From Ruegeria sp. AD91A (lineage in GTDB: Bacteria > Pseudomonadota > Alphaproteobacteria > Rhodobacterales > Rhodobacteraceae), in NCBI RefSeq assembly GCF_003443535.1, contig NZ_CP031947.1, forward strand, positions 434,001-498,000: a stretch of 64,000 nt of DNA. The letters are read 5' to 3'. A model generated the notes under the pieces. It made no database searches, was not told where the DNA came from, and was given only the letters and a program-made list of their open reading frames with translations. The translations under genes and the position numbers were made by a program. Below are positions 1 to 64,000 of this stretch, in pieces. Position 1 is the stretch's first letter, and each line of letters begins with the position of its first letter.

Positions 1-16
1 ACTATCTCGTGAACCG

Positions 17-487
17 TCAGGTCTGAGCGCCCACCACCTCGAAAATCACCACAAGCGAGGTCTGGTCCGTTCCTGTACAGGCGATCCGGCCATGATATTC
101 ACCGGGTTCGGTGAGATCGGGTATGGTGACGGCAACAGCAACATCAGTTGCTTCCCCAGGGTCAAGCAGGATTTGTGGCGGGATCACACTGATGCGGTTC
201 GCCGGCAGAATGTCGCCGTTCGAATTGGTCAGATCGCCAGGTTCGAACTGCATCTGAACAGGGGCCGCACCTTCCGGTGCCTCAAAGGACAGCAGAATGG
301 TGGCGGTACTGCCGGGATGGCAGGTTTTGCGGCACATGAAGGGACCGTCCAGATGCTGCTGCGGGCCCCGTTCCCTGTCAAGCACACGGCGTGCTATATC
401 GGAAATCGGTTGATTGTCGGGCTGCGGCGCAATCGGGCTGACCGCACGAGATACACTAACATATGGTTTTCGTTCGAAATACGGCAT
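17..487 (-). CDS. hypothetical protein with a C-terminal beta-sandwich-like domain
   Basis: This 156-residue protein has no family I recognise. It has no signal peptide and no membrane segment. The C-terminal two thirds (about residues 55-155) alternate short hydrophobic strands with Pro/Gly turns, and contain phrases such as PPQILLDPGEATDVAV and EPGEYHGRI. That pattern is typical of immunoglobulin-like folds related to the NPCBM/NEW3 type. Two cysteines at about 52 and 56 lie close together. It starts 63 bases after the stop of the CaiD-like gene on the same strand, so it could be co-transcribed with the acyl-CoA operon, but nothing links it functionally. The fold statement is inference. Confidence 0.6.
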   Translation of the reverse strand: MPYFERKPYVSVSRAVSPIAPQPDNQPISDIARRVLDRERGPQQHLDGPFMCRKTCHPGSTATILLSFEAPEGAAPVQMQFEPGDLTNSNGDILPANRISVIPPQILLDPGEATDVAVAVTIPDLTEPGEYHGRIACTGTDQTSLVVIFEVVGAQT

Positions 488-549
488 GCCTAACTGTGCA
501 CGTGTGGTGCGGATCAGTAAATGGCAAATTCACGTTCTGCGATCAGACT

Positions 550-1329
550 TCACTTCCCTTTCCAGACCGGATCCCTTTTTTCGGCGAAAGCGCGCGCGCC
601 TTCCAGCTGATCTTCACTGGCATAGAGAACGTCCACAGTACTTAGCTGACGCTTAGTTATGCGGTTCATGGCATCCTGAAACTTGGCATCTTCGGCATCA
701 CGTACGATTTCCTTGATCGCCGCGTAAACCAGAGGTGGCCCCGAGGCCAACAGCCGGGCCAGCTCCCAGGCGCGGTCCATCAGTTGATCTGCCGCGATGA
801 TCTCGTTCACCAGACCCCAGCGATTGGCTTCTTCGGCGTCGAACCACCGGCCGGTAAGCAGCAGCTCCATCGCGATGTGATAAGGGATACGCTTGGGCAG
901 TTTGACGCTGGCCGCATCCGCGACAGTCCCCGAGCGGATTTCCGGCAGGGCGAATGTGGCATGATCTGCGGCAAGGATCACGTCCGCTGACAGGGCCAGC
1001 TCCAGCCCGCCGCCACAGGCGATGCCGTTGACGGCTGCGATCACGGGTTTGTTCAGGTCCCGCAGCTCTTGCAAGCCGCCGAACCCTCCGACGCCGTAGT
1101 CCCCGTCCACAGCATCACCGTCGGCCGCTGCTTTCAGGTCCCAGCCCGGACAAAAGAATTTCTCTCCTCCGCCCGTCAGAATGGCCACGCGCAGCTCCGG
1201 ATCGTCGCGAAACTCGGCGAACACCTCACCCATTCTGCGACTGGTGACAAGATCGATGGCATTGGCCTTGGGCCGGTCCAGTGTCACCTCAAGGATCGTT
1301 CCGTCGCGGCGGGTTTTGATCGGGTCCAT
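550..1329 (-). CDS. caiD: enoyl-CoA hydratase/isomerase family, CaiD-like (crotonobetainyl-CoA hydratase)
   Basis: This 259-residue crotonase-superfamily enzyme is expected to hydrate an enoyl-CoA such as crotonobetainyl-CoA to L-carnitinyl-CoA in the cytoplasm. It resembles the E. coli CaiD sequence as I remember it over its whole length, including LDRPKANAID (residues 18-26), the FFCPGWDLKAAA oxyanion region (59-69) and the C-terminal AFAEKRDPVWKGK. Candidate catalytic acids are Glu110 in GGGLEL and Glu130 in LPEIRSG. It is the third gene of an operon, only 3 bases after the acyl-CoA synthetase stop. The neighbouring dehydrogenase and synthetase fit activation and beta-oxidation of a betaine acid. 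Crotonase-family specificity is easily misjudged, so another short enoyl-CoA substrate is possible. Confidence 0.8.
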   Translation of the reverse strand: MDPIKTRRDGTILEVTLDRPKANAIDLVTSRRMGEVFAEFRDDPELRVAILTGGGEKFFCPGWDLKAAADGDAVDGDYGVGGFGGLQELRDLNKPVIAAVNGIACGGGLELALSADVILAADHATFALPEIRSGTVADAASVKLPKRIPYHIAMELLLTGRWFDAEEANRWGLVNEIIAADQLMDRAWELARLLASGPPLVYAAIKEIVRDAEDAKFQDAMNRITKRQLSTVDVLYASEDQLEGARAFAEKRDPVWKGK

Positions 1330-1332
1330 ATC

Positions 1333-3348
1333 TCAGGCCTTTCTTATCAGAGCATCCACGGCAACGGCCTTGTCCGGCGTGCACAGGAGCGGGTTAATCT
1401 CGACCTCGCCAAGCGTGTCGGCGTTTTGCATGACATAGGCCTGAACAGCCTCGACTGCGGCAATGATTGCATCCATATCAGCAGCCCGTTGGCCGCGATA
1501 GCCCGCCAGCAACGGGACGATTTTCAATTTGCCGAGCGCGGCGCGGATGTCTTCGGACGCGCTGGGTACCAGCATTGACACCGTGTCGCGCAGGACTTCG
1601 GTCAGTACCCCCCCCGCCCCCAATGTCAGGACAAACCCATGCGCGGGGTCACGGACGATGCCGACCAGAAGTTCGGCGACGGTTCCGGTGATCATCTCTT
1701 CGATCAGGATATCTTCGGTGCCGATGTCAGCGGCCACACTGGCCACGTCTTTGGTTTGAATGCCCAGCCGAACAGCGGCGTGTTCGGATTTATGCGCAAG
1801 CCCAACACCTTTCACGGCAAAGGGGGCTTCCATGTCCTGCGCTGCTGCGAGGGCTGCCGCTGGCCCGGAAACCGTGCAGGTTCGGGGGATATGCAGGCCG
1901 CATTCAGCCAGCGCCTGCTTCGACTCGCCTTCGGTCAGGGTTTGGGTCGCCTCAGCCGTTCCCGGCAACCAGACGGGATGCGTGGCAGGGGCCGAGACCT
2001 GACCCGCCGCCCGGGTTGCCGCCAGTGCCTCGCGCAGACCCATGAACGGAATTACACCACCGGCCATCAGGTCCTGCGCGACGTCTTCAGGCAGATTTTC
2101 GGGCAACGTCGCGACGATTGCAAACCGAGCACCGGTTTCAGCGCGCACTCTCAACGCAGCTCGGGTCGCACAACTCCAGTCAGTCGGATCCGTCGTCGGA
2201 TAGTCAACGATCGAGAACGTCAGGTCGATGTCTTCACCCGTCATACCCGACCATGCCTGTGCCATCGCCTCTTCGTCACGCCAGATATAGGTGTGATAAT
2301 CCAGCGGGTTATTCAGAGCGACCATGGGGCCGAGAGCGTCACGCAGACGGGCCCTTTTGTCATCGCTCAACTTCGGGAAACGCAGGCCCGTACCGACGGC
2401 CATATCTGCGATCAGGCTGGCCTCACCCCCTGAACAACTGATCGAAGCGATGCAGCCACCCGGCAGCGGTCCATAGCAGTGCAACAGTTTCAGCGTTTCA
2501 AGAAAGTCGGGCAACGCGGACAGCCGCGGGATTCCGAGCCGGTCCAGAAGGGCCTGTGCGCCCGCATCGCTGCCCGCAAGAGACGCGGTATGCGAAATGG
2601 TGGCCGCCTGCGCCTGTTCCGATGCGCCCACTTTGAGGGCGACCAGCGGGATGCCCTTCGAATAGGCCTTGGCGGCCAACGCCTCCCATTCCCGGATGTC
2701 CTTGAACCCTTCGATATGCAAACCCACGGCGGTTACGCGCGGATCGTCGATCAAGGCCGAGGCAGTTTCGGCCTGGCTGGTCTGGGCCATGTTTCCACAG
2801 GCCAACATATAGGCAATCGGCAACCCGCGTTTCTGCATGGTCAGGTTGATCGAGATGTTCGAACTTTGCGTCAGGATCGCTACGCCCTTGTCAACCGGGG
2901 TCGCCCCGTGCTGGTCCGGCCACAACAGGGCCCCGTCCAGCGCGTTGATGAAGCCATAGCAGTTCGGGCCAAGAATGGGCATGTCACCGGCTGCACCGAC
3001 CAGTTGATCCTGCAAGTCCCCGCCGGTGTCATCTTCGGCAACGGCCTCGGAAAAGCCCGAGGCAAAGCACACCGCCCCGCCTGCACCCATACTGGACAGT
3101 ACACGAACGGCCTCGATGGTGGCGTGGCGGTTGATACCGATGAAAACCGCATCCGGGGCTTCGGGCAGGTCCTCGATGTGGCCAAAAACCCTGTGGCCCG
3201 CAATTTCCGACGCTTTGGGATGCACCGGCCAGATTGGACCGGCATAGCCCATGCGTTCGGATTGCAGAATAACCTGCTGACACCACGCGCCGCCGCCGAT
3301 GACGGCGATGGTTTTCGGGCGCAGCAGCCGGGTCAGGTCTTTGTTCAT
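1333..3348 (-). CDS. acyl-CoA synthetase, NDP-forming (ACD family)
   Basis: This 671-residue enzyme joins an organic acid to CoA with nucleoside triphosphate, giving NDP. The N-terminal CoA-binding Rossmann domain begins with RPKTIAVIGGG (about residues 9-19). Succinyl-CoA-ligase-like and flavodoxin-like domains follow. The C-terminal third is ATP-grasp-like, with APFAVKGVGLAHKSE and GAGGVLTEVLRD. An upstream in-frame extension to 3615 encodes unrelated sequence lying over the dehydrogenase gene, so I chose the ATG at 3348, two bases past the dehydrogenase stop. The family is used for short organic acids. Beside a CaiD-like gene it may replace the AMP-forming betaine-CoA ligase CaiC; that substrate is inferred. 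Confidence 0.85.
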   Translation of the reverse strand: MNKDLTRLLRPKTIAVIGGGAWCQQVILQSERMGYAGPIWPVHPKASEIAGHRVFGHIEDLPEAPDAVFIGINRHATIEAVRVLSSMGAGGAVCFASGFSEAVAEDDTGGDLQDQLVGAAGDMPILGPNCYGFINALDGALLWPDQHGATPVDKGVAILTQSSNISINLTMQKRGLPIAYMLACGNMAQTSQAETASALIDDPRVTAVGLHIEGFKDIREWEALAAKAYSKGIPLVALKVGASEQAQAATISHTASLAGSDAGAQALLDRLGIPRLSALPDFLETLKLLHCYGPLPGGCIASISCSGGEASLIADMAVGTGLRFPKLSDDKRARLRDALGPMVALNNPLDYHTYIWRDEEAMAQAWSGMTGEDIDLTFSIVDYPTTDPTDWSCATRAALRVRAETGARFAIVATLPENLPEDVAQDLMAGGVIPFMGLREALAATRAAGQVSAPATHPVWLPGTAEATQTLTEGESKQALAECGLHIPRTCTVSGPAAALAAAQDMEAPFAVKGVGLAHKSEHAAVRLGIQTKDVASVAADIGTEDILIEEMITGTVAELLVGIVRDPAHGFVLTLGAGGVLTEVLRDTVSMLVPSASEDIRAALGKLKIVPLLAGYRGQRAADMDAIIAAVEAVQAYVMQNADTLGEVEINPLLCTPDKAVAVDALIRKA

Positions 3349-3350
3349 GG

Positions 3351-4511
3351 TCAGGCGCCCAAGGGGCGTAGAAGATCGCGGCTGATGATGTGGCGCTGAA
3401 TTTCGCTGGTGCCGTCCCAGATGCGCTCGACCCGGGCATCGCGCCAGAACCGTTCGATCGGGAAATCGTCCATCAAGCCCATCCCGCCGAAGATTTGCAG
3501 CGTGGTATCCGTAACCCGCGCCAGCGTTTCCGAGGCATAGAGCTTGGCCGAGGCAATCTCGCGGTTCGATGGCAGGTTTTGATCCAGACGCCACGCGGCG
3601 GCGAGTGTCAGCCAATCGGCGGCGTCGATCTCGGTGATCATGTCGGCGATCTGGAAGCCGACGCCCTGAAACTTGCCGATGGGCTGGCCGAACTGCTTAC
3701 GCTCGGCCGCATAGTTCAGCGCATAGTCAAAGCAGCGCCGTGCGCGACCGACCGAGAACGCCGCGACCGTCAGACGGGTTGCGTATAGCCATTCGTTCAT
3801 CACGGCAAAACCGCCATCAACCTCGCCCAGGACCTGCGCGTCGGGCAATCGGCAATTGTCGAAATACAGGATGTAGTTCTTGTAGCCCTTGTGGCTGACC
3901 GAGTTATAGCCCTCGCGCACTTCAAACCCCGGAGTGCCGCGATCCACCAAAAAAGTGGTGATGCGTTTTTTCGGGCCTTTGGGGGTTTCGTCTACGCCGG
4001 TCGCGATGAAGACGATGAAGAAATCCGCGTGTTCCGCGCCCGAGATGAAATGTTTCGATCCGTTGACAACCCAATCGCCGCCATCGCGCACCGCCTGGCA
4101 TTTCATACCACGCACATCCGAACCCGCATCCGGTTCGGTCATCGCCAGGGCGTCCATCTTGTCGCCACGTACGGCAGGCAGAAGATAACGTTCACGCTGT
4201 TCGTCGTTGCAGGCCATCAGGATGTTCTGCGGGCGACCAAAGAAATGCGTCAGTGCCATTGACCCACGGCCAAGCTCGCGCTCAACCAAGGTGAAATCCA
4301 GATGAGACAGGCCCGCACCACCGACTTCTTCGGGAAAGTTGCAGGCATAAAAGCCCAGATCGATACATTTCTGCTTAATCTGCTCGCCCAGCTCGGGAGG
4401 TACGGTTCCCGAGCGCTCGACCGCGTCTTCATGCGGGTAGATTTCGTTTTCAACAAAGCTGCGGACCGTCGAGACGATCATTTCCTGTTCTTCTGTCAGA
4501 CCAAACTGCAT
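3351..4511 (-). CDS. acyl-CoA dehydrogenase (CaiA-like)
   Basis: This 386-residue FAD enzyme introduces an alpha,beta double bond into an acyl-CoA and passes electrons to electron-transfer flavoprotein. It shows the usual family blocks: FGLTEEQEMIVSTVRSFVE at the N-terminus, AMTEPDAGSDVRGM in the middle domain, RKQFGQPIGKFQGVGFQIADM, and the C-terminal QIFGGMGLMDDFPIERFWRD with YRDAR-like residues. The catalytic base is expected in this last helical domain. The start is taken at 4511 (MQFGLTEEQ), because the 12 extra upstream residues do not match the family. It is the first gene of the operon, transcribed away from the AraC-type regulator. Gamma-butyrobetainyl-CoA is a plausible substrate from context only. 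Confidence 0.85.
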   Translation of the reverse strand: MQFGLTEEQEMIVSTVRSFVENEIYPHEDAVERSGTVPPELGEQIKQKCIDLGFYACNFPEEVGGAGLSHLDFTLVERELGRGSMALTHFFGRPQNILMACNDEQRERYLLPAVRGDKMDALAMTEPDAGSDVRGMKCQAVRDGGDWVVNGSKHFISGAEHADFFIVFIATGVDETPKGPKKRITTFLVDRGTPGFEVREGYNSVSHKGYKNYILYFDNCRLPDAQVLGEVDGGFAVMNEWLYATRLTVAAFSVGRARRCFDYALNYAAERKQFGQPIGKFQGVGFQIADMITEIDAADWLTLAAAWRLDQNLPSNREIASAKLYASETLARVTDTTLQIFGGMGLMDDFPIERFWRDARVERIWDGTSEIQRHIISRDLLRPLGA

Positions 4512-4591
4512 GGCGCGTGTTCCCTGGATCGGTGGTTGACCAACCAAACGCCATCACTCATGGTCACGACATGCAGAATTGATGCAAGATC

Positions 4592-5539
4592 ATGCCAAAT
4601 TCGAAAATTTTAACGCGACAATACAACATTCTGCTCTTCAACGGGTTTTCGAACCATTGCCTTGCAAACATGGTCGAACCGTTCAGGGCTGCGAACAACC
4701 TGTCGAGGCAGGTTTTGTATTCGTGGTGTTTCTGTACCATTGACGGAGATCCCGTTCAAAGTTCCAGCGGTCTTGTCGTTACACCGAATGGTGCAATCTC
4801 TGATCAGCAAGGCGATGTTCTGGTCGTCATGCCGTCTTACGGGTATCGCAAGCTGGACACACGATCGACCACACGCACCGTGCTGGCTGCAGCCAAAAAA
4901 CACCGCCAAGTGGCCGGATTGGATACCGGAAGCTGGCTGCTGGCCCGCGCCGGTTTGCTGGATGAGCACCGGGCGACCATACACTGGGATGAGCTTTCCC
5001 GGTTCGAAGAGAGTTTTCCGGCTGTGGATGCGGTGCAGGAACGTTTTGTCATCGATGGCAACAGGTTGACCTGTTCCGGGGCCATGGCCGCGTTCGATCT
5101 GGCCTCGGCCCTTATCCGCCGGGATCACGGGCCTCTTTTGTCCATGGAAGTCGGGTATCTTCTGATGAGCCGAAATGGGCAGGATCATTACCCTTTGCCT
5201 CTGAAGTCCGAAGACATATTGGTCAATCGCGCACTGGGTTTCATGCAGGCGAACCTTGAAACACCTCTTTCGATCAGGGAATTGGCCCGCAAGATCGGGT
5301 GTTCGCAAAAGCGGATCGAAATGCGCGTTCAGGCGGAGCTTAAAACCACGCCGCAAGCACTGTATCGTCGGCTGCGGCTGAACCTGGCACGCAATCTGGC
5401 AGAAGATACCGAGCAATCCATCGCCGAAATCGCCAGTCGTTGCGGATATGAAAACGCCAGCGCCATGACGCGGGCATTCAAGGCAGAATTCGGCCAGACA
5501 CCGACTGCGTTTCGCCACCGAAGCCTGTCTGACGGCTGA
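4592..5539 (+). CDS. AraC-type transcriptional regulator with GATase1-like domain (CdhR/GbdR type)
   Basis: This 315-residue regulator has an N-terminal class I glutamine-amidotransferase-like (DJ-1/PfpI) sensor domain, about residues 8-185. It includes VVMPSYGY and a pseudo-nucleophile elbow GLDTGSWLLARAGLLDE, where the catalytic cysteine is replaced. A C-terminal AraC DNA-binding domain occupies about 210-310, with SIRELARKIGCSQKRIEMR and SIAEIASRCGYENASAMTRAFKAEFGQTP. Characterised relatives respond to carnitine (CdhR), glycine betaine or dimethylglycine (GbdR) and sarcosine (SouR). It is divergent from the acyl-CoA dehydrogenase operon with about 80 bases between the starts, so it most likely activates that operon. 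The ligand is unproven. Confidence 0.85.
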   Translation: MPNSKILTRQYNILLFNGFSNHCLANMVEPFRAANNLSRQVLYSWCFCTIDGDPVQSSSGLVVTPNGAISDQQGDVLVVMPSYGYRKLDTRSTTRTVLAAAKKHRQVAGLDTGSWLLARAGLLDEHRATIHWDELSRFEESFPAVDAVQERFVIDGNRLTCSGAMAAFDLASALIRRDHGPLLSMEVGYLLMSRNGQDHYPLPLKSEDILVNRALGFMQANLETPLSIRELARKIGCSQKRIEMRVQAELKTTPQALYRRLRLNLARNLAEDTEQSIAEIASRCGYENASAMTRAFKAEFGQTPTAFRHRSLSDG

Positions 5540-5585
5540 AAGGGGTGCGCATGGCGATGCCCGCTTTCCTCAAGAACCAAGGAAG

Positions 5586-6188
5586 TTATTCCAGCGAGAC
5601 CCACAGCACCTGAGCGTCTTCTTCGCTGGTCGAAATACACCCATGCCCCATTCCACTGTCATAGTAGAGTGAGTCGCCGGCCTTCATTGGCAAAGGGCGG
5701 TAATGTTCAGACACGAAGATGAGTTCGCCGCTGAGCACATACATGAATTCTTCTCCGGAATGTCGGATCCACGTCTCGAATTCCGACAGGTCGCGCGCCT
5801 TGATTGTCGCGATATAGGGCAGCATCCGCTTGCTGGTCAGTTCGGGGCAAAGCAGTTCATGCATGTAAGTGGGCGTATTCTTGATTTCCCCCTCGCCTTT
5901 CGGAGTGAAATCACGGCGGCCTGAAATGCCGGACTGACCCGACTGAAGAAACAACTGCGGGGTGCTCATATCAAGGGCCTGTGTCAGGCGCCTTACAATG
6001 TCAAAACTTGGCTTCGTCTGATTGTTTTCGATCTTGGACAGCGTCGACCGCCCGATACCCGCAGCGCGGCCGGCTTCTTCCAGAGTCCACCCTTTTGCGC
6101 GCCGTGCATCGCGGATGGAGCGGCCCAGAGCCTCACCTTCACTCAGATCTTCCTGTCTGGAAACATCATTTCGGCTTTCGTCGCCCAT
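5586..6188 (-). CDS. XRE-family regulator with C-terminal cupin
   Basis: This 200-residue regulator has a helix-turn-helix domain at about residues 21-75 (IRDARRAKGWTLEEAGRAAGIGRSTLSKIENNQTKPS region). A single cupin domain follows at about 125-198, with SGEEFMYVLSGEL and PMKAGDSLYYDSGMGHG. XRE-cupin proteins commonly control amino-acid, amine or betaine use and sense a small ligand in the cupin. It is transcribed away from the glyA-lpdA-lipA-gcv operon with 147 bases between the starts. That makes it the best local candidate to control glycine catabolism and its own expression. Its 3' end lies 46 bases from the end of the convergent AraC gene. Confidence 0.85.
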   Translation of the reverse strand: MGDESRNDVSRQEDLSEGEALGRSIRDARRAKGWTLEEAGRAAGIGRSTLSKIENNQTKPSFDIVRRLTQALDMSTPQLFLQSGQSGISGRRDFTPKGEGEIKNTPTYMHELLCPELTSKRMLPYIATIKARDLSEFETWIRHSGEEFMYVLSGELIFVSEHYRPLPMKAGDSLYYDSGMGHGCISTSEEDAQVLWVSLE

Positions 6189-6219
6189 TGAATTCCCCCT
6201 GTTTTATCAAAGGTTACAT

Positions 6220-6304
6220 GTTTCCCAGTATACACGCAACTTCTTGAATAAGAGATTTTTGTTGCCTAATGCGCATTCTTTCCCCTATAGGAAACAAAGT
6301 TTCG
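6220..6304. promoter_or_regulatory. divergent control region with GTTTC-type inverted repeats
   Basis: The 147 bases between the XRE-cupin gene and glyA hold a perfect inverted repeat GAAAC-AAA-GTTTC (6291-6303). A further GTTTCC copy lies at 6220-6225, followed closely by TATA, and TATAGGAAAC at 6286-6295 repeats that arrangement inverted. An additional GCAAC/GTTGC pair lies at 6236-6240 and 6261-6265. These are good candidates for XRE-cupin binding sites. A strong AGGAGG ribosome binding site precedes glyA. Binding is inferred. Confidence 0.45.
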
Positions 6305-6335
6305 TACTGAGGATTCGGGGCAAAAGGAGGAGACT

Positions 6336-7589
<1,254 letters not shown>

Positions 7590-7600
7590 AAGTACGCGAA

Positions 7601-8983
7601 ATGAATACCTACGACCTCATCGTTATCGGGGGCGGACCGGGCGGCTATGTTGCCGCGATCCGCGCGGCTCAGTTGGGCCTGAAAGTTGCATGTGTCGAAG
7701 GACGCGGAGCACTTGGCGGCACATGCCTGAACGTCGGATGCATCCCCTCCAAAGCGTTGCTGACCTCCTCGGCCAAATATGCCGAAATTGCACATCTCTC
7801 CTCCCATGGCATTGCGGTCGAGGGGGCCAGCATCGACGTCAGTGCGATGATGGGGCGCAAGGACAAGATCGTCGGTGATCTGACGAAGGGTATCGCGTTT
7901 CTGTTCAAGAAGAACGGTGTCGACCTGATTGAAGGATGGGCCAGCATTCCGGCACCCGGTCAGGTCAAGGTCGCCGATAACGTTTATGAAACAAAGACCA
8001 TCCTGATCGCGACCGGATCCGAGCCGACCTCACTGCCGGGGATTGAAATTGATGAGCAGGTTGTCCTCAGCTCGACCGGCGCAATTGCGTTGGAGAACGT
8101 TCCGGATCATCTGGTGGTCATCGGAGCGGGTGTGATTGGTCTGGAACTTGGTCAGGTCTGGGCGCGTCTCGGCGCCAAAGTCACCGTTGTTGAATATCTG
8201 GATCGCGTTCTGCCCGGCATTGATGGCGAAATCGCCAAGCTGGCGCAGCGCGCGTTGTCCAAGCGTGGGTTGAAATTCCAGCTGGGTCGTGCCCTCAAAT
8301 CGGTTGAGAAAACCGCGGCTGGCCTGACCCTGACCGTGGATCGCGTCGGCAAGGACAAGGAGGAGGTGATCGAGGCAGACAAGGTTCTGATCGCCGTCGG
8401 ACGCCGCCCCGTCACGCGTGGGCTTGGACTGGAAAAATTAGGCGTGTCCGTGAACCCACGTGGTTTCATCGAAGTCGATGAAGCATTCCAAACGTCTGTG
8501 CCCGGCATCTACGCTATTGGCGACTGTGTGCCCGGTCCGATGCTCGCGCACAAGGCAGAAGAAGACGGCGTTGCCTGTGTCGAGATGCTGACCGGCGAAG
8601 CGGGGCACATCGATTACAACACCGTGCCGGGTGTGGTCTACACGGATCCCGAAGTGGCTTCGGTTGGTCAGACCGAAGAAGCGCTGAAAGACGCGGGCGT
8701 CGAATACGTTGTCGGCAAATTCGCCTTCATGGCCAACTCGCGGGCGCGAACGACGGGTGAAACAGATGGCGCAGTCAAGGTTCTGGCCGGTTCCGACGGC
8801 AAGATTCTCGGAGCCCATATCTGTGGTGCCCATGGCGGCGATCTGATCGCCGAGTTGGTGCTGGCCATGTCCAAAGGCGCCACGGTCGCTGATGTTGCAG
8901 CCTCGTGCCATGCACATCCCGCCATGGGTGAGGCGGTCAAAGAAGCATGTCTCGACGCCATGGGCCGTGCAATCCACGCATAA
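7601..8983 (+). CDS. lpdA: dihydrolipoyl dehydrogenase (glycine cleavage L protein)
   Basis: This 460-residue flavoprotein reoxidises the dihydrolipoyl arm of GcvH with NAD+. The FAD-binding [10 protein letters not shown] lies at residues 10-19. The redox disulfide is in [13 protein letters not shown]. The NAD-binding motif is [19 protein letters not shown], the second FAD motif is [19 protein letters not shown], and the C-terminal active-site segment is [10 protein letters not shown]. It starts 11 bases after glyA stops. Its position beside gcvTHP indicates it is dedicated to glycine cleavage rather than to pyruvate or 2-oxoglutarate dehydrogenase, whose own copies would be expected elsewhere in the genome. 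Confidence 0.95.
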
Positions 8984-8997
8984 CGAGGGACAGCCAG

Positions 8998-9942
8998 ATG
9001 ACGATCCAGCTCAGAGCACGCCACCCGGAAAAGGCCAAGAAGGCCGACAGCGTCATTCCGCGCAAACCCAGATGGATACGCAAGAAAAAGGGCGACAGCG
9101 CCGCGTATTACGAAACGCGACGGCTGATGCGGGATCACAATCTGGCAACGGTCTGCGAAGAAGCTGCCTGCCCCAATATCGGCGAATGCTGGTCCAAGCG
9201 TCATGCGACCATGATGATCATGGGTGAGGTCTGTACCCGCGGTTGTTCCTTCTGCAATGTGGCCACCGGTCGTCCCGATGCGCTTGATGCATTCGAACCC
9301 GGTCGCGTTGCATCGGCAGTCATGAAACTGGGCCTGCGCCACGTAGTGATCACTTCGGTTGATCGGGATGACTTGGATGATGGTGGGGCACAGCACATCG
9401 CCCAGACAATCCGGGCCGTGCGTCATCAGAACCCCGGCACCACGGTCGAGGTCCTGACGCCGGACTTCCTAGGCAAGGGCGACGCCGCCAACATCGTCTT
9501 CGAGGCAGCGCCGGACGTCTTCAACCACAACCTGGAAACCGTCCCTCACCTGTATCCGACAGTTCGCCCCGGCGCGCGCTATTATGCCTCGCTGCGGCTG
9601 CTGGACGATGCCAAACGTGCAAATCCCGAGATTTTCACCAAGTCGGGCCTGATGGTCGGGCTGGGTGAAACCCTGAACGACGTGCGTCAGGTCATGGATG
9701 ATCTGCGCGCGGCACATGTCGATTTTCTGACGGTCGGGCAGTATCTGCAACCGACCCCGAAACACCATCCGATTGACCGGTTCTGGTCGCCCGAGGAATT
9801 CGCCCAACTGGAACAGATCGCACGTTCCAAGGGCTTTTTGCACGTGTCAGCCACACCGCTGACCCGTTCGTCGTTCCATGCAGACGAAGATTTCACTGCC
9901 CTCAAGCAGGCCCGCCAGCGGGCCATCGCGACCGGGGCATAA
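8998..9942 (+). CDS. lipA: lipoyl synthase
   Basis: This 314-residue radical-SAM enzyme inserts two sulfurs into octanoyl groups to make lipoyl cofactor. The auxiliary iron-sulfur cluster cysteines are in [12 protein letters not shown] and the radical-SAM cysteines in CTRGCSFC. The C-terminal serine that ligates the auxiliary cluster is expected in [11 protein letters not shown] chose ATG 8998, 12 bases after the lpdA stop; the open frame extends further upstream but only within lpdA. Finding lipA inside a glycine cleavage operon makes sense because GcvH must be lipoylated. A lipB partner is not in the window. Confidence 0.93.
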
Positions 9943-9967
9943 ACCAAACGCAAATGGGAGGGAAACC

Positions 9968-11341
9968 ATGGAAGCGTTAAATTCAATCGTAGGGGCCATC
10001 AATGGCGTCGTGTGGGGGCCGTTGATGCTGGTCCTCATTCTTGGCGTCGGCTTCTTCCTGCAGGTGGGGCTGAAATTCATGCCGATCCTGCGCATCGGCA
10101 CGGGCTTCAGCCTGTTGTTCAAAGGCCGTGAAGGTCAAGGCGAAGGGCAAATCAGCCCGTTCAACGCGCTGATGACCTCGCTGTCGGCGACCATCGGTAC
10201 AGGCAACATCGCCGGTGTGGCCACTGCTGTCTTCCTGGGCGGTCCAGGCGCCTTGTTCTGGATGTGGATGACCGCCCTGGTGGGCATGGCCACCAAATAC
10301 GCCGAGGCTGTCTGCGCGGTGAAATACCGTGAGAAAGACGAGCTGGGCAACTATGTCGGTGGTCCGATGTACTACATCAAGAACGGTCTGGGCGCGAAAT
10401 GGGCCTGGCTGGGTGTTGCATTTGCTCTGTTCGGCGCGGTTGCTGCCTTCGGCATCGGCAACGGCGTGCAGGCCAACGGTGTGGCACAGGTGCTTGAGGC
10501 CAACTTTGGCCTGAACACTTCGGTCACCGGCGTTATCCTGATGGTTCTGACCGCAGCCGTGATCCTGGGTGGCATCACCCGCATCGGTGCGGTTGCCGGT
10601 AAACTGGTTCCCTTCATGGCGATTGCTTACATTGTCGCCGGTCTGCTGGTCCTGCTGATCAACATCGGAGAGATCGGCAACGCCCTGTCACTGGTCTTTA
10701 CCCATGCGTTCACCCCGTCCGCCGCAGAAGGTGGATTCGCGGGTGCAGCCGTCTGGGCCGCCATCCGCTTCGGTGTGGCACGTGGTGTGTTTTCGAACGA
10801 GGCCGGTCTGGGTTCGGCCCCGATCGCGCACGCCGCTGCCGAAACCAAGGGTCCAGTCAACCAGGGCCTGATCGCGATGCTGGGTACGTTCATCGATACC
10901 ATCATCGTCTGCTCGATCACCGGTCTGGCCATCATCGCTTCGGGGGCATGGACATCGGGTGAATCCGGTGCGGCGCTGACCAGCCACGCGTTCGAACTGT
11001 CGCTGCCGGGTATCGGTGGGTACCTGATCGCCATCGCTCTGTCGATCTTTGCCTTCACCACCATCCTTGGTTGGTCGTTCTACGGCGAAAAATGTGTCGA
11101 GTTCCTGCTGGGCGTGAAATCCCTGATGCCCTACCGCGTTCTGTGGATCGTGATGATCTACTTCGGCGCAACCGCGGATCTGGGCTTCATCTGGCTGCTG
11201 GCCGATACGCTGAACGCCATGATGGCCATCCCGAACCTGATCGCCCTGGCGCTGCTGAGCCCGATCGTCTTCAAACTGACGAAAGAGTTCTTCGCCTCGG
11301 GCGGCAAGTCCGAAGAGCCGGGCGGCACACCTGCCGAATAA
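9968..11341 (+). CDS. alanine/glycine:cation symporter (AGCS family)
   Basis: This 457-residue membrane protein is predicted to import glycine or alanine with Na+ or H+. It has about ten hydrophobic helices and the AGCS signature region around GQGEGQISPFNALMTSLSAT with IGTGNIAGVATAVFLGGPGA. Further family blocks are GVARGVFSNEAGLGSAPIAHAAA and a helix with FTTILGWSFYGE. Its place between lipA and gcvT points to glycine as the substrate for the operon. The start at 9968 (MEALNSIV) has a GGAGGG site upstream; an earlier in-frame ATG lies within lipA. Confidence 0.9.
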   Translation: MEALNSIVGAINGVVWGPLMLVLILGVGFFLQVGLKFMPILRIGTGFSLLFKGREGQGEGQISPFNALMTSLSATIGTGNIAGVATAVFLGGPGALFWMWMTALVGMATKYAEAVCAVKYREKDELGNYVGGPMYYIKNGLGAKWAWLGVAFALFGAVAAFGIGNGVQANGVAQVLEANFGLNTSVTGVILMVLTAAVILGGITRIGAVAGKLVPFMAIAYIVAGLLVLLINIGEIGNALSLVFTHAFTPSAAEGGFAGAAVWAAIRFGVARGVFSNEAGLGSAPIAHAAAETKGPVNQGLIAMLGTFIDTIIVCSITGLAIIASGAWTSGESGAALTSHAFELSLPGIGGYLIAIALSIFAFTTILGWSFYGEKCVEFLLGVKSLMPYRVLWIVMIYFGATADLGFIWLLADTLNAMMAIPNLIALALLSPIVFKLTKEFFASGGKSEEPGGTPAE

Positions 11342-11359
11342 GCTCGGCCCGACCAAAAC

Positions 11360-11380
11360 GGGGGGCCATCCCGGCCCCCC
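11360..11380 (+). terminator. intercistronic GC-rich hairpin after the symporter
   Basis: An 8-base perfect stem (GGGGGGCC / GGCCCCCC) with a 5-base loop lies 19 bases after the symporter stop. The T-run after it is weak (CCTTTG). It may partly terminate transcription or protect the upstream message, so that the downstream genes are expressed at a different level. Confidence 0.5.
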
Positions 11381-11419
11381 GCCTTTGAAACAGAATTTAA
11401 TATCTCGAGGAGAGACGTG

Positions 11420-11842
11420 ATGGCCACGAAAATCCTGCTGCCCATTGATCACACCGACGACCGCTCGTGGAAGAACGCCCTGCCGCTCGCGCTGGAACAG
11501 GCCAAGTTCTACGGTGCTGAACTGCATGCAGTTGCTGTCATCCCCGAGATCATCCAGCTGCCGAACCTGCCCGCCAACTATGGCGCCGGCGCCAAAGACC
11601 ACGTGCGGGGTGCGGTTCAGGTGATTCTGGATCATGCCAATGCTTCCGACGTGCCGGTTCATGTGGAAGAAGGCAGTGTTTACCGCGAAATCCTGAAGCT
11701 TGCCTACAAGGAAGGCTTTGATCTGATCGTCATGGCATCGACCAAGGGCGATTTCCCGAACTACGAGATTGGCCCGAACCTGGCCCGTGTCGTGCGCAAT
11801 GCGCATTGCACTGTCATGGTCGTTCGCGACCAGTCCCGCTGA
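11420..11842 (+). CDS. universal stress protein (UspA family)
   Basis: This 140-residue single-domain Usp protein has the N-terminal MATKILLPIDHTDD strand-loop. The C-terminal ATP-binding-type segment is partly conserved in VMASTKGDFPNYEIGPNLARVVRNAHCTVMVVRD, although the classic G-2x-G-9x-G(S/T) spacing is not clean. Usp proteins often accompany secondary transporters and can bind nucleotides to modulate them, as described for TeaD with the TeaABC ectoine transporter. Here it directly follows the AGCS symporter after a hairpin, so modulation of glycine uptake is plausible but inferred. ATG 11420 is preceded by a GAGGAGAG site. Confidence 0.85.
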   Translation: MATKILLPIDHTDDRSWKNALPLALEQAKFYGAELHAVAVIPEIIQLPNLPANYGAGAKDHVRGAVQVILDHANASDVPVHVEEGSVYREILKLAYKEGFDLIVMASTKGDFPNYEIGPNLARVVRNAHCTVMVVRDQSR

Positions 11843-11858
11843 TTGAAAGGTTGAAGAA

Positions 11859-12953
11859 ATGACCGATTTGAAACGCACGCCCTTGTATGACCTTCACGTT
11901 GCTTTGGGTGGTAAGATGGTTGATTTTGCTGGGTGGGAGATGCCTGTTCAGTATCCTTTGGGGATTATGGGTGAGCATAAGCAGTGCCGAGAGAAGGCGG
12001 CGTTGTTTGATGTGTCTCACATGGGTCAGGTTATTCTGCGCGGCGAGAATGTGGGTGAGAAGCTGGAAGCTTTGTGCCCGCAGGCTTATGCGACGCTGAA
12101 GGAAGGCAAGGCGCGGTACGGGTTTTTCACCAACGCTGACGGCGGGATCATGGACGATTTGATCGTGTCGAATGCGGGGGATCACTATTTTGTGGTGGTG
12201 AACGCGGCGCTGCGGCATCAGGACATTCCGCATATGCGTGACAATCTCGAAGGTGTCGAAGTGACCGAGATCTTCGACCGCGCGCTGGTGGCGGTTCAGG
12301 GGCCCAAGGCCGAGGATGTTGTCGGCGCGTTGTGCCCTGTTGCCCGTGACCTGAAGTTCATGGAAACCACCCTTGCTGATATCAACGGTGTCGAGTGCCG
12401 CATCTCGCGGCTGGGTTATACCGGCGAGGACGGCTATGAGATCTCGATCCCCGAGGACAAGGCGATCGAAGTTTCGAAAGCCTTCCTGGGGCATGAGGAT
12501 TGCGAAGCGGCGGGTCTGGGCGCGCGCGACAGCCTGCGGCTTGAGGCGGGGCTGTGCCTGTATGGCAATGACATCGATCAGAGCACCTCGCCGGTCGAGG
12601 CGTCTTTGGGCTGGGCGATGCAGAAGCGCCGCAAGGAAGAAGGCGGCTTTCCGGGTGCGGAGCGTATCCAGCGCGAACTGGCCGAGGGGGCATCCCGCAA
12701 GCTGGTGGGGATCAAGCCCGACGGCCGTGCTCCGGCGCGCCAGGGTGTGGAAATCCAGTGCACTGAGGGCAACACGATCGGCCAGATCACCTCGGGCAGC
12801 TTTGGCCCGACGGTCGGAGGCCCGATCGCGATGGGCTATGTGTCCGCGGGCCATGGCGAGCCGGGCGAGAAGGTGAACCTGATCATCCGGGGCAAGGCGC
12901 AACCGGCGCAGATCGTGGCCATGCCCTTCGTCAAACAGAATTACAAGCGTTGA
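11859..12953 (+). CDS. gcvT: glycine cleavage system aminomethyltransferase (T protein)
   Basis: This 364-residue protein transfers the aminomethyl carbon from GcvH to tetrahydrofolate, releasing ammonia. Family blocks are TPLYDLHVALGGKMVDFAGWEMPVQY at the N-terminus, FDVSHMGQ, ISRLGYTGEDGYEIS, and GLGARDSLRLEAGLCLYGNDID. It lies between the Usp gene and gcvH. The first 200 or so bases use many codons ending in T or G and contain little C, unlike the C-rich remainder and gcvP. This patch is visible by eye from about 11885 to 12080. It may mark gene conversion or a transferred segment; the protein itself looks intact. Confidence 0.95.
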   Translation: MTDLKRTPLYDLHVALGGKMVDFAGWEMPVQYPLGIMGEHKQCREKAALFDVSHMGQVILRGENVGEKLEALCPQAYATLKEGKARYGFFTNADGGIMDDLIVSNAGDHYFVVVNAALRHQDIPHMRDNLEGVEVTEIFDRALVAVQGPKAEDVVGALCPVARDLKFMETTLADINGVECRISRLGYTGEDGYEISIPEDKAIEVSKAFLGHEDCEAAGLGARDSLRLEAGLCLYGNDIDQSTSPVEASLGWAMQKRRKEEGGFPGAERIQRELAEGASRKLVGIKPDGRAPARQGVEIQCTEGNTIGQITSGSFGPTVGGPIAMGYVSAGHGEPGEKVNLIIRGKAQPAQIVAMPFVKQNYKR

Positions 12954-12971
12954 AGTCAGGAGAGAGACAAG

Positions 12972-13337
12972 ATGGCAACCTATTATTCCGAAGAGCATGA
13001 ATGGCTGAGCGTTGAAGACGACACGGCCACTCTGGGCATCACCAAACATGCCGCCGAGCAGCTGGGTGAAGTGGTGTTCGTGGAACAGCAGGAAGCGGGC
13101 GACGAGTTCGAAAAAGGCGGCGAGATCGGCGTGATCGAATCCGTCAAGGCGGCGTCCGAGTTGTATGCTCCGGTCGATGGCGAGATCACGGAAGTGAACG
13201 AGGCGCTGGCCGACAATCCCGGTGCGCTGAACGAAGATCCCGAGGGCGAGGCCTGGATCTACAAGATCAAGATCAGCGATGCATCCCAGCTGGAAGAGCT
13301 GATGGATCTGGACGGCTACAAGGCCCTGATCGGGTAA
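12972..13337 (+). CDS. gcvH: glycine cleavage system H protein
   Basis: This 121-residue lipoyl carrier shuttles the aminomethyl group between GcvP, GcvT and lipoamide dehydrogenase. The lipoylated lysine is Lys59 in IGVIESVKAASELYAPVDGE. The length is close to the family norm of about 125-130. It begins 18 bases after gcvT with a GGAGAGAG site, and is followed by a clear hairpin before gcvP. Its lipoyl group can be supplied by LipA from the same operon. Confidence 0.96.
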   Translation: MATYYSEEHEWLSVEDDTATLGITKHAAEQLGEVVFVEQQEAGDEFEKGGEIGVIESVKAASELYAPVDGEITEVNEALADNPGALNEDPEGEAWIYKIKISDASQLEELMDLDGYKALIG

Positions 13338-13345
13338 ACCCAAAC

Positions 13346-13374
13346 GGAGTCCCGGCACGGGGCTCCATCGTTTT
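13346..13374 (+). terminator. rho-independent-like terminator/attenuator after gcvH
   Basis: A 9-base stem GGAGTCCCG / CGGGGCTCC (one G-T pair) with a 3-base loop spans 13346-13366. TTTT follows at 13371. It separates gcvH from gcvP by a 175-base gap, which could reduce gcvP transcription relative to gcvTH or mark the end of the first operon. Confidence 0.6.
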
Positions 13375-13414
13375 AACTTATGCCGCCGAATTTGGGCTCC
13401 GCCCGTTCGGGCCT

Positions 13415-13437
13415 GAAACTGTCCACCGGACAGTTTC
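13415..13437. repeat. perfect 10-base inverted repeat in the gcvH-gcvP gap
   Basis: GAAACTGTCC and GGACAGTTTC face each other across a 3-base ACC loop. The surrounding block (about 13381-13480) is dense in short GC-rich complementary pieces. It has the look of a REP-like dispersed intergenic element, but I see no second copy in this window, so repetition is a guess. Confidence 0.45.
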
Positions 13438-13512
13438 CGGGACGGCCCTTACTCCCCGCCGGAGGCTCCTGCCAGAGCGGCCGGGCGAGACATTCCTTGA
13501 GGAGCGCTACAC

Positions 13513-16368
<2,856 letters not shown>

Positions 16369-16472
16369 GTAGCTAGGCGTAGCAATCCGCTTCTTGCCCT
16401 GACGGATTGAAATCCAAGAAAGAGGGCAGCGTCCTGCGAGGCGCTGCTTCTTGCCAAATCGATGGAGGAACA

Positions 16473-17474
16473 ATGAAACACTATGTCCTCGCAAATGATC
16501 GCGCCAACCTGGCAAAGACAGGGCCGGAGGTGCCCGAAAGACTAAAATACATCGATGTTATCCTAAGCGACGAGCGGGCGCTGGCATCGGCTGAAATCGT
16601 TGTTGAGTTCTATCACGCATTGAACAGCCTGGTCGAAGATTTCTCTTACGTGGTCAATCTCCGGGTGTCCGGAAATGACACCGTCGGCGGACCTCTCTAT
16701 TGGGCGGGTCGTACCGCGATTTTCTGGGGCGACCTGGAAAACAACTGGGACGTTGCCGGTTCGCGCAGAAGCTGGATCTCGCAAGTTCTTAACCTGTCTT
16801 CAAGGGCTGTTCTGGTCGGTGGAGCTGTCCTTCTTCTTGTGCAGTTGGGCAGAGCGGGTCGAAATGTCGTTGCGGTGCATCCGAACTTCGCCGCGGCCGC
16901 GCTGGAAAGCGGATTGGAAAGCTGCGGCACGGGGACTCATCTGGCCGCCGACGGGCGTCCGCACAGCGCGACCAGCAGATTGAGCGCGTTGAGATTGTTG
17001 TCTGAATTTGTGTCCATGGATCACGGAGAGCATATCGCGGACTCACTACGCAGCTATATTGGTCTGGCCGAACCCGTGCAAAAACACGAAAGCAGACTAG
17101 CCGCACGGTTGGTGCATAGGGCAAAAGGTGATCTTTTGGTCGTACGCACCCTGAATGCGATGCAGGAAAACATCGAAGATCCTCTGACGATTTCCGATCT
17201 CTCCCGCGTGCTCAAAACCTCAACACGGCAGCTGCAGCGCCGGTTCCTGAGCAAAACCGGGGCAAAGCTGCTTTCGACATACAAAGAACTTCGGCTGGAA
17301 CGCGCGCAAAGCCTGTTGCAGTTCACCAACATGTCGCAGATCGAAATCTCGGCAGCCACTGGTTTTTCATCAACCGTCGCTTTGAAACGTGCGTTTCAAC
17401 GCAGCTACAGAACCAGCCCCGACGATGTTCGCAACAGTCGGTTCATGGGGACGATAGCATCGGGGAACGGCTAG
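16473..17474 (+). CDS. AraC-type regulator, divergent GATase1-like N-terminus
   Basis: This 333-residue protein has a C-terminal AraC domain at about residues 225-325, with LTISDLSRVLKTSTRQLQRRFLSKTG and QIEISAATGFSSTVALKRAFQRSYRTSP. The N-terminal 200 residues are a degenerate GATase1-like domain (strands around ISQVLNLSSRAVLVGGAVLLLVQLG) similar in layout to GbdR/ArgR-type regulators. The ATG at 16473 has a strong GGAGGA site; an earlier in-frame start lacks one. It lies just after gcvP on the same strand with about 100 bases between, and ends close to the convergent malyl-CoA lyase gene. Control of glycine or betaine genes is inferred from position. Confidence 0.75.
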   Translation: MKHYVLANDRANLAKTGPEVPERLKYIDVILSDERALASAEIVVEFYHALNSLVEDFSYVVNLRVSGNDTVGGPLYWAGRTAIFWGDLENNWDVAGSRRSWISQVLNLSSRAVLVGGAVLLLVQLGRAGRNVVAVHPNFAAAALESGLESCGTGTHLAADGRPHSATSRLSALRLLSEFVSMDHGEHIADSLRSYIGLAEPVQKHESRLAARLVHRAKGDLLVVRTLNAMQENIEDPLTISDLSRVLKTSTRQLQRRFLSKTGAKLLSTYKELRLERAQSLLQFTNMSQIEISAATGFSSTVALKRAFQRSYRTSPDDVRNSRFMGTIASGNG

Positions 17475-17543
17475 CCATTATTCGGTTTCCGTAACTGTCG
17501 ATGATATCGCGCGGACAGGATGCCCACGCAACTCTGGCTTGGT

Positions 17544-18521
17544 TCAGGCCGCCGCTATCTGGCTTGCCTTTTCCACCAGCACTTCGGCCTGACGGATTGA
17601 TGCGTAGTCAATTAGTCGACCATCCAGCGAAACAGCGCCTTTTCCATCGGCTTCGGCCTCGGCCATGGCGACGAGAATTCGCTGTGCCTTGGTAACTTCA
17701 GCGTCGGACGGCGACATCACCTCATTGGCAAGTGCGATCTGGCTTGGATGAATGGCCCATTTGCCCTCGCAACCCAGAACAGCAGCGCGTTTTGCGGCAG
17801 CCTTGTATCCGTCAGGGTCCTGAAAATCACCAAAAGGTCCGTCAATCGGGCGCAGTCCGTTCGCGCGCGCCGCAACCACCATACGGGTCAGTGCATAATG
17901 CCACATGTCACCCCAATGGATCTGGCGCCCACCATCCGAATCCGCATCGGTCAAGACAGAGTAGTCCGGGTTCACACCGCCGATGATCGTGGTTCGCGCG
18001 CGGGTCGAAGCCGCATAGTCGGCCACGCCGAAGTGCAGGCTTTCATTGCGCTTTGATGCTGCCGCAATCTCACTGACATTCTGCATGCCAAGCGCGGTTT
18101 CGATGATGTGCTCGAATCCAATCCGTTTCTTATAGCCTCTGGCATCTTCGATCTGGGTGACAAGCATATCGACCGCGTAAACGTCAGCAGCAGTTCCGAC
18201 CTTGGGGACCATGATCAGATCAAGGCGTTCACCAGCCTGTTCGACCACATCCACAACGTCACGGTACATATAGTGGGTGTCCAGACCATTGATCCGCACC
18301 GACATGGTCTTGTTGCCCCAGTCGATGTCGTTCAAGGCCTGAATGATGTTCCTGCGCGCCTGCTCCTTTTCGTCCGGTGCTACGGCGTCTTCCAAATCAA
18401 GGAAAATGACGTCGACATCGGATTTGGCTGCCTTTTCGAACATTCCGGGTTGGCTGCCGGGCACGGCCAATTCACTTCGGTTTAGACGGGCTGGGGCTTG
18501 GTCAATGGAATGAAAGCTCAT
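17544..18521 (-). CDS. mcl: L-malyl-CoA/beta-methylmalyl-CoA lyase
   Basis: This 325-residue HpcH/HpaI-fold lyase cleaves L-malyl-CoA to acetyl-CoA and glyoxylate. Expected metal and CoA contacts are visible in DVIFLDLEDAVAPDEKEQAR (about residues 37-56), FEHIIETALGMQNV (Glu) and FGVADYAAST (Asp). Length and motifs match the Rhodobacter/Methylobacterium Mcl group. The enzyme also serves the ethylmalonyl-CoA pathway. Here it is the last gene of an operon encoding the rest of the serine-cycle core, including malate-CoA ligase, which makes its substrate. This supports a serine-cycle role. It starts 19 bases after glyA stops. Confidence 0.9.
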   Translation of the reverse strand: MSFHSIDQAPARLNRSELAVPGSQPGMFEKAAKSDVDVIFLDLEDAVAPDEKEQARRNIIQALNDIDWGNKTMSVRINGLDTHYMYRDVVDVVEQAGERLDLIMVPKVGTAADVYAVDMLVTQIEDARGYKKRIGFEHIIETALGMQNVSEIAAASKRNESLHFGVADYAASTRARTTIIGGVNPDYSVLTDADSDGGRQIHWGDMWHYALTRMVVAARANGLRPIDGPFGDFQDPDGYKAAAKRAAVLGCEGKWAIHPSQIALANEVMSPSDAEVTKAQRILVAMAEAEADGKGAVSLDGRLIDYASIRQAEVLVEKASQIAAA

Positions 18522-18539
18522 GGGGTCGGGTCCTTCGTC

Positions 18540-19835
18540 TTAAAGATTCGGATAGATCGGGAATTTGGCGCAGAGGTCTGCGACTTCGGCCTTGACCTTG
18601 GCTTCGACAGCGCTGTTGCCGTCTTCGCCATTGGCGGCCAGGCCGTCGACCACTTCGATGATCCAGTCGGCGATCTGGCGGAATTCGACCTCGCCGAAGC
18701 CGCGGGTGGTGCCTGCCGGGCTGCCCAGACGGATGCCCGATGTGATGGTCGGCTTTTCGGGATCAAACGGCACGCCGTTCTTGTTGCAGGTGATATGCGC
18801 CCGGCCCAGAGCCTTCTCGGTGGCGTTGCCTTTCACCCCTTTGGGGCGCAGGTCGACCAGCACCACATGGGTGTCGGTCCCGTGGGTCACCGTGTCCAGC
18901 CCACCCTTGATCAGCTGATCCGACAGCGCCTGCGCGTTGGTGATCACCTGCTTGACATAGTTCTTGAACTCAGGCCGCAGGGCCTCGCCAAAGGCCACGG
19001 CCTTGGCTGCGATCACATGCATCAGCGGGCCGCCCTGAATGCCAGGGAAAATCGCTGAATTCACTTTCTTGGCGATATCTTCATCATTGGTCAGGATCAT
19101 GCCGCCACGCGGGCCACGCAGGGTCTTGTGCGTCGTGGTCGTGGCCACATGCGCATGGGGGAAGGGGCTGGGGTGTTCGCCCGCTGCCACCAGACCGGCA
19201 AAATGCGCCATGTCCACGTGCAGATAAGCGCCGACCATATCGGCGATCTGACGCATGCGGGCAAAGTCGATCTGGCGTGGGATCGCCGAGCCACCCGCGA
19301 TGATCAGCTTGGGCTGGTGCTCTTTCGCCAGCGCCTCGACCTGATCGTAATCCAGCATGTTGTCCTGCTGGCGCACGCCGTATTGCACCGCGTTGAACCA
19401 CTTGCCCGACTGGTTCGGCCGCGCGCCGTGGGTCAGGTGGCCACCGGCATCCAGGCTCATGCCCAGAATGGTGTCGCCCGGCTTGATCAGGGCCTGAAAC
19501 ACGCCCTGGTTGGCCTGAGAGCCGGAATTGGGCTGCACATTGGCAAACTCGCATCCGAACAGCTGTTTGGCGCGGTCGATGGCCAGGTTTTCGGCAATAT
19601 CAACAAACTGGCAGCCGCCATAGTAGCGGCGCCCGGGATAGCCTTCGGCATATTTGTTGGTCATCACCGAGCCCTGCGCCTCCATCACGGCGGCAGAGAC
19701 GATGTTCTCGGACGCGATCAGCTCGATCTCGTCGCGCTGACGACCCAGTTCCGACGTGATCGAGCCAAAAAGCTCAGGATCACGATCAGCAAGGGACTGG
19801 GTAAAAAATCCGTCTGAACGATGCGGTGCATTCAC
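18540..19835 (-). CDS. glyA: serine hydroxymethyltransferase (serine-cycle copy)
   Basis: This 431-residue PLP enzyme makes serine from glycine and methylene-THF, the entry step of the serine cycle. It carries [63 protein letters not shown], and the PLP lysine in [14 protein letters not shown]. It differs clearly from the copy at 6336-7589 despite the shared motifs, so this is not a recent duplication. It lies between hydroxypyruvate reductase and malyl-CoA lyase. The gap of 78 bases to hprA is the largest in the operon and contains an AAGGAGAT-type site. Confidence 0.95.
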
Positions 19836-19913
19836 GGGTCATATCTCCTTATAGGGGAACGCAATACAGCCAGGGCTGCGTTGGAAGCCATTGCGTGGTG
19901 TTTGATGGTGCCC

Positions 19914-20885
19914 TCAGATCACACGGTCCCGAGGTTCACGGCCTTCGAAAAAATCGCTCAGGTTGTCGAGAACCCGAAACCCCATCGCCTCGCGTGCTTC
20001 GCGTGTTGCACTGCCCAGATGAGGCAGCATGACGAGGTTGTCGCATTGCAACAGGTCCGGGCTGACACGCGGTTCATCATCGAAAACGTCCAATGCAGCG
20101 CCGCCGATCATGTCAAACATCAAAGCCTGGATCAGCGCCCATTCGTCGATCACTTCGCCCCGTGCGGTATTTATCAGGAATGCGTGGGGCCTCATCAGGC
20201 CAAGTCTGCGCGAATTGATCAGATGACGGTTGGCTGCGCCGCCCGGACAATGCAATGAGACAAAGTCACATTGCGGCAGCAGGTCGTCTATGGTGTCCAC
20301 CTGTCTCGCATTGCATTCGGCGAGAACATCGGGCGATACGGCGCTTCGGTTGCAGACCAGCACGTCCATACCGAACCCGTGATGAGCACGGCGTGCCATC
20401 TCCTGTCCGATACGGCCATATCCGATGATGCCCAGTGTCTTACCGCTGACCTTGGTTCCCACCAGATGCGTCGGTCGCCATCCTGTCCACTTACCTGAAC
20501 GCAGCTCGCGTTCGCCCTCACCTGCCCGACGCGCAACCATCAGCAGAAGGGTCATGGCGATATCGGCGGTGCATTCGGACAAAACATCGGGCGTGTTGGT
20601 CACGGTCATACCCAATTCGCGTGCCGATGGCTCGCAGATATGGCTGTACCCAACACCATAATTGGCAAGAATCTTCGTCTGTACACCTGGCACATCCAGT
20701 GCCTCGGCGCTCAGCGTGTCCGTTACAGTGGGCAGAACGGCGTCATAAGATTTCAACGCTTGCCGGATTTCAGCCGGGGACATGGGTTTGTCCCCGATGT
20801 TCAGTACGGTGTTGTAGTTCTCGGCCAGCTGTGCCTCAACGGCAGCGGGCCAGCGACGGGTTACCAGAACCGAAGGTTTGACCAT
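19914..20885 (-). CDS. hprA: D-2-hydroxyacid dehydrogenase, probable hydroxypyruvate reductase
   Basis: This 323-residue NAD(P)H enzyme probably reduces hydroxypyruvate to D-glycerate. It shows the family N-terminal region with NYGVGYSHICEPSARELG, the dinucleotide motif LGIIGYGRIGQEMARR, the catalytic Arg in NTARGEVIDE, the Glu in DVFDDEP, and the catalytic His in MLPHLGSAT. The start ATG at 20885 overlaps the mtkB stop by one base (TGATG); an upstream GTG is possible. Glyoxylate reductase activity is common in this family and cannot be separated by sequence. The neighbouring serine-glyoxylate aminotransferase supplies hydroxypyruvate. Confidence 0.87.
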   Translation of the reverse strand: MVKPSVLVTRRWPAAVEAQLAENYNTVLNIGDKPMSPAEIRQALKSYDAVLPTVTDTLSAEALDVPGVQTKILANYGVGYSHICEPSARELGMTVTNTPDVLSECTADIAMTLLLMVARRAGEGERELRSGKWTGWRPTHLVGTKVSGKTLGIIGYGRIGQEMARRAHHGFGMDVLVCNRSAVSPDVLAECNARQVDTIDDLLPQCDFVSLHCPGGAANRHLINSRRLGLMRPHAFLINTARGEVIDEWALIQALMFDMIGGAALDVFDDEPRVSPDLLQCDNLVMLPHLGSATREAREAMGFRVLDNLSDFFEGREPRDRVI

Positions 20886-21772
20886 CACGCAGCCTCCATC
20901 ACTCGGGCGATTGTCTCACCGATCACGGCAGGGTTTTCGGCCACGGTGACACCTGCGGCGGAAAGAATCTCGACCTTTTCGCTGGCGCTTTCGCCGAAGG
21001 CCGAGATGATCGCACCTGCGTGCCCCATGGTACGGCCTTTCGGAGCTGTCAGGCCGGCGACATAGGCGATCACAGGTTTGGAGATGTGGTCGCGAATATA
21101 TTCGGCGGCTTCCGCCTCCTGCGGGCCTCCGATTTCACCTATCATCGCAATGACATGCGTGTCTTCGTCATCTTCAAACCGCTGAAGGATGTCTTTGAAG
21201 GATGACCCGTTTATCGGGTCGCCTCCGATCCCGACGCTGGTCGAAACGCCGATCCCACGCTCTTTCAGCTGGGCTGCCGCCTCATAACCCAATGTCCCCG
21301 AGCGACCGATGATCCCTACATGTCCGGGAAGATAGATATGTCCTGGCATGATGCCCAACAACGCCTTTCCGGGCGAGATGGTGCCGGCGCAGTTCGGACC
21401 GGTCAGCACCATGCGCTTCTCTTTGGGGTAGCGATACATATACCGTTTTACCCGGATCATATCCTGTGCCGGAATGCCGTCGGTGATGCAGACGCAATAG
21501 CGGATACCGGCATCTGCGGCCTCCATGATCGAATCCGCAGCGAACGGGGGCGGCACGAAGACCAGGCTGGCATCCGCGCCGGTGACTTCGACGGCCTGCT
21601 TGACGGTGTCAAAAACCGGAACGCCTTCGACGGTTTCGCCACCCTTGCCGGGCACCACGCCACCCACCACGTTTGTGCCATAGTTCAGCATGTCCTTGGT
21701 ATGGAACCGGGCCATACGACCGGTGATGCCCTGTACGATGACGCGCGTGTCACGATCGAGAAGAATGCTCAT
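20885..21772 (-). CDS. mtkB: malate-CoA ligase (malate thiokinase) alpha subunit
   Basis: This 295-residue succinyl-CoA-synthetase-alpha-like subunit binds CoA and carries the phosphohistidine. It has the CoA site RDTRVIVQGITGRMARFHT at the N-terminus, GPNCAGTISPGKALLGIMPGHIY, and the phospho-His in GRTMGHAGAI. With the beta subunit it activates malate to malyl-CoA using ATP. The start at 21772 overlaps the mtkA stop by one base (TAATG), so the two are translationally coupled. Succinate-CoA ligase cannot be excluded from the protein alone. The operon with malyl-CoA lyase and serine-glyoxylate aminotransferase favours malate. Confidence 0.88.
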   Translation of the reverse strand: MSILLDRDTRVIVQGITGRMARFHTKDMLNYGTNVVGGVVPGKGGETVEGVPVFDTVKQAVEVTGADASLVFVPPPFAADSIMEAADAGIRYCVCITDGIPAQDMIRVKRYMYRYPKEKRMVLTGPNCAGTISPGKALLGIMPGHIYLPGHVGIIGRSGTLGYEAAAQLKERGIGVSTSVGIGGDPINGSSFKDILQRFEDDEDTHVIAMIGEIGGPQEAEAAEYIRDHISKPVIAYVAGLTAPKGRTMGHAGAIISAFGESASEKVEILSAAGVTVAENPAVIGETIARVMEAA

Positions 21773-22968
21773 TAAACAGCCCTCATCTTGGTGCCTTGAG
21801 TAAGGTCGTTTTTCCACGCGCCCACAGCGCGTTCTGCCGCCTCCATCAGCGTCGTGGCGCGAATGATCGGCAGTCCGGATTTGGCAAGGATTTTCTGGCC
21901 TTCTTCGACATTCGTTCCGGCCAGCCGCACAACGACCGGAAGATCGAGATCAAGTTCCTTCAACGCCTGCACGACACCTTCAGCCACCCAGTCGCAGCGG
22001 TTGATACCAGCGAAGATGTTGACCAGAATGGCCTGAACATTGTCATCCGACAGAACCAGCCGGAACGCCTTGGCCACCCGTTCAGGTGACGCGCCTCCCC
22101 CGATGTCGAGGAAATTTGCAGGCTCGCCGCCTGCCAGCTTGATCGTGTCCATGGTGGCCATCGCTAGACCGGCCCCGTTGACGATGCAGCCGATATTGCC
22201 GTCAAGTCCGACATAAGACAGCCCACGATCCGCGGCGCGGCTTTCGCGCGGGTCTTCCTGGCTCTTGTCGCGCAATTCGGCGATCTGGGGGTGGCGGAAC
22301 AGGGCGTTGTCGTCAAAGCTCATCTTGGCATCCAGCGCCAGCACCCGATCATCACCGGTGATGACCAGCGGGTTGATTTCAACCATCGTGGCGTCGAGAT
22401 TGCTGAAGGCGGCATAACAGCCCTGAAACGTCCGCACCATTTGCTGGATCAGTTTGGCTTCAACCCCAAGATTGAAGGCGATTTCACGGGCCTGAAATTC
22501 CTGAAGCCCGACGGCCGGTTCCACGATGGACCTTACTATGCTGTCGGGGCGGTCGGCCGAGATATCCTCGATCTCCATTCCGCCTTCGGACGAGGCAACG
22601 ATCATCACCCGCTGGCTGGAGCGGTCCAGAACAAAGCCAAGGTAAATTTCGCGGTCAATCGGTACTGCGGCTTCGACATAAACACGATAGATGCCTTTGC
22701 CTTCAGGACCTGTCTGATGCGTGACCAGCTTGCGACCGAACAGATCATCACAAGCCTTGTAGATTTCGTTTTCGCTGTTGCAGAGCTTGACCCCTCCGGC
22801 CTTGCCGCGACCGCCCGCATGGACCTGCGCCTTGACAATCCATTTGTCGCCACCCAGTTCACGCGCCCGGTAGGCCGCTTGTTCAGGACTGTAGGCAAGC
22901 GCACCCGCGGGCACATCGACGCCAAATTTCGAAAGAACTTCTTTCGCCTGGTATTCGTGGATATCCAT
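21772..22968 (-). CDS. mtkA: malate-CoA ligase (malate thiokinase) beta subunit
   Basis: This 398-residue ATP-grasp subunit supplies ATP and the organic-acid site. Landmarks are [34 protein letters not shown], the acid-binding region [31 protein letters not shown], and [16 protein letters not shown], where the succinyl-CoA-synthetase family has VNIFGGI. It sits between the aminotransferase and the alpha subunit, 15 bases from the former. Together they form the ATP-consuming step between malate and malyl-CoA lyase. Confidence 0.9.
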
Positions 22969-22983
22969 CTGATGCGCTCCTGT

Positions 22984-24225
22984 TTACGCAGCTATTGAAG
23001 TGCCGTAACGGCTTTCCAGCAGAGCTTCGATCGCGTCTTGATCGACCTTACCGCCCAGCTCGCGAATGGCTTCGGCGAACAGGCGTACGATCCGGCTGAC
23101 GGCCTCGCGATTCAATTGATTGAGGATGCCGATGCGCACCTGCACCGGTTCGCTCAAAGTGGGCCAGATGCCAAACCCGCGTGCACGGCAGTTCTGCACC
23201 AGTTCCATCTCGCGGCCAGAAAGTTCGGAAGGCAGGTTGAGCACGACCAGGCTAGGCATGTCCGAGGTGACCTCGCATCCCATCTCGGTCACCGCGTCTC
23301 GAAGAACTTTTTCATGCGTCCGGTAAGACATCGACCGCTTGGCCAGACCTTCCAGCAAGGTCAGGCGCAATGACTCGTGGAACGCAGCCACCGCGTACCC
23401 CGAATGGGTTCGGTGGTAGGTGCCCTTTTCCACGTCCTGCCCATCGACGATGCCCCAGTGACGGGCCTCAAAAATCGGATTGTGCACATAGGTATAGGCA
23501 CCTGTGGATTTCAACGTCTCGATATAGGCATCGGTAAAGCTGACAGGGGCATAGGTCAGCGGCAGGCAGCACAGGCCTTTCTGTGGACAGGATGCCCAAC
23601 CTGCGACACCCGGATAGTCATCGATCGAAAAGTCTTCGACACCCAGAGACGAAACCGCATCGATCAGCCCCATCGCCCCATGACGTTCACACGCGTCCGA
23701 GAAACCGCGCAGGTCGTTCACCCTGCCGGATCCGGTTTCCCAATGCGCCATGAAGGCCCATTTCGGTTTGTGTCCAGCCAGAGCGGCTTCAACCATCTCA
23801 GCCGCCACCGGTTGGCCATGTGGAACTTCGACTACTGTGACACTCGCCGCCTGTGGGTCAAGTGGGCTGGCCGCGTGCTCGGCGGCCGTGGCCGCCTTGA
23901 TCCGCAGCGTCAGCGCGTCGATCCCCGAGAATGTGCCGTTGGTGAACGCAACAACCTTGTCGCCCGGCATGACGGCCGAGAACATGGTGTCCAGAGCGCT
24001 CCAGCCGGTACCCGCGACAGCGAACGTATAAGCGTTTCCAGTGCCCCAGATTTTCCGCAGCATATGCTTGCATTCGATCATGCCCCTGAGGACATCGCCC
24101 TGCATGTGATCGGCAACACCTGCGTCGGCGAAGGCTTTCAGAACACGTTCATCCGTGTTGCCCGGCCCTGGCCCCGCGGCAAGGGTCTCGGGAATTTCGA
24201 GCGGAGGGAAAATCTGAAAAGTCAT
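22984..24225 (-). CDS. sgaA: serine-glyoxylate aminotransferase
   Basis: This 413-residue class-V PLP aminotransferase converts serine and glyoxylate to hydroxypyruvate and glycine. The N-terminal substrate loop is LAAGPGPGNTDERVL. The Schiff-base lysine is Lys216 in ASCPQKGLCCLPL, and LIDAVSSLGVEDFSIDDY contains the PLP-ring aspartate. It is the first gene of the operon, with the start at 24225 behind a GAGGA site, and is divergent from the LuxR-type regulator. Alanine-glyoxylate aminotransferases are close relatives. The serine-cycle neighbours make serine the likely amino donor. Confidence 0.88.
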   Translation of the reverse strand: MTFQIFPPLEIPETLAAGPGPGNTDERVLKAFADAGVADHMQGDVLRGMIECKHMLRKIWGTGNAYTFAVAGTGWSALDTMFSAVMPGDKVVAFTNGTFSGIDALTLRIKAATAAEHAASPLDPQAASVTVVEVPHGQPVAAEMVEAALAGHKPKWAFMAHWETGSGRVNDLRGFSDACERHGAMGLIDAVSSLGVEDFSIDDYPGVAGWASCPQKGLCCLPLTYAPVSFTDAYIETLKSTGAYTYVHNPIFEARHWGIVDGQDVEKGTYHRTHSGYAVAAFHESLRLTLLEGLAKRSMSYRTHEKVLRDAVTEMGCEVTSDMPSLVVLNLPSELSGREMELVQNCRARGFGIWPTLSEPVQVRIGILNQLNREAVSRIVRLFAEAIRELGGKVDQDAIEALLESRYGTSIAA

Positions 24226-24350
24226 GGTCTGACATCCTCGGCTGTTGGCCGGGCATTGCGGCCTGATGTGTTAAGGTGTCGACCAGAAAACGCGAGCTTG
24301 CCCAAGGGCACAACGTAACTTACTACTGCTTTTGGATGTCTAAAAGTATG

Positions 24351-24392
24351 GGGTTTTACCCACCTATATTGGTAAAAATACCAAGGTATACC
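24351..24392. promoter_or_regulatory. operator-like inverted repeats between sgaA and the LuxR regulator
   Basis: The AT-rich gap 24226-24445 holds a perfect TTGGTA-AAAA-TACCAA repeat (24369-24384) and a GGTATACC palindrome at 24385-24392. An upstream TTTTACC pairs with the GGTAAAA that overlaps the first repeat. The clustered GGTA/TACC half-sites suggest cooperative binding by a dimeric regulator, probably the adjacent LuxR-type protein. Function is inferred from symmetry and position. Confidence 0.5.
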
Positions 24393-24445
24393 GAAAATTT
24401 CCCCATTCTTTTGGGTAGTTTTTTAGAAAGTCAGGGCAAAATCAT

Positions 24446-25075
24446 ATGGTTGAAACATCGGGCAAACCCATCGACATCATGCTTGCCGACAGCAATCCGC
24501 TGGTTCTGTCTGCCATGTCGGAAATATTCGAACGTGATCCGCGATTCTCTCTGGTTGCCACGTCGGCGACGGCAGAAGGTTTTCTGGGAACGGTGATGCG
24601 GATACCTGTTCAGGTCGGCGTTGTGGACTGGACGCTTCCGGCCCTGGGCGCTGCCAAATTGATCGAGGTGTTGCGCGATCAGGCCGGTGCTCCGCGCTTT
24701 GTGATCTACGGCGATGCCTCCGGAGATGTCCCGCGATTGGCCATGCAGGCGGGTGCCGCTGGATTTGCTGCCCGCTCGGGCGAGGTTGACGTGCTTCTTG
24801 AGACCTGTGCCGAAGTGGCAGCAGGCAAGATGGTGTTTCCGTTCATCGACGTCCGGAAGATGAAACAGGATCCGATTCAAAGCCTTTCACGCAAGGAACG
24901 CGCCATTCTGGAGGCCTTGGCACAGGGGATGTCGAACCGGGAACTGTCCAAGGAACTTCAGATATCCACCAACACGGTCAAGTTTCACCTGTCAAATATC
25001 TATGAGAAGCTGAACGTCAAAAACAGAACACAAGCCATTGCGTTTTTCTATTCGTCCCACCGTGGCGCCGACTAG
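24446..25075 (+). CDS. LuxR/NarL-type response regulator, atypical receiver
   Basis: This 209-residue protein has a receiver domain at about residues 9-125 and a LuxR helix-turn-helix at 145-203 (LSRKERAILEALAQGMSNRELSKELQ region, then STNTVKFHLSNIYEKLNVKN). Asp15 and the putative phospho-acceptor Asp61 (VVDWTLP) are present. The usual conserved Thr/Ser and Lys positions appear to be Tyr88 and Arg110, so phosphorylation signalling may be altered or lost. It is divergent from the serine-cycle operon and shares a palindrome-rich promoter with it, so it probably controls that operon. No histidine kinase gene is nearby. Confidence 0.85.
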   Translation: MVETSGKPIDIMLADSNPLVLSAMSEIFERDPRFSLVATSATAEGFLGTVMRIPVQVGVVDWTLPALGAAKLIEVLRDQAGAPRFVIYGDASGDVPRLAMQAGAAGFAARSGEVDVLLETCAEVAAGKMVFPFIDVRKMKQDPIQSLSRKERAILEALAQGMSNRELSKELQISTNTVKFHLSNIYEKLNVKNRTQAIAFFYSSHRGAD

Positions 25076-25097
25076 ACGACGAGAACAGAGAGTCCGG

Positions 25098-25943
25098 ATG
25101 ACTGAAATCAAAATAAACGTTGTCGGTGCCGGGCGGGTCGGCAAAACGCTGATCAGCCTTCTGGATGGCACTGATGGCTGCCGTATTCAGGATGTTCTGA
25201 GCACATCCTTTCACTCGGCAAATGAAGCCGCCCAATTGTCCAAAACCGGGCGCGTTGCAGGAAGCTATGCCGATTTGCGACCCGCTGATCTGTGGATCAT
25301 ATCAGTGCCCGACACGCAAATTTCTTCGGTGGCCCACGAATTGAAAGAGGCGTTCGAGAACCAAGAAATAACCGGGAAGCCTTCAGTGGCGTTCCATTGC
25401 AGCGGCTATTATCCCGCCGAGCAACTGGCGTCGTTGCGCAGCTTCTCGTGGTCTCTGGCCAGCGTTCACCCCGTCCTGTCTTTCGCCGATACACAGGCCG
25501 CTGCCGCGCAATTCAAAGAGGCGCTGTGCGGGTTGGAAGGCGACGAAGAAGCCACAGCGTTCATTCAACCGCTTCTGGAAGGATTGGGGGCCACCTGTTT
25601 TCCCATCCGGTCTGAAAGCAAAAGCCTGTATCATGCAGCCGCTGTGATATCGAACAACTTCGCCGTTGTCTTGCAGGCCATCGCCCGCGAGGCGTGGGCC
25701 GAGGCGGGCGTGCCGGACGAAACTGCCCGCAAGCTCAACGCTGGTTTGTTGAGCAGCACAGTCGAAAACGTCGACCTTCTTGGGCCGCAAGCTGCCCTGA
25801 CCGGTCCAGCGGCAAGAGGGGACGAAGAGGTCGTTGCCCGGCAGGGTACGGATGTAGCGGCGTGGCACCGCGATGCAGGTGAAATTTACAGGCAAATGAG
25901 TTCGCTGGCGCAGAAGCTGAAGGAAACCGGTTTCACGAAATAA
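25098..25943 (+). CDS. Rossmann-like and DUF2520 domain protein
   Basis: This 281-residue protein begins with an NAD(P)-binding segment INVVGAGRVGKTLISLLD (residues 6-23), resembling the pyrroline-carboxylate reductase/ketopantoate reductase fold. Further landmarks are LWIISVPDTQISSVAHEL and AFHCSGYYPAEQLASLRS. The C-terminal helical DUF2520 domain contains KSLYHAAAVISNNF. Its biochemical reaction is not known to me. It starts 22 bases after the LuxR-type regulator on the same strand, so the two are likely co-transcribed. That suggests a link with serine-cycle or one-carbon metabolism. ATG 25098 was chosen for an AGAGAG site and the domain boundary. Confidence 0.82.
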   Translation: MTEIKINVVGAGRVGKTLISLLDGTDGCRIQDVLSTSFHSANEAAQLSKTGRVAGSYADLRPADLWIISVPDTQISSVAHELKEAFENQEITGKPSVAFHCSGYYPAEQLASLRSFSWSLASVHPVLSFADTQAAAAQFKEALCGLEGDEEATAFIQPLLEGLGATCFPIRSESKSLYHAAAVISNNFAVVLQAIAREAWAEAGVPDETARKLNAGLLSSTVENVDLLGPQAALTGPAARGDEEVVARQGTDVAAWHRDAGEIYRQMSSLAQKLKETGFTK

Positions 25944-26119
25944 TCGCCAGATCCATTGCTGGAAAGCATTTTGGAACCTGCGCTCGAAACGCGTCGCGGA
26001 AAAGGCAGGCCCGAGCGTTTCTTTTGCGAATCCCTGAAACGTGTTACGTTAGGTCAACTTTCAAGATTTGATTTTCCCCGCACTCAGTTTCTTGCCGCGC
26101 TTTCCAACGAGGTGACTTC

Positions 26120-29100
26120 ATGTCCGACTCCAGCAGTGAGCCCCCGCGTATTACGCTGTCCCTTCCGACCTCCCGACCAAATCCCACGATCTCGGCGGAA
26201 ATCTCAGGATCGGCCAGCTTTACAGCTGACAGTGTTGACGATCTCAGACGCGTCGAAGCCGAGAAACTCAAGGCGTTGCGCCGTGGTGTCGGTATCGACC
26301 TGTCCGCCGAAGTAATCAACGATCTGGTCGATCAGCGCGTGCAGGCCACTGGTGCAGTCTTTCGACAGCTCGAAACCATTCGCAAAGATCTGGCCGAGGG
26401 ATTTCTGGGCGCTGTCGTCCCTACCCTTGCCCCGAAACTGCGCGGAGAACTGATCAATCCCGACGGGGCCCCCGCCGAGCGGGTAATCGTTGAAGCGCTG
26501 CGCCCCACCTTTACCGCCAATGAAGGTATCGACAACGCGGATTTTTCCTGGGCTGTAAAAGCCGCCGTTACGGATGCGCGGGGCCTGTTTTCCCTTGATC
26601 TGCCCAACTTGCGGCTGCCGCAAAATGGCCTGAGGTTGCGAATTCGCGGGCAGAACACCACTCTGACTGAAGCGGTGCCGCGCATTGATGCATTGGATGG
26701 CGAACTGGGACTTGTGGTGCTGGATCGCACTGTCCTCCCTTTGCAGCGCTCGGTCCTGGGCGAGCTTGCTGATATTCTACCGGTGGATCCCGAGGATGCG
26801 GAAGAGAACATATCCGATTTCACCGGCACGCAGGCGCCCATCGTGCTGGGCGAAGGTGACTGCGCCTCGGAATACCGGACCGAAGGTGGCACAGTTTCAC
26901 GACGGCGCTATTCGGTTCTCTACCGGTTGATTGATCCGCTGGTCGGGCCGAAAAATATCGTCCGAACCCGCCCTGTTGGCGGCAATCGCTTTGTCACGAC
27001 AATCCCGGGCAGCACTTTTGCGCAGGCCAACCTTTCTGCCGAAACCCTTTTGAACGCTTTCAACAATGACGGCGGAGACTGGGATTTTCGCGACCGGATA
27101 CCAATTGACGAACCCATTGATGTAGAAGATTTCTTCGAAGATCTTGAGCAGCGCCCGCAAGATGTGCCAAAGGCCTCCAGCCTTGCGCTCGGCTACATTG
27201 CCAAGATGCGCTCGACCGCCGTTCACGCCGGTATGTCGTTGGGCCGTCTGGTCTATTCCCTGCCGCTTGCCCCGGGCGAGGAACAGCGGATCGTCGTTTC
27301 GGAACAACGTGAAACCCTGACCGTGCGCGAACGTGAAAGCCTGACGTTCGAGGAACAACAGGAATTCGAAGAAGCGCGCGACACTTCCTTCAACAATACG
27401 TTTGAAACCGCGCTCGATGAAGTGATCCGCGGTACGTCCTCCTTCTCGACCAAGGCGTCTACAAAGAGTTTTGGTGGTGCGGGTGGCATTGGTGGCGGTC
27501 TGTTTGGCGGCATCGGGGCCATAGTTGGCGGGGTCGGCTTCAGCGGAGCGCGCTCCAGTTCCAACTCGTCAGGCAGTTCGTCCAACACGCAGAACACATC
27601 ACGCGATTTTCTGTCAGATACGCATGAGACGTTCTCGGCCGCGCTGGAACGGGCCGCTTCTGTCAAAAGAAACTCTGCCCGAACAAGTGTGCGAACCGCA
27701 ACGGCAAGTGATCGGCGGACGGCGACAACAAAGTTCGTGGCCAACCGCAACCATTGTCATGCAATGACGATGCAATGGTTCGAAGTTCTGCGCGACTTTT
27801 CCCTGGAAACGCGGATCGAAGGGGTGCAATTGGTGGTCTTCGTTCCAATGCAACTCATCCGCTTTCGCCGCCTGGGGCAAGGCGATCAATTGCCGGGCAA
27901 TGTCAACCGGTCCGGGTTGCTGCACCGGTACAAAGTGATCCTGCGCCACGCAGACGTTTTCCGTCGCGTGTTCCGAAACCGTCGCAGATTCCGCACCGCG
28001 CTCAAACTGCTGGAAGAGTTTTATGCCGACAAGGACGCATCTCCGCAAAATGCTCCGGGTGTCGCGCAGGACATCGTCAGTTTTGAGGCTCAGGGCACTT
28101 TTATGCCCAACGATGACATTTCCGCCGTGATCTTCACTCAGGATGGCGACCGCGTCGGACCGGTGCCTCTGACCGGATCGCCGATTGACATCGACAACCT
28201 GCATGACTTGCCTGCCGAGACACGCGAAAACTTGCTGGTTCGGCTGGCTGACGCGCGCCGCGATCCAACGAATCGGCGGACTTATACCGGATCCGTGGCT
28301 TTGCCCCGCTCGGTCGAACGTTCCGACATCGCCCGCGTCGAGTTGCGCAGGCGGACGGGCTCTTTTGCCTACTCATTCTATACCGGCCCCGACCCGATCA
28401 ACATCTTCAACATTTGGGAGCATATCTCAAACCTAGAAGATGCCGATGATCTGGATCGCGCCACGCGCAACATCAACCGGAGCCTTCACACGACGATTTC
28501 GGGTTCGGATTTCGACGATCTGATCGGCGCGCCAATGATCAGCGAGTTTGAGGCGCGCATGAACGAAGACGCACAGACCATCGTTGACGACAACACATTC
28601 CAGGCATTGCCTGCAACCCTGCCCTATTCCGTACAGGAAGTGCCGGACGTGCTGTCGCGTCGTGATCTACGGCGGATCGAAGAAATGTATCAACATATCG
28701 TGGCCGACACCGTTCGCTATTCCCGCGTGATCTGGGCCAGTATGACGGATGAAGAACGCGCCATCCTGCTGGAACGTTTCACGATTGGCGTGCCGGATGG
28801 CGGGTTGGATGACGCTTCAAGCGAGATATCACTGCTCAGCACGGTCCAAAACAAGGTGTTGGGCTTCTACGGCAATGCGATGATCATGCCATTCTCGATC
28901 CCGCCCGATCTGGCCGACAGAATGGAGATGCGGACCGGCGACATTCAGGACAGTCTGCTGGCCTTCCATCGGGAAGACTTCCGACCACCGCGCCGCACGA
29001 TCTCACTGCCGACCAGAGGCCTGTTGGGCGAGGCCGTACTGGGCCGCTGCAATTCCTGCGAGATGATCGACCATCGCCGCTTCTGGAACTGGCAGGACAG

Positions 29101-29833
29101 CCCGACGCCACCTCCGGTTGGTGACACGCCGGTCTTACCCGTGGACAGCGATGCAATCTTTGGCACCCGTGCGCCATCAGACCTGCCGGCCAATCAACCT
29201 TCGAACACGCTCACCATCGCAGGTGGGGACATTGGCACAGGCCAGGCCGTGCCCACTTCGCAACTGGCCGAAATCCTCAAGGCCGCGCCCGATCTCGCGC
29301 GGGCGGGAACCGATCTGACAGGTCTGAAGGAGCTGCAGGCGCAACTGGCACTGGAAACACAATCAGTCGCCGCCGGTCGGGACAAGGCCATAGACACAGC
29401 GACGGATCTGACCAAAGAGCTTGTCGGCAAGGCCACTGAGCTTGCAGGCAAGGGCCAGGAGATCGCTGCGGCCCGCAAAGAGGAAGAAGCCAAGAAACAA
29501 GCTGCCGAAAAGAAAAAGTCAGCTGCCGACAATGCCGTAAAGATCAAGGGGTTTGAAGATATCGCCAAGAACGCCTCCGGTGTTTCTGCGCTGATCGGCG
29601 GACAACCGGGCGGCAACCAAGCGGCCTTTACGCAAAACCTGTTCAAGGATTTCCCCGGCGGTGCTGCCGCTCTGGCGAATCCCTCCAACACGTTGCTTCT
29701 GGCCAAGCTCTTTGGGGCCTTTACCAAAGCGAATACAGATGCGGATGACGGCAGCGCAACCAAGGCCGGCAGCCAGTCCGTTCTGGATTTCCTCAATGGC
29801 CTGAGCGCCCCTGCGGAGGACGACGATGAGTGA
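26120..29833 (+). CDS. large 1237-residue protein of unknown function
   Basis: I do not recognise a characterised family. There is no signal peptide or obvious membrane helix. Residues about 105-195 (LRGELINPDGAPAERVIVEA onward) look like a carboxypeptidase-regulatory-type beta-sandwich. A signature-like SLPLAPGEEQRIVVSEQRE at about 379-397 leads into a charged Glu/Arg-rich helix. A Gly/Ser-rich flexible stretch occupies about 451-500, and a CNSC pair is at 977-980. An Ala/Lys/Glu-rich coiled coil lies at about 1075-1150 near an acidic C-terminus. It overlaps the next gene by 8 bases. The modular build suggests a structural or assembly protein; that is inference. Confidence 0.8.
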   Translation: MSDSSSEPPRITLSLPTSRPNPTISAEISGSASFTADSVDDLRRVEAEKLKALRRGVGIDLSAEVINDLVDQRVQATGAVFRQLETIRKDLAEGFLGAVVPTLAPKLRGELINPDGAPAERVIVEALRPTFTANEGIDNADFSWAVKAAVTDARGLFSLDLPNLRLPQNGLRLRIRGQNTTLTEAVPRIDALDGELGLVVLDRTVLPLQRSVLGELADILPVDPEDAEENISDFTGTQAPIVLGEGDCASEYRTEGGTVSRRRYSVLYRLIDPLVGPKNIVRTRPVGGNRFVTTIPGSTFAQANLSAETLLNAFNNDGGDWDFRDRIPIDEPIDVEDFFEDLEQRPQDVPKASSLALGYIAKMRSTAVHAGMSLGRLVYSLPLAPGEEQRIVVSEQRETLTVRERESLTFEEQQEFEEARDTSFNNTFETALDEVIRGTSSFSTKASTKSFGGAGGIGGGLFGGIGAIVGGVGFSGARSSSNSSGSSSNTQNTSRDFLSDTHETFSAALERAASVKRNSARTSVRTATASDRRTATTKFVANRNHCHAMTMQWFEVLRDFSLETRIEGVQLVVFVPMQLIRFRRLGQGDQLPGNVNRSGLLHRYKVILRHADVFRRVFRNRRRFRTALKLLEEFYADKDASPQNAPGVAQDIVSFEAQGTFMPNDDISAVIFTQDGDRVGPVPLTGSPIDIDNLHDLPAETRENLLVRLADARRDPTNRRTYTGSVALPRSVERSDIARVELRRRTGSFAYSFYTGPDPINIFNIWEHISNLEDADDLDRATRNINRSLHTTISGSDFDDLIGAPMISEFEARMNEDAQTIVDDNTFQALPATLPYSVQEVPDVLSRRDLRRIEEMYQHIVADTVRYSRVIWASMTDEERAILLERFTIGVPDGGLDDASSEISLLSTVQNKVLGFYGNAMIMPFSIPPDLADRMEMRTGDIQDSLLAFHREDFRPPRRTISLPTRGLLGEAVLGRCNSCEMIDHRRFWNWQDSPTPPPVGDTPVLPVDSDAIFGTRAPSDLPANQPSNTLTIAGGDIGTGQAVPTSQLAEILKAAPDLARAGTDLTGLKELQAQLALETQSVAAGRDKAIDTATDLTKELVGKATELAGKGQEIAAARKEEEAKKQAAEKKKSAADNAVKIKGFEDIAKNASGVSALIGGQPGGNQAAFTQNLFKDFPGGAAALANPSNTLLLAKLFGAFTKANTDADDGSATKAGSQSVLDFLNGLSAPAEDDDE

Positions 29834-30824
29834 CACCAGCACAAATGCAACCCCCGAACCCGGTATTGATGAAAGCCTTGCCGAGGCCATCATCAATATT
29901 CTCGAAACCACCAACTCTCCGGCGATACAGCGCGCCCGAGAGGTGATAGCCCACAGACTGGCCATCGCAGGCGACGTTGCCCCATCCCGCATCCCAGCGC
30001 CGCGCAATATCACCGAGATCGGCGGCTACTTAAATCTGCTGAGCGAATATGGAGAGGCCGAACAGCGCTCGCGCATGATCGCGGCCGCTCTGGGCATAGC
30101 AGGGCCGCAGATTTCGCTGCCACAGCCCGGTGCCGTTCCTGCGTTGTCCTTTGTCACACGTGACGGCGCCCGACCTGCGGGGCCACAACAACCCAGCTTC
30201 CCGTTGACCTATACGATCCGCAGCGACTTTGTTCCGGCCTTTGACAATGCTGTGCAGGAAATCACGATCCGTGGTGGCGCGGTTCCGATTTTGACACCCG
30301 TCAGGATTCTGCCTTCCGCGGGGTCTGCGCCCGCAACAGACGGCTCTGCACAGTTGGCTCTGATCGGCCGAACACTCAGCCTGGCGCCAACTGCGGCTTT
30401 ACACGCCGTGGCAACCGATCCCCTGTCGCTAAGCCGCCCGACTGCTGGTGGCGGTTTCGAGGTTTTGGTTCGGGTCATCGACGCCGCCGCTCCGATCGCC
30501 GGAACCATCGCGGCGGCGGACTGGACGAGTTGGGAATGCGATGCCGCAGTCTGTTCCGAGGTCGACAGCAATGATGCGCGCTTTGCGCTCACGCCACTAC
30601 TGAACGCCGCCGGGTGGCACCAGACAGCTGATCCCGGCAATCCGACCAGCCTGTCGAATCCCGGAACCTGGGCAGAATGGCGCAATATCACCGGGCTTGT
30701 GCCGGGCGTCACGCGGTTTGCGGACGAGCTGCAACTGCTTTATTCCGCTGAAATGCTCATTACCTCACCGATCTTCAATCAACTGGACAATGTCTGGACA
30801 GGAAACGAATTTGCCGCACCATAG
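29826..30824 (+). CDS. hypothetical protein coupled to the 1237-residue protein
   Basis: This 332-residue protein begins inside the last codons of the preceding gene (8-base overlap), so the two are translationally coupled and probably work together. An N-terminal helical segment (about 15-100) contains EAIINILETTNSPAIQRAREV. The remainder looks beta-rich, with many Pro, Gly and Ala. Two cysteines lie close together in WECDAAVCSEVDSND (about 237-242). I see no signal peptide, membrane helix or known catalytic motif, and no family I can name. Confidence 0.75.
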   Translation: MSDTSTNATPEPGIDESLAEAIINILETTNSPAIQRAREVIAHRLAIAGDVAPSRIPAPRNITEIGGYLNLLSEYGEAEQRSRMIAAALGIAGPQISLPQPGAVPALSFVTRDGARPAGPQQPSFPLTYTIRSDFVPAFDNAVQEITIRGGAVPILTPVRILPSAGSAPATDGSAQLALIGRTLSLAPTAALHAVATDPLSLSRPTAGGGFEVLVRVIDAAAPIAGTIAAADWTSWECDAAVCSEVDSNDARFALTPLLNAAGWHQTADPGNPTSLSNPGTWAEWRNITGLVPGVTRFADELQLLYSAEMLITSPIFNQLDNVWTGNEFAAP

Positions 30825-30900
30825 CGCGGCTGCTTGAAACGCATGAAAGTGATTTGGCAAGACTCCCTTCAAGGGGTTTAATGCAATCAGGAGGTCAGCC

Positions 30901-31113
30901 ATGCAAAACCCGGAGCGTTTCGAGAAGTTCTATTTCGCCAAAGTCGGCATGGGCGAAGCCTGTGGCTGCGCCGAGCGGGTAATCGACGTGTTCGAATTCA
31001 ATCGCAAAGGCGGTGCGCAATCCAAACAACCTGTGAAACAGGACAGGCGCAGACGCGGATCCTTTCGGGCATGGGCTGTCAGATATGGGCTGATGAGCCG
31101 AAAGCGGACATAA
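30901..31113 (+). CDS. small basic hypothetical protein (70 residues)
   Basis: A near-perfect AGGAGGT site five bases before the ATG supports this short gene. The N-terminal half is mixed and carries a CGC motif (about residues 21-23) next to RVIDVFEFNRKGG. The C-terminal half is strongly basic, with DRRRRGSFRAWAVRYGLMSRKRT. It lies 76 bases after the 332-residue protein on the same strand and may belong to the same transcript. The function is unknown; the basic tail could bind nucleic acid or an acidic partner such as the tail of the 1237-residue protein. Confidence 0.6.
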   Translation: MQNPERFEKFYFAKVGMGEACGCAERVIDVFEFNRKGGAQSKQPVKQDRRRRGSFRAWAVRYGLMSRKRT

Positions 31114-31217
31114 TCCAGGCCTGACGACGCACAGGGTTCGCTTTCGGCTTCATGGCTTTGCTCAGGCGGCTTGATAGCATTTCTGAAACCACTGTATCTG
31201 GTTGCCACGAGAACAGG

Positions 31218-31868
31218 TCAGGCCGGCACCAGCTTCCCGTCGCGAAGGTCCAGTTCATCCGGTGCCAGTTCCGTGCGGAACGCCGGCGAATGACTGACCA
31301 GCAGAATCGCCTGTGGCAACGCTCGCAGGATTTCCAGCAAGCGCGCTTCGTTTTTCGTATCCAGCGCATTCGTCGGTTCGTCCAGCAACAGAGCTTCGGG
31401 ATCCATCGCCAGAACTGTCGCCAGTGTCACCAGCCGTTTTTCACCGCCTGACAATTTGTGTGTGATGCGGTTCTTTAAGTGCATCAAGTCCAGATCGCCC
31501 AGCACTTCATCGACAATGGCAATCGCTTCGTCGCGTGTCTTGCCCAGATTGAGCGGCCCAAAGGCGATGTCTTCGGCGACGGTCGGGCAGAACAGTTGAT
31601 CGTCCGCATCCTGAAATACAAGCCCCACCCGGCGGCGCACTTCGTGGAAATCCGCCTCCTCCACGCGTTGCTGACCAAAAACGGTGACGGTGCCAGAACT
31701 CGGGCGCTGCAACCCAAGTATGATGCGCAGGAGCGTCGATTTTCCCGCACCGTTCGGACCAGTCAGAGACAGGCGCTGCCCGGCATTCAGGCTCAGGCTT
31801 GCCCCGTCGAGGACGGGTGGCTGGCCGGGGTAGGAAAAACAGATGTCTTCTAGCGCGATCAGTGTCAT
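31218..31868 (-). CDS. cbiO: energy-coupling factor transporter ATPase (cobalt)
   Basis: This 216-residue ABC ATPase powers cobalt uptake. It shows Walker A (GPNGAGKST, about residues 38-46), the Q-loop VFQDADDQLFCPTVAEDIAFG that is typical of ECF ATPases, the signature LSGGEKRLVTLATVLA, Walker B LLLDEPT and the switch His in VSHSP. It is shorter than the usual CbiO of about 270, lacking C-terminal extension. It overlaps cbiQ by 4 bases and is the last gene of the riboswitch-controlled operon. Confidence 0.92.
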   Translation of the reverse strand: MTLIALEDICFSYPGQPPVLDGASLSLNAGQRLSLTGPNGAGKSTLLRIILGLQRPSSGTVTVFGQQRVEEADFHEVRRRVGLVFQDADDQLFCPTVAEDIAFGPLNLGKTRDEAIAIVDEVLGDLDLMHLKNRITHKLSGGEKRLVTLATVLAMDPEALLLDEPTNALDTKNEARLLEILRALPQAILLVSHSPAFRTELAPDELDLRDGKLVPA

Positions 31869-32644
31869 ACGAATTCCAGAATGATCAGACCCAGGCAGAG
31901 ACCGCTGAATCCAGCAGCAAACACAATGTCTCTGCGGGTCAGGTCAAATTCCTGAAGCAACGGCATACGCCCGGAAAACCCCCGGCACTTCATCGCGGCC
32001 AGAATGCGTTCCGATCTTTCGATCGCGCGCACCAGCATCATGCCCACCAGGTAACCAAAGCTGCGATATGTGTGCCAGTTGGTCGCTGGCCGAAAACCGC
32101 GCACCTTCATGGCGGCGCGCAAGCGCAGATACTCTTCCCGCAACACCTCGATATACCGAATTGTAAACATCAGAAGGTAAACCAGCTTTTCAGGGCAACG
32201 CAGACGATGCAAGGCGTGACCCAGAGTGACCGGCTCCATCGTGCCAACCAACACCAGCAGGGACAGGATCACGGCATTGGCGGTCAAAGAAATCTGGACC
32301 GCTTTCCAGAAACCTTGCCAGCTTGCCGGGTACCCCCAAAGCGTGAACATCAGGTCTCCGGGCATGGAAAAGGGCAGCAGGATCAGCATAAACAGGATGA
32401 ATCCATCCATCATGGCCATTCGCTTCAACGTCTTTCGCCACGGCAAGCGTGAAATCATCAAAAGCGAAAGAGAAACGGTCAACGCCGCGCAAAGCGCAAT
32501 GAGGGCTGACAGCGCCACGGTCACGACTGCAAAAGCAACTGCCATGACGATCCGCATCCGGGGATCCAGCAGGTTGATCAGACCTTCAGGCCCGTCACCG
32601 GCTTCGGCCAGTGTTTTCTCTTGGTGCCCCAGGACGTGTGCCAT
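31865..32644 (-). CDS. cbiQ: energy-coupling factor transmembrane protein
   Basis: This 259-residue T-component has about five hydrophobic helices. Its coupling-helix region contains EEYLRLRAAMKVRGFRPA and ERSERILAAMKCRGF, the two Ala-Arg-Gly-type motifs that contact the ATPase. It links the CbiM substrate-binding membrane protein to CbiO. It overlaps both neighbours (4 bases with cbiO, 1 base with the preceding gene), consistent with coordinated translation. Confidence 0.92.
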   Translation of the reverse strand: MAHVLGHQEKTLAEAGDGPEGLINLLDPRMRIVMAVAFAVVTVALSALIALCAALTVSLSLLMISRLPWRKTLKRMAMMDGFILFMLILLPFSMPGDLMFTLWGYPASWQGFWKAVQISLTANAVILSLLVLVGTMEPVTLGHALHRLRCPEKLVYLLMFTIRYIEVLREEYLRLRAAMKVRGFRPATNWHTYRSFGYLVGMMLVRAIERSERILAAMKCRGFSGRMPLLQEFDLTRRDIVFAAGFSGLCLGLIILEFV

Positions 32645-33219
32645 CAGGCCGCCAGCTTGCGGCGCGCCGCCATGTAAAAGCCCAGACCGAACAGACCAAC
32701 GATGTACCCGATCCCGCCAAGGATGGTTTGCAGGTCATTCTGTTCGCGATAGGCCGCGATCTCGCGCCTGAGCGGGCGCAACTCGTCACGAACGGCCTTT
32801 GCGATAACCTGTCGTTCCTCTTGGCCTAGTGAAGTCGCGGAACCGACAGTCTGGGCCATGGTCGCCGAAGTTGCGCTGTCCGCTTTTTCTGCGACAACAC
32901 CCATAATCTGCGCGACGTCCTCTGCAGGCATAGTAACCTGGGCCACGTGCCCGGCGCCCAGGTCAGCAAAGAATGTATGCGCCACGGCTGAGTTCGGAGT
33001 ATAGATAAAAAACCCGTCTGCATCCGTCACCGTGCGACCCAGCTCTGCCCCATCCGGGCCAGTAACAATGACTTCGGTATCGCTTGCCATATCGCCGCTG
33101 GAAAAACCGATCTCACCCTCTATGGCATCACCGGACACAAAAACACCGGCTATGACTTTATGCGCCTGCGCAGACAAAGGCGCACAGCACAAAGCCAGTG
33201 TGATAACCAGATGCTTCAT
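32644..33219 (-). CDS. NikL/CbiN-like accessory protein of the cobalt ECF transporter
   Basis: This 191-residue protein has a signal peptide (MKHLVITLALCCAPLSAQA) and then HKVIAGVFVSGDAIEGEIGF, a beta-sandwich-like domain. It ends in one C-terminal membrane helix (ILGGIGYIVGLFGLGFYMAA) followed by a basic tail. A mature N-terminal His is typical of NikL-type metal transporter components. It takes the place occupied by cbiN in other operons, between cbiM and cbiQ, and overlaps cbiM by 4 bases. The NikL relation is judged from architecture. Confidence 0.75.
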   Translation of the reverse strand: MKHLVITLALCCAPLSAQAHKVIAGVFVSGDAIEGEIGFSSGDMASDTEVIVTGPDGAELGRTVTDADGFFIYTPNSAVAHTFFADLGAGHVAQVTMPAEDVAQIMGVVAEKADSATSATMAQTVGSATSLGQEERQVIAKAVRDELRPLRREIAAYREQNDLQTILGGIGYIVGLFGLGFYMAARRKLAA

Positions 33220-33827
33220 GTGGTCGCTCCTCTGACAAACAGCTCGGGCTTGACTTTGCGCGCCAGCAAAACGGCGAACCCGGTCAAAATCGCTTCGATG
33301 GCCATGACAGGTATATGTGCAAAGAAAACAAGCTTGGCAGCGGGCAGGAACTCATCCCCCGACAGTGCCAGTGAAGTCGCGACCATGCCGGTCGTCGCCG
33401 CAATGGCAAATGCGCCGCCCAAGCCACCCCAGATCGCACCCTGCAAAGGCGTCCCACGCGCGATCAGACGACCAAACAACAATCCGGCCACCACCGCGGG
33501 CAAAGCGATATTGACGGTGTTGATCCCCAACACCGTCAATCCGCCAAAGCCGAAAAAGACCGCCTGCAGCAAAAGCCCGACGAACAAAGCCGGGAATGCG
33601 GCCCAGCCAAGCAGCAGTCCAGCCATGCCATTGAGGATCAAATGTACCGATGACGGACCAATGGGTACGTGGATCAACGATGCCACGAAGAAACTGGCTG
33701 ACAACACTCCGGCAGTGGGGATGCGGTCAAGATCAAGTGACCTGAGGCCCATGGCAATCCCACCCGCAGCGGCGACGGCACCGCCGACCACGACCGGGTT
33801 GGAAAGGGCTCCGTCGACGATGTGCAT
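33216..33827 (-). CDS. cbiM: cobalt transporter substrate-binding membrane protein
   Basis: This 203-residue S-component has the N-terminal MHIVDGALS, whose free amino end and His2 bind the metal ion in this family. Further landmarks are HVPIGPSSVHLILNGMAGLLLGW and several hydrophobic helices. Cobalt rather than nickel is favoured because a cobalamin riboswitch precedes the operon. It starts 7 bases before the end of the DUF4198 gene spacing and overlaps the NikL-like gene by 4 bases. Confidence 0.9.
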   Translation of the reverse strand: MHIVDGALSNPVVVGGAVAAAGGIAMGLRSLDLDRIPTAGVLSASFFVASLIHVPIGPSSVHLILNGMAGLLLGWAAFPALFVGLLLQAVFFGFGGLTVLGINTVNIALPAVVAGLLFGRLIARGTPLQGAIWGGLGGAFAIAATTGMVATSLALSGDEFLPAAKLVFFAHIPVMAIEAILTGFAVLLARKVKPELFVRGATT

Positions 33828-33833
33828 TTGGGT

Positions 33834-34619
33834 TTACTCCAGATCCCAGGCGCGGATCCAGATGACCGCATCCTGACTAAGTTCTTTACCCTCATGTTCG
33901 GTCACTGGACCTGAACCTAGTGCTGCGAAACCCCAGTAACCGGCTTTTGGAACGCCAAACGAAAAGTACCCGTTGTCGTCCGATATGGCGACCACGGCAC
34001 CACCCGGCATTGGTGACACCTTCGGTGTCGAAGCGGCCGAGCTCTCCATGCCAGGTTCGGCGGCCATGTACTCGATCTCGATCTCAGCACCTGCAACCGG
34101 CTGACCATCAGCCATCACACGGCCCGTGAAGGTCGAACCCGCGATGATGTTGGTCGGCTTGTTAAGCGGTATGATCTCGGTCAGCAGACCCACAGGGTTC
34201 ATCCAGTCGGTCGGCAATGCGTTGCGGTTCAGGAACGCTTTGGTGAACTGCTGGATATAGATGTCTTCGGCTTCCTCATAATAAGGTTGAGGAACCGTCA
34301 CCAGCACGTAATCGCCCGAACGTTTGACAGGAACACTGCCTTTGAACGCCGCCCCCTCGTTTTCTCCACCGGTGAAGCGGACAGGTTCCAGCGTATCAAG
34401 TAAATCAGTTTTTTTGCCGTTGTGGATCACATAGAATTCCTGCGGCTTTTCCATATCCATGACATGACCGTTCTCGAACGGATGCCAGAAGATCAGCTTG
34501 ACCGGCACATCGCCGGGTTTCTCGATCATGGTGTCGGTGGTGTATTCCAAAAGGAAATGCGCATTTGCCATGGCAGGAAGTGCCATCGCTGCAGCGGCTG
34601 CACTGAGCAGCTTTTTCAT
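33834..34619 (-). CDS. DUF4198 (NikK-like) periplasmic protein
   Basis: This 261-residue protein has a signal peptide (KKLLSAAAAAMALPAMANA) followed by a mature His (HFLLEYTTD). It then contains beta-rich DUF4198 sequence, with KLIFWHPFENGHVMDMEKP and a C-terminal DDNGYFSFGVPKAGYWGFAAL. NikK-type proteins of this kind accompany ECF metal transporters and probably deliver metal in the periplasm. It is the first gene after the riboswitch. ATG 34619 was chosen because it begins the signal peptide; the open frame extends into the leader. Confidence 0.85.
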   Translation of the reverse strand: MKKLLSAAAAAMALPAMANAHFLLEYTTDTMIEKPGDVPVKLIFWHPFENGHVMDMEKPQEFYVIHNGKKTDLLDTLEPVRFTGGENEGAAFKGSVPVKRSGDYVLVTVPQPYYEEAEDIYIQQFTKAFLNRNALPTDWMNPVGLLTEIIPLNKPTNIIAGSTFTGRVMADGQPVAGAEIEIEYMAAEPGMESSAASTPKVSPMPGGAVVAISDDNGYFSFGVPKAGYWGFAALGSGPVTEHEGKELSQDAVIWIRAWDLE

Positions 34620-34765
34620 GAACAGTCGTCCTTGTCCCGTCGCGCCAATCCCGGTGCGAAATTCACTTTGACTGCGGGACATCCAACGCCAAATTGCCCT
34701 TTCAGGCATCCTGGTCCGACGCACATCCCGTCGCCGATGAGGAGCGCCCCTTATGGGGGCACATG

Positions 34766-34935
34766 CCCGGCAGGTATCCTGACTTGCGGGTCAAAGCGTC
34801 GGACTGGCCTTCCCGGGAAAACCCCAGTGGCGTTTCAGCCCTGCTCGCCGCTTACAGTTGCGGGTGCAGTTGCGGAATTGGGCCTGAGCCCGCACCGCAT
34901 TCCCTATTGATTCCAGAGCGCGCCCCGGAACCGGA
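34766..34935 (-). ncRNA. cobalamin (AdoCbl) riboswitch
   Basis: Read on the minus strand, the leader contains the ordered conserved blocks of this riboswitch: GGTTCCGG, GGGAATGCGGTG, CCGCAACTGTAAGCGG, GCCACTGG, CGGGAAGGC, and the B12 box AGTCAGGATACCTGCC at 34768-34783. A GCCCC/GGGGC hairpin follows at about 34744-34757. The leader precedes the DUF4198-cbiM operon and explains cobalt uptake control: high cobalamin should lower expression. The hairpin has no T-run, so control of translation or Rho access may be more likely than intrinsic termination. The remaining 34620-34743 and 34936-35076 show no gene. Confidence 0.95.
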
Positions 34936-35076
34936 CATGTCCAGCGGCTTGCCAGACAATCCCAGTCTCCGTCAACGATCAATTGTGATGGCGGTCAAAA
35001 AAGTTATGAGCCTGGGAAGTCTGGTGTGGTTTGACGTGCTTTGGTAAGCATCAGTGGAAGAAGGGGAAATACACTT

Positions 35077-36282
35077 CTAGGCTTCTGAAAGATACCTTTC
35101 CGACAACGGCAAGCTTGCTGCGCCCAGCGAGCGCGCATCCGGGCCCACGGCCCCCGCCAGCACCAAAGGGCGCTCAAGACCGGTCAGGTTAACCTCGGAC
35201 AGTTTGTTTTCGACCAATTCAACCAAATGCGCCTTGATGTCCGGCGGCATCCAGCCGTCAATCTTTACGCATTCAAAGTCGATTAAACTGCATGATGATA
35301 CAATCGCATATGCAATCCCGCTCGCGGTCTTATTCAACCAGTTCTCCAGTTGAGCTTTTGGCACATCCCAATGCTCGGTCGATTCCCATAAAGAATGCGA
35401 GGTTGCCCCTGCTGTCGTGATTGCACGCTCGAGCACATAAAGGCTAGCCACGTCAATCAGCGGCTTCACACCGCCTGCGTCATCAGGAACAGGCAAAGGA
35501 CCGAGCGCGCCTGCATTTCCCCGACCAGAAAAGATCGAGCCATTAAGGACCACCCCGCCGCCAATGAAGAAGCCGACGTAGAAATACAAAAAATCTCTTG
35601 GCCCGTCAGCCGGGCCAAAAACCAATTCCGCACCACAGGCCGCTGTCGCGTCATTTTGAAGGAAAACTGGCATATTGCAGCTGAGAGCCAGGTCCGCTTT
35701 TAAGTCCGACGCGCGCCACGGGTCCATTTTTTCCTGAGGAACCTGCAAAGTCTTCGCCCAGTCCCACAGGTAAAAGGGCATAGCTATTCCGAGCCCCGCG
35801 ATCCGGCTTTTGGACTCAGGTGACATGGACGACATCACTTTCCCAAGACTCTCTCTGGAAAAATCCAAAGTGGCATTCGGCGTTGGATAGTCATAGGTTC
35901 GCCTCTCTCGTTGCCGCACGTTTCCGACAAAGTCAGTCAAAACCAGTTCGGTACTGCGGCGCCCGACTTTAAGCCCAAAGAAGAACGCACCATCCGGATT
36001 GAGGCGCATAGGAACAGAAGGCTGCCCGACTTTCCCGCGAACCGGTTCACCGCGCAGAAGCAACCCATCCTTTTCCAATAGACGCATAATGACGGAAACC
36101 GTTTGTGCCGACAGTCCCGTCATGCGCGCGATTTCGGACTTCGCAAGGGCCTGATGGCGCCGGACAAGAGATAACACAAGGCGTTCGTTTCGGGCCCGCA
36201 TGCCGCTTTGGTTCGTTCCGCGCACCTCTGACCCGTGCGAGCCAATCGAGTTTGTCTGAGATGAATATTCAGGCACGACCAC
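35077..36282 (-). CDS. frcR: ROK-family repressor of the fructose operon
   Basis: This 401-residue ROK protein has an N-terminal winged helix-turn-helix (SEIARMTGLSAQTVSVIMRLLEKDGLL, about residues 49-75). The sugar-kinase-like ROK domain that follows contains VFLQNDATAACGAE and FYVGFFIGGGVVLNGSIFSGRGNAGALG. The usual zinc-binding cysteine cluster is not obvious. It is divergent from frcBCAK, the arrangement described for frcR in Sinorhizobium. The start is a GTG at 36282; Met28 is an alternative. It probably represses frcB and its own gene until sugar is present. Confidence 0.87.
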   Translation of the reverse strand: MVVPEYSSQTNSIGSHGSEVRGTNQSGMRARNERLVLSLVRRHQALAKSEIARMTGLSAQTVSVIMRLLEKDGLLLRGEPVRGKVGQPSVPMRLNPDGAFFFGLKVGRRSTELVLTDFVGNVRQRERRTYDYPTPNATLDFSRESLGKVMSSMSPESKSRIAGLGIAMPFYLWDWAKTLQVPQEKMDPWRASDLKADLALSCNMPVFLQNDATAACGAELVFGPADGPRDFLYFYVGFFIGGGVVLNGSIFSGRGNAGALGPLPVPDDAGGVKPLIDVASLYVLERAITTAGATSHSLWESTEHWDVPKAQLENWLNKTASGIAYAIVSSCSLIDFECVKIDGWMPPDIKAHLVELVENKLSEVNLTGLERPLVLAGAVGPDARSLGAASLPLSERYLSEA

Positions 36283-36326
36283 CCCTTTCTTGCTTGAGAA
36301 TGAGAAAGCCGACCCGCCCTGTCAAT

Positions 36327-36351
36327 AATAAATAAGAGTGAGTTATTTATT
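36327..36351. promoter_or_regulatory. inverted-repeat operator in the frcR-frcB divergent region
   Basis: AATAAATAA and TTATTTATT form perfect 9-base arms around a 7-base spacer. They sit directly against a TTGACT that could be a -35 element for frcB. AT-rich inverted repeats of this type are usual for ROK repressors, so this is the likely FrcR site. Confidence 0.6.
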
Positions 36352-36455
36352 GACTCGATATTTGATTCTTGTGATGGTTTCTCATGGGATCAGGTTATTT
36401 TTGCCTGATCGCACTCGTGCCCTCATGGGCATTAGAAAAACTGGGAGGATTATCG

Positions 36456-37475
36456 ATGAAACTTGCAAGACTTGCGGGCGCGACAGCGCTGGCAGCTGCT
36501 GCAATGGCTGGCAGTGCAATGGCGGAAGGTGAAACTGTTTGCCTGATCACCAAGACGGACACCAACCCGTTCTTTGTCAAAATGAAGGAGGGCGCGACAG
36601 CGAAGGCGGAAGAGCTGGGAATGACGTTGAAAGCCTTTGCGGGCAAGGTCGACGGTGACCATGAAACGCAGGTGCAAGCCATTGAGACCTGCATTCTGGA
36701 CGGCGCCAAAGGCATTCTGCTGACGGCCTCGGACACATCATCCATCGTTCCGGCTGTGAAGCAGGCGCGGGATGCAGGGGTTCTGGTAATCGCTCTGGAT
36801 ACGCCGCTGGAACCCATTGACTCGGCTGACGCGACGTTCGCCACGGACAATTTCCTTGCCGGGCTGTTGATTGGACAATGGGCCAAAGCCACGCTGGGCG
36901 ACGCCGCCAACGACGCCAAAATCGCGACACTGGATCTTGCCGTCAGCCAGCCGACAGTGGATGTGCTGCGCAATCAGGGCTTCCTTCAGGGCTTCGGTGT
37001 TGATCTGGCAGACCCGAACGTGATCGGCGATGAAGATGACCCCCGTCTGGTCGGGAGTGATGTCACTGCCGGCAACGAAGAAGGAGGTCGCCGCGCGATG
37101 GAAAACCTACTGGCCAAGGATCCGACGATCAACGTTGTTCACACCATCAACGAACCTGCGGCGGCAGGCGCTTATGAAGCGCTCAAAGCCATCGGACGTG
37201 AAAATGACGTACTCATCGTTTCCGTGGACGGAGGCTGCCCGGGCGTCCAAAACGTTGCTGATGGTGTTATCGGCGCAACGTCGCAGCAATACCCGCTGTT
37301 GATGGCATCACTGGGGGTTGAGGCCGTCAAGAAATGGGCGGACGAAGGTGTAAAACCTGAAAACACACCCGGTAAGGATTTCTTTGACACCGGCGTGGCG
37401 CTTGTAACGGACAAGGCCGCTGATGGCGTCGAGTCAATCTCGGTCAAAGAAGGCATGGACCTCTGCTGGGGTTGA
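36456..37475 (+). CDS. frcB: fructose-type ABC transporter, periplasmic binding protein
   Basis: This 339-residue protein has a signal peptide ([23 protein letters not shown]) and a type-I sugar-binding domain. The latter contains [49 protein letters not shown] and a [14 protein letters not shown] segment. It delivers fructose (also ribose or mannose in the characterised Sinorhizobium system) to FrcC/FrcA. ATG 36456 follows a GGGAGGA site; the longer open frame is untranslated leader. A hairpin after the gene probably lets the binding protein be made in excess. Confidence 0.9.
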
Positions 37476-37486
37476 CCTGATCACCC

Positions 37487-37511
37487 GGAGGGCCGCAGAG
37501 GGCGGCCTTCC
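37487..37511 (+). terminator. partial terminator between frcB and frcC
   Basis: A 10-base stem GGAGGGCCGC / GCGGCCTTCC (one G-T pair) with a 5-base loop is followed by GCTTTTC. It lies just past the frcB stop. Such hairpins commonly lower transcription into the permease and ATPase genes and stabilise the binding-protein message. Confidence 0.6.
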
Positions 37512-37583
37512 GCTTTTCAAGCCACCCATTCGCCCGAAAACTTGCTAGAGTCGTCAGTGACCTGACGCTTTGGGGGAACCTTT

Positions 37584-38657
37584 ATGTCCGATACTTCACG
37601 ACGATCAGACGACTTCGAAGCCGCTGCACAAGGCAGCCCGGAACAGATTGCCGAATTTGACGATCACCACCGCGGGTTTGTCGGAACGGTTCAGCATTTT
37701 CTGCATGTGAACCCCTCTCTGGTGCCGTTGATCGTTCTTGTGGCTGCCATCGTCATTTTCGGTGTATTGTTGGGCTCCAAGTTTTTCTCGCCATTTGCGC
37801 TGACCCTGATCCTGCAGCAGGTTCAGATTGTCGGGATCGTGGCTGCGGCGCAAAGCCTTGTCATCCTGACGGCAGGTATCGATCTTAGCGTCGGGGCAAT
37901 CATGGTAATGTCGTCGGTTGTGATGGGTCAGTTCACCTTCCGGTATGGGCTGCCGCCATCGGTCTCGATCATTTGCGGCCTTTTCGTTGGCACAGCAATC
38001 GGCGCGGTGAACGGTTATCTTGTCAGCCGCATCAAACTGCCGCCGTTCATCGTGACGCTTGGAATGTGGCAAATCGTTCTCGCGGCAAATTTCCTCTATT
38101 CTCAGAACGAAACCATCCGGTCACAGGAGATCGAGGAACATGCCAGCATCCTGCAACTGTTCGGTGCCAAGTTTAACGTCGGCGGGGCTGTATTCACCGT
38201 CGGCGTGATCTTCATGCTGGTGCTTATCCTCGTACTTTCCTACGCGCTTCGTCATACCGCCTGGGGAAGGCATGTCTATGCGGTCGGTGATGATCCGGAA
38301 GCCGCCGAGCTGTCCGGTGTCAATGTGCATCGCACGCTGATGTCAGTTTACATGCTGTCCGGGCTGATCTGCGCTTTCGCGGGCTGGGCCCTGATTGGTC
38401 GCATTGGGTCCGTGTCTCCGACGTCAGGACAGTTGGCAAACATTGAAAGCATAACGGCGGTCGTGATCGGGGGTATATCCTTGTTCGGTGGTCGCGGGTC
38501 CATTCTTGGGTCGCTGTTCGGAGCGTTGATCGTCGGCGTCTTCACACTTGGGCTTCGATTGCTGGGCGCTGATGCGCAATGGACGTTCCTGTTGATCGGC
38601 ATCCTTATCATCGCAGCGGTCGCGGTCGACCAGTGGATCAGAAAGGTGGCAGCCTGA
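37584..38657 (+). CDS. frcC: fructose-type ABC transporter permease
   Basis: This 357-residue permease belongs to the RbsC/AraH type. A polar N-terminal tail of about 45 residues precedes the first membrane helix. Family blocks include AQSLVILTAGIDLSVGAIMV, KLPPFIVTLGMW, YAVGDDPEAAELSGVNV and SITAVVIGGISLFGGRGSILG. It forms the membrane pore with FrcA as ATPase. Its TGA stop overlaps the frcA ATG by one base. The hydrophilic N-terminal extension fits FrcC-type permeases. Confidence 0.9.
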   Translation: MSDTSRRSDDFEAAAQGSPEQIAEFDDHHRGFVGTVQHFLHVNPSLVPLIVLVAAIVIFGVLLGSKFFSPFALTLILQQVQIVGIVAAAQSLVILTAGIDLSVGAIMVMSSVVMGQFTFRYGLPPSVSIICGLFVGTAIGAVNGYLVSRIKLPPFIVTLGMWQIVLAANFLYSQNETIRSQEIEEHASILQLFGAKFNVGGAVFTVGVIFMLVLILVLSYALRHTAWGRHVYAVGDDPEAAELSGVNVHRTLMSVYMLSGLICAFAGWALIGRIGSVSPTSGQLANIESITAVVIGGISLFGGRGSILGSLFGALIVGVFTLGLRLLGADAQWTFLLIGILIIAAVAVDQWIRKVAA

Positions 38658-39433
38658 TGGAACCTATTCTCAAAGGACGGAACCTTGTGAAGCGCTACGG
38701 CAAGGTAACGGCGCTGGATCAGTGCGATTTCGACCTGATGCCGGGCGAAATTCTGGCCGTGATCGGCGACAACGGCGCAGGCAAATCAACACTGATCAAG
38801 GCGGTATCAGGCGCGGTGGTGCCGGATGAAGGTGAGGTTTGGCTGGAAGGCCAGAAAGTGAACTTTCATTCCCCGATTGACGCGCGCGAAGCCGGTATCG
38901 AAACGGTCTACCAGACGCTTGCTATGTCCCCCGCCCTGTCGATTGCGGACAACATCTTCATGGGGCGCGAAATCCGGCGCAAAGGGCCGTTGGGATCATG
39001 GTTCCGAATGCTCGACCGTCCGGCGATGGAGAAATTCGCCCGCGACAAATTGAGCGAACTGGGCCTGATGACAATCCAGAATATCAATCAAGCCGTTGAA
39101 ACTCTGTCCGGGGGTCAGCGTCAGGGTGTTGCCGTGGCGCGGGCCGCGGCGTTCGGCTCGAAGGTCATCATCTTGGACGAGCCAACGGCCGCACTGGGTG
39201 TGAAGGAAAGCCGTCGCGTTCTTGAACTGATCCTGGACGTGAAATCGCGTGGCATTCCGATCATCCTGATCAGCCACAATATGCCACATGTTTTTGAGGT
39301 CGCCGATCGAATTCACGTGCATCGGCTTGGCAAACGCCTGTGCGTCGTTGATCCCAAGGATTACACGATGTCCGACGCAGTGGCGTTCATGACCGGTGCC
39401 AAGGAACCGCCCGCCGAGGATCAGGCCGCGTGA
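38657..39433 (+). CDS. frcA: fructose-type ABC transporter ATPase
   Basis: This 258-residue protein has a single ATPase domain, unlike the double-domain RbsA/MglA proteins, and that is characteristic of FrcA. It has Walker A GDNGAGKST, the Q-loop TVYQTLAMSPALSIADNIFMG, the signature LSGGQRQGVAVARA, Walker B VIILDEPTAALG and the switch His in LISHNMPH. The start ATG 38657 overlaps frcC. The last codons overlap the frcK start. Confidence 0.92.
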   Translation: MEPILKGRNLVKRYGKVTALDQCDFDLMPGEILAVIGDNGAGKSTLIKAVSGAVVPDEGEVWLEGQKVNFHSPIDAREAGIETVYQTLAMSPALSIADNIFMGREIRRKGPLGSWFRMLDRPAMEKFARDKLSELGLMTIQNINQAVETLSGGQRQGVAVARAAAFGSKVIILDEPTAALGVKESRRVLELILDVKSRGIPIILISHNMPHVFEVADRIHVHRLGKRLCVVDPKDYTMSDAVAFMTGAKEPPAEDQAA

Positions 39434-40068
39434 CTGGCAAACTTGCCACCCCCAAGGCGCTAGCAAGCAGAATCGCGGATGCCGTTCAAGCTTTGCCGCC
39501 GCTGCAAGACCGGCATCTTGTCGCGATAGCCGGGCCGCCGGGATCGGGGAAAACGACTGCGGCCAGCCTTGCGACCACAGAGCTCAATCTACGCGGCGTC
39601 GCAACCGGCCTGGTTTCCATGGACGGCTTCCATTATGACAACGTGATCTTGAAGGGTCGCGGCTTACTGAACTGCAAAGGATCCCCCGAAACCTTTGACC
39701 TTGCCGGCTTTCATGCATTGCTTGGTCGATTGCGTACGGAAGGAGAAGTCGCAGTACCCGAGTTTGTCCGAAATCTCGATCTGGCTATTGCTGCGCGGTC
39801 TATGATCACAGCGGATCAGCGCGTTGTTCTGGTTGAAGGCAATTACCTTCTCTTGAATGAACCGGGTTGGTCGGAACTGCACCAACTGTGGACATTCAAG
39901 GTATTCTTGGACACCGATTTGAAAACACTTGAAACCCGCCTGACCAACAGATGGATCGGCCACGGTTTGAACAAAAAAGCCGCCATGGACCGTGCGCAGT
40001 CCAACGATCTGCCGAATGCGGAACGTGTGATCCAAAATTCGGTATCCGGCGATCTGGCCCTGACTTGA
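39430..40068 (+). CDS. frcK: nucleoside/sugar kinase-like P-loop protein
   Basis: This 212-residue P-loop kinase of the pantothenate/uridine-kinase type has Walker A AGPPGSGKTTAA (about residues 34-45). MDGFHYDNVILKGRG is a likely substrate and base-binding segment, and VVLVEGNYLLLNEPGW is Walker-B-like. FrcK of Sinorhizobium is encoded in the same position; its exact substrate is uncertain. The start is a GTG overlapping the frcA stop (GTGA). It closes the frc operon and is convergent with the racemase-family gene. Confidence 0.85.
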   Translation: MTGKLATPKALASRIADAVQALPPLQDRHLVAIAGPPGSGKTTAASLATTELNLRGVATGLVSMDGFHYDNVILKGRGLLNCKGSPETFDLAGFHALLGRLRTEGEVAVPEFVRNLDLAIAARSMITADQRVVLVEGNYLLLNEPGWSELHQLWTFKVFLDTDLKTLETRLTNRWIGHGLNKKAAMDRAQSNDLPNAERVIQNSVSGDLALT

Positions 40069-40114
40069 GTTTTCCCTGCGGCCAACAAAATCCGTCTTGA
40101 TGGAAGGCCAGAGG

Positions 40115-40831
40115 TCAGATCCGGTATACCGGCGGAACAAGACCGGCCTGGAACCAAGTCACGAAAGACACGATTGAAAACACCGGCAGCCCGGTCGCCC
40201 GCTGAATATCCGGCGCATAGGGGCACATATTCGTGCACTCCAGAACTATCGCCCCAAGATCGGGGTGTTCCGAGGCCAACGCGATTGCGGCCTCAACATT
40301 GTCTTCCCGGGCCTTCTGAACATTCAGACGCGATTCATTGCCAAGAATTGCACGGGTGAACTCTCGCCCACCCTCGGTTGTGCCTATTGGCGTATCCAAG
40401 GGGACATCGGCGGCACGCAAGTGGTCTTCGGTCAACGTAGACGCCGAAATGGTCAGTACACCGGCCCGTTTTCCCGCAGGAAGAATGCGGTTCACCAATT
40501 CGACCTGCATCAAGGACGAGGTGACGACGGGAACCGGAACAGCCTCGGCCAGTTCCTTTTGAAACAGGGACAAGAACCCGCAATTGGTTGTTATGCCATC
40601 CGCGCCGTCTTTGACCAGCTCTTGCGCGGCGTCGATGAAGACCTCGAGCATACCTTCGGCCCGATGCCGAACAACCCGGTCCGGCGAGGCATCCCGGACG
40701 ACGCGGTACAGCACCGGAAACGGCCAGGTCTGAGCATTGCCCATGTCGCCGGGAATTCTTGGGAATTGCGCGTCCAGCATGAGGATTCCCACCGATGCGC
40801 CATAAATGGATTTGCCGCCCTGGACGATCAA
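40115..40831 (-). CDS. aspartate/glutamate racemase superfamily protein
   Basis: This 238-residue protein has the two candidate catalytic cysteines of the superfamily: Cys84 in TTNCGFLSLF and Cys199 in VLECTNMCPYAPDIQ. Hydantoin racemases, maleate isomerase and arylmalonate decarboxylase-type enzymes share this fold. The N-terminus (KSIYGASVGILMLDAQFPRIPGD) is closest to the uncharacterised Asp/Glu racemase-family group. The stop of the upstream GntR gene overlaps its start by 4 bases, so they are co-transcribed. The substrate is unknown; the neighbouring thiamine-diphosphate enzyme may act in the same pathway. Confidence 0.8.
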   Translation of the reverse strand: MIVQGGKSIYGASVGILMLDAQFPRIPGDMGNAQTWPFPVLYRVVRDASPDRVVRHRAEGMLEVFIDAAQELVKDGADGITTNCGFLSLFQKELAEAVPVPVVTSSLMQVELVNRILPAGKRAGVLTISASTLTEDHLRAADVPLDTPIGTTEGGREFTRAILGNESRLNVQKAREDNVEAAIALASEHPDLGAIVLECTNMCPYAPDIQRATGLPVFSIVSFVTWFQAGLVPPVYRI

Positions 40832-41532
40832 TTCTGCGCCTCCTCGATAATGCGGGTCGAAATGTCTTCGGCCCCCTCCATGTAGATGCTGGTAATCCCG
40901 TGACGCACAGCGTCCTGCACCTGATCCATTCGTTTTGTGATATGAGCCGCCAGAACCCGTGCAGCCTCATCTGCATCCCGATCCAGCAGGGCTTGCATGA
41001 CGTGTTTATGTTCGTCCTTGGACTTCTGCACCCGGTCCATGCTCATGGAAATCCAGCGGATATAGCGGATACGCTCGTTGATCCGTGTCAGAGTTTGCAA
41101 CAACTCCATGTTCCCCGACAGTTTTGCAATCCCCAGATGGAACGCTTCGTCCCGGGTCACTGCCTCTTCGATCGTCAGGCCGGTGATGTCGATGCCCGTT
41201 TCATAAAGTTCATCACGCAGTATTTGCAGGTCTGCATCCGTCGCCTTGGCGCAGGCTGATCGGGCCGCCGCGGATTCGATGATCTGCCGCAGCTCGAAAA
41301 GGTCGAACACGCTTTGCGCATCCAAGGGACGACAAAAGAACCCTTGCCCTGGGCGGAAATCGAACAGCCGTTCGGCGACCAGACGATTCAACGCTTCACG
41401 CAACGGCGTACGGCTGACGCCCAGGTCTCTGGAGAGAGCGACCTCGTTTAGGCGGTCACCGGGGCGCAGGCGGAAGGACACCGCCATGGCTTTGACCTGA
41501 TCATAGATATCATCGACGCGTGGACCCGCCAT
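40828..41532 (-). CDS. GntR-family regulator, FadR/FCD subfamily
   Basis: This 234-residue repressor has an N-terminal winged helix (RLNEVALSRDLGVSRTPLREALNRLVAERL, about residues 24-53). The helical FCD ligand domain carries the usual metal/ligand residues in DEAFHLGIAKLSGN and a late His cluster HKHVMQAL...AAHITKRM. It is divergent from the thiamine-diphosphate enzyme with about 110 bases between. FCD regulators usually sense small organic acids. It likely controls both directions. Confidence 0.88.
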   Translation of the reverse strand: MAGPRVDDIYDQVKAMAVSFRLRPGDRLNEVALSRDLGVSRTPLREALNRLVAERLFDFRPGQGFFCRPLDAQSVFDLFELRQIIESAAARSACAKATDADLQILRDELYETGIDITGLTIEEAVTRDEAFHLGIAKLSGNMELLQTLTRINERIRYIRWISMSMDRVQKSKDEHKHVMQALLDRDADEAARVLAAHITKRMDQVQDAVRHGITSIYMEGAEDISTRIIEEAQN

Positions 41533-41597
41533 AAACCCCGCCTTTCTTTCGTTGATTCACAGGTGCCACACACACTTCTTGAAATCAATATACAAAA

Positions 41598-41619
41598 CTG
41601 TATACAGCACTGTGTGCAG
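41598..41619. promoter_or_regulatory. GntR operator-like palindromes
   Basis: A perfect 10-base palindrome CTGTATACAG (41598-41607) is followed 12 bases on by a degenerate copy CTGTGTGCAG (41610-41619). A TATACA half-site lies just upstream. FCD-type GntR proteins commonly bind TGTATACA-like palindromes. This is the probable site for the divergent regulator. Confidence 0.6.
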
Positions 41620-41644
41620 TTGTGAATCGAAGGAGTCGCGAACG

Positions 41645-43339
41645 ATGACAGGAACGAATTACCTGAACGGAGCCGAGGCAATGGTGCGCATGCTTGAGGC
41701 GCATGGCGTCACCCACATGTTCGGTCTGTGCGGCGATACCACCTTGCCATTTTATGATGCGCTCGCCCGAATGGATCACGGCATTCAACACATTCTGACC
41801 CGCGACGAACGGCACGCCGCCTACATGGCGGATGGCTATGCCCGCGTGACGGACAAGCCCGGCGTTTGCGAAGGCCCTTCCGGCGGTGGCGCAACCTACA
41901 TTCTGCCAGGTGTGGTCGAGGCCAATGAAAGTTCGGTTCCAATCCTGGCGATCACGTCCGATGTGGCAACGACCAGTCGCGGAAAATACCCTTTGACAGA
42001 ACTGGATCAGCCAGCGTTGTTCCGGCCGCTGACAAAGTGGAACGCGTCTCTGGACGACGCCACCCGGCTTCCGGCCATGGTTCGTGCGGCGTTCCGGGCG
42101 ATGACAACGGGAACACCCGGTGCGACCCACCTGGCACTGCCGTTTGATACTCAGAAGGCACAGGTGGACGAAGCGGAAATCTGGGCCGACGAGCGGCATC
42201 GCAGCTATCCCGCAGAGCGGGCTGCCCCCGATCCTGATGCCATCGAAGCAGCCGCAGCCATTCTTGCCCAGGCCAAATCCGCTGTCGCGGTATGTGGCGG
42301 CGGCCCCATTCTGTCCGGCGCGACCGATGCATTGCGCCGCGTCGCCGGTCTGTTGGATATGCCCGTCGCCACAACCGTTTCAGGCCAAGGGTCCATCGCC
42401 GAAACCGACCCTTTGGCCCTGGGTGTTGTCGGATCGAACGGCGGTGTCCCCGCGACCCGTGCCGTGGTAGATCAGGCTGATGTCGTCCTGTTCATCGGGT
42501 GCCGCGCCGGTTCGGTCACGACCGAACGGTGGAGAAGCCCCGGGCGCAACACCACGATCATTCACATCGACAGCGACCCCATGGTGATCGGCGCAAACTA
42601 TCAGACAGAAGTGGCGATTTGCGCCGATGCTAGTTTGGCGTTGGAGGCACTGGCCCACGCATTGGAGCAACGGCAGGACCTGACCAGTCAAGGCGGAACA
42701 GCCAAGGCCCGCGCCGCGTGGGAGGCCAAGGCGGCGGCGTTTGCCCCCTTGGCTGCAAGTCGGGAAACCCCAATACGGCCCGAGGCTGTCATGGCGTCCC
42801 TGATGGACATTCTGGACGACGATGCAATTGTGGTCGCTGATCCCGGCACCCCCTGCCCCTATTTCAGCGCGCATTACCGTTGGCGGCAACCCGGGCGGCA
42901 TTTCATCACAAATCGCGCGCATGGAGCACTGGGGTATTCTCTGGGGGCGGCCATGGGTGCACATGTCGGGCGGCCCTCGGTCAAGACGCTTGCCGTCATG
43001 GGCGATGGTTCGTTTGGGTTCGCCTGCGGTGAGTTTGAAACCATGGTCCGGCACAATATGCCGATCACCTCGATCGTTTTCTCGAACTCGGTCTTCGGAT
43101 GGATCAAGGCGGGTCAGGATGCTGGGTTTGATCAACGGTATTACAACGTTGATTTCAACCGGACCGACCACGCCGCCGTCGCAGCCGCCTTTGGAGTGAA
43201 ATCATGGACGGTCAAGGACCCTGAGGACTTGCCGAAGGTGCTGAAACAGGCCGTCGAACATGATGGCCCCACATTGGTCGACATCCATTCGCAGCAGCTT
43301 CACGACGCCGCTGCACCTGTGTCAGAGTGGGTCGCGTAA
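41645..43339 (+). CDS. thiamine-diphosphate-dependent enzyme, acetolactate-synthase-like
   Basis: This 564-residue protein has all three domains of the ThDP decarboxylase/synthase family. The N-terminal Pyr domain carries the cofactor-activating Glu in TRDERHAAYMADGYARVT. A central Rossmann-like domain contains AVAVCGGGPILSG. The PP domain has the ThDP/Mg motif MGDGSFGFACGEFETMVRHNMP ending near VFSN. It could be an acetolactate synthase-like, sulfoacetaldehyde/2-hydroxyacyl-type or oxalyl-type enzyme; the true reaction is not evident. Its last 40 bases overlap the end of the convergent LysR gene. ATG 41645 follows AAGGAG. Confidence 0.85.
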   Translation: MTGTNYLNGAEAMVRMLEAHGVTHMFGLCGDTTLPFYDALARMDHGIQHILTRDERHAAYMADGYARVTDKPGVCEGPSGGGATYILPGVVEANESSVPILAITSDVATTSRGKYPLTELDQPALFRPLTKWNASLDDATRLPAMVRAAFRAMTTGTPGATHLALPFDTQKAQVDEAEIWADERHRSYPAERAAPDPDAIEAAAAILAQAKSAVAVCGGGPILSGATDALRRVAGLLDMPVATTVSGQGSIAETDPLALGVVGSNGGVPATRAVVDQADVVLFIGCRAGSVTTERWRSPGRNTTIIHIDSDPMVIGANYQTEVAICADASLALEALAHALEQRQDLTSQGGTAKARAAWEAKAAAFAPLAASRETPIRPEAVMASLMDILDDDAIVVADPGTPCPYFSAHYRWRQPGRHFITNRAHGALGYSLGAAMGAHVGRPSVKTLAVMGDGSFGFACGEFETMVRHNMPITSIVFSNSVFGWIKAGQDAGFDQRYYNVDFNRTDHAAVAAAFGVKSWTVKDPEDLPKVLKQAVEHDGPTLVDIHSQQLHDAAAPVSEWVA

Positions 43340-44220
43340 GAGGCAATCGACGGGGTCAGCTGGGCCAGAAACTCCTGCGCAATCGTGGACAGGGGGCGCC
43401 CCTTTGCGGTGATGATTGCAAGATCCAGCATGACGGATGGCCTGAACGGACGGGTCTGGTACCCGCTCTCACCGTCGAACGTCACGGTAAAGGGGTCGAT
43501 CATCGCGACCCCCATGCCCTGTTTCACAAAACTCAGCAGGTTCTCGGACAGGTGCGTGTGGATCTTTGTACGCCACGTGCACCCGGATGCCTGAAAGATG
43601 TCACGGGTTCGACGGTGGGTTTGGTGTTCCGGCCCCATCACGATGAAGGGCTCGTTTTCCAATATTTCCGGTGTCAGTACGTCGTACTCGGCCAAGGGGC
43701 TGTGTTCTGGAAAAGTCGCCAGCGTTTCGAACTGAAATACCTGATAGTTCAGCGTGTCATGTAGGATCGGCATCTCGACAATGCCGATTTCAAACAGGCC
43801 GGAAATCACCCATTCCTGAATCTTGGAAGAATACTGCGACTGAAAACTGACGGATAGGTTGGGGCGGCTTTTGGCAAAACGGGCGATCTCGCGCGGCATG
43901 AAACCAAATGACAGAAGATGCGGTGCCGCAACCTGCAATTGACCGGGATGCTTGTTCTGCAGATCCGTCACGGCCTGCGCCACGTGATCCAGCCCGCGCA
44001 CGACCGTGTCGACTTCGCGGAACAGCAACTCGGCTTCCGGAGTGGGCAACAAACGACCCTTGTTGCGCTCGAACAGAGGCAGTCGCGCTTCACGTTCCAA
44101 CTGAGCCAACAGATTGCTTATTCCAGGCTGGGATATCCCAAGCACCGAGGCCGCGCCGGTTACGGTTCCGGTTTCCATGATGGCATGAAACGCTTGAAGC
44201 TGGCGAAAGCGCAGGGACAT
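43300..44220 (-). CDS. LysR-family regulator, OccR/NocR-like
   Basis: This 306-residue regulator has an N-terminal helix-turn-helix (FRQLQAFHAIMETGTVTGAASVLGISQPGISNLLAQLE) and a periplasmic-binding-type ligand domain. The helix-turn-helix resembles regulators of opine and amino-acid catabolism such as OccR/NocR. It is divergent from the enolase-superfamily/DadA/TRAP operon with about 100 bases between. It presumably activates that operon in response to its substrate. Its 3' end overlaps the ThDP enzyme gene by 40 bases. Confidence 0.87.
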   Translation of the reverse strand: MSLRFRQLQAFHAIMETGTVTGAASVLGISQPGISNLLAQLEREARLPLFERNKGRLLPTPEAELLFREVDTVVRGLDHVAQAVTDLQNKHPGQLQVAAPHLLSFGFMPREIARFAKSRPNLSVSFQSQYSSKIQEWVISGLFEIGIVEMPILHDTLNYQVFQFETLATFPEHSPLAEYDVLTPEILENEPFIVMGPEHQTHRRTRDIFQASGCTWRTKIHTHLSENLLSFVKQGMGVAMIDPFTVTFDGESGYQTRPFRPSVMLDLAIITAKGRPLSTIAQEFLAQLTPSIASYATHSDTGAAAS

Positions 44221-44318
44221 GGATTACCACATCATTTTTTCTAATGAACTGTCGAAGATATAGTATTTGAAATGATATGCCCGTCAAGGCAGGCTTCCGC
44301 TCAACGACAGGGGGCGGA

Positions 44319-45452
44319 ATGAGCGATCTGGCACAAAAAATCATCGGTTACGACCTCTGGCACCTGAAGCTTCCGGTCACGTCCCGCCGGGATCACGGTA
44401 TAGGGTCCGTTGAAGGCGTTTGCGAAGTTGTTATCCTGCGACTGACATCCGAGGATGGCACACAGGGATTCGGCGAAGCGTCACCATGGTCGGTGTTCAC
44501 CGGCTCCCCGGAGGCGACTTTCGCGGCGCTGGATCGTTACCTGCGCCCCCTTGTTCTTGGAGCCAGCGTAAGTGACCGATCGGCTATCATGGCACGCGCC
44601 ACCTATGCCGTGGCACATTGCACCGAGGCGAAGGCCGCGCTGGAAACCGCTCTGCTGGATTTGGCCGGCCGTATCAGCGACACCCCGGTCTGGTCTTTGT
44701 TGGGCGGTCGTTGCCGCAGCGCCATTCCGCTCAGCTGTTCCATCGCCAACCCGGACTTTTCTCAGGACATAGACCTGTTGGCGCGGTTGCGAGAGGATGG
44801 CGTGCGGATTGTCAAACTCAAGACCGGGTTCAAGGATCACGCCTTTGACATCATGCGGTTGGAGTACCTTGCGCAGAACTGTCCTGAGTTCTCGGTCCGC
44901 GTGGACTATAATCAGGGGCTGAGCATCGGGGAGGCTCCGGCACGGGTGCGGGACGTGGCCCAGTTCAATCCTGATTTCATCGAACAGCCAGTTCGCGCCC
45001 ATCACTTCGGCATGATGGCAAAGCTGCGCCAAATGTCCGATGTTCCCCTTCTCGCTGATGAGAGCGTCTTTGGTCCCGAAGATATGGAACGCGCCGCGCG
45101 TGAAAGCATTTGCGATGGCGTGTCCGTGAAAATAATGAAGTCTGGCGGTCTGACACGAGGGCAAACGGTCGCCCGCATCGCGGCTGCGCATGGTCTGACG
45201 GCGTATGGCGGGGACATGTTCGAGGCTGGTTTGGCCCATCTTGCGGGTACCCATATGATTACCGCGACACCCGAGATCATATTGGGCTGCGAGTTTTATC
45301 AGGCGTCCTATTTCCTGAAAGAGGACATTCTGGAAGAACCCTTCCGGATCAGGGACGGACAGGTCTGCGTGCCCGAAAGCCCGGGGCTTGGCGGCAAGCC
45401 CGAGCTGGCAAAGCTGAACCATTATACAGTGGCCAAGGCGGTTTCAGAATGA
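44319..45452 (+). CDS. enolase-superfamily enzyme, muconate-lactonizing subgroup
   Basis: This 377-residue enzyme carries the subgroup catalytic set: Lys166-x-Lys168 (IVKLKTG), metal ligands Asp196 (VDYNQG), Glu222 (IEQPV) and Asp247 (LADES), and Lys271 (SVKIMKSGG). Known functions in this subgroup include muconate cycloisomerase, dipeptide epimerase, proline-betaine epimerase and cis-3-hydroxy-L-proline dehydratase. The C-terminal [20 protein letters not shown] may mark a specific subfamily. Coupling to a DadA-like oxidase, a TRAP transporter and an OccR-like regulator favours an amino-acid derivative such as a hydroxyproline; that is inference. ATG 44319 was preferred over the upstream start. 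Confidence 0.85.
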
Positions 45453-46699
45453 GTGAAAAGAAAACCATAGCCATCATCGGCGCCGGTATAGTCGGCGTTT
45501 CGGCCGCGGTCTGGCTGCAAAGGGACGGACACGACGTGATCCTGTTCGACAAGGCCGGACCGGGTGAAGGCACGTCTCATGGCAATGGCGGTGTATTGGC
45601 GTCCTGTTCCATCATACCTGTGACGGTTCCCGGGTTGCTCGGCAAAGCGCCGAAAATGTTGCTGAGCTCCTCGCAGCCGCTGTTTTTGAAATGGGGGTAT
45701 TTGCCTAATCTGCTTCCATGGCTCCGGCAATATCTAAGCCACGCGAACGTAGCCGACGTTGAACGGATTGCAGCCGCCCTGACACCGATCGTCGGCGACA
45801 GCCTGAATGATCACAAGGCCTTGTCAGCAGGCACATGTGCTGAAAAGTGGATTGTGCCCAGCGACTATCTGTTTCTCTACGAAAACCGGGCTCATTTTGA
45901 ACAAGATGCGTTGGGCTGGGGAATCCGACGGAAGAACGGCTTTGATTGGGAAGAACTGGAGGGCAAGGCGTTTCACGACTATGACCCCGTGTTCAGCCTG
46001 GATATCGGTTTCGCTGCCAAGCTGTCCAACCACGGTCATATCACCGATCCCGGGCGGTACGTGAAAGACCTGGCCGCCCATGTTGTGGCTGGCGGAGGCC
46101 GGATCATCCGCGCCAACGTCGAAGACGTCACGCGCGACAACGGCCGTGTTACCGGTGTGCGCGCGGGTGGTGAGACCATTGCTTGCGACATCGCCATTGT
46201 TACGGCTGGCGTCTGGTCCGGACCACTTGCGAAGCGACTGGGGGTTTCTGTTCCTCTTGAAAGCGAGCGCGGTTATCATCTTGAATTGGTGGCACCTTCT
46301 GCCATGCCCCGTAGCCCGGTCATGGTGGCTTCGGGCAAGTTTGTTGCCACGCCCATGGATGGGCGCATACGCTTGGCGGGTATTGTGGAGTTCGGAGGGC
46401 TGGACGCACCGCCCTCGCGCGCACCGTTTGAATTGATGCGAAGAAATGCCCGGACCGCTTTTCCGGGCATAACATGGAAGGAGGAAGTGGAATGGATGGG
46501 GCACAGGCCGGCCCCGGCTGACTCGATCCCGATCATCGGTGACGTGCCCGGAATCAAAGGGGCCTATATGGGCTTTGGTCATCATCACATTGGCCTGACA
46601 GGTGGGCCAAAGACCGGACGGCTTCTGGCGCAGATGATCGCGGGCAGAACCCCGAACACGGACGTAAGCGTCTACGCGCCGTCACGCTTTGCAACATAA
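45449..46699 (+). CDS. FAD-dependent amino-acid oxidoreductase, DadA-like
   Basis: This 416-residue flavoprotein of the DAO family has the FAD motif [21 protein letters not shown] (about residues 6-26), followed by [11 protein letters not shown], which is typical of D-amino-acid dehydrogenases. The C-terminal FAD-contact segment is [22 protein letters not shown]. It probably oxidises a D-amino or imino acid to a 2-oxo acid and passes electrons to the quinone pool. The start overlaps the preceding gene by 4 bases (ATGA). Together with that enzyme it should process the TRAP substrate. Confidence 0.87.
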
Positions 46700-46751
46700 G
46701 AACAGACCGATGAAAAATATCGGTATTTCAAAACTCGATAGGGAGAAAACG

Positions 46752-47729
46752 ATGAAAAAACTGACAAACCTTCTGGCAGCATCCGCTTTGACTGCCGCCG
46801 CGGCAGCACCAGCCGTGGCCGAAAAATGGGACATGCCGATGGCCTATTCGGCGTCGAACTTCCATTCGGCCACCGGTTCGGAATTCGCCAAATGTGTAAC
46901 GACCGGAACCGGCGGTGAGATCGAAATCGTTACGCATCCATCCGGCTCGCTGTTCAAAGGTGCCGATATCAAACGCGCTATCCAGACCGGGCAAGCCCCG
47001 ATTGGTGAGCGTCTTCTGTCCGGCCACCAGAATGAGAACGCGTTGTTCGGTTTCGATTCGATACCGTTCCTTGCAACCTCGTTCGATGACAGCGCCAAGC
47101 TTTGGGATGCGGCAAAACCGTCAATTGAAAAGGTGCTGGCGGAACAGAACCTGACGTTGCTTTACGCGGTGCCATGGCCGCCTCAGGGACTGTATTTCAA
47201 GAATGAGGTGAACTCGGTCGCCGATATGAAGGGCATCAAGTTCCGCTCTTACAACAACGCGACTTCGCGACTGGCCGAGTTGACAGGGATGTTGCCGGTA
47301 ACGATCGAAGCGGCGGAAATCAGTCAGGCTTTTGCGACGGGTGTTGCCGAGTCGATGGTGTCTTCGGGATCAACCGGGTATGACCGCAAGGTCTGGGAAA
47401 GCCTGAACTATTTCTACGAAGTCGACGCCTGGTTGCCGCGCAATTATGTGATGGTGAATTCGGATGTCTGGTCGGGCGTGTCCGACGCCAACAAGAACAT
47501 CATCAAGGCCTGCGCGGAGCTGGCGGAATACGCAGGTAACTGGCGGGCCAAGGAATACACTGGTTTTACTCTGCAAGGTCTGCGTGATGGCGGAATGACC
47601 GTCGGTCCGGCATCTGAGCAGATGACGAATGAGCTGAAGGAGATTGGTGTAACCATGACCAATGAATGGCTGGAAGCCGCCGGTGACGAAGGCAAAGCCA
47701 TCGTCGATGCGTTCAACGCGTCTCAGTAA
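46752..47729 (+). CDS. TRAP transporter periplasmic binding protein (DctP type)
   Basis: This 325-residue protein has a signal peptide (MKKLTNLLAASALTAAAAAPAVA) and a DctP-family domain. The family arginine that binds a carboxylate is expected in the region MKGIKFRSYNNATSRLAELTGMLP. Another segment is MVSSGSTGYDRKVWESLNYFYEV. Its ligand is presumably the carboxylated substrate of the enzymes upstream. ATG 46752 follows a GGGAGA site, and a hairpin follows the gene. Confidence 0.88.
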   Translation: MKKLTNLLAASALTAAAAAPAVAEKWDMPMAYSASNFHSATGSEFAKCVTTGTGGEIEIVTHPSGSLFKGADIKRAIQTGQAPIGERLLSGHQNENALFGFDSIPFLATSFDDSAKLWDAAKPSIEKVLAEQNLTLLYAVPWPPQGLYFKNEVNSVADMKGIKFRSYNNATSRLAELTGMLPVTIEAAEISQAFATGVAESMVSSGSTGYDRKVWESLNYFYEVDAWLPRNYVMVNSDVWSGVSDANKNIIKACAELAEYAGNWRAKEYTGFTLQGLRDGGMTVGPASEQMTNELKEIGVTMTNEWLEAAGDEGKAIVDAFNASQ

Positions 47730-47737
47730 CCGTTCGG

Positions 47738-47767
47738 AGCGGGCGGCGTTACACTGTGTCGCCCGCT
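47738..47767 (+). terminator. hairpin between the TRAP binding protein and small permease genes
   Basis: AGCGGGCG and CGCCCGCT form an 8-base stem around a 14-base loop, followed by TTT. It probably allows excess binding protein relative to the membrane subunits. Confidence 0.55.
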
Positions 47768-47798
47768 TTCCACCCAATCATAACACAGCGGGGACACC

Positions 47799-48332
47799 AT
47801 GGCGGTTTTGCGAGGGCTTCGGTCCGTTCTGGACTTCATCTATCAGGCAGCAGGGGTAATGGCGGCGCTCAGCCTGATTGCCATTCTTTTGCTGATCGTC
47901 GTGCAGATGCTGGCCCGCTGGACAGGTGAGGTATTTCCCGGAGCGCCTGACTATGCCGGGTACGCAATGGCGGCGGCATCTTTCCTGGCCTTTGCCAATG
48001 CGTTGAACCGGGGCAGCCACATTCGGGTTTCAATCCTCCTGAACGCGGTGCCGGACGGTGTGCGGCGTATCCTTGAAATCTGGTGCTTCACCATCGGCAC
48101 TGCCGTCATGTGGTATTTCTGCTGGTATGCCTATCGCTTCGTCTATTGGAGCTGGAAGTTCAACGACATCAGCCAGGGACAGGACAGAACCGCGCTCTGG
48201 ATTCCCCAGTCGGCGATGCTGATCGGTGCCGTGATCCTGGCCATCGCGCTGACGGATCACCTAATTCATGTCCTGTTCAAAGGTGACCATCGCATTGTCC
48301 GCGATCTGGCCGACCAGAGCCACGGAGAGTAA
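47799..48332 (+). CDS. TRAP transporter small permease (DctQ type)
   Basis: This 177-residue protein has four hydrophobic helices, the usual DctQ count. It includes VVQMLARWTGEVFPGAPDYAGYAMAAASFLAFANALNRGSHIRV, where the conserved family Glu/Gly/Ala pattern is seen. It joins the large permease DctM encoded 4 bases downstream and the binding protein upstream. Confidence 0.88.
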   Translation: MAVLRGLRSVLDFIYQAAGVMAALSLIAILLLIVVQMLARWTGEVFPGAPDYAGYAMAAASFLAFANALNRGSHIRVSILLNAVPDGVRRILEIWCFTIGTAVMWYFCWYAYRFVYWSWKFNDISQGQDRTALWIPQSAMLIGAVILAIALTDHLIHVLFKGDHRIVRDLADQSHGE

Positions 48333-48336
48333 GAGC

Positions 48337-49650
48337 ATGGAAAACCTGTCTGTCATCATCCTTTTCCTCTTTGTTCTGTTCACCTTGCTCGGCACCGGTG
48401 TCTGGGTCGGACTGGCCCTGATGGGGGTTGCCTGGGTCGGTATGGAACTTTTCACGACGCGCCCCGTGGGCGATGTGATGATCACCACCATATGGTCAGC
48501 ATCGTCTTCGTGGACCCTGACCGCCCTGCCCATGTTCATCTGGATGGGCGAAATCCTGTACCGCACGCGATTATCCGAAGACATGTTCAAAGGCCTCTCC
48601 CCGTGGATGGCCCCCCTGCCCGGCGGCTTGGTGCATACGAATATCGTGGGCTGTACTGTCTTCGCAGCAGTCTCAGGTTCGTCGGCAGCAACGCTGACCA
48701 CAGTCGGCAAGATGTCGATCCCCGAACTGCGCAAGCGAAATTACCCCGAACAGATGATCATCGGCACGTTGACTGGCGCTGCGACGCTGGGGCTGATGAT
48801 CCCTCCGTCACTGACCCTGATCGTGTACGGGGTGACGATCAATGAATCGATCACCAAACTGTTCTTCGCCGGTATCCTTCCCGGCCTTGTTCTCGCCGCT
48901 ATGTTCATGGGCTATGTCGCGATCTATTCCAAATTAGGCAAAGACTGGAACCCGAATGACGAAGGCAAGCTGAGCTTTGCCGAAAAAGTCCGGAACTCCC
49001 GCTTTCTGTTGCCCGTGATCCTGCTGATCACGGTCGTCATCGGCTCTATGTATCTGGGCTATGCCACCGCGACAGAGGCTGCGGCGTTCGGGGTGATCGG
49101 CAGTCTGTTGCTGGCGGCCGGCCAGGGGTCATTGAACTGGAAGACATTCACTGAAAGCCTGATGGGTGCTACGCGAACCAGCGCGATGATCGCCCTGATC
49201 CTTGCTGGCGCTGCGTTCCTGTCGCTGTCCATGGGGTTCACCGGTCTGCCGCGTGGGCTGGCCGATCTGATCGCCGGATGGGAACTGACCCGTTTCGAAC
49301 TGCTGATGGTTCTGCTGGTGTTCTACATCATTCTGGGTTGTTTTCTTGACGGGATTTCCTCGGTTGTGTTGACCATGGCCGTGGTGGAACCGATGATCCG
49401 CGACGCCGGGATTGATCTGATCTGGTTCGGGATCTTTATTGTGGTTGTCGTCGAGATGGCACAGATCACACCCCCGATCGGGTTCAACCTGTTCGTGATG
49501 CAGGGTATGACCAACCATGAGATGAGCTATATCGCACGCGCCGCGATACCGATGTTCCTGATCATGGTACTGATGGTCTTCATCCTCATCTGGTTCCCCG
49601 ACCTCGCCACCTGGCTGCCCGAGAATTTGCGCCAGAGCCCGGGCGGATAA
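48337..49650 (+). CDS. TRAP transporter large permease (DctM type)
   Basis: This 437-residue DctM protein has about twelve membrane segments. Family motifs are FAAVSGSSAATLTTVGKMSIPE, GTLTGAATLGLMIPPSLTLIVYG and ATATEAAAFGVIGSLL. It moves the substrate with Na+ in association with DctP and DctQ. The start at 48337 lies 4 bases past the DctQ stop; an earlier in-frame ATG is within dctQ. Confidence 0.9.
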   Translation: MENLSVIILFLFVLFTLLGTGVWVGLALMGVAWVGMELFTTRPVGDVMITTIWSASSSWTLTALPMFIWMGEILYRTRLSEDMFKGLSPWMAPLPGGLVHTNIVGCTVFAAVSGSSAATLTTVGKMSIPELRKRNYPEQMIIGTLTGAATLGLMIPPSLTLIVYGVTINESITKLFFAGILPGLVLAAMFMGYVAIYSKLGKDWNPNDEGKLSFAEKVRNSRFLLPVILLITVVIGSMYLGYATATEAAAFGVIGSLLLAAGQGSLNWKTFTESLMGATRTSAMIALILAGAAFLSLSMGFTGLPRGLADLIAGWELTRFELLMVLLVFYIILGCFLDGISSVVLTMAVVEPMIRDAGIDLIWFGIFIVVVVEMAQITPPIGFNLFVMQGMTNHEMSYIARAAIPMFLIMVLMVFILIWFPDLATWLPENLRQSPGG

Positions 49651-49657
49651 AACGGCC

Positions 49658-50590
49658 TTGAACCCGCTCCATCTGGCGGCCCGTCACGGGCCCCGTGTTC
49701 TGATCGCCGGATTGGCGGCGGGTCTGCTTTTGCCGGGTTTGGCCGAGCCCATGCGAGACCTGCTGCCGCCCTTAGTCGTGCTGTTGCTGTTCGTCACCGT
49801 CCTGAGATTGGACCCAGAAACCATTCTTGGGTCGCTGAGCGATCTGCACCAGGTCGCGTTTACTGTTGTCGGGTTTCAATTCGTAATACCGCTGATCATT
49901 CTGGCCATCGGCTTTGCGGGTGGTTGGACGGGAACGCCGGTGCTTCTGTCCCTGCTGATTATGGCAGCAGCACCTTCGATTTCAGGCAGTCCCAACATGT
50001 GTCTGATGATGGGTTATCCGCCTGAACACGCGATGCGAATGCTGGTTGTTGGCACTGCCCTGTTGCCATTGACAGCGTTTCCCCTGTTCCTGCTCATGCC
50101 CGAATTGGGCGACATTCAATCCGTGCTGTTGGCCGGACTGCAACTGTTGTTGACGATACTCTGCGCAACCGGCGCCGCCATCTTTGTACGGCGTGTTTGG
50201 TTGCGTTCACCATCCCATTCCACCTTGTTGAATCTGGAAGGGTTGGGCACAATTACTTTGGCCGTATTTGTCATCGGCCTGATGCCTTCAGTCAGCGCCA
50301 CAGCATTGGAGAGCCCGACTATCGCGGTCTTCTGGATCGTGCTCGCCTGTTTGGCCAATTTCGGCACTCAAATTGTTACGTTCCGTTTGACCCGAGACAG
50401 GTTACCAGCAGCCAGTTCTACCGCTGTCTCCCTGATCGCAGGAAATAGAAACATCGCAATTTTCTTCGTGGCTTTGCCGCCTGAGGTCACCGCGCCGATC
50501 ATGGCCTTTATCGGGGCGTATCAGATTCCGATGTACCTGACACCAGTGGTCATGCGTCATCTCTATAGGAGACAACGTCCACCCGAGTAG
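49658..50590 (+). CDS. bile acid:sodium symporter-like (BASS) membrane protein
   Basis: This 310-residue hydrophobic protein has about nine to ten membrane segments and resembles the BASS/arsenite-permease-like group. It contains MAAAPSISGSPNMCLMMGYPPEHAMRMLVVGTALLPLTAFPLFLL and a late AGNRNIAIFFVALP segment typical of that fold. It begins with a TTG only 7 bases after the DctM stop, so it is probably the last gene of the operon. It may export a by-product or import a related compound. The family assignment is moderate. Confidence 0.72.
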   Translation: MNPLHLAARHGPRVLIAGLAAGLLLPGLAEPMRDLLPPLVVLLLFVTVLRLDPETILGSLSDLHQVAFTVVGFQFVIPLIILAIGFAGGWTGTPVLLSLLIMAAAPSISGSPNMCLMMGYPPEHAMRMLVVGTALLPLTAFPLFLLMPELGDIQSVLLAGLQLLLTILCATGAAIFVRRVWLRSPSHSTLLNLEGLGTITLAVFVIGLMPSVSATALESPTIAVFWIVLACLANFGTQIVTFRLTRDRLPAASSTAVSLIAGNRNIAIFFVALPPEVTAPIMAFIGAYQIPMYLTPVVMRHLYRRQRPPE

Positions 50591-50699
50591 CTGGTAGCAC
50601 TTCCTCAAGATACCTTTTCCCCGTCCCATACCGACTTTGGGCAGACTCCACACCTCCAGTTCAGTGCCAAAAACTTGTTTGGCGGCACCTGGAATATGT

Positions 50700-50752
50700 T
50701 GTCACTATTGACAGTTAATTGTGCTATTCCTATTTACTGTCAACACTGACAG
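50700..50752 (+). promoter_or_regulatory. promoter with paired TetR-type operators
   Basis: A consensus-like promoter is visible: TTGACA (50708-50713), a 17-base spacer and TATTTA (50731-50736). Two matching palindromes frame it: TGTCA-CTAT-TGACA (50700-50713), covering the -35, and CTGTCA-ACAC-TGACAG (50737-50752), at the probable start site. Their centres are 38 bases apart. The operon encodes a TetR repressor, which is the likely ligand of both. An AAGGA site and the ATG at 50766 follow. Confidence 0.72.
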
Positions 50753-50765
50753 CTAAGGATTTATC

Positions 50766-51197
50766 ATGCCGCCCAGAAAATTGACGATCGCATCCGTATT
50801 GACGCTGGCCTCGTCCCTTGGGGCGTCCGCGCAGACTCTCACTGCAACGGTGAAGGACGTACGCAACGCAAAGGGCGATCTGATCATTGCGGTGTTTGAC
50901 GAAGCTAAACCATTTGAGGCTATGGACATGACGAACGCTGCGGCTTTGGCTGCGGTTCCTGCTGTCGAAGGCCAGGTTTCGGTTACCTTTCACAATCTCC
51001 CGCTTGGCAAATACGCGATTGCCGCGATTCACGACGAGAACAGAAACAGCAACCTGGATACCGACAAAGATGTTCCAACCGAAGGGTACGGCTTTGGCGG
51101 TATGGGGCGAAGCGGCCTGCCACCAGAATTCGCGGATGCCGCGGTCGCCGTCGGCACCGGCGCAACTGGAAACCTGAAGTTGAAATACTGGAAATAA
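50766..51197 (+). CDS. DUF2141 secreted protein
   Basis: This 143-residue protein has a signal peptide (about 1-23, ending ASAQT) and a DUF2141 beta-sandwich. Family landmarks are GDLIIAVFDEAKPFE, FHNLPLGKYAIAAIHDENRNSNLDTD and EGYGFGG near the C-terminus. The biochemical role is unknown to me. It is the first gene of the TetR-controlled Rieske operon, and its stop lies one base before the TetR start. Confidence 0.85.
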   Translation: MPPRKLTIASVLTLASSLGASAQTLTATVKDVRNAKGDLIIAVFDEAKPFEAMDMTNAAALAAVPAVEGQVSVTFHNLPLGKYAIAAIHDENRNSNLDTDKDVPTEGYGFGGMGRSGLPPEFADAAVAVGTGATGNLKLKYWK

Positions 51198-51198
51198 C

Positions 51199-51792
51199 AT
51201 GAGCGGGCGCCCCTCAAATCGTGATGAACGTTATGATCAGGTTATGCAGGCTCTGGTCAGATGTGTTGCGAGATATGGCCTCGATGGTGCATCGCTTTCA
51301 CAAATAGCCAAGGAGGCAGGCCTGACGCGTCCTCTGATCCGGCATCATCTGGGCAATCGGGATGAATTGATCACGACCCTGCAAGACTATGTTCTGAAAT
51401 GCTTTTCGAAACAGTTTGACGCGCTTGTTGGGGTCTTGCCGGCCTCGGGCAAATCAGAACATCTGATCGATCTTCTGTTCTCGGACATGAACCAGACGTC
51501 ACCGGATATGGTACTTGCCTTTGCAGCACTCACCGCGCGGGCTGTCGAGGATGTTTCGCTTCGCCAGGCTTGTCGTGAGGCTCTGCTTTCCTTTGAAACT
51601 GCGATTGCCGCGATATTGCGCGCGGATTTCCCGAAAGTGGATGCCGCAAAGGTCAATACCACCGCTCATGGTATAGTGGCCCTTTATTTCAACGCGACGT
51701 CTTTGGCCCCCCTGGAAATGCCGAGTGTCTGGAAAACACAGGCCGAACAGGCCGCGCGTGCACTGTTCAATGGCCTGGAGCACGCATCATGA
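51199..51792 (+). CDS. TetR-family repressor
   Basis: This 197-residue protein has an N-terminal TetR helix-turn-helix (ALVRCVARYGLDGASLSQIAKEAGLTRPLIRHHLGNRDEL, about residues 16-55) and a helical ligand domain. Its domain length and operator arrangement resemble regulators such as BetI, but the ligand is unknown. It probably binds the two palindromes at 50700-50752 and so represses the operon it belongs to. Its last codons overlap the next gene by 4 bases. Confidence 0.88.
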   Translation: MSGRPSNRDERYDQVMQALVRCVARYGLDGASLSQIAKEAGLTRPLIRHHLGNRDELITTLQDYVLKCFSKQFDALVGVLPASGKSEHLIDLLFSDMNQTSPDMVLAFAALTARAVEDVSLRQACREALLSFETAIAAILRADFPKVDAAKVNTTAHGIVALYFNATSLAPLEMPSVWKTQAEQAARALFNGLEHAS

Positions 51793-52040
51793 CACGCAGG
51801 CGGCAGCTGAACTACATCACCTTTGCTGCGCTGATGGTCACGACAGTACTTGGCTATCAGTCGTTGTGGGGTCTTCTTTTCATGTTCTGGACAATCCCGA
51901 ATTTCTATTCCGGTCACGCATTGCTTTTGACCGACGTAACCCGGGATGAAGACCCCGTCCTGTTTTGGCTGATCCAACTCGCCTGGATCGCACTTGGCCT
52001 GTCGATGATTGCCATCGACATTCTACCTTCAACGTTTTGA
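51789..52040 (+). CDS. small two-helix membrane protein
   Basis: This 83-residue protein has two hydrophobic stretches, about residues 10-35 (ITFAALMVTTVLGYQSLWGLLF) and 57-77 (PVLFWLIQLAWIALGLSMIA). A short polar loop, LLTDVTRDEDP, lies between them. It overlaps the TetR gene by 4 bases and precedes the Rieske oxygenase by 23 bases, so it is a real operon member. I do not recognise a family. It might anchor or help the oxygenase/reductase or handle a membrane-soluble substrate; that is conjecture. Confidence 0.78.
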   Translation: MTRRRQLNYITFAALMVTTVLGYQSLWGLLFMFWTIPNFYSGHALLLTDVTRDEDPVLFWLIQLAWIALGLSMIAIDILPSTF

Positions 52041-52063
52041 AGAAACCTTCACAAGAGGCTCAA

Positions 52064-53218
52064 ATGAAACCCATGCTGCACCTTTTGCCAGTCGAGGCTT
52101 ACACGAGCCAGGATTGGTTCAACCGGGAAATGCGCGAAATCTTCTCCAAAACCTGGCGTTACGCCGGTTTTATGGAGGATGTCAGCGAACCTGGCCAATT
52201 CATCGCCGTGCAGGCCGGCTTCAACAATATTTTCGTGATCATGGGGCGCGATCGCCGCCTGCGCGCGTTCCATAACATCTGCCGCCACCGCGGCACCCAA
52301 CTGATCAGGGCGGTTGGCAAAACGCAAAAGGCCTTGACCTGCCCTTATCACGACTGGACGTACGACCTTGAAGGCAATCTGATTTCGGTGCCAGATGAGC
52401 AAGAGGAATATGGCAAGGTCGACAAGTCCTGCCTTGGCCTGAAACCCGCCAAGGTCGATATCTGGAAATCGATGATTTTCGTCCATCCAGACCCCGACGC
52501 ACCTTCCATCGCCGAATGGCTCGGCCCGGTCGAACCCCATATCGGCCCCCACGTCCCGGAAGAGCTGATCGAGTATGCAGACCTGAACAACAGCTACGAG
52601 ATAAAGGCTAACTGGAAGGTTGTCGTTGAGAACTACATCGACGTTTACCACCTGAGTCATCTGCACTCGAGTACGCTGCAGATGTATGACCATAAAGCCG
52701 CAAAGTACCACTGGGAAGGACCCCATTACTTGTTTTGGGAGCCGCCGGTGGCAGAGTTTCTGGAAGATCAGGAAAGCAAACTGACCGCCCCACGCGTCAT
52801 ACCCAAAGACATGAATGGAGCCTGGGTGCCAATGCTGTTCCCGGGTATTGGCCTGGCCGCTTCGGAAGACGGCTGGAATATCTTCATTATCGAACCCCTT
52901 GGCCCGGAACTGACACGAGTTCACAATCGTGGGCGGGTGTCCAACAGCTCGGAATGGGAATTCACCAAACAGTCGATGAAGTCGTCCTCTTTCTGGTCCA
53001 AGTTTGGAATAGGCGGAAAATACGAAGCCAATGACGCGATGGGCGAAGATGACCCGATGGTTGCCGGCGACTTTACCGGCGAAGATATCTACGCGTGCGA
53101 GCAACAGCAGAAATCCCTGCATTCACCGTATTTTGAAGCAGGTCCAGCAGCAAACGGTGAAAGCCCCGTTATCGAGCACCAGAAAGTTGTTCTGCAATGG
53201 TTGGGGGACGGTAAATGA
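52064..53218 (+). CDS. Rieske non-heme iron oxygenase, catalytic subunit
   Basis: This 384-residue oxygenase has the Rieske cluster ligands Cys73, His75, Cys93 and His96 (CRHRG and CPYHDW). The C-terminal SRPBCC catalytic domain has the mononuclear iron motif Asn190-x2-Asp193-x2-His196-x4-His201. The bridging residue is Asp193, as in many ring-hydroxylating oxygenases, whereas carnitine monooxygenase CntA uses Glu. The overall build and length also fit the GbcA-like demethylases. The substrate may be aromatic or a quaternary amine and is not decided. ATG 52064 follows an AGAGGC site; the frame upstream overlaps the small membrane protein. Confidence 0.9.
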   Translation: MKPMLHLLPVEAYTSQDWFNREMREIFSKTWRYAGFMEDVSEPGQFIAVQAGFNNIFVIMGRDRRLRAFHNICRHRGTQLIRAVGKTQKALTCPYHDWTYDLEGNLISVPDEQEEYGKVDKSCLGLKPAKVDIWKSMIFVHPDPDAPSIAEWLGPVEPHIGPHVPEELIEYADLNNSYEIKANWKVVVENYIDVYHLSHLHSSTLQMYDHKAAKYHWEGPHYLFWEPPVAEFLEDQESKLTAPRVIPKDMNGAWVPMLFPGIGLAASEDGWNIFIIEPLGPELTRVHNRGRVSNSSEWEFTKQSMKSSSFWSKFGIGGKYEANDAMGEDDPMVAGDFTGEDIYACEQQQKSLHSPYFEAGPAANGESPVIEHQKVVLQWLGDGK

Positions 53219-54279
53219 GCCCGCGTGACTTTTTTCCATTGCGCGTTTGCGGGACCAGAGTTGAATTGGGTGGCTTGGCAAAGACCGTTATGTTCGAGAT
53301 TCCTGATCGCTTGATGGACACGTTCGCCTGGAGACCGGGCCAGCACGTGTCCATTCGTTTCACTATTGATGGCGAAGAGCACCGTCGAAGCTATTCGGTC
53401 TCAAATTCACCTTACTCCGGGGGCCCGCTTCGGATCACCGTCAAACGGGTCAAGGGTGGCAGTGTCAGCAACTTCATCAACGACACTATTCAGGAAGGAC
53501 AAACCATCGACGTCATGCCGCCATTTGGCAGTTTCTGCCTGGAACCCGATGAAACGGCACGACGCACTCATTACTTTTTTGGCGCGGGCTCTGGCATCAC
53601 TCCGCTCTTTGCGATGCTGAATTCCGTTTTGACAGCTGAGCCCTATTCAGTCGCGCATCTGGCATATGGCAACTCAAACGCCCAAAGCATCCTTTTTCAG
53701 GAAGAACTGAGCGTGCTGAAGGAAACACATCCTGAGCGTCTTACAATCAACCACGTTTTTTCGAAACCCGGCTGGTGGTCCAGTGCCGAGTATTGGCGGC
53801 AGGGTACAATCGACCTGCCTGCAATTGAAGCGTTGATCACCGAGTATCCTCCTTACGCTCAGGACGCTCAATACTATGTCTGTGGTCCCGGCGACATGAA
53901 CCAGACCGTCAAATCGGCCTTGATGTCCATTGATGTGCCCGCGAACCGCATCCACGTGGAAAGCTATGGTGCTTCACCGGATCTGGACACTGGTTTTGAA
54001 GGGGTGGAAGCAACCGCTGAACTGACGCTGGAAGGCGCCCGACATCTCATTTCGATCTCCAAGGGACAGACCCTTCTTCATGCAGCGCAGTCCGCAGGTC
54101 TGAAGCCACCCTATTCCTGCCAATCGGGGGTCTGCGGCGCGTGCCGGGCCAAACTGACCAACGGCACAGTTCATATGCGGGCGCGCATGGCGCTGGAGGA
54201 TGAAGACATCAAAGCCGGAGAAATCCTGGCCTGCCAGTCAATACCCACGGCGGAAAAACTGGCGATCAGCTTTGAGTAG
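53215..54279 (+). CDS. oxygenase reductase: FAD, NAD and plant-type 2Fe-2S domains
   Basis: This 354-residue electron-transfer protein starts with an FAD-binding barrel (RRSYSVSNSP, about residues 59-68). The NAD domain follows, with FFGAGSGITPLFAML and YYVCGPGDM. It ends in a C-terminal ferredoxin domain carrying Cys ligands in CQSGVCGACRAK and a late ILACQS. This order matches PaaE/GbcB-type reductases. It overlaps the oxygenase gene by 4 bases and should supply it with electrons from NAD(P)H. A bidirectional hairpin follows. Confidence 0.93.
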   Translation: MSPRDFFPLRVCGTRVELGGLAKTVMFEIPDRLMDTFAWRPGQHVSIRFTIDGEEHRRSYSVSNSPYSGGPLRITVKRVKGGSVSNFINDTIQEGQTIDVMPPFGSFCLEPDETARRTHYFFGAGSGITPLFAMLNSVLTAEPYSVAHLAYGNSNAQSILFQEELSVLKETHPERLTINHVFSKPGWWSSAEYWRQGTIDLPAIEALITEYPPYAQDAQYYVCGPGDMNQTVKSALMSIDVPANRIHVESYGASPDLDTGFEGVEATAELTLEGARHLISISKGQTLLHAAQSAGLKPPYSCQSGVCGACRAKLTNGTVHMRARMALEDEDIKAGEILACQSIPTAEKLAISFE

Positions 54280-54307
54280 ACCCGTCGCTGAAGAACGGTA
54301 GGTGAGT

Positions 54308-54336
54308 CTGAGGCGGGTTGTTTCATGCCGCCTCAG
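54308..54336. terminator. bidirectional terminator between convergent genes
   Basis: CTGAGGCGG and CCGCCTCAG form a 9-base stem around an 11-base loop in the gap between the reductase and cupin genes. It can serve both converging transcripts. Confidence 0.6.
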
Positions 54337-54354
54337 GCCCAGTTGCGGATCAAA

Positions 54355-54726
54355 TCATGCGTCCGGCGCACATTCTCGGATTACGAAGTGCTTGGTTGTT
54401 TCTTCCACAACTTCCCAATAGCCACGAAAACCGTTGGGGATCAGAAAGCTGGCCCCGGTTCGAAAATCCTGACGGGTCCCGTCTTCGTGGATCAGGGCAC
54501 AATGGCCTTTGACGATATAGCAATATTCGTCCTTGTCCGTAAACGCGTGCCATTTGCCCTTCGTAGACGTCCAGGTCCCAGCGGACAGTTGTCCATCCGG
54601 GCTGGTGAAGTGCATTCCAATCTTGTGATGCGGATCGCCCTCGACAACGCGATCGGGAAGGTCAGCCAAACGCCTTTGGCTGCGCGTTGCGGGCTCATCG
54701 AAAAGATTGAGTACCTGTGTCGTCAT
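54355..54726 (-). CDS. small cupin protein (DUF861-like)
   Basis: This 123-residue single-domain cupin has a metal-site-like core: GTWTSTKGKWHAFTDKDEYCYIVKG, with Glu and His, then GASFLIPNGFRGYWEVVE. The start at 54726 is supported by an AGGAGGG site; the open frame extends about 29 codons further, overlapping the exporter leader. It is the last gene of the taurine operon strand, 90 bases after the exporter. Its role there is unknown. Relatives bind small amino or ureido compounds. Confidence 0.8.
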   Translation of the reverse strand: MTTQVLNLFDEPATRSQRRLADLPDRVVEGDPHHKIGMHFTSPDGQLSAGTWTSTKGKWHAFTDKDEYCYIVKGHCALIHEDGTRQDFRTGASFLIPNGFRGYWEVVEETTKHFVIRECAPDA

Positions 54727-54816
54727 GAGGTCATACCCTCCTGCTGGTCGTGTATTGCGAGATGACGTGACCGGCCAATGATCGGTCACGTGCTGGACTT
54801 GGATTTTCGCCATCCT

Positions 54817-55854
54817 CTAATGAAACAGGTAGACACCCGCCAATACGAGAGCAGCGATGAAGATTGTCTCGGCCACGATCAGGACGATGGCCTGCCCGCC
54901 CACATCCAGAATGCGCTTGAGTGACGTTTTCATGCCCACTGCCGCAATCGACACCAGCAGCGCCCATCGACTGAGATCGGCCATTACCGACGAGACCACG
55001 TCCGGGATCAGACCCATTGAATTCAGGACGGCAAAGATCAGAAAACCAACGACAAACATCGGCAAAATGGGTGGGCGCTTGCCGTCTGCTTCGCCGAGTT
55101 CCGCGTGGCGTCGGACAAGAATCGAGATGACCAGAACCACCGGGGCCAGCATGGCGACACGGATCAGCTTGACCAGTGTCGCGACCTCTCCGGTTTGATC
55201 CGAGACCGAGAACCCTGCCCCGACAACCTGCGCGACATCGTGGATCGTCCCGCCGAGGAAGACCCCGGAAAGCTCGTCGTTGAACTCAAATGCCTCAGTG
55301 AGGATGGGATAGGCGATCATCGCGATTGTCGACAGAACAGTGACGGACAATACCGTGAAAATCAGGTTGCGTTCCGAATGCTCGTTTTTGGGCAGAATGG
55401 CAGACAGGGCCATCGCGGCCGACGCGCCGCAAATCGCGACCGAACCGCCCGTCAACACACCGAAGCGCCAGCCACGACCCAGCAGGCGCGCGCCCAGAAG
55501 GCCGAACAGAATCGTGAGGATCACACCCGCAATAACGACCGCAATCAGATCCGCGCCAAGGCTCATCATCAGTTCAACCGAAATCCGGGCCCCAAGCAGA
55601 GCCACGCCAAAACGAAGAACGGTTCGTGCCGTAAACTCGATCCCGGCTTTGCAGTCGCCTGCGTCGTCTTCGGCCAGAAAATGGAACGCAATGCCCAGCA
55701 ACAAGGCCATCAGCATTGCCGGAGCGCCATAGTGCTCGGACAAGAATTTCGCCGCAACGGCAACAACCACGGAAACTAAGAATCCGCGACCGTTCAAACG
55801 AACGAAAGACCGTGCCCGAAGCCACGGCGAGTTGGATGCACTTAACGCCTGCAT
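54817..55854 (-). CDS. YeiH-family (COG2855) putative sulfate/sulfite exporter
   Basis: This 345-residue membrane protein has about ten helices and the family phrases CGASAAMALSAILP and GVFLGGTIHDVAQVVGAG. Relatives in taurine and sulfolactate degraders (named TauZ or SuyZ in some species) are proposed to export sulfite or sulfate released from sulfonates. Following xsc, this is the expected route for the sulfur. ATG 55854 follows AAGGAAG and was preferred over the earlier in-frame start. A 17-base hairpin lies between it and xsc. Confidence 0.85.
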   Translation of the reverse strand: MQALSASNSPWLRARSFVRLNGRGFLVSVVVAVAAKFLSEHYGAPAMLMALLLGIAFHFLAEDDAGDCKAGIEFTARTVLRFGVALLGARISVELMMSLGADLIAVVIAGVILTILFGLLGARLLGRGWRFGVLTGGSVAICGASAAMALSAILPKNEHSERNLIFTVLSVTVLSTIAMIAYPILTEAFEFNDELSGVFLGGTIHDVAQVVGAGFSVSDQTGEVATLVKLIRVAMLAPVVLVISILVRRHAELGEADGKRPPILPMFVVGFLIFAVLNSMGLIPDVVSSVMADLSRWALLVSIAAVGMKTSLKRILDVGGQAIVLIVAETIFIAALVLAGVYLFH

Positions 55855-55897
55855 CTTACTTCCTTTGCAATATTTGAGCTGCCTTATGGGCAAAGCC

Positions 55898-55935
55898 TGC
55901 CCCCACCCGAACCGTATTCGGTTCGGGTGGGGGCA
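55898..55935 (-). terminator. long perfect hairpin after xsc
   Basis: Two exactly complementary 17-base arms flank a TATT loop (arms 55898-55914 and 55919-55935), about ten bases past the xsc stop. No T-run follows on the minus strand. It may terminate poorly and mainly protect the highly expressed xsc message from 3' decay, with lower read-through into the exporter gene. Confidence 0.65.
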
Positions 55936-55943
55936 TGATCAGA

Positions 55944-57722
55944 TTACAGCTCGACCTGATCTTTCATTTCGTCGGCTGAGATTCCGGCGACTGCGACGGG
56001 TTTTTTCATTGCGTCGCGGCGGAAGGGTTCGCCGAGTTCCTGGTTGATCAGGGCCTCGATCAGCGTGGTGATGCCGTTCTTCTGGTCCTCGATCGCTTGG
56101 TTCAGCGCCGCGGTCAGCTCGTCCTGGGTGCGGGCAACGACGCCCTTCAGACCACAGGCCTGCGCAATACCGGCGTAAGACACTTTGGTGTCCAGCTCGG
56201 TGCCCACGAAGTTGTCGTCAAACCACAGGGTCGAGTTGCGCTTTTCCGCGCCCCACTGATAGTTGCGGAAGACGATCTGGGTCACGGCAGGCCATTCCTC
56301 GCGGCCGATCGCGGTCAGTTCGTTCACCGCGATGCCGAATGCACCATCACCGGCAAAGCCCACAACCGGAACGTCCGGGCAGCCGATCTTGGCGCCGACG
56401 ATGGCGGGCAGCCCATAGCCGCAGGGGCCGAACAGGCCCGGCGCCAGGTACTTGCGGCCCTCTTCAAACGACGGATAGGCGTTGCCGATGGCGCAGTTGT
56501 TGCCGATATCGGACGAGATGATCGCCTCTTTCGGCAGCGCCGCCTGAATCGCGCGCCACGCCATGCGCGGGCTCATCCAGTCCGGCTTGGCGTCACGGGC
56601 GCGCTGGTTCCAGGTGGTGCCCGGATCGTCATCCTCGTGGGTCATCGAGGTCAGCTCCTGCGCCCAGGCGGATTTTTTCTGCGCAATGCGTTCCTTGCGC
56701 TCCTTGCGGCCTTCGTCACCGGCGGTGTCGCTCAGCTGGGCCAGAATGCCTTGGGCCACCTTGGCCGCATCACCGACGATACCGACGGTGACAGTTTTGG
56801 TCAGGCCGATGCGGTCGGGGTTGATGTCGACCTGGATGATCTTGGCATTCGCCGGCCAGTATTCCATGCCATAGCCCGGCAGGGTCGAGAACGGGTTCAG
56901 ACGGGTGCCAAGACACAGAACAACATCAGCCTCGCTGATCAGCTCCATCCCGGCCTTCGAACCGTTATAGCCCAGAGGGCCGGCAAACAGCGGGTGGTTG
57001 CCGGGGAAGGCGTCGTTGTGCTGATAGCCGACGCAGACCGGCGCATTCAGACGCTCGGCCAGTGCCTTCGACGCCTCGATCCCGCCCTTGGACAGGACAA
57101 CGCCCGCACCGTTCAGGATAACGGGGTTCTTGGCGTTCGACAGCAGCTCGGCCGCCTGTGCCACGGCGGTTTCGCCGCCCGAGGGGCGTTCGAAATCGAC
57201 GATGGCGGGCAGATCAACATCGATCACCTGAGTCCACATATCACGCGGGATGTTCAGCTGAGCCGGCGCGCTGGCGCGCTTGGCCTGCATGATCACACGG
57301 TTCAGAACCTCGCAGACGCGGGTCGGGTCGCGGACCTCTTCCTGATAGGCGACCATGTCCTCGAACAGCTTCATCTGCTCGACTTCCTGGAAGCCGCCCT
57401 GACCGATGGTCTTGTTCGCCGCCTGCGGCGTCACCAGCAGCAGCGGGGTGTGGTTCCAGTAAGCCGTCTTCACGGCGGTCACGAAATTGGTGATGCCGGG
57501 GCCGTTCTGCGCAATCATCATCGACATCTTGCCGGTCGCTCGGGTATAGCCATCCGCCATCATCCCCGCACTGCCTTCATGAGCACAGTCCCAGAACATG
57601 ATCCCGGCCTTCGGGAACAAATCAGAGATCGGCATCATCGCAGATCCAATGATCCCAAACGCATGCTCAATCCCGTGCATCTGCAGAACCTTAACAAACG
57701 CCTCTTCCGTCGTCATCTTCAT
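55944..57722 (-). CDS. xsc: sulfoacetaldehyde acetyltransferase
   Basis: This 592-residue thiamine-diphosphate enzyme converts sulfoacetaldehyde and phosphate to acetyl phosphate and sulfite. Family markers include FGIIGSAMMPISDLFPKAGI, the activating Glu in WDCAHEGSAGMMADGYTRATG, MIAQNGPGITNFVTAVKTAYWNHTP and GFAGDGAFGIAVNEL for the ThDP/Mg site. It is far closer to Xsc than to acetolactate synthases. The phosphotransacetylase that normally follows in the pathway is not in the window. It lies 44 bases from the tauY gene in one operon, and its codon use is strongly biased, consistent with high expression. Confidence 0.95.
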   Translation of the reverse strand: MKMTTEEAFVKVLQMHGIEHAFGIIGSAMMPISDLFPKAGIMFWDCAHEGSAGMMADGYTRATGKMSMMIAQNGPGITNFVTAVKTAYWNHTPLLLVTPQAANKTIGQGGFQEVEQMKLFEDMVAYQEEVRDPTRVCEVLNRVIMQAKRASAPAQLNIPRDMWTQVIDVDLPAIVDFERPSGGETAVAQAAELLSNAKNPVILNGAGVVLSKGGIEASKALAERLNAPVCVGYQHNDAFPGNHPLFAGPLGYNGSKAGMELISEADVVLCLGTRLNPFSTLPGYGMEYWPANAKIIQVDINPDRIGLTKTVTVGIVGDAAKVAQGILAQLSDTAGDEGRKERKERIAQKKSAWAQELTSMTHEDDDPGTTWNQRARDAKPDWMSPRMAWRAIQAALPKEAIISSDIGNNCAIGNAYPSFEEGRKYLAPGLFGPCGYGLPAIVGAKIGCPDVPVVGFAGDGAFGIAVNELTAIGREEWPAVTQIVFRNYQWGAEKRNSTLWFDDNFVGTELDTKVSYAGIAQACGLKGVVARTQDELTAALNQAIEDQKNGITTLIEALINQELGEPFRRDAMKKPVAVAGISADEMKDQVEL

Positions 57723-57766
57723 GTGGGTGTTTCCTTATCTTTTCAGGACGCTGAAGCCCCTGTGAG

Positions 57767-59170
57767 TTACAGTATTTCGTCTTTGAGGTAGTAGCCGACA
57801 TACGCCATGCGCTGTCCCAGACGGCGAAACGGCGTCAGGATGCCGTGGCTCGGCAACGGGGACGTGAAGATCGGCAGCTCAAATGCCTTGTCCTTCTTGC
57901 CTGCAACCAGCTGCGCCATGCGTCGTCCGGCCTGGGCCGAGTACATCACGCCATTGCCACCGTAACCCATGGCGTAGAACACGCTCTGCTCAGGATCCGG
58001 CCGGAAAATGCGCGGCATCATATCGTGGCTGACATCAACCCAGCCCCACCAGGAGTAGTCGAGGTTGATATCCGCCAGCGCCGGGAACTTGCGGGCAAGT
58101 CCCTTCTTCAGCATGTCCAGATGTTTGCCGTTCTCGGCATCACGCCCTGTCACCGCGCTGCGGCTGCCGATCTGCATCCGATTGTCCGGCAAAAGGCGGT
58201 AATAGTGGCGCAGCGTTCGGGTGTCCGTCAGGGGGGATTTGGTCTGGATACCGCATTCATCCAGCTCGGCCTGTGTCAGAGGTCGTGTCACCATCGAGTT
58301 TGACAGGATTGGCATCAGGCGGTGCCTGGTTCGGTTGTTGAGACCCGGCGGAGTATAGCCCGCCGTTGCCAAGGCAACGGATTTCGCGCGCACAATGCCA
58401 CCCGGTGTACGCAAGTGATGTACTCCGCCTTTGGTTTGCCATCCCATGACCGGGCTGCCAGTGTGGATTTTCACGCCCAGCCTGCGCGCCATGTTGACAT
58501 AACCGAAGGCCAGCTTGCCGGCGTGGATGCAGGTTCCGTCTGGTTCCCACATCGCGCCTGCGGCCTCCATGTCCCGCACATGTTTTTCATGCAGCTCATC
58601 TCGGGACAGGATACGCGAACCATAGCCGAACACATCGTTCAGCAACTTGCTCTCTTTCTTGAGCGACGACATGACTTTTTCACGATGCGCGATGTAGTAA
58701 TGGCCGCCCGGCTGCGGATCACAATCGATTTCATCCGACGAGATCAGATCGTTGAACAACTCGAAAGCTTCAGTGACTTCGGCATGCATGCCTTTGGCCA
58801 CATCTGTGCCCCAGCGCTGAATCCATTGCGACCGTTTCAGCCGCCCGGATGAGATCTGGGCCTGCCCGCCATTGCGGGTCGAGCATCCCCAAGCCACGGT
58901 ATTTGCTTCAAGAACAACCGCTTGGATACCGTGTTCCTTGGCAAGGTGAATGGCAGTGGACAGGCCGGTATATCCCGACCCGATCACCACGACATCCGCA
59001 TCCAGATCACTGGAGATCGGTCCGTCATCAGCCGGAGGTGTTCCGGCTGTTCCTACCCAATATGTTGGCGCATGGTCGCGATTGTGACCCGGACCCGCAT
59101 CCATGATGGGGTCATACTTTGGATCATAGCTGGCTTTGGGCCAGTGACGCGGGATGCTGTGGTCCACCAT
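57767..59170 (-). CDS. tauY: taurine dehydrogenase large subunit (FAD)
   Basis: This 467-residue flavoprotein of the DadA/PuuB fold has the FAD motif VVVIGSGYTGLSTAIHLAKEHG (about residues 60-81), followed by GCSTRNGGQAQISSG. The C-terminal segment is YAMGYGGNGVMYSAQAGRRMAQLV. It deaminates taurine to sulfoacetaldehyde with electrons passed to a membrane carrier. The N-terminal 40 residues (HSIPRHWPKASYDPKYDPI) are a typical TauY feature. It is encoded directly after tauX and before xsc, so its product is consumed by Xsc. Confidence 0.9.
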   Translation of the reverse strand: MVDHSIPRHWPKASYDPKYDPIMDAGPGHNRDHAPTYWVGTAGTPPADDGPISSDLDADVVVIGSGYTGLSTAIHLAKEHGIQAVVLEANTVAWGCSTRNGGQAQISSGRLKRSQWIQRWGTDVAKGMHAEVTEAFELFNDLISSDEIDCDPQPGGHYYIAHREKVMSSLKKESKLLNDVFGYGSRILSRDELHEKHVRDMEAAGAMWEPDGTCIHAGKLAFGYVNMARRLGVKIHTGSPVMGWQTKGGVHHLRTPGGIVRAKSVALATAGYTPPGLNNRTRHRLMPILSNSMVTRPLTQAELDECGIQTKSPLTDTRTLRHYYRLLPDNRMQIGSRSAVTGRDAENGKHLDMLKKGLARKFPALADINLDYSWWGWVDVSHDMMPRIFRPDPEQSVFYAMGYGGNGVMYSAQAGRRMAQLVAGKKDKAFELPIFTSPLPSHGILTPFRRLGQRMAYVGYYLKDEIL

Positions 59171-59207
59171 TCTTGTTTTTCTCCGAGGCTGCGCGCAAGG
59201 CGGCGGA

Positions 59208-59594
59208 TCAGGCTTTGAACATTGGGCGTGTCTTGCGAAGCGCCTGTTTTACGACGATCTTCCCGTCACGCACGGTAAACAGGTCTGCGCCTTCAGCTTC
59301 GACCCGCATACCGTCGGCATCGGTTCCCGAAAAGGTCCACTCGGACACGGCGCGATCGCCGTGGACAAAATGACTGTGGTGATCCCAGTGTGCGTCCTTC
59401 ATGCCTGCCCAGACGCCTGAGAAGGCAGCGGCGATAGCTTCAGAACCTTCGACTTTGTTGCCGTATTTCTCGTCACCAGCCACGGTGTAGAACACGCAGT
59501 CATTGGCGAAATGGGTCATCACACCTTCGATGTCGTGACGGTTGAACGCGTCGAACGTGTCTGCCAGGTCCTGCGCAGTGAGGGTATTGCTCAT
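59208..59594 (-). CDS. tauX: taurine dehydrogenase small subunit (SnoaL/NTF2-like)
   Basis: This 128-residue SnoaL-like protein has LADTFDAFNRHDIEGVMTHFANDCVFYTV and a strand-rich C-terminal half, ADLFTVRDGKIVVKQALRK. TauX and TauY together form the cytochrome-c-linked taurine dehydrogenase described in Paracoccus and Rhodobacter. Alone the fold has many uses; here position next to tauY and xsc identifies it. It starts 21 bases after the universal stress protein gene. Confidence 0.88.
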   Translation of the reverse strand: MSNTLTAQDLADTFDAFNRHDIEGVMTHFANDCVFYTVAGDEKYGNKVEGSEAIAAAFSGVWAGMKDAHWDHHSHFVHGDRAVSEWTFSGTDADGMRVEAEGADLFTVRDGKIVVKQALRKTRPMFKA

Positions 59595-59615
59595 GGTCTT
59601 GTCTTTCGTGGTTTT

Positions 59616-60119
59616 TCAATTGGATGTTTCGTCGTCCCGGTATGGAACGACGAGCGTGGGGATATCTGCACGGCGAAGCACACGCTTGGCGACTGTGCCA
59701 AGGAACGTATGCGAGAATCCGTGATCGTGGGCGCCCAAAACGATCAGGTCGCAATTGAGCTGATGTGCGCGTCGCAGAATCACTTCGGCGGGGTGTCCGT
59801 CGATGATTTCGATCGTTTCGATCTGATCCTGGATACCGCGATCAGCTTCGGGTAATGCAGCCCAGAATGCCTTTTGCCGCTCGGTCAGCACCGCCTTGAC
59901 GTGGTCATGACGCGCTTTCAGAGCTTCATTGCGCGAGCCTGTATCTTGCATGAACATGCGAAGAGTTATCAGCGCGTCGTCGCTGAGGGGCTCGGAGACG
60001 TGCAGAACATGTAATTTTGCCCCTGTTGACGCGGCCAGGCTGGCCGCGTGCTTTAGGGCATAGGTGGAATTTCGCGACAGATCTGTCGCGAAAAGGATCT
60101 GCGTAATTGTTTGTTTCAT
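59616..60119 (-). CDS. universal stress protein of the taurine operon
   Basis: This 167-residue UspA-family protein has ILFATDLSRNSTYALKHAAS at the N-terminus. The nucleotide-site segment is LIVLGAHDHGFSHTFLGTVAKRVLRRADIPTLVVP, with a G-2x-G-like pattern modified to H/F. Usp proteins are common beside TRAP transporters and may regulate transport. It lies between the TRAP large permease and tauX. Confidence 0.88.
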   Translation of the reverse strand: MKQTITQILFATDLSRNSTYALKHAASLAASTGAKLHVLHVSEPLSDDALITLRMFMQDTGSRNEALKARHDHVKAVLTERQKAFWAALPEADRGIQDQIETIEIIDGHPAEVILRRAHQLNCDLIVLGAHDHGFSHTFLGTVAKRVLRRADIPTLVVPYRDDETSN

Positions 60120-60150
60120 GGTTTCAGTTCCCTTTTCCGTTCATTCGCGC

Positions 60151-61491
60151 CTAGTAACCGAACACGCGCGGCAGCCAGAGCGATATCTCGGGGAAGAACG
60201 CAATGATGAAGATCGCGATCGTGTTGATGAAGGCGAACGGCAGGGCGCGTAACGAAATCTCTTCAATCGAGATCTTCGATATCCCCGACGCGATGAACAG
60301 GTTTTCACCCAACGGTGGTGTCTGGAACCCGATGCCCAGCGTACAGACCATAACCACACCAAAGTGGATCGGATCTATGCCCACGCTATAAGCTACGGGC
60401 AGCATCACCGGAACCAGGATCAGGATGGTTGCAAGTGTCTCCATGAACATGCCGACGAACAGCAGGAACAGGATCACAAGTGTCCAGATCACATAGATGT
60501 TGTCAGTAAAAGACAACATACCTTGCGCGATCACAGCCGGCACCTGGTTTTCAACCAATAGACGCCCGAATACTGTTGCCGTGAACATGATCAGAAGAAC
60601 CCGACCGGTCAGCCAAGTGGTGGTTTCCAATGCACCGAACAGACTGCTCCACGACAGCTCGCGATAGATGAACGCGCCCACGATCAGCGTGTAGAAGATC
60701 GCAACAATGGCCGCTTCTGTCGGCGTGAAGTAGCCTGAATAGATGCCACCAAGGATCACCACCGGTGCCATCAGCGCCCAGAAGCCGCGATACATCTCGC
60801 ACCACATAAGGCGTGCAGACCAGCCATCCGTACTGCCGGTGTAGTTGTTCTTTTTCGCTAGAATGTAGTTCATCAGCAGCAGGCTGCCTGCGATCAGGAA
60901 GGCGGGCATAAATCCAGCGATAAAGAGCTTCGGAATCGAAACGGTCTGGAACTGGCCGAATTCTTCTACAGCTTCAGGTGGGGGCGGCATACCCAATGCA
61001 GCGATGCCAAAAATGATCAGCGGGATCGACGGTGGGATAACGATGCCCAGACCACCTGACGAGGCAGTTATGGCCGATGCAAAACCCTTCGAATAACCGC
61101 GATCGATCATGGCCGGGATCATCAGCATGCCAACGGCGGCAGTCGTTGCCGGGCCAGAACCAGAGATAGCACCGAAGAACAGGCAAGCCATGACGGTTGC
61201 AGCCGACATGCCGCCTGTGAACGGACCCGCGAAGCTTTCGGCGACATTGATAAGCCGTCGCGACAGCCCCGAGGCCTCCATCAAAGCACCAGCCAGAATG
61301 AAAGCGGGTAACGCCATCAGCGGGAAGGACCCAACCGAGGTAAAGGCGATCTGTACGAATTTGATCGGGTTTTCACCCAAGTAAAGAAAGGTGATCAAGG
61401 TTGAGACGCCAAGCGCCACGGTGATCGGAGCACCAATGAACAGCAGAAAGAGAAATCCGCCGAACAGCAGTGGGATAATTTCAGCGCCCAT
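60151..61491 (-). CDS. tauM: TRAP transporter large permease of the taurine operon
   Basis: This 446-residue DctM protein has about twelve membrane segments. Landmarks are FLFFIGAPITVALGVSTLI-like start sequence, FFGAISGSGPATTAAVGMLMIP, GLGIVIPPSIPLIIFGI and YFTPTEAAIVAIFYTL. It works with TauK and TauL to import taurine. The start overlaps the tauL stop by one base (TAATG). This TRAP arrangement is that of Rhodobacter sphaeroides tauKLM, not the tauABC type. Confidence 0.9.
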   Translation of the reverse strand: MGAEIIPLLFGGFLFLLFIGAPITVALGVSTLITFLYLGENPIKFVQIAFTSVGSFPLMALPAFILAGALMEASGLSRRLINVAESFAGPFTGGMSAATVMACLFFGAISGSGPATTAAVGMLMIPAMIDRGYSKGFASAITASSGGLGIVIPPSIPLIIFGIAALGMPPPPEAVEEFGQFQTVSIPKLFIAGFMPAFLIAGSLLLMNYILAKKNNYTGSTDGWSARLMWCEMYRGFWALMAPVVILGGIYSGYFTPTEAAIVAIFYTLIVGAFIYRELSWSSLFGALETTTWLTGRVLLIMFTATVFGRLLVENQVPAVIAQGMLSFTDNIYVIWTLVILFLLFVGMFMETLATILILVPVMLPVAYSVGIDPIHFGVVMVCTLGIGFQTPPLGENLFIASGISKISIEEISLRALPFAFINTIAIFIIAFFPEISLWLPRVFGY

Positions 61492-62057
61492 TACTTTTCT
61501 CCCTCAGAGCTGGAAGTGGTGTGGCTATGGCTTTCGGCCTCGGCTTTGACAGCATCTAGATCAATCGAATCCGGATCGACTATCTCTTCATCCAGCACGA
61601 GTTTTCGGTAATTCACCTGGATCACGCGGATGGTCATAAGGGTGAATGCGATAGGCAAGACGATATAGACCCAGCTCAGGTGGAATCCGAGGGTCTGCGA
61701 CGACTGAAATCGATTCATCTTGTTGAAGATGAAATCAATCGCCAGATAGACGAAAACGACATTGAAGAAGATCCAGAAGAGATCCGCGAATGCCTCGATG
61801 TATTTGATCGCGCGGGGCGACAGGAACTTGAACTGAAACGTCACCCGATTATGGGCGCCCATCTTTGCCGCGTAGCTGGCGCCAAAGAAGACAAACCAGA
61901 CGAACATGTAGATCGACAGTTCTTCGACCCAGGAAAACGAGAACGCAAATAGCGTTCTCACGATAACCTGAAGAAACAACAGACAAACGAATATCGCCAA
62001 CAACGTGCGACAGATATAGCTTTCGATGTTGTCTACAAATCCCCAAAATTTCGACAT
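61491..62057 (-). CDS. tauL: TRAP transporter small permease of the taurine operon
   Basis: This 188-residue DctQ protein has four helices and an acidic C-terminal tail (residues 158-188) containing ESHSHTTSSSEGEK. The first helix region is TLLAIFVCLLFLQVIVRTLF and WVEELSIYMFVWFVFFGASYAAKMGAHNRV is family-typical. ATG 62057 was chosen by an AGGG site and the family start; the open frame begins nine codons earlier. Confidence 0.88.
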   Translation of the reverse strand: MSKFWGFVDNIESYICRTLLAIFVCLLFLQVIVRTLFAFSFSWVEELSIYMFVWFVFFGASYAAKMGAHNRVTFQFKFLSPRAIKYIEAFADLFWIFFNVVFVYLAIDFIFNKMNRFQSSQTLGFHLSWVYIVLPIAFTLMTIRVIQVNYRKLVLDEEIVDPDSIDLDAVKAEAESHSHTTSSSEGEK

Positions 62058-62124
62058 CTGACCCTCCCTTTTTGTAGGGGGCACCGTCAGGCACCCCCCA
62101 TTTCATTGACCTTTTGGTCCTTGC

Positions 62125-63141
62125 TTATTGCGAAACCGGCTCGCGGCCGATTTCAGCCAGCACAGCGTTGAGCTTTTCGACGCCACCGATGCTTTCATAA
62201 AACTTCGGCCACACGGCGGTGGTTGCCAGTTCGATGAATTCGGCCTCGTCGTTCTCAGGGTCGACGATTTCCATGCCTTTTTCGATCAGGATCTCTTTGA
62301 TCTCAGCTTCCTTCTCGCGCAAGAAGTCGGCAGACGCCTGTGTCGCGGCTTTACCGGCTTCAAGAATGATCGCCTGATCTTCGGCGGACAGTTCCTGGAA
62401 TACCTGCTCGGAAATGATGAGCGGTTCGATCGAGAAGATGTATCGGATGTTTGTCACATACTTCTGAACTTCGTAGAACTTCATCGCGTTGATGGTGGTG
62501 TAAGGGTTGTCCTGACCGTCAACAACTTTGGTCTGCAGTCCGGCGAAAGTTTCCGACCATGCCATCGGCGTCGGGCTGATACCCCAAGACTTATACGTGT
62601 CGATCATGATCTCGTTCTTGGGAACGCGGATCACGAGGCCTTCCAGATCGGCAACCGACTTGACCGGCTTTTTTGAGTTGGTGAGAACGCGGAAACCTGT
62701 GTAAGTCCAAGCGATGATGCGAACACCGGCGTCGTTGATTGTGTTCTCAGTCAGTTCCTGACCGATTGGGCCCTGGGTCAGCTTTTCGGCGTCCTCAAGG
62801 CTGAGGATCACGTAAGGCAGGGTGAACACGCCAACAGTCGGCGAGAACGGGGTAATGTTGTTGATAGCCAGCAGCGACATATCGAGCGTGCCAATGGCCG
62901 CATCGTTGACGGTATCCTGCTCGGATCCGAGCTGACCGTTCAGGAAAAGAGTTGCCGTATGATTGCCACCCGATAGCTCTTCAAGGGCAGCTTTGAAGCC
63001 CAGTCCCGTTGCTTCTTGGCTGGAACCCCCGCTGTCGCCAACTGCGATTTTGAAGTTCTTCGCGTCAGCCGCGCCTGCGACCATCAGTGCGGCAACGGAT
63101 ACGGCTGCACTGATGGTGCCTAGCTTCTTGATAAATGACAT
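62125..63141 (-). CDS. tauK: TRAP transporter periplasmic binding protein of the taurine operon
   Basis: This 338-residue DctP-family protein has a signal peptide (1-27, ending VAGAADA) and IAVGDSGGSSQEATGLGF at the mature start. The ligand-binding Arg region is DLEGLVIRVPKNEIMIDTYKSWG, with PMAWSETFAGLQTKVVDGQDNP. It is the first gene of the operon, divergent from a LysR gene. Taurine specificity is deduced from the genes behind it. Confidence 0.9.
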   Translation of the reverse strand: MSFIKKLGTISAAVSVAALMVAGAADAKNFKIAVGDSGGSSQEATGLGFKAALEELSGGNHTATLFLNGQLGSEQDTVNDAAIGTLDMSLLAINNITPFSPTVGVFTLPYVILSLEDAEKLTQGPIGQELTENTINDAGVRIIAWTYTGFRVLTNSKKPVKSVADLEGLVIRVPKNEIMIDTYKSWGISPTPMAWSETFAGLQTKVVDGQDNPYTTINAMKFYEVQKYVTNIRYIFSIEPLIISEQVFQELSAEDQAIILEAGKAATQASADFLREKEAEIKEILIEKGMEIVDPENDEAEFIELATTAVWPKFYESIGGVEKLNAVLAEIGREPVSQ

Positions 63142-63298
63142 GGATTTCCTCCCATTTGTCGTGTTTCGAGGTGCGCGCTGACCCGGGGAGAGATAGGCCA
63201 GTCCGATTCTACCTCGGCGACACGAAGCTAACTTGCCAACATGGTTTCGTCGTTGTTAATATTTGCGCGAAAGGTTTCACAAATATCAAACATACGAT

Positions 63299-64000
63299 AT
63301 GAAACAGAACAAACTTGATACCCGGATCGGGGACACCGACATCCGTCTTCTGCGCGTTTTTAAAACCGTCGCGGAAAGTGGTGGAATTACTGCCGCCGAG
63401 ATCGAGCTGAACATCGGAAAATCGACGATCTCGAAACACTTGTCTGACCTGGAACTGAGGCTTGGCCTGAAGCTGTGCAACCGGGGACCGTCAGGATTTT
63501 CACTGACGGAAGACGGCGAGAAGGTGCTGACGGCGGCAGAAGACCTGCTTATTTCCGTGGCGCAGTTCAGAACCGAAGTCAACGAAGTCAAACAGCAATT
63601 GGCCGGCAGTATCCGCGTGGCTCTGTTCGATCAATGTACGACCAACCCTGAGGCCCGACTTGCCCGCACCATTCACAAGTTCAATGAGGCCGCACCGGCG
63701 GTTCACATTGAACTGTCGCTGGAACCTCCCAACGTGATCGAAACAATGGTCATCAGCGGGCATCTGGATGTCGGCATCATCGCGTTGCACAGACCATCGG
63801 CAAGCCTGGACTACACACCGCTCTACGGGGAAAACATGTTCTTGTACTGTGGGCAGGAACACCCCCTGTTTGATCGCCCAGATCCGGAGTTGCATTTGAG
63901 TGATCTTCGCAAGTTCAACTACGCCGGCTTGAACGTAAACTCTCCGAACCTCATCGTTGGTCAACAACTGGGGTTTCGACGTGCCGCCAAGGTGCAAAAC
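63299..64000 (+). CDS. LysR-family regulator, 3' end cut by the window
   Basis: This frame is open from the ATG at 63299 to the window edge (234 codons, no stop), so it is partial. The helix-turn-helix is visible in IRLLRVFKTVAESGGITAAEIELNIGKSTISKHLSDLE, followed by the start of the ligand domain. It is divergent from tauK with 157 bases between. It therefore probably controls the taurine operon in place of, or in addition to, the GntR/MocR-type TauR usual in such clusters. That role is inferred. Confidence 0.85.
   Translation, partial: MKQNKLDTRIGDTDIRLLRVFKTVAESGGITAAEIELNIGKSTISKHLSDLELRLGLKLCNRGPSGFSLTEDGEKVLTAAEDLLISVAQFRTEVNEVKQQLAGSIRVALFDQCTTNPEARLARTIHKFNEAAPAVHIELSLEPPNVIETMVISGHLDVGIIALHRPSASLDYTPLYGENMFLYCGQEHPLFDRPDPELHLSDLRKFNYAGLNVNSPNLIVGQQLGFRRAAKVQN

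What the first reader, a model, noticed from the sequence alone, without database searches (positions are those of the whole stretch)
26120..31113. Uncharacterised three-gene module with a 1237-residue modular protein
The large protein combines a carboxypeptidase-regulatory-like sandwich, an unusual LPLAPGEEQRIVVSEQRE segment running into a charged helix, a Gly/Ser-rich linker, a Cys-x2-Cys pair and a C-terminal coiled coil. It is translationally coupled (8-base overlap) to a 332-residue protein and followed by a 70-residue basic protein with a near-perfect ribosome binding site. None has a signal peptide or a recognisable catalytic motif. The set looks like a dedicated assembly of unknown purpose.
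Basis: partly seen in the sequence, partly recalled or inferred. Interest (0 to 1): 0.72.

Follow-up and report, generated by a model that had tools for sequence, protein, structure and literature searches.

The report
Undescribed two-gene pair, bacteria and archaea
Two neighbouring genes, one very large and one small, travel together through many bacteria and a few archaea, sometimes with cell-wall-cutting enzymes beside them, so they may be an undescribed weapon or carrier system.

Summary
The three open reading frames are real and lie where stated, but the module has two genes, not three. The 70-residue gene (C) occurs in 42 of 54 genomes of the genus, the large gene (A) in full length in only 5 of 54. 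A and B (332 residues) form a pair. B lies downstream of A, same strand, in all 67 assessable loci of 79; in the other 12, A runs to, or ends within about 460 bases of, the contig end. The pair carries 14 phylum-level labels including archaea, is rare in every group sampled, and has interleaved phyla in its tree. It has no Pfam, NCBIfam, PHROG or PADLOC match and no convincing PDB-sequence match. A has a variable N-terminal part (LRR, Ig-like, DUF4332 in relatives) and a conserved core: charged stretch, glycine-rich hydrophobic tip, charged stretch, then an RFWNWxDS motif. In 5 relatives enzyme genes sit between A and B (amidases, NlpC/P60-like, papain-like), and an archaeal protein with the same core carries a C-terminal papain-like DUF2272. 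Best reading: a laterally mobile carrier or pore module delivering cell-wall-degrading cargo. The pairing is shown; the mechanism is inferred. Structure prediction could not be run.

The parts
26120..29833 (+). gene A, 1237 aa, large modular protein
   Evidence: open frame; 254 homologues at E<=1e-3 among 8000 scored candidates, 120 listed; 125 related stretches in GTDB contigs, 79 loci kept
26120..27094 (+). variable N-terminal part of A (residues 1-325); in relatives this part holds DUF4332/HHH, Big_2, LRR or a weak CarboxypepD_reg match
27260..27280 (+). LPLAPGE motif (residues 381-387) near the start of the conserved core
   Evidence: L381 in 67, L383 and A384 in 68, P385, G386, E387 in 69 of 69 cores
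27281..27742 (+). charged stretch (388-437), Gly-rich uncharged hydrophobic tip (438-500), second charged stretch (500-541): proposed membrane-seeking helical hairpin
   Evidence: segment composition in 48 relatives; secondary structure inferred, not predicted
27743..27793 (+). NxNxCHxxTxQxxxVLR stretch after the hairpin (residues 542-558)
   Evidence: N542, N544, T550, Q552 in 69 of 69 cores; similar stretch in the wider superfamily
29048..29104 (+). CNSCEMIDHRRFWNWQDSP motif (residues 977-995)
   Evidence: E981 in 69, I983, D984, R987, F988, W989, W991, D993 in 68, N990 and S994 in 65 of 69 cores; CxxC only in 26 of 48
29105..29830 (+). C-terminal tail of A, rich in Ala, Lys, Glu; in a haloarchaeal relative the region after the core ends in a DUF2272 domain
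   Evidence: sequence
29826..30824 (+). gene B, 332 aa, partner of A (8-base overlap)
29826..30110 (+). B core domain (about residues 1-95, signature SRIPAPxNITEIGGYxNLL); in short-form loci this domain is most or all of the protein
30111..30821 (+). C-terminal domain of long-form B (about 235 aa), function unknown
30901..31113 (+). gene C, 70 aa: NOT part of the module, a common gene of the genus
   Evidence: 42 of 54 genomes, against 5 of 54 for full-length A

Best explanation
A and B are a laterally transferred two-gene carrier module. A is a large protein made without a visible export signal. Its variable N-terminal part would recognise a partner or target, and its conserved core would place a long charged helical hairpin with a glycine-rich, uncharged hydrophobic tip against or into a membrane, making a pore or dock. 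B is a small constant partner whose 90-residue core domain binds A and completes the assembly. In some relatives separate lytic enzymes (amidase, NlpC/P60-like, papain-like, perhaps phospholipase-like DUF6765 and proteases), or a domain fused to the end of A, would be the cargo; the likely purpose is antagonism of other microbes. In the window no separate cargo gene is present, so the 235-residue C-terminal domain of B, or the tail of A, would have to fill that place, or the pair acts as a pore alone. Shown: the pair, its core domains, its spread, and the enzyme genes beside or fused to it in some relatives. Inferred: secondary structure, membrane insertion, delivery, target, and any binding between A and B.
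For: Pairing: B downstream on the same strand in 67 of 67 assessable loci out of 79, its domain starting within 460 bases of the end of the A frame in 61 of them. Correlated divergence of A core and B domain: r=0.592, largest of 2000 permutations 0.147, 69 loci. Enzyme genes between A and B in 5 loci (L058, L063, L083, L087, L122): of 9 such genes, 3 Amidase_2 and 1 papain-like C70 pass Pfam cut-offs, 1 is a sub-threshold NlpC/P60 and 2 are related to it by BLASTP within a set of 13 sequences, 2 have no match. A wider-family member of Haladaptatus has a C-terminal DUF2272 above cut-off, 57.2 bits against 27; PMC10318531 (passages) places DUF2272 in the NlpC/P60-CHAP-amidase group and names Tse1, an amidase sent into competitors. 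Further neighbours: neprosin in 2 loci, DUF6765 in 2, transglutaminase-like at the cut-off in 1, GH108 in 1 (L072 for the second DUF6765 and L084 for GH108 are my assignment from the tally). The Gly-rich segment between charged stretches recurs in A, and a Gly/Ser-rich one in the wider superfamily. Extracellular-type domains (Big_2, LRR, OmpA, Tectonin) are fused to relatives. Patchy occurrence and interleaved phyla.
Against: No structure could be computed. The window has no cargo gene: its neighbours are a response regulator, a DUF2520 protein and a cobalt transporter. No immunity gene and no export route were identified, and no systematic search for either was made. Only 5 loci have genes between A and B, and many other neighbours are plain housekeeping genes (prephenate dehydratase, PmbA, cation efflux); no background rate was computed. 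The shared N-terminal motif of the cargo genes is weak: leave-one-out E 0.01 to 4 for four of seven, the other three not recovered; held-out L122 proteins rank 8 and 10 of 1037 at E 0.54 and 2.7. The tip is the most hydrophobic window in only 20 of 48 relatives, so it may be a plain flexible loop.
Confidence: 0.36

Rival explanations
1. A-B is a surface or envelope complex (adhesin or wall-remodelling scaffold) of the cell that makes it; the amidases and peptidases remodel the cell's own envelope.
For: Psychrobacter relative annotated as OmpA family (OmpA in 1 of 30), Big_2/LRR/Tectonin domains, an L,D-transpeptidase-like gene directly upstream of one wider-superfamily member and a VanY-like gene about 2 kb from another (my reading of the sequences).
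Against: No visible signal peptide in A; presence in archaea, which lack peptidoglycan (recalled), with a DUF2272 fusion in one relative; very patchy distribution within a genus, 5 of 54.
Confidence: 0.2
2. A-B is an intracellular assembly (scaffold, compartment or stress complex) and the lytic genes beside it in some relatives are incidental.
For: No visible export signal; many loci, the window included, have no recognised lytic neighbour; DUF4332 in 22 of 31 N-terminal parts.
Against: Enzyme genes between A and B in five loci of three phyla, and a direct fusion in a wider-family member; extracellular-type domains in relatives.
Confidence: 0.2
3. A is an effector or tip protein delivered by a contractile system (T6SS or eCIS).
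For: Effector-like enzyme repertoire and modular N-termini in relatives.
Against: No VipB and no Phage_sheath_1 match in the own genome (these two sheath families only); present in Actinomycetota, Bacillota and archaea; A and B have no match in PHROGs, and A none in phage records or IMG/VR.
Confidence: 0.07
4. A-B is an anti-phage defence or toxin-antitoxin pair.
For: Two overlapping genes, patchy spread; TIR, Fic, PIN or toxin-antitoxin genes within several kb of some wider-family members and of the pair on a Novosphingobium plasmid.
Against: No PADLOC match for A, B or C (weak hits at E 0.0049 and 0.022 in two relatives); A is far larger than usual toxins; the recognised genes between A and B are wall or peptide hydrolases, not nucleic-acid enzymes.
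Confidence: 0.1

Closest known systems
Polymorphic toxin systems and interbacterial effector repertoires (Amidase_2, NlpC/P60, papain-like, DUF2272/Tse1 group)
   Same: The same kinds of lytic enzymes appear as separate genes or as a C-terminal fusion, attached to a conserved large protein with variable recognition-like domains.
   Different: Core not matched to any named family; constant small partner B; no immunity genes found (not searched systematically); window copy carries no enzyme.
Helical pore-forming toxins with long stalks and a hydrophobic tip (recalled as a class; no call compares folds)
   Same: Inferred: charged helix, uncharged hydrophobic tip, charged helix.
   Different: No convincing sequence match to a solved structure; fold not tested.
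CarboxypepD_reg (PF13620)
   Same: Weak match in 2 of 30 relatives.
   Different: No match in the window protein.
DUF4332 (PF14229) and helix-hairpin-helix domains
   Same: DUF4332 in 22 of 31 N-terminal parts examined.
   Different: Not found in the window protein; one unrelated paper mentions DUF4332 (listing).

Membership tests
Polymorphic toxin system | Conserved carrier with exchangeable toxic enzyme domains or genes | tested here: inconclusive
   Enzyme genes between A and B in 5 loci, one C-terminal DUF2272 fusion in the wider family; none recognised in the window
Polymorphic toxin system | Adjacent immunity gene | not tested
   No systematic search for immunity genes was made; none recognised in the neighbourhoods read
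T6SS or eCIS effector | Contractile sheath genes in the same genome | tested here: not met
   PF05943 and PF04984: 0 of 1 own genome each; other sheath families not searched
Helical pore-forming toxin | Alpha-helical bundle fold with hydrophobic head | not testable with these tools
CarboxypepD_reg domain protein | Pfam match above gathering score | tested here: not met
   0 families in A at E<=1
Anti-phage defence system (PADLOC-DB 2.0.0) | Match to a PADLOC model | tested here: not met
   0 families for A, B and C at E<=0.1
Phage or prophage structural protein | Match to PHROGs, phage records or viral contigs | tested here: not met
   PHROGs: A, B, C none; A in phage records and viral contigs: none; B was not searched in phage records or viral contigs
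Three-gene module A-B-C as proposed | C co-occurs with A and B | tested here: not met
   C in 42 of 54 genomes, A in 6 of 54 (5 full length)

The most novel reading that the evidence does not exclude
A-B is the core of an undescribed, interdomain, two-component delivery machine: A forms a membrane-penetrating stalk, B is its universal adaptor, and cargo enzymes dock through a short N-terminal domain or are fused to A; bacteria and archaea alike use it against other cells, without any contractile or Sec-type apparatus.
Probability: 0.2. Interest if true: 0.93.

Novelty: new variant of a known kind. Interest (0 to 1): 0.66.

Why it matters
A constant gene pair that crosses 14 phylum-level groups and two domains of life, yet matches no model of Pfam, NCBIfam, PHROGs or PADLOC, is a sizeable blank on the map. 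If it delivers wall-cutting enzymes it would be a compact weapon shared by bacteria and archaea, and the short B domain with its nearly invariant signature offers a simple handle for finding and testing members.

Tried and rejected
C as third member: rejected. CxxC as a zinc site: not conserved. Phage or prophage origin: no match for A. T6SS or contractile delivery in this genome: no match to two sheath families. Remote matches to solved structures by profile: A2 best E 0.098, B profile best E 0.027, wider profile A5 best E 0.0026 and that only in the Ala/Lys/Glu-rich tail; none taken as real. A common docking domain at the start of the cargo genes: looked for, only weakly supported. An antisense ORF cluster seen in 12 loci (cluster 1) overlaps the place of B and I take it as an artefact of greedy ORF picking. 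Empty-site comparison: G076, G207, G226 and G227 carry the cobalt operon without A, B, C or DUF2520 beside it, so no exact insertion point was defined. Papers: the listings of searches (0 papers; 1; 143, 20 listed; 13; 0; 2; 17, 8 listed) showed no paper on this family; only PMC10318531 (passages) and PMC12352652 (start of abstract in the listing; a term search gave no passages) were opened further. The library holds open-licence PMC papers only.

An earlier count said B was found in 68 of 79 loci; the recount is 67 of 79, with 12 lacking it at contig ends.
Full report
Anatomy. The window lies at G000:C2:434001-498000, a genome of 4.4 Mb whose A protein is 98% identical to a 'hypothetical protein' of Ruegeria atlantica. 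A (26120-29833), B (29826-30824) and C (30901-31113) are open frames as described; A and B overlap by 8 bases and C has an AGGAGG site. Flanks: a LuxR-type response regulator and a DUF2520 protein upstream, and, as annotated in the near-identical Ruegeria sp. THAF33 record, a cobalt ECF transporter on the other strand downstream. GC and third-position GC of A (0.586, 0.660) and B (0.608, 0.642) are close to those of the neighbours, so a recent foreign origin does not show in composition.

What it is not. A, B and C have no NCBIfam, PHROG or PADLOC match at E<=0.1; A and B have no Pfam match at E<=1, and C only one at E 0.26, far below cut-off. Sequence and profile searches of solved structures gave nothing convincing: best E 0.33 for A, 0.098 for the A2 profile, 0.027 for the B profile, and 0.0026 for the wider A5 profile, the last in the low-complexity-like tail. 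Viral contigs were scanned with A and with alignment A1, phage records with A and with the core of a distant relative: no relatives; B was not searched there.

Two genes, not three. In 54 genomes of the genus, A matches in 6, 5 of them full length at 94% or more including the own genome, while C matches in 42. In the four other genomes with full-length A, C also follows B (coordinates; order), but it is clearly independent of the pair. A-B is rare in every group sampled: at order level 7 of 196 genomes match, 2 of them full length; in the phylum 4 of 398, where only the own genome has the full protein and three have the wider core; in the family of a Butyrivibrio member 1 of 397, the member itself; in the order of a Porphyromonas member 4 of 393, the member itself included and one of the four weak.

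A constant pair. The scan of species-representative genomes found 125 related stretches, of which 79 distinct loci were kept. An iterated profile of B found it downstream of A on the same strand in 67 of 79. In each of the other 12 (L020, L023, L038, L045, L048, L067, L069, L076, L077, L080, L086, L088) A runs to the contig end or ends within about 460 bases of it (with the contig data). The start of the B domain lies within 460 bases of the end of the A frame in 61 of 67; of the other six, four have genes between (L058, L063, L083, L087), in one the A frame is broken (L033) and in one B seems to have a long N-terminal extension (L073, not resolved). This tests the pairing from A's side; from B's side only plasmids were tested, where B is in 3 records, all of which also hold A. 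Distances on the A-core and B-domain trees correlate (r=0.592; largest of 2000 permutations 0.147; 69 loci, of which L003 and L011 are the same place in one genome); shared ancestry adds to this, so it is support, not proof, of co-evolution. The tree of 68 A cores carries 14 phylum-level labels, two of its rows archaeal, and needs 27 label changes where 13 is the least and shuffled labels average 42.7. For example the Methanosarcinales locus groups with a Bacteroidales one (support 89) and the Gammaproteobacterium Aggregatibacter sits in a fork (support 90) with Porphyromonas, Fibrobacter and Bacillota. Labels follow the submitters' titles, many of them of metagenome bins; the tool warns that mis-binned contigs and paralogues can mimic transfer. 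The archaeal locus L062 does sit among genes that I read as archaeal from their sequences, without a family search.

Domains. A core (profile 326-1100, about 770 positions) is found in the 79 loci as far as contigs and frames reach; the N-terminal part changes. In 31 N-terminal parts (29 from 28 loci of the Bacteroidota/Bacillota/Fibrobacter type between L054 and L087, 2 from Actinomycetota) DUF4332 is found in 22, Big_2 in 3, LRR_4 in 2. In 30 further relatives: HHH_3 in 2, CarboxypepD_reg in 2 (weak), OmpA in 1. In 69 of 69 cores the window's residue is kept at G375, Y379, P385, G386, E387, N542, N544, T550, Q552, R603, G915, G918, N919, P924, F925, P928, G967, E971 and E981, and the letters R, F, W, N, W, D, S of RFWNWQDS in 65-68. 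Between two charged stretches lies a Gly-rich segment: in the window protein its maximum (GIGGGLFGGIGAIVGGVGF, mean hydropathy 1.53) is the most hydrophobic 19-residue window of the whole protein, but this holds in only 20 of 48 relatives, and the segment overlaps the longest uncharged run in 25 of 48. A similar arrangement, with LGxxxYS, a Gly/Ser-rich middle and NxNxxH, is seen in 440-520 residue proteins of other Rhodobacteraceae and in large proteins of Polaromonas, Psychrobacter, Nostoc and Streptomyces, so there is a wider superfamily; 0 of 11 such loci had B at E<=1e-3 (best E 0.03). The Haladaptatus and Caballeronia loci were not tested for B. B is a short protein of about 85-180 residues in the Bacteroidota/Bacillota/Fibrobacter type loci L058 to L087 that hold it, and about 310-350 residues in most others, or about 412 with a TIG domain (PF01833, precomputed).

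Neighbouring enzymes. In five loci of three phyla genes lie between A and B: four of the 67 above and L122, fetched later from a Bacteroidales genome. Of these nine genes, three are Amidase_2 and one is papain-like C70 above Pfam cut-off; one is NlpC/P60 below cut-off (20.0 bits against 23) and two are related to it (BLASTP 1.7e-27 and 6.3e-6 within a set of 13 sequences; one of these has only a weak unrelated Pfam hit and the other none); two have no match. Beside the pair in others: Amidase_2 in L072, DUF6765 in L058 and, by my reading of the tally, L072, a transglutaminase-like protein at the cut-off in L085, Glyco_hydro_108 (by my reading of the tally L084), and neprosin upstream of A in a Nitrospira and on a Novosphingobium plasmid, 59% identical to each other. 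Against this, many neighbours are ordinary housekeeping genes: of 87 neighbours listed by script I hand-picked 29 and added one, and these 30 hit 61 families; of the 25 shown, 23 were hit by one member only. No background rate was computed. In the haloarchaeon Haladaptatus sp. QDMS2 a member of the wider superfamily carries a C-terminal DUF2272 (residues 1149-1321, 57.2 bits, cut-off 27). PMC10318531 (passages) groups DUF2272 with NlpC/P60, CHAP and amidases and notes a possible role as an amidase sent into competitors. That archaea can make peptidoglycan hydrolases that kill bacteria is the title claim of PMC12352652 (listing; my term search found no mention of DUF2272 there).

Mechanism. Putting these together I favour a carrier: A as the large recognition and membrane-contact part, B as constant adaptor, lytic enzymes as cargo where present. 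The own genome has no match to two contractile sheath families, and the pair occurs in Actinomycetota, Bacillota and archaea, so a contractile machine is unlikely to be the vehicle. The weak points are plain: no structure, no immunity genes or export route recognised, no cargo in the window, and only a weak shared motif at the start of the cargo genes (leave-one-out E 0.01 to 4 for four of seven, three not recovered; held-out proteins at E 0.54 and 2.7, rank 8 and 10 of 1037; one pair at BLASTP E 0.001 in a set of 13).

Novelty. Among the rows listed (120 of 254 for A, 120 of 188 for B) the names given were 'hypothetical' or 'uncharacterized protein', apart from one UniRef name ('ATPase involved in DNA repair', perhaps drawn from the tail), one 'uncharacterized membrane protein YgcG' and one 'carboxypeptidase-like regulatory domain-containing protein'. 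Literature searches showed nothing on the family in their listings. If the best explanation holds it is a new variant of known antagonistic toxin-carrier systems; if the novel reading holds it is a new kind.

Noticed in passing
window 34752-34950 (-): Cobalamin riboswitch (RF00174, 126 bits) upstream of the cobalt ECF transporter operon.
   Followed up: no
L124:7272-11345 (Haladaptatus plasmid): Archaeal 1357-aa protein with the A-type core and a C-terminal DUF2272 (papain-like) domain; a direct lead on cargo.
   Followed up: partly
L014:3-7040 (Ruegeria spongiae): Upstream of A: two proteins of 407 and 490 aa that look like paralogues by eye and a 961-aa Trypsin_2 protein that also holds an HEIGH-type metalloprotease motif by eye; a possible effector cluster.
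   Followed up: partly
L005-L007, L095-L097: 440-520 aa proteins of other Rhodobacteraceae with the same hairpin block and a CxxCE motif; an L,D-transpeptidase-like gene lies directly upstream in L096 and an H-lectin-like gene beside the one in L097 (my reading); an unnamed smaller branch of the superfamily.
   Followed up: partly
L037:8558-9823, L093:6546-7835: Bacterial neprosin proteases, 59% identical, directly upstream of A in Nitrospira and on a Novosphingobium plasmid.
   Followed up: no
L062:6875-18782: Methanosarcinales locus with two tandem A genes carrying LRR and Big_2 domains before a single B.
   Followed up: no
window 30901-31113: C, the 70-residue basic protein, is a widespread uncharacterised gene of the genus (42 of 54 genomes) with no family match above cut-off.
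   Followed up: partly
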